From assembly GCA_030532815.1 (NCBI GenBank), contig JAUNKI010000058.1:1-11118 (forward strand): a stretch of DNA of 11,118 nt. The letters are read 5' to 3'. Positions 1-11,118 of the stretch are shown here, piece by piece. Every line of letters starts with the position of its first letter. Within the stretch, counting starts at the first letter, position 1. The position numbers were made by a program, and so were the translations under genes. The notes beneath the pieces are model-generated. The model made no database searches, was not told where the DNA came from, and saw nothing but the letters and a program-made list of their open reading frames with translations. The DNA comes from Leptotrichiaceae bacterium. Lineage in GTDB: Bacteria > Fusobacteriota > Fusobacteriia > Fusobacteriales > Leptotrichiaceae.

Positions 1-992
1 AAGACGAGCATATAAATTATGCATTGAAATATGAAAGTGTACACAACAGTTTTGACGATATGGAACTGATACACTGTTCAATACCTGAATATAATATAGA
101 AGACATTGATATTTCAGTAAATTTTGCAGGAAGTAAATTTGAATGTCCTTTTTTTATAAATGCCATGACGGGCGGAAGTCAGAAGGGAAAAGAAATAAAC
201 AGGAAACTGGCAAAAGTCGCTAAAAAATGTAATTTGCTTTTTGTAACAGGCTCTTACAGTGCGGCACTTAAAAATCCCGATGACAGTTCTTTCAGAATAG
301 TGAGAGAGGAAAATAAAAATCTACTGCTGGGAACGAATATCGGAGCGGATAAGGATTATAAAGCGGGACTTAAAGCAATAAAAGATTTGAATCCCCTGTT
401 TCTGCAAATTCATGTAAATCTTATGCAGGAACTTATAATGTCTGAAGGAAGCAGAAATTTCAGTAAATGGCAGGAAAATATAAAAGGTTTTGCAGAAAAT
501 ATAAAAATTCCCCTTATACTTAAAGAAGTAGGATTCGGGATGAGTGAGGAAACAATAAAAAAAGGAATGGAGCTCGGAATAAAAACTTTTGATATAAGCG
601 GCAGGGGAGGAACGAGTTTTGCCTATATTGAAAACGCAAGAAGAAAAAATACATTTTCCTATTTAAATGATTGGGGTCAGACAACGGTAGTATCACTTCT
701 GAGTGTAAAAAAGTATATGGAAGATGTGGAAATAATAGCGAGCGGTGGTATCAGAAATCCTCTGGATATAATAAAATCCTTAGTACTGGGAGCTAAAGGA
801 GTAGGAATTTCAAGGACGATACTAAAACTCATTGAAGAAAGTTCCGTTGAGAATGTAATTGAAATTATGAATAGCTGGAAAAATGAATGTAAAATGATAA
901 TGTGTGCATTGAATTCAAAAAATACAGATGAATTGAAAAATGTAAAATATATATTATATGGAAAAACAAGGGAAGCTCAACGTTTTTTGTAA
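1..992 (+). CDS. fni: Type II isopentenyl-diphosphate delta-isomerase, 5' end cut by window edge
   Basis: FMN- and NAD(P)H-dependent isomerase interconverting IPP and DMAPP, cytosolic, normally serving the mevalonate route to isoprenoids. The reading frame is open from the first full codon (base 3) and begins DEHINYALK, which matches the family's N-terminal (R)KDEHI substrate-binding motif. The true start therefore lies only a few residues before the window, and the TTG at 24 is internal. Downstream motifs are complete: FINAMTGGS, LLGTNIG, the HVNLMQE segment with the Gln-Glu pair that binds substrate phosphate and Mg2+, LKEVGFGM, the flavin-binding SGRGGTSFAYIEN, and SGGIRNPLDIIKSLVLGAKGVGISR near the C-terminus. 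About 330 residues are present, close to full family length. The protein resembles streptococcal Fni closely (from memory of that family). Upstream context is not visible, so whether other mevalonate genes precede it is unknown. TAA stop at 990-992. Confidence 0.93.
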   Translation, partial: DEHINYALKYESVHNSFDDMELIHCSIPEYNIEDIDISVNFAGSKFECPFFINAMTGGSQKGKEINRKLAKVAKKCNLLFVTGSYSAALKNPDDSSFRIVREENKNLLLGTNIGADKDYKAGLKAIKDLNPLFLQIHVNLMQELIMSEGSRNFSKWQENIKGFAENIKIPLILKEVGFGMSEETIKKGMELGIKTFDISGRGGTSFAYIENARRKNTFSYLNDWGQTTVVSLLSVKKYMEDVEIIASGGIRNPLDIIKSLVLGAKGVGISRTILKLIEESSVENVIEIMNSWKNECKMIMCALNSKNTDELKNVKYILYGKTREAQRFL

Positions 993-1055
993 AAAAGTTC
1001 GATCAAAAAACAATTCAACACAAATTTTACTAAAACTCAAAAATGCCTGTTTGCT
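993..1055 (-). repeat. Partial inverted copy of the dispersed intergenic repeat
   Basis: Directly after the fni stop codon, this stretch aligns on the + strand with 11043-11105 at the right end of the window. Shared blocks include AAAAAAGTT, GA.CAAAAAAC, CACAAATT and AACTCAAAAA, in the same order and spacing. Because 11030-11118 is itself a reversed copy of the repeat at 1109-1381, this fragment lies in opposite orientation to its neighbour, making an inverted pair. It is more diverged than the other copies. Confidence 0.55.
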
Positions 1056-1108
1056 GTAAAAACAAAAAGGATGTTTTTAGAACGCTCACTTTACGCATTT
1101 TTTACGCA

Positions 1109-1381
1109 GTAAAATTTGAACGTTGAAGAGAATTGAAATATAAAGAAACAATTTTAAATGAAAGTGTAATTAAACTGTAATGGTGAAGAAATATATAATT
1201 AAATTATAAGTAAAATCCCGACATTCAAATTATTTCAACGAAAAAAATACGGGAATGAACGTTAAGAAAAATCACTGTCTGAGCGAAGCGAGTTTGTGAT
1301 TTTTTAGTGAATGGAATGTTTTTGAGTTAGAAATAATTCGAGTCGGAAGTTTTTGGTCAAACTTTTTTTCAAAAAAGTTTG
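1109..1381 (+). repeat. Dispersed ~275-bp intergenic repeat, copy A
   Basis: Aligns along its whole length with 5106-5384. Shared blocks in order are GTAAAATTTGAA, GTGAAGAG/TTGAAGAG, CGACATT, AAATTATTTCAAC, a hairpin core, GTGATTTTT.AGTGAATG, GTTAGAAATAATT, AGTCGGAAGTTTTT and CAAAAAAGTTT. It carries an AAAAATCAC/GTGATTTTT stem (1267-1275 with 1296-1304) around a GC-richer loop containing GAGCGAAGCGAG. It ends in a near-perfect dyad, CAAACTTTTTT TC AAAAAAGTTTG (1358-1381). No convincing reading frame runs through it. It lies between two convergent genes. Confidence 0.75.
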
Positions 1382-1403
1382 TTATCCGTTTTTTGGAAAA
1401 TAA

Positions 1404-1451
1404 AAAAACTGTTTCATTTAAGGTTTTTAATCCCTTAATGAAACAGTTTTT
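1404..1451. terminator. Bidirectional Rho-independent terminator between fni and dps
   Basis: Perfect 15-bp inverted repeat AAAAACTGTTTCATT (1404-1418) / AATGAAACAGTTTTT (1437-1451). The stem extends imperfectly inward through AAGG/CCTT. Flanking A and T runs give a U tract on both strands. It is placed 31 bases after the dps stop codon (dps reads leftward) and also closes transcription from fni. Confidence 0.85.
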
Positions 1452-1482
1452 GTTAGGTCAGGCAAAATAAATTTAAAAACTA

Positions 1483-1920
1483 TTATTTTAAGTAGGCATT
1501 TAACATCCACAGATTTTTTTCATATTCTGAAATATATTCGTCAAGCATTGCTGAAGTTCCGTAATCATTTTCATCATCAGCAACTTCCTTAGTTTCTTTT
1601 AAAAGATTAAGCATAGATTCAAAATCGGCTTTTACTGAATTAAGGACATTTTCAACTGAAATTTCCTTATTTTCAGCTTCTTTAAGAGTAGTAAGTTCTA
1701 AATAGTCTTTTAAAGTACCGTAAGGTCTTCCTCCGATAGAAAGTATTCTTTCAGCTACTTCATCTATCTGTTCACTGATTCCGTCATAGAAATCTTCCAA
1801 TTTTGCATGAATAGTGAAAAATCCTTTTCCTATTACGTTCCAGTGATAATTTTGAACTTTTCTATAAAGTACGTTTAAGTTTACCAAATATAAATTTAAT
1901 TTTTCTACAGTTTTACTCAT
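1483..1920 (-). CDS. dps: Dps-family DNA-binding ferritin-like protein (miniferritin)
   Basis: Cytosolic dodecameric iron-storage protein that oxidises Fe2+ with H2O2 and protects DNA under oxidative stress. At 145 residues it is slightly shorter than typical Dps (150-170) and lacks the lysine-rich N-terminal DNA-binding tail of E. coli Dps, so it resembles the Listeria-type form. The ferroxidase ligands that form between two subunits are all present: His26 (in NYHWNV), His38 (in FFTIHAKLE), and Asp53 and Glu57 in the helix ending AERILSIGG. The start is set by AAGGAGAGG about 7 bases upstream. It has its own consensus promoter (1975-2003) inside the end of the preceding permease gene and a PerR-like box at 1956-1970, so peroxide/iron control is likely. 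Read-through from the zinc operon is also possible, as no terminator separates them. Confidence 0.93.
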   Translation of the reverse strand: MSKTVEKLNLYLVNLNVLYRKVQNYHWNVIGKGFFTIHAKLEDFYDGISEQIDEVAERILSIGGRPYGTLKDYLELTTLKEAENKEISVENVLNSVKADFESMLNLLKETKEVADDENDYGTSAMLDEYISEYEKNLWMLNAYLK

Positions 1921-1955
1921 TATTATCCTCTCCTTGTTTTAAAATTATTTTATAA

Positions 1956-1970
1956 TTATAATCATTACAA
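1956..1970 (-). promoter_or_regulatory. PerR-like operator of dps
   Basis: On the - strand the sequence is TTGTAATGATTATAA. It matches the Bacillus PerR box TTATAATNATTATAA at 13 of 14 defined positions. It begins four bases downstream of the dps -10 box, around the expected transcription start, a position suited to repression. Dps/MrgA genes are classical PerR targets. No PerR gene is identified in this window, so the regulator is inferred; the AT-rich background lowers certainty. Confidence 0.6.
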
Positions 1971-1974
1971 ATTA

Positions 1975-2003
1975 ATTATATAAAATATTGATAAAATTGT
2001 CAA
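1975..2003 (-). promoter_or_regulatory. Sigma-70-type promoter of dps
   Basis: Read on the - strand: TTGACA (1998-2003), a 17-base spacer, then TATAAT (1975-1980). Both hexamers are exact consensus. The -35 box overlaps the stop codon of the upstream permease gene, so the promoter is embedded in the end of the zinc operon. Confidence 0.85.
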
Positions 2004-2836
2004 CCGTTTTTTCGGAAAAAAGAAAAAAATTTTACTATAACAATCAAAATAATTAATGATATTATTATCGAAGGTCCTGAAGGAATATTAAGTATATATG
2101 AGAAATACAGTCCCGAAAGAATTCCTAAAAAGGAAAAAAGTACTGACAGCAATATAATAACGGAATATTTTTTTGCTATAATGGAAGCTGCTGCCTGAGG
2201 AATCGTCAGTATTGATATAATAAGGATAATTCCTATTGTTTTTATATTTATTATTATTGCTGACGATATAAGAACAATCATAAAATAATTTATAAAAGAA
2301 ACAGGAACACCATATATTCCGTATAGTTTTTCATCAAAACTCGTATATACGATACCTTTATAAAATATAATAAAAAATATTACGGTAATAATATCCAGTA
2401 TTAAAAGTGAGATTATATTTGTATTATTGGAAAGAAGTATATTTCCGAATAAATAAGTAGACATATCCGCCTGATATCCCGGAGTGATGAAGGAAAATAT
2501 AATTCCTACTGCCATTCCCAGTGACATTACCATACCTATTCCCAAATCGCTGTTTACGTTAAAAAAATCCTTTAAAAGAAGTATGAGTATTCCGGATAAT
2601 ATGGAAAATATTAATCCGAAAATTAAAGGATCCTTTATAGGAAGTTTAAAAAAATGAATAAGAAAAATTCCTATTCCTATTCCTCCATATGAGGCGTGGC
2701 TTATACTGGAAGAAATAAAAACCATTTTTTTATTTACTATATATGTTCCTATCATTCCGCAACATATGCTTGAAAGAAATCCTACAATAAGAGCATTTCT
2801 CATGAAGGAATATTCAAAAAAATCCGTAAAGTTCAT
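2000..2836 (-). CDS. znuB: ABC-type zinc/metal transporter permease (ZnuB/MntB family)
   Basis: Integral membrane subunit of a metal-importing ABC transporter. About 278 residues, with eight or nine hydrophobic spans covering nearly the whole protein. Family hallmarks are FMRNALIVGFLSSICCGMIG at the N-terminus, SHASYGGIGIG after the first loop, YLFGNILL, LTIPQAAAS and PSGPSIII near the end. The frame stays open to a TTG at 2884 that overlaps the ATPase stop, and there is another ATG at 2872. I prefer the ATG at 2836 because it has GGGG five bases upstream and gives MNFTDFFEYSFMRNAL, the usual N-terminus of the family; the longer starts add a non-hydrophobic extension with no clear ribosome binding site. 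Last gene of the zinc operon; partner ATPase and binding protein lie directly upstream. Metal specificity is inferred from the binding protein. Confidence 0.88.
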   Translation of the reverse strand: MNFTDFFEYSFMRNALIVGFLSSICCGMIGTYIVNKKMVFISSSISHASYGGIGIGIFLIHFFKLPIKDPLIFGLIFSILSGILILLLKDFFNVNSDLGIGMVMSLGMAVGIIFSFITPGYQADMSTYLFGNILLSNNTNIISLLILDIITVIFFIIFYKGIVYTSFDEKLYGIYGVPVSFINYFMIVLISSAIIINIKTIGIILIISILTIPQAAASIIAKKYSVIILLSVLFSFLGILSGLYFSYILNIPSGPSIIISLIILIVIVKFFSFFRKNG

Positions 2837-2880
2837 TTTTCCCCAATCTTTAGTTAATATGCAGTTCAACATAAAAAAAA

Positions 2881-3576
2881 TCAATGTTTATGCATATTCA
2901 TATTTTCATTTTTGTAATATTCAGTTTTATTTTTATATATTTTTATATTTCCCTCTACAATGAATATGGAATCTACATAGTTATATACTTTTTCCAATTC
3001 ATGGGAAATTATGACAAGTGTCGAATCTGTCAGCTGTTTTATTTTTTCAAATAGCCTGAATTCAAATTCTTTATCAAGGAAAGATTCAGGTTCATCCAGA
3101 AAAATAATTTCAGGAGAGGAAATAAGAGCTCTTGCAATAAGAGCTCTCTGAAGCTGCCCTCCTGAAACTTCACTTATTAATTTATGTTTTAAATGAAAAA
3201 TTCCGAATTCTGTCAGAAGTTTTCCCGTTTTTTCTTTCTCCTTTTCATTAAAACGTCTGAAAAGATTTTTTTTGTCTGTAAGTCCCGATATAACCAGATC
3301 AAAAATGTTAATGGGAAATGTTGCATCAAATTCCCTAATCTGAGGAAGATAGCCTACTTTACTTCTATCAATAAAAAACTCAACAGTTCCTGATTTTTTT
3401 TTAAGAAAATTCAGGAGAACTTTTATTAAAGTGGATTTTCCTCCTCCGTTTCTTCCGAGAATTGCAACATTCCTTCCTTTTAATATATCAAAATTTATAT
3501 TATCCAGAATAAGATCATTATGATATTTAAAGCTTAGATTTCTTACACTAATCAGTTTTTTTTCGGAACTATCCAT
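2881..3576 (-). CDS. znuC: ABC-type zinc/metal transporter ATP-binding protein
   Basis: Cytoplasmic ATPase driving the metal importer. 231 residues, normal for ZnuC/MntA-type ATPases. Motifs in order: Walker A GRNGGGKST (41-49), Q-loop Gln79 in GYLPQ, ABC signature SGGQLQ (138-143), Walker B IIFLDEP with catalytic Glu162, D-loop around FLD (166-168), and switch His192 in IISHE. All catalytic residues are intact. The ribosome binding site is AAAGGAT, a few bases before the ATG. It follows the binding-protein gene after 27 bases, and its TGA stop touches the earliest possible permease start, so the three genes are surely one transcript. Confidence 0.92.
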   Translation of the reverse strand: MDSSEKKLISVRNLSFKYHNDLILDNINFDILKGRNVAILGRNGGGKSTLIKVLLNFLKKKSGTVEFFIDRSKVGYLPQIREFDATFPINIFDLVISGLTDKKNLFRRFNEKEKEKTGKLLTEFGIFHLKHKLISEVSGGQLQRALIARALISSPEIIFLDEPESFLDKEFEFRLFEKIKQLTDSTLVIISHELEKVYNYVDSIFIVEGNIKIYKNKTEYYKNENMNMHKH

Positions 3577-3603
3577 ATTTATCCTTTCTTTAGAGCCTTT
3601 TAA

Positions 3604-4551
3604 TTAGTCGAGGTAATCGACAAAATAGTTAAGATTCTGAAACACGTTTTCTAAGTCTGCATTAAATTCTGCCACTTTTGAGCCCGGAATTTCTTTTGAT
3701 ATAGCTTCTGCACTTTGTTTAGGAAACTGAGGCTGGACTAAAATAGTAGTTATTCCATGCTCCTTAGCTTCATCTATAATTTCTTTAATCTGTTGTGCAG
3801 AAGGCTCTTTTCCTTCACTTTCAATTTCGATTTCTTCTATATCGTAATTTTTCAGGAAATAGTTAAGTGCAGGGTGATAAATCATAAATGCCTTTTTAGT
3901 TTTTGTAGCCATTTTTTTTGAAATTTCATCTTTAAATTTATCCAGTTCAATAGAGAAATCATTAAAGTTTTTTTCAAAAATATCCTTTCTATCAGGATAC
4001 GTTTCAGTTAATCTGTCTTTTATATTTTTAGCAACTTGAGGCATCATTTCCAACGAAAACCATACATGAGGATCGATGGAATCTTCGTCATGATCGTGTT
4101 TTTTATCTTTTTCTTTATGCCCGTGCTTTTCATTTTTGTGACCATGGTCATCGTCATCATGATGATGACCTTTTAGGAATAACGACGGACTGATACCGTT
4201 AAGGACGTAAGTGATTTTATTCGGATTACTCAGGCTTTTCCCTATTGTTTCTTCAAAAGGTAGTACATTATAAGTGAAAAATAATTTAGAATCTTCCAGA
4301 ATTTTCAAATCATCAGGTTTAGGCTCAAAAAGTTCATGGTTCATATTTGGCTGGACAATGGAAATAACTTCAAAGTCCTCTCCGGCAATTTTCTGCACAA
4401 TCCATTTCAGTGGAGGTATACTTGCCGCTATTTTTTCCTTTTTCATAACAGTTTCAGTCTTTGCAGTATCTTCCTTTTTTTCGGAATTTTCTTTTTTTCC
4501 GCACGAAAAAATAAAAACTCCTACTAAAATTAATGTTAAAATTTTTTTCAT
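3604..4551 (-). CDS. znuA: Zinc ABC transporter substrate-binding lipoprotein (ZnuA type, His-rich)
   Basis: Extracytoplasmic metal-binding lipoprotein delivering Zn2+ to the permease. I start it at the ATG at 4551, which has CAGGAGG six bases upstream and gives a lipoprotein signal peptide (MKKILTLILVGVFIFSC, lipobox IFSC with Cys17). An upstream ATG at 4599 would add 16 basic residues before the signal and has no ribosome binding site. Length is 315 residues. Likely metal ligands of the cluster A-I fold are His72 (NMNHELFEP), His162 (DPHVW) and His226 (YHPAL). A charged loop at 128-157 holds nine histidines interspersed with Asp and Lys, the mark of zinc rather than manganese binding proteins. 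The gene lies 63 bases after the Fur-family regulator in the same operon. Confidence 0.92.
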   Translation of the reverse strand: MKKILTLILVGVFIFSCGKKENSEKKEDTAKTETVMKKEKIAASIPPLKWIVQKIAGEDFEVISIVQPNMNHELFEPKPDDLKILEDSKLFFTYNVLPFEETIGKSLSNPNKITYVLNGISPSLFLKGHHHDDDDHGHKNEKHGHKEKDKKHDHDEDSIDPHVWFSLEMMPQVAKNIKDRLTETYPDRKDIFEKNFNDFSIELDKFKDEISKKMATKTKKAFMIYHPALNYFLKNYDIEEIEIESEGKEPSAQQIKEIIDEAKEHGITTILVQPQFPKQSAEAISKEIPGSKVAEFNADLENVFQNLNYFVDYLD

Positions 4552-4614
4552 TTTTTTCCTCCTGTTATTTATTTTAATTTTTTTTAATGAATATTTCATA
4601 TATAACTGTTTTGA

Positions 4615-4974
4615 TTAATCACAATCATTGCATTTTCCTTTAAAAATGGACAAATGGGAAAAAGGTGAAAAACCTTTCTTTTTCAGTATATTTCTTTCAT
4701 TTTCAGTTTCTGAATTTGAAAATTCAGTTATTGTTTCAATATGTTTACATGAATTACATATAAAAAAGTTTGCATTTTCCTCTTTAAAATAATATTTTTC
4801 ATTTTCCAGGTCAAAAGAAAAAATAAACTTATTTTTTTCGAGAAAATCAAGAGATCTGTATATTGTAGAAAGATCAAAAGTTACTTTTGATTTTAAAAGT
4901 CTTACATTTACCGGAATATCTGATATATTTATTATATCGAGGATTTCCTGACGCTTTTTAGTTAATTTCATCAT
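4615..4974 (-). CDS. Fur-family metalloregulator, probable zinc repressor (Zur-like)
   Basis: DNA-binding metal-sensing repressor, cytosolic. 119 residues, shorter than usual (about 135-150), mainly because the N-terminal helix is brief. The winged helix spans residues 3-60, with the recognition helix around LSTIYRSLDFLEKN (35-48). The structural zinc site is complete: Cys73-x2-Cys76 and Cys115-x2-Cys118. The histidine cluster normally just before the first CxxC pair (HHH.F.C) is replaced by ENANFFIC, while His107 before the second pair is kept; the sensing site may thus be altered. GAGGTGAT precedes two adjacent ATG codons (4974 and 4971) and its spacing suits the second slightly better. First gene of the zinc operon, preceded by a promoter and a 7-1-7 palindrome, so autoregulation is likely. 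It could instead be a Fur or PerR paralogue; the operon favours zinc. Confidence 0.85.
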   Translation of the reverse strand: MMKLTKKRQEILDIINISDIPVNVRLLKSKVTFDLSTIYRSLDFLEKNKFIFSFDLENEKYYFKEENANFFICNSCKHIETITEFSNSETENERNILKKKGFSPFSHLSIFKGKCNDCD

Positions 4975-5028
4975 ATCACCTCTTTAAAAAATGAAATTTT
5001 TTCAGAATAATAAAATTATAATTAAAAA

Positions 5029-5043
5029 TGCAAATGATTCGCA
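5029..5043 (-). promoter_or_regulatory. 7-1-7 palindrome, candidate Zur-like operator
   Basis: On the - strand, TGCGAAT C ATTTGCA. The arms are complementary at six of seven positions, the seventh being G-T. The 7-1-7 layout is that of Fur-family boxes (compare the Bacillus Zur box TCGTAATNATTACGA). It lies about 5-20 bases downstream of the expected transcription start of the zinc operon, well placed for repression by the product of its first gene. Confidence 0.6.
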
Positions 5044-5055
5044 AAAATATTTCTA

Positions 5056-5084
5056 ATTATATAATAATGAATTGTATTTGTCAA
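5056..5084 (-). promoter_or_regulatory. Sigma-70-type promoter of the zinc uptake operon
   Basis: Read on the - strand: TTGACA (5079-5084), 17 bases, TATAAT (5056-5061), both exact consensus. It drives the regulator and the three transporter genes, leaving an untranslated leader of about 75 bases that contains the palindrome at 5029-5043. Confidence 0.85.
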
Positions 5085-5105
5085 ATGGATATTAAACTTT
5101 TTGTC

Positions 5106-5384
5106 GTAAAATTTGAATAGTGAAGAGAAATTGAGATATAAAGGAAATAGTTTTAAACAGAAGTGCAGCTGAATTGTAATGAGATAATAAAAGTATAAAA
5201 TTGAAATAAAAGTTAAAATCCGACATTTAAATTATTTCAACAAAAAATACGAGAATAAATGTTTGGAAAAATCATTGTCTGAGCATAGAGAATTTGTGAT
5301 TTTTCAGTGAATGAAGTGTTTTTAAGTTAGAAATAATTTAAGTCGGAAGTTTTTCGATTCAACCATTTTTTCAAAAAAGTTTTG
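5106..5384 (+). repeat. Dispersed ~275-bp intergenic repeat, copy B
   Basis: Second long copy of the element at 1109-1381, same orientation, diverged by scattered substitutions and small indels. Best conserved from about 5219 to 5350: CGACATTTAAATTATTTCAAC, the GTGATTTTT arm, CAGTGAATG, GTTAGAAATAATT and AGTCGGAAGTTTTT. The terminal dyad is eroded, but TTTTTTCAAAAAAGTTT remains. The internal stem AAAATCAT/GTGATTTT keeps pairing through a G-T pair. Confidence 0.75.
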
Positions 5385-5488
5385 GAAAGACCTTGTTAAG
5401 CTTTTTGTAAAAAGCATAGAAAAGTCGGTAATAAGTATATGAAACGGGAATGAATTCTCACATTTATATTATTAAATATTTTTATTTC

Positions 5489-5606
5489 TCAAAGATATTC
5501 ATTATGTTTAAAAAAGAGTAAATTCACTTTGCTCGGACAGCTGTTTTTTCGTTTAGTATAATTAATTCATACTTTTTCGGAAAATTTTGAATGTCGGGGT
5601 TTTAAT
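5489..5606 (-). repeat. Diverged reversed copy of the dispersed repeat (copy D)
   Basis: Read on the + strand this aligns with the reverse complement of copy A. CTCAAAGATATTCATTATG matches CTCAAAAACATTCCATTCAC, GCTCGGACAG matches the reversed hairpin loop GCTCAGACAG, and TTTGAATGTCGGGGTTTTA matches TTTGAATGTCGGGATTTTA. Together with copy B it forms an inverted pair within one intergenic region. Confidence 0.6.
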
Positions 5607-5675
5607 AAAGAATAAAATATATGTAATATCCAAGTAGAAAATTTTATGTGAAAGCATAAGGGGTTTTTTAATAAG

Positions 5676-6236
5676 TCAGAATTTTATTTTTCTTATAACT
5701 TTACACGGATTTCCCACAGCAACTACATTTTCGGGGATATTTTTAGTAACTACGCTTCCTGCACCGATAACTGAATTGTCCCCGATGGAAACTCCGGGCA
5801 GAATAGTTACATTTGCTCCTATCCATACATTATTTCCGATAGTAATGGGGTAGGCAAATTCCAATAAATCCTCATGTCTGCTTTTCGGATCAAGAGGGTG
5901 CCCGGCAGTGTATATTCCGACATTCGGGGCAATCATTACATTGTTTCCGAAAGTGACCTGTGCACAGTCGAGAATTACACAGTTGTAATTTATATAAAGA
6001 TTGTCTCCCGCTTTTATATTGTATCCGTAATCGCATATGAAGGGAGATTCTATCCAGAAATTTTTTCCTACTTTACCGAACAGTTTTTTTATTATTCCGT
6101 TTTTTTCTTTAATATTTGAAGGTCTTGTATTATTATAGTCAAAACAAAGTTCTTTGGCAAATAACCGTTCTTTTGTCAGTTCTTCGCCGAAACTCATATA
6201 AAGTTTTCCGCTTATCATTTTTTCCTTTTCGGTCAT
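5676..6236 (-). CDS. Maltose/galactoside O-acetyltransferase family protein (left-handed beta-helix)
   Basis: Acetyl-CoA-dependent sugar O-acetyltransferase of the LacA/Maa/NodL type, cytosolic, probably trimeric. 186 residues, normal length. Residues 1-55 form the helical N-terminal domain (MAC domain: KMISGKLYMSFGEEL, then a conserved FDYNNTRPS). Residues 58-186 are hexapeptide repeats, with catalytic His113 in YTAGHPLDP and the C-terminal coil IGAGSVVTKNIPENVVAVGNPCKVIRKI. AAGGAG precedes the ATG by eight bases. It is the last gene of the five-gene operon, 12 bases after the cyclotransferase-like gene. The substrate cannot be told from sequence; members acetylate maltose, galactosides or other hydroxyl compounds, often as a detoxification step. 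Confidence 0.9.
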   Translation of the reverse strand: MTEKEKMISGKLYMSFGEELTKERLFAKELCFDYNNTRPSNIKEKNGIIKKLFGKVGKNFWIESPFICDYGYNIKAGDNLYINYNCVILDCAQVTFGNNVMIAPNVGIYTAGHPLDPKSRHEDLLEFAYPITIGNNVWIGANVTILPGVSIGDNSVIGAGSVVTKNIPENVVAVGNPCKVIRKIKF

Positions 6237-6248
6237 TTTATTTTCTCC

Positions 6249-6692
6249 TTATTTTTTATATACGTTGAGATAGTCATTATCTTTAATTTTACTTTCGAGA
6301 CTGTTTTTTAATAAAGGATTTTCCATATTATAGACATATACATAGGCATTATCGGATTTTTTGTAATTATTATCATATATATCAAGATAAATACGGTTGT
6401 ACTCGTTATTTATATTGTCTTTCCCGTAATATCCCTCCATTTTGTCCATATCTTCAAAAATTTTTTTTATATTTTCTTTACTTTCGGGAAATTCATATAA
6501 TTCTCCTACTGTAAACATATCAGAAGTATTTTTTTCACAGTTATTTAAAACAAGGGCGGGATATTTCTCGTTTTTAATTGTAAAAAGAGTCCCTTTCACA
6601 TAAAATATTCCTTTAAATTCAGCATTTTTTTCAATATAAAAATGATTGTAGCATCCTTTTCTTAGAGAACCGTATACAAACAGTTTTGTCAT
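6249..6692 (-). CDS. Gamma-glutamylcyclotransferase (AIG2-like) family protein
   Basis: Small cytosolic enzyme fold that converts gamma-glutamyl amino acids or amines to 5-oxoproline plus the free amine. I start it at the ATG at 6692, with AAAGGTG seven bases upstream; a GTG at 6701 overlaps that ribosome binding site and adds only three residues. The N-terminal FVYGSLRKG (about 5-13) is the family's substrate-binding loop, and the catalytic acid is Glu86 in DKMEGYYG. 147 residues, near the usual 120-150. The C-terminal part is rich in Asn, Asp and Lys and less conserved. It lies 33 bases after pyroglutamyl peptidase, with a strong hairpin in the gap. Its exact substrate is unknown, but pairing with a pyroglutamyl peptidase supports a 5-oxoproline theme. 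Confidence 0.85.
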   Translation of the reverse strand: MTKLFVYGSLRKGCYNHFYIEKNAEFKGIFYVKGTLFTIKNEKYPALVLNNCEKNTSDMFTVGELYEFPESKENIKKIFEDMDKMEGYYGKDNINNEYNRIYLDIYDNNYKKSDNAYVYVYNMENPLLKNSLESKIKDNDYLNVYKK

Positions 6693-6713
6693 TTTCGTCA
6701 CCTTTAACGTTAA

Positions 6714-6740
6714 GAAACTGTGTGACTAACACACAGTTCC
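6714..6740 (-). terminator. Strong hairpin over the pcp stop codon, possible partial terminator or processing site
   Basis: Perfect 9-bp stem AACTGTGTG (6730-6738 on the - strand) / CACACAGTT (6716-6724) with a 5-base loop containing the TAG stop of pcp. It extends by GG/TC (one G-T) to about 11 bp. A short T-rich tail TTTCTT follows on the - strand. In the middle of an operon it may attenuate transcription or protect mRNA ends rather than end the transcript. Confidence 0.6.
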
Positions 6741-7367
6741 TCCTGATTTTTTAATATCTTTATCATTTGTTGCAATAGCTTCAATGGCGGCAGTAAGTCC
6801 TGTAACAATACAGTCCAAAGACATTGAAGGAGTATTTCTCTTGTCTGTTACCTGCTCAGGCAAAAAAGGAATATGTATAAATCCCGATTTTTTTCCTTTA
6901 TATTTTTTTTCAATCAGATAACGCACTCCGTAGAGAACATGATTGCACACAAATGTTCCCGCCGTATACGACACTGAAGCCGGAACTTTGTATTTCTGAA
7001 TATTTTCAACCATTGCCTTTACAGGCAGATTTGAAAAATAAGCCGTATCTCCGTCTGAAAAAACAGGCTCGTCAATAACCTGATTTCCTTCATTATCCTT
7101 AATACGGAAATCATCAATATTTATTCCTACACGTTCCACTGTAATGTCAAATCTTCCTCCTGCCTGTCCGATGGAAAGAATGACATCAGGATTATGTTTG
7201 ATAATCGCTTCTTCTATTTTGTCTATGGATTTTTTCCATACTGTAGGAATTTCCAGCTTTATAATTTCCGCTCCTGCAATATTGTCAGGAAGTTTTTTTA
7301 CGGATTCAATAGCGGGATTTATCGGTTCTCCTCCGAAAGGATCAAATCCTGTAACGAGTATTTTCAT
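6726..7367 (-). CDS. pcp: Pyroglutamyl-peptidase I (pyrrolidone carboxyl peptidase)
   Basis: Cytosolic cysteine peptidase (family C15) removing N-terminal pyroglutamate (5-oxoproline) from peptides. 213 residues, exactly the usual size. The full catalytic triad is present: Glu78 in ITVERVGIN, Cys141 in [12 protein letters not shown], and His165 in [11 protein letters not shown]. The N-terminal [19 protein letters not shown] is the family signature. A near-perfect AAGGAGGT precedes the ATG. The gene lies 24 bases after the DUF979 membrane protein gene; DUF969-DUF979-pcp is a recurrent order in Firmicutes and related bacteria (from memory), suggesting the two membrane proteins move the enzyme's substrates or product. 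Confidence 0.95.
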
Positions 7368-7391
7368 ATATTCTTACCTCCTTAAAACATT

Positions 7392-8333
7392 TTATTTTAT
7401 ACCCATAAGTAACAGCATGAGCAATATATGAGTTACGAATAATGCCAATGCTACGGGAAGCTGAGTTTTAATAACCGCATTCTTGTCTTTTATTTCCAGT
7501 ATTGAAGCAGGAACAATATTGAAATTTGCCGCCATAGGAGTCATAAGAGTTCCGCAGTATCCGGCAGTCATTCCCAAAGCTCCTATTACTGCAGGATTTC
7601 CTCCGTGAGCAATAACAAAAGGAATACCGATACCTGCTGTTATTACTGAAAAAGCTGCAAAGGCATTTCCCATAATCATAGTGAATAATGCCATTCCTAT
7701 TGCATAAATAATAACGCCTATAACAACATTTCCTGAAGGTACTATTGAGGAAATACTCTGTGATATTATATTTCCCACTCCTGCTTCCTTAAATACGGCA
7801 CCTAAAGCTGCGAGAAGCTGAGGAAGAAGTACGGCAGCTCCTGTCTGCATCAGCATTTTTGTCGTATCTTCGTTTGTTTCCTTAAAATTCGGTTTTATAA
7901 TTATTAGGGCTGCAATTAAGGCAATAATTGCACCGCCTCCTATACCCACTGCAGAAGGAATTGATACTTTCCCGATTTTAAACTGAAGTATGAGGAAAGC
8001 CGCAATTCCTATTAACGCTGCAGGAATAAATATTTTATTTTTAAATTTTTCACTTTGAGCCATTTTAAATTCAGTAGGGATAACAGGAAAAGTTCCCGGC
8101 TGAAGCTGTTTCGTAACTGTAATTATTCCGAGAATTATGAGTAATCCTCCCGTAAACTTATAAGGTATGACTTTTCCGAAAATAAATGTAATACCTAAAA
8201 TAAACCAGAACAGAAAAGTTCCTATTTTTCCTTTTTCATTTTTAAGTCCTCTTAGAGCAGTGCTTATACTTACCAATCCGCAGAGGAAATAAATAATTTC
8301 CGATAATATGTTTAAAAATGCTTTTATATCCAT
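7392..8333 (-). CDS. DUF979 membrane protein, probable carrier subunit
   Basis: Polytopic inner-membrane protein of 313 residues with roughly nine or ten hydrophobic spans; no signal peptide. The C-terminal half has the pattern MGNAFAAFSVITAGIGIPF, then GGNPAVIGALGMTAGYCGTL and MTPMAANFNIVPA. These Gly/Pro/Asn-rich discontinuous helices are typical of the ion-transporter superfamily (GntP/Dcu/CitMHS-like carriers) and of DUF979. ATG at 8333 overlaps the TAA of the DUF969 gene by one base (TAATG), with AAAGGAGGT inside that gene, so the two are translationally coupled and probably made in equal amounts. Transport of pyroglutamate or pyroglutamyl peptides is inferred from the neighbouring pcp; no direct evidence in the sequence. 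Confidence 0.88.
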   Translation of the reverse strand: MDIKAFLNILSEIIYFLCGLVSISTALRGLKNEKGKIGTFLFWFILGITFIFGKVIPYKFTGGLLIILGIITVTKQLQPGTFPVIPTEFKMAQSEKFKNKIFIPAALIGIAAFLILQFKIGKVSIPSAVGIGGGAIIALIAALIIIKPNFKETNEDTTKMLMQTGAAVLLPQLLAALGAVFKEAGVGNIISQSISSIVPSGNVVIGVIIYAIGMALFTMIMGNAFAAFSVITAGIGIPFVIAHGGNPAVIGALGMTAGYCGTLMTPMAANFNIVPASILEIKDKNAVIKTQLPVALALFVTHILLMLLLMGIK

Positions 8334-9025
8334 TATTTACTACCTCCTTTTAAATTATTTTTTTCTTTTTTAAGTTTTTTATCATAAATACTTACCTGTA
8401 TTATAGTAAATATAATTGCTGCAATTCCCACAGGAATGGAGAAAAGTGCAAGTTTTTCCAGAGACACTTCGTAACCGCCTTCTTTTAATGTTCCGTGAAT
8501 AAGAAGAAGTCCTGAAGCTCCTACAAATACATTCTGCCAGAAGAAATTACCGTAATTTTCCACTGCAGCACTTAAACTTTTCAGTTTTTCATTTTCCTCT
8601 TCAGTGAGTTTTTCCCCTTTGTCAATTTCAGCGGCGGCTTCGGACATAGGCAGAATAAGAGGTCTGATATACTGTATATGTCCTCCGATTCTTATAGAAA
8701 GAGCAGCTGCAAGGGAACGGATAATCATATAGAAGCCCATAATTTTCCCTGCTGTGGCATTTTTCATCTGACTGATTAATGTGGCACTTCTTTCCCTTAA
8801 ACCGTACCGTTCAAGTATAACTATGACAGGAAAGGTAATAAGCAAAATAGACATTAATCTATTGTCAACAAAAGCTTTTCCTATAATTTCAAGGATTGCA
8901 TCAAATTTTAACCCTGCTGTCAGTCCCGTTACAATTCCCGCAGTAAGAACAACAGCGAGTACATCTAATTTTAAAGTAAATCCTACAACAATAATAACGA
9001 TACCTATAAGTATCCATAAATTCAT
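8333..9025 (-). CDS. DUF969 membrane protein, probable carrier partner of DUF979
   Basis: Inner-membrane protein of 230 residues with about five or six hydrophobic spans (2-39 holds two, 57-76, about 91-113, about 160-180, 191-213) and a lysine-rich cytoplasmic C-terminal tail. Recognisable DUF969 segments are FVDNRLMSILL, PVIVILERYGLRERSA, SIRIGGHIQYIRPLILPMSEAA and ENYGNFFWQNVFVGASG. First gene of the operon; AAGGAGGAG lies a few bases before the ATG. Together with the overlapping DUF979 gene it looks like one carrier split into two polypeptides. The charged and aromatic conserved loop (IRIGG to MSEAA) may be part of the substrate path. Function not established as far as I know. Confidence 0.88.
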   Translation of the reverse strand: MNLWILIGIVIIVVGFTLKLDVLAVVLTAGIVTGLTAGLKFDAILEIIGKAFVDNRLMSILLITFPVIVILERYGLRERSATLISQMKNATAGKIMGFYMIIRSLAAALSIRIGGHIQYIRPLILPMSEAAAEIDKGEKLTEEENEKLKSLSAAVENYGNFFWQNVFVGASGLLLIHGTLKEGGYEVSLEKLALFSIPVGIAAIIFTIIQVSIYDKKLKKEKNNLKGGSK

Positions 9026-9067
9026 AAAAACTCCTCCTTTAATATATAATATTTATATGACTTTCAT

Positions 9068-9096
9068 ATTTTACTCTTAAAACGTAATAATTGCAA
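9068..9096 (-). promoter_or_regulatory. Candidate promoter of the DUF969-DUF979-pcp operon
   Basis: On the - strand TTGCAA (9091-9096), 17 bases, TAAAAT (9068-9073), each one mismatch from consensus, 42 bases before the DUF969 start codon. Another AT-rich -10-like sequence lies closer to the gene without a matching -35. Confidence 0.5.
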
Positions 9097-9190
9097 TAGA
9101 AAAAATAAAATATCTGACTTTTTTCCTGTAATTTCAGCTTTTTGAACATTTAAGATAAAATTGAATTACCTGAATTATTCGTATATAATA

Positions 9191-9442
9191 ATTATTGAAA
9201 AGCTAAGAAAAAGTGCGGAAATAAAAGAAACTCCGAATGAAAGAATTGGAAGTAAGATTTGCTTTTAAGTGAATATGATGAAAAATATGATGAAATTTTA
9301 AAATGTTCAGAAAAAATTATTCATTTATAGAATATGTAGATTAAGGCAATATATGTTTCAAAGAGTGTGAAAAAAAGAAATTTTGGAAAATATACTGAAA
9401 AGCGGTTTCGGGAATATACTTACAATTAACAAAATATTTTAA
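9191..9442 (+). pseudogene. Possible remains of a frameshifted coding sequence
   Basis: No intact gene, but short adjoining frames look protein-like. 9191-9265 reads IIEKLRKSAEIKETPNERIG and a few more residues before TAA. 9262-9327 continues in another frame with LLSEYDEKYDEILKCSEKII. 9377-9439, back in the first frame, reads EILENILKSGFGNILTINKI. A one-base shift around 9262 would join the first two. No ribosome binding site or start is visible and I do not recognise a family, so this may be AT-rich background. Confidence 0.3.
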
Positions 9443-9488
9443 CTTTTCTGTTTAATTTGAAAATGAGTTAGATTAATGATATATTGTT

Positions 9489-9590
9489 AATTATAAAAGT
9501 GTATTCATGTATATGCTTTATATATTCTATAATTTTATAAAAGTAAATAGAAATAGGATTATTTTATTTGTGATCATAATTTATAAAAGT
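9489..9590 (+). repeat. Three spaced direct repeats AATT(T)(T)ATAAAAGT upstream of the AraC-type gene
   Basis: AATTATAAAAGT (9489-9500), AATTTTATAAAAGT (9531-9544) and AATTTATAAAAGT (9578-9590). The shared TATAAAAGT ends are 44 and 46 bases apart, close to four helical turns, all in the same direction. The second overlaps the predicted -10 box. Direct repeats on one helix face are typical of AraC-family binding sites, so autoregulation is possible. Confidence 0.45.
9504..9533 (+). promoter_or_regulatory. Candidate promoter of the AraC-family regulator
   Basis: TTCATG (9504-9509), 18 bases, then exact TATAAT (9528-9533). It lies 90 bases before the start codon. The -35 box is weak, as expected for an activator-dependent promoter; AT-rich surroundings make alternatives possible. 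Confidence 0.4.
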
Positions 9591-9623
9591 TTTTGATAAA
9601 AATCATAGAAAGAAGGTAAAAAA

Positions 9624-10436
9624 ATGACTTCCTTAATACGTTATTCTATAAAAAATAAGTTAATTGAGCCATGGATAAAATTTATATGGCATTTTGAAGC
9701 TGAAAATGAAAATATCCATCATAAATTACTTCCCACTGACTGTATAGATATCATAATAAATTTTTCGGACAAAATAATTTATGAAATAGAAAATGAATAT
9801 ATTATTGCTCCTTTTATACATGTAAACGGATTAAGAAAAAAGTGCAGTTATATTTATCAGAAAGGGGATATGAATATTTGGGGAATATCTTTTCAACCTT
9901 TCGGTTTTTATCCTTTTATTAATAAATCGTTACGGGATATACAGGATAAAATTATTAATTTATCAGATTTATCAATGGAATTAACTGAAAAATTGATAAA
10001 TGCGGTTTTAAAGGGAGAAAATGATGAACATATAGTAAAAAATATAGAAACAGTATTATTTCAGGAAATTAAAACAACTAAAAAACAAATACAGAAAATT
10101 CAGAAAATGTATAGTTTTTTTAAGAGTAATGAAAATACATCAGTAGAATTGTTCTGCCAGAATAATAAGATAAATCAGAAGACATTTATACGCAATGTTC
10201 TATGTTATACAGGTTATACACCTAAAACGTTACATTCTATAATAAGATTTCAAAAAGCTGTAAATCGAATTATTTACAAAAAAATAGAGAAATTTTCTGA
10301 AATAGCCTATATCTGCGGATTTGCAGATCAGTCTCATTTTATAAGGGAATTCAGGAAATTTTCAGGAGTAACACCGAGTACTTTTATTCGAGAAAAAATG
10401 ACTATAAAGGAAAAATTAATATGTAATTATAAGTAA
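9624..10436 (+). CDS. AraC-family transcriptional regulator
   Basis: Cytosolic DNA-binding regulator, 270 residues. The N-terminal half (about 5-110) resembles the DUF6597-type sensor domain, with HKLLPTDCIDIIINF and the WGISFQPFGFYPF strand. The C-terminal half carries two helix-turn-helix units: the first around SVELFCQNNKINQKTFIRNV, the second at 224-254 with EIAYICGFADQSHFIREFRK followed by GVTPSTF, the canonical AraC signature. AAGAAGG lies seven bases before the ATG. Transcribed away from the pcp operon, and followed after 67 bases by the ABM-like gene, which may be its target or co-transcribed partner. The effector is unknown. Three direct repeats upstream may be its own binding sites. 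Confidence 0.92.
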   Translation: MTSLIRYSIKNKLIEPWIKFIWHFEAENENIHHKLLPTDCIDIIINFSDKIIYEIENEYIIAPFIHVNGLRKKCSYIYQKGDMNIWGISFQPFGFYPFINKSLRDIQDKIINLSDLSMELTEKLINAVLKGENDEHIVKNIETVLFQEIKTTKKQIQKIQKMYSFFKSNENTSVELFCQNNKINQKTFIRNVLCYTGYTPKTLHSIIRFQKAVNRIIYKKIEKFSEIAYICGFADQSHFIREFRKFSGVTPSTFIREKMTIKEKLICNYK

Positions 10437-10459
10437 ATGTCCTTTTTATTCAATACAGT

Positions 10460-10495
10460 CTCCTTTTTTTATACTAAAATATATAAAGAAAGGAG
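10460..10495 (+). promoter_or_regulatory. Hairpin masking the ribosome binding site of the ABM-like gene
   Basis: CTCCTTTTTTTATA (10460-10473) pairs with TATAAAGAAAGGAG (10482-10495): 14 bp including one G-T, 8-base loop, with two more wobble pairs possible outward. The 3' arm contains nearly all of the AAAGGAGG Shine-Dalgarno (10489-10496) for the ATG at 10504. This suggests translational control. A TGTTTTT run follows, so a weak terminator or attenuator is an alternative reading. Confidence 0.6.
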
Positions 10496-10503
10496 GTGTT
10501 TTT

Positions 10504-10812
10504 ATGTCAATTATAACGGAACTGGTAACATTGAAATCTATAAATAATGTTACAAGAGACGAATTTATTTCTATTGTTGACAGTCTGGAAAAGAATTTTC
10601 ATTCTAAACAGGACGGGTTTATTGACACTGAGCTTCTTTATGATGAGAAAAAAAATACTTGGATAATGATACAACATTGGGAAACAGCGGAGCATTTAAA
10701 AATTGCTTCTAAAAAGATTTTCAGTGACAACGCTGCGAAATCTTTTATAAAATGTGTCGATCCTGAAAGTGTGAAAATAGTAATTACAACACAGATAGAA
10801 GTATGGAAATAA
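10504..10812 (+). CDS. Antibiotic biosynthesis monooxygenase (ABM)-like small protein
   Basis: 102 residues predicted to form one dimeric alpha-beta barrel (ferredoxin-like) domain. It starts with MSIITELVTLKSI as the first strand, a helix over DEFISIVDSLEKNF, then QDGFIDTELLYDE, WIMIQHWETAEHLKIASKKI (the W-E/T-x-A-H-L pattern typical of ABM proteins), and a final strand SVKIVITTQIEVW. AAGGAGGTG lies six bases before the ATG. Members include quinol monooxygenases and IsdG-type haem oxygenases, but also many of unknown role, and I see no residue that fixes a substrate. No cofactor motif. Follows the AraC-type regulator on the same strand and is closed by a terminator at 10824-10856. Confidence 0.8.
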   Translation: MSIITELVTLKSINNVTRDEFISIVDSLEKNFHSKQDGFIDTELLYDEKKNTWIMIQHWETAEHLKIASKKIFSDNAAKSFIKCVDPESVKIVITTQIEVWK

Positions 10813-10823
10813 TGATATTTTTG

Positions 10824-10856
10824 TGAGGGCGATAATAAGCCCTCAAATTTATTTTT
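10824..10856 (+). terminator. Rho-independent terminator of the ABM-like gene
   Basis: TGAGGGC (10824-10830) / GCCCTCA (10839-10845), 7-bp GC-rich stem with an 8-base loop, followed by a T-rich run (TTTATTTTT, 10848-10856). It starts 11 bases after the stop codon. The stem sequence recurs, reversed, at 10943-10966. Confidence 0.8.
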
Positions 10857-10888
10857 ACGCTTTTTGAAAAAAGCTTTGCAAAATACTC

Positions 10889-10931
10889 CAAACTTTTTTG
10901 GAAAAAAATTTGACAAAAAACCGACGACTCA
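10889..10931 (-). repeat. Partial copy of the dispersed repeat end (C1)
   Basis: CAAACTTTTTTGG followed by AAAAAA(A)TTTGACAAAAAACCG.CGAC, matching 11030-11070 almost base for base in the same orientation. It corresponds to the reversed right end of repeat copy A, including most of its terminal dyad. Confidence 0.65.
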
Positions 10932-10942
10932 ACTTTTTCTCC

Positions 10943-10966
10943 GTGAGGGCTCATCGCCGCCCTCAC
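10943..10966. repeat. GC-rich perfect hairpin, reversed relative of the nearby terminator stem
   Basis: GTGAGGGC (10943-10950) / GCCCTCAC (10959-10966), 8 bp with an 8-base loop. Its reverse complement, GTGAGGGCGGCGATGAGCCC and onward, resembles the terminator stem at 10823-10845. No T tract follows on either strand, so it is not itself an obvious terminator. GC-rich against its surroundings. Confidence 0.6.
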
Positions 10967-11029
10967 ACTCCTGCTATCGGCTACAAAATTTTTTATCACT
11001 CAAAAATATTCATTATGCTTAGAATAATA

Positions 11030-11118
11030 CAAACTTTTTTGGAAAAAAGTTTGACAAAAAACCGCCGACACAAATTATTTCTAAACTCAAAAACACTCCA
11101 TTCACTAAAAAATCACAA
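11030..11118 (-). repeat. Dispersed repeat copy C2, reversed, truncated by window edge
   Basis: The reverse complement reads TTGTGATTTTTTAGTGAATG, then GTGTTTTTGAGTTTAGAAAT and so on, matching copy A from about 1294 to 1381 with few differences. It ends in a perfect dyad AAACTTTTTT GG AAAAAAGTTT (11031-11052). The element continues beyond the right edge. Just to its left, 10997-11029 has a further diverged fragment (CTCAAAAATATTCATTATG), nearly identical to part of copy D. Confidence 0.75.

Follow-up and report, generated by a model that had tools for sequence, protein, structure and literature searches.

A hairpin loop kept letter for letter in repeats of several phyla points to a widespread, so far unnamed kind of mobile repeat

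We describe here a dispersed repeat of a Leptotrichiaceae genome whose full copies are inverted doublets of two-hairpin arms, and whose large hairpin carries an apical loop, AACTCGCTTCGCTCAGACA, that recurs letter for letter in hairpin repeats of several phyla. This shared loop suggests a widespread kind of mobile repeat that has not been named so far. We lean towards reading the Leptotrichiaceae repeat as an inverted doublet of REPIN-like type, non-autonomous and spreading as DNA by means of a putative factor acting in trans. The stretch analysed, referred to as the window (11,118 nt), is contig C119 of a draft genome (G000; 230 contigs, 82.5% complete). It was compared with two further genomes of the genus, G001, which is closed in a single contig of 2.29 Mb, and G002.

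The initial annotation of the window had proposed a family of intergenic repeats with two long copies, A (1109-1381) and B (5106-5384), and a reversed copy at 11030-11118. All three are real: positions 1242-1354 and 5242-5354 are 86% identical, and 1327-1382 and 1294-1328 match 11029-11118 in inverted orientation at 89% and 97% identity. Copies are not few. The 273-bp sequence of copy A gives at least 47 matches in G000 and at least 33 and at least 41 in the two congeners (E ≤ 0.001), counts that are lower bounds because 40 candidates were scored per genome (in G000, 40 of 198 first-look candidates), and dispersed copies within G000 are up to 93% identical. Several G000 contigs, that of the window included, stop within a copy, so that copies are undercounted in this draft. 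The same query finds a match in 19 of 33 Leptotrichiaceae genomes; beyond the genus the matches are short pieces, except for two of 140-155 bp in one genome (G020).

Copy A is a 404-bp unit, longer than first reported, in which two arms face each other in the order H1'-H2'-centre-H2-H1 (Table 1). Its left part, from position 978, aligns in inverted orientation with the right part at a score of 84, compared with at most 43 in 200 shuffles, and the alignment is thus better than that of shuffled sequence. The segment 993-1055, previously described as a fragment paired in inverted orientation with copy A, is repeat sequence and is so paired, but it is a portion of the left arm of copy A and not a stray piece. 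This left arm is of a type (T1L) whose H2' apical loop differs from the conserved one. The view that all copies are intergenic is nearly correct: copy A takes in the final 15 nt of the ORF upstream (978-992), and among the 108 repeat clusters of the three genomes nine extend over more than 30 nt of an ORF with 80 or more codons. That upstream ORF ends (last four codons and stop) inside H1', congeners have other endings, and insertion of copy A seems to have replaced the C-terminus of the encoded protein. Relatives of the first gene of the window were sought in genome contigs and none was confirmed. The loop variant ACAAACTCGCTTCGCTCAAACA, found in the window at 1276-1295 and in other G000 copies, is a perfect mirror repeat whose minus strand holds GCGAAGC, a very stable DNA mini-hairpin.

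Table 1. Repeat features of the window. Positions are those of the window; the strand is given where assigned.
Feature	Position	Strand	Basis
Copy A, whole inverted doublet, 404 bp	978..1381		inverted-repeat score; arms by profile 982-1144, 1214-1375
H1', terminal hairpin of left arm	978..1001	+	letters checked; covers final 15 nt of ORF ending at 992
H2', large hairpin of left arm, T1L type	1014..1127	+	TTCAAC/GTTGAA and CAAATTTTACT/GTAAAATTTG
AT-rich centre separating the arms of copy A	1128..1217		letters
H2, large hairpin of right arm, T1R type	1218..1346	-	base stem CCGAC/GTCGG; inner stem 1267-1275/1296-1304; covariation
Conserved apical loop, minus strand AAACTCGCTTCGCTCAGACA	1276..1295	-	letters; cross-phylum scan
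H1, terminal hairpin of right arm	1358..1381	-	letters; covarying helix 1
Copy B: degenerate left part, H2 5220-5346 (loop 5276-5295), H1 5360-5383	5106..5383	-	81% match over 5106-5382
T2-type arm without outer hairpin	5474..5606	+	profile match 5474-5600
H1-like hairpin, imperfect flavour	10856..10879		by eye
H1 hairpin, tandem module	10889..10912	+	within weak T1L match 10893-10940, score 21
Outer part of T2 arm, GC-rich terminal hairpin 10943-10966	10941..11024	+	T2 match 10940-11040
T1R arm truncated by contig end: H1 11030-11053, H2 from 11065	11030..11118	+	T1R match 11035-11118

Copy B and the segment 5489-5606 do not make one simple inverted pair, because the latter is an arm of another type, T2. 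The far end of the window (10823-11118) is a series of several hairpin modules broken off by the contig end. The hairpin at 10823-10845 (GTGAGGGC..GCCCTCA), directly after a gene ending at 10812, looks like the terminal hairpins of T2 arms (cf. 10943-10966), as if T2 ends had derived from, or settled on, gene terminators.

When 99 stretches picked around repeat matches were searched with profiles, there were 213 matches to arms, which fall into three types (T1R, T1L and T2); 38 pairs of these matches overlap on opposite strands because the arms are themselves palindromic. All types follow a common plan. From end to centre, it starts with a short terminal hairpin, H1, of about 20-30 nt, whose first arm is rich in pyrimidines; after a spacer comes the large hairpin H2 (about 110-130 nt in the genus), which has the conserved apical loop and an internal-loop motif that recurs (CTAA / TTAACG), and which finishes near AATTTGAATGTCGG. 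With overlaps removed, 30 of 39 pairs of neighbouring arms in the genus face inward, 3 outward and 6 in tandem, and the gap is 65-97 nt in 23 of the 30 inward pairs. At some G000 loci the outer part of a T2 arm is joined in tandem to a T1R arm, which indicates that modules stack. Four G001 arms (at 171,178; 461,591; 569,455; and 2,171,552) have a loop enlarged by a small extra hairpin in its middle (e.g. GGATTAAAAATCC), with the rest kept. Elsewhere in G001 (C1:46,616-57,969; L123, L124, L125) the intervals between seven copies in the same orientation are close to multiples of 1 kb, as though a gene had been amplified in tandem together with its repeat; the arms of this array are antisense to the genes, unlike most other arms in that genome.

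The proposal of a structured repeat is borne out by covariation of the stems. This was assessed on 41 of the 57 near-complete T1R arms (46 were listed by script, and five long G001 arms, L133, L134, L139, L140 and L141, were omitted, those inspected having an expanded loop), with random redistribution of the 3' letters as the control. The 35 named pairs contain 78 double-change cells, against 24.2 ± 3.7 when re-dealt (0 of 500 reach the observed value), and slid versions of the pairing give at most 29. Pairs that change on both sides number 13, against 10.0 ± 1.3 re-dealt (12 of 500 reach this), and comprise 6 of 10 in helix 1 (H1), 4 of 11 in helix 2, 0 of 5 in helix 3 and 3 of 9 in helix 4, the inner stem of H2, which reads AAAAATCAC/GTGATTTTT in G000 and AAAAACAAC/GTTGTTTTT in G001. 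RNAalifold finds an extra base stem, one pair of which is G-C in 17 arms, A-U in 16 and broken in 8. In a separate count of 94 terminal hairpins 339 of 470 cells are paired, with at most 251 when re-dealt. Such covariation is not by itself proof of selection on folding, as template switching can keep long palindromes perfect.

The genes on either side of a repeat cluster are in tandem for 56 of the 108 clusters, convergent for 22 and divergent for 5; the remaining 25 have no called ORF to one side, in most cases where a contig ends. Among gaps of at least 60 nt, a copy is present in 21 of 25 where the genes converge, in 55 of 91 where they are in tandem and in 5 of 16 where they diverge, figures in which only the contrast between classes counts, as the stretches were selected around copies. 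Sites filled in one species are unfilled in another. Site A has no element in G001 and a different element, with a T2 arm, in G002; site B has a T2 arm only, in G002. Eight further G000 sites, each searched with both flanks, include five that look empty or much reduced in one congener or both (C148, C3, C122, C95 and C113), one that is occupied in G002 (C32) and two that are uninformative (C211 and C2). At C148 the T1 doublet is absent from G002, in which a remnant of the adjoining T2 end remains. At most sites insertion and loss are not distinguished. Base-by-base comparison of sites A, B, C148 and C3 gave no target-site duplication evident by eye, the relatives being too diverged for a firm no. 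The earlier suggestion of a miniature mobile element therefore fits in kind, in that copies are dispersed, form inverted doublets with a near-constant gap and are present or absent between species, but no enzyme was found in the search for a Y1 transposase or among the genes near loops.

The apical loop of H2 extends far beyond the genus. An exact scan for AACTCGCTTCGCTCAGACA in one genome per species matched at least 117 stretches in several phyla, where about two would be expected by chance (an estimate with equal base frequencies); the matches listed include Marinobacter, Variovorax, Stenotrophomonas, Ralstonia, Nitrospira, Lachnospiraceae, Parabacteroides, Sphingobacterium and Selenomonas. 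The loop usually tops an inverted repeat, the stem sequence of which varies by lineage. At the 80 cross-phylum loci examined from these stretches, the flanks are complementary at 8 or more of 10 bases in 59 of 88 occurrences and at 9 or more in 40 of 88 (two of the 90 lay too near a locus end), the latter against a re-dealt mean of 0.9 and maximum of 5. Mechanical ORFs of at least 100 codons span 31 of the 90 occurrences, and we take most of these for chance ORFs in GC-rich palindromes. Among 14 genomes, all selected for carrying the loop, its 17-mer reaches 109 copies in one Lachnospiraceae genome, and the same pattern read backwards is present in none. Of 98 Fusobacteriota genomes 25 have the loop, and three genomes from a single genus have 34-40 copies each. 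The backwards control is not clean in this phylum (13 matches in G000, one in G002) because the loop variant ACAAACTCGCTTCGCTCAAACA is a mirror repeat. One of the three genomes, with 40 copies, is that of Ilyobacter polytropus DSM 2926 (G088), and all 13 listed loops on its plasmid pILYOP01 are intergenic according to the PLSDB gene table, which is incomplete; the seven gaps read there share the same order, H1 (such as GTTACTTTTC..GAAAAGTAAC) and then H2. Thirteen Leptotrichia (g6) loci have the same loop within a shorter, otherwise different element.

Loop pairs no more than 600 bp apart at the 80 unselected cross-phylum loci comprise 5 inward, 3 outward and 1 tandem, and the doublet layout is thus not universal across phyla. 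In stretches from two genomes (G036 and G039), several of which were chosen for holding a pair, all 19 loop pairs face inward, one of the G036 pairs (L329) lying between genes that mechanical ORFs place as divergent. At the G036 loci, which are from Lachnospiraceae (L326-L336), the loop tops a hairpin of ~200 nt whose stems, by eye, differ by many paired changes, and the inward pairs are 284-434 bp apart. A 36-nt loop-hairpin query gave eight weak records in a plasmid collection (E 0.1-0.3) and no match in a phage collection; the 17-mer of the loop is present in eight viral contigs.

The order of the two hairpins also recurs outside the genus. A perfect hairpin lies 42-115 nt upstream of the loop in 43 of 111 distinct occurrences with 200 nt on both sides, compared with 3 of 111 in the mirror window downstream and 69 of 2220 random windows. 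The first arm of this hairpin is often rich in pyrimidines, and its loop often resembles CTTG. The loop of this H1 can pair with sequence just 3' of the hairpin over at least 5 bp in 20 of 32 distinct hairpins (re-dealt mean 7.7, maximum 15, 0 of 1000 reaching) and over at least 6 bp in 14 of 32 (re-dealt maximum 8). Sequence downstream shows a mirror match to the purine arm of H1 in 12 of 31 cases (re-dealt maximum 9, 0 of 500 reaching) and a direct match in 9 of 31 (maximum 9, 4 of 500). The two sets have different loop limits, and over-represented related genera cause these statistics to overstate independence. By prediction, a subset of the upstream hairpins could therefore form an H-type pseudoknot. 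The stem-2 matches are not all in one register, and the arms of the window have an H1 loop that is not long enough to form this second stem.

Inspection of loop neighbourhoods, which took in 460 ORFs up to 2.5 kb from a loop, gave no recurrent neighbour gene. The largest cluster of neighbouring ORFs, ABC transporter-like by eye, covers six loci only and was rejected as a shared neighbour. One loop copy, on plasmid pAT2 of Aureibacter tunicatorum (L295), is next to a tandem pair of tyrosine-type recombinase genes and falls inside an annotated hypothetical ORF of 63 codons. Tandem tyrosine recombinases were rejected as a general driver: in a comparison with 5091 ORFs, from the window and from loci L169 onwards, they matched a single viral locus beyond themselves.

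In the explanation we favour, the unit would be an arm of H1 and H2, two of which face inward across a short centre with no gene carried, and the element would spread within a genome as DNA and settle between genes. Movement would be by transposition, with the folded single strand as substrate for a trans-supplied factor, presumably an enzyme, that would recognise it through the loop and internal loops. Recognition of this kind would explain why these features are constant across phyla while the stems change by lineage. We hold more tentatively the wider proposal of one multi-phylum superfamily of mobile, gene-free elements, each with a pseudoknot- or triplex-like hairpin and a long hairpin, which a widespread factor may recognise as a folded single strand via the identical loop and the internal-loop motif, the stems being free to vary.

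The most serious competitor, which we nevertheless judge unlikely, is an RNA element: the arm would be transcribed within the 3' untranslated region (H1, possibly as a pseudoknot, plus H2) and would protect, process or localise the mRNA, with dispersal secondary. Here the evidence conflicts, both for orientation and for the kind of pair tolerated in the stems. In G001 a facing stop codon is no more than 30 nt away in 20 of 29 cases, as against just 8 of 42 in G000 and 12 of 42 in G002. Likewise, the T1R arms of G001 outside the tandem array are sense in 12 cases and antisense in one, and across phyla, where the 3' end of a gene faces the loop, 33 are sense and 11 antisense (leaving aside the 31 of 90 occurrences that fall within mechanical ORFs), whereas the sense to antisense ratio is 5:7 in G000 and 0:7 in G002, and five arms of the G001 array are antisense. 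As the species disagree, sense orientation was discarded as proof of an RNA. In a count that used 125 of 144 rows, G.U exceeds A.C across phyla (41 against 17), as expected of RNA, but not within the genus (37 against 44). The possible pseudoknot described above would also suit an RNA; five clusters in which doublets lie between divergent genes would not. The doublet layout, the patchy presence and the unoccupied sites make spread as DNA the better reading. Relic palindromes, once mobile and now kept perfect by mutation (template switching at hairpins) with no factor reading them, would account for the decayed copies in congeners (at site B, and the G002 element at site A) and for the symmetry of G.U and A.C in the genus. 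We find this improbable, because template switching cannot keep an unpaired loop identical over phyla.

Spread as DNA could in principle mean a REP/REPIN proper, moved by a RAYT (Y1) transposase, and inverted doublets with compensatory changes are indeed described for REPINs (PMC3116915). A search for PF01797 (Y1_Tnp) found none in G000 (82.5% complete), none in the closed genome G001 and one, with an internal stop, in G002; with no intact copy in the three genomes, a Y1 transposase was dismissed as the present-day driver. H2 is moreover far longer than a REP, and the constant GTAG or CGTC head is missing: next to the T-run the H1 flanks (n = 94) are AAAC/GTTT in 15, CTAC/GTAG in 13, AACC/GGTT in 7, ACGC/GCTT in 7 and TTCC/GGAA in 6, with GTAG common only as part of a pairing arm. 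We regard this identity as very improbable, and place at the same low level a bidirectional transcription terminator repeat, despite the A- and T-runs that flank the inner stem and the preference for convergent over divergent gaps. The initial annotation had allowed for a terminator, and for copy A this is not upheld, as a scan of 900-1520, covering that copy only, gave no intrinsic terminator (a GC-containing stem followed by a T-run). Beyond copy A, and outside the element, there is by eye a separate hairpin with a T-run (1403-1452), which is more likely to be what terminates the convergent genes; in both relatives, which lack copy A, a hairpin is retained at this position, and GC-rich versions of the repeat in other phyla appear by eye to have no T-run.

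Intergenic repeats are mostly regarded as lineage-specific. An identical loop over phyla, set in stems that vary by lineage, implies that something common reads the loop, and the loop together with the structure model offers a bait for a recombination, repair or RNA-binding factor. The repeat could become a second large class beside REP/RAYT.

Rfam gave no match to the window at E ≤ 1, and for eight cross-phylum loci eight matches at E ≤ 0.5, all under the gathering score. In one open-access literature library the loop sequence retrieved no matching paper on bacterial repeats by title or abstract, and the H1 sequences retrieved virus papers only, with no description of the repeat. Bacterial MITEs, ERIC, BOX and RUP repeats are gene-free, dispersed, intergenic, palindromic or modular, and partly transcribed; to our knowledge they are lineage-specific. 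The present repeat resembles them in its gene-free, dispersed, intergenic and palindromic build, and the arms of copy A form terminal inverted repeats as in MITEs, but it has no clear target duplication in the few sites compared. The 37-nt, G/C-rich potential intrastrand triplex motif TM_ECO consists of a pyrimidine arm, a purine arm and a further purine stretch (PMC4666352). H1 of other phyla has the same arm order, with the mirror matches given above, whereas TM_ECO has neither the second hairpin nor the conserved loop. Among 3161 candidate structured RNAs of the human microbiome 250 are reported as palindromic, several of them in Bacteroidetes (PMC8040213); by description, not by sequence, these resemble our repeat in being structures readable on both strands. 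The closest likeness is to REPINs or REP-BIMEs with their RAYT (TnpA_REP), which are described as dispersed extragenic inverted hairpin doublets with compensatory changes, recognised by TnpA_REP via loops and stem irregularities (PMC3116915, PMC8266576, PMC3733652). The present repeat shares the dispersed extragenic inverted doublets (predominantly inward-facing), the hairpins and the compensatory changes. What is new relative to REPINs is that this REPIN-like layout occurs without the constant GTAG/CGTC head and in a genus without an intact Y1 transposase, in an element of ~400 bp with two hairpins per arm and a loop common to several phyla.
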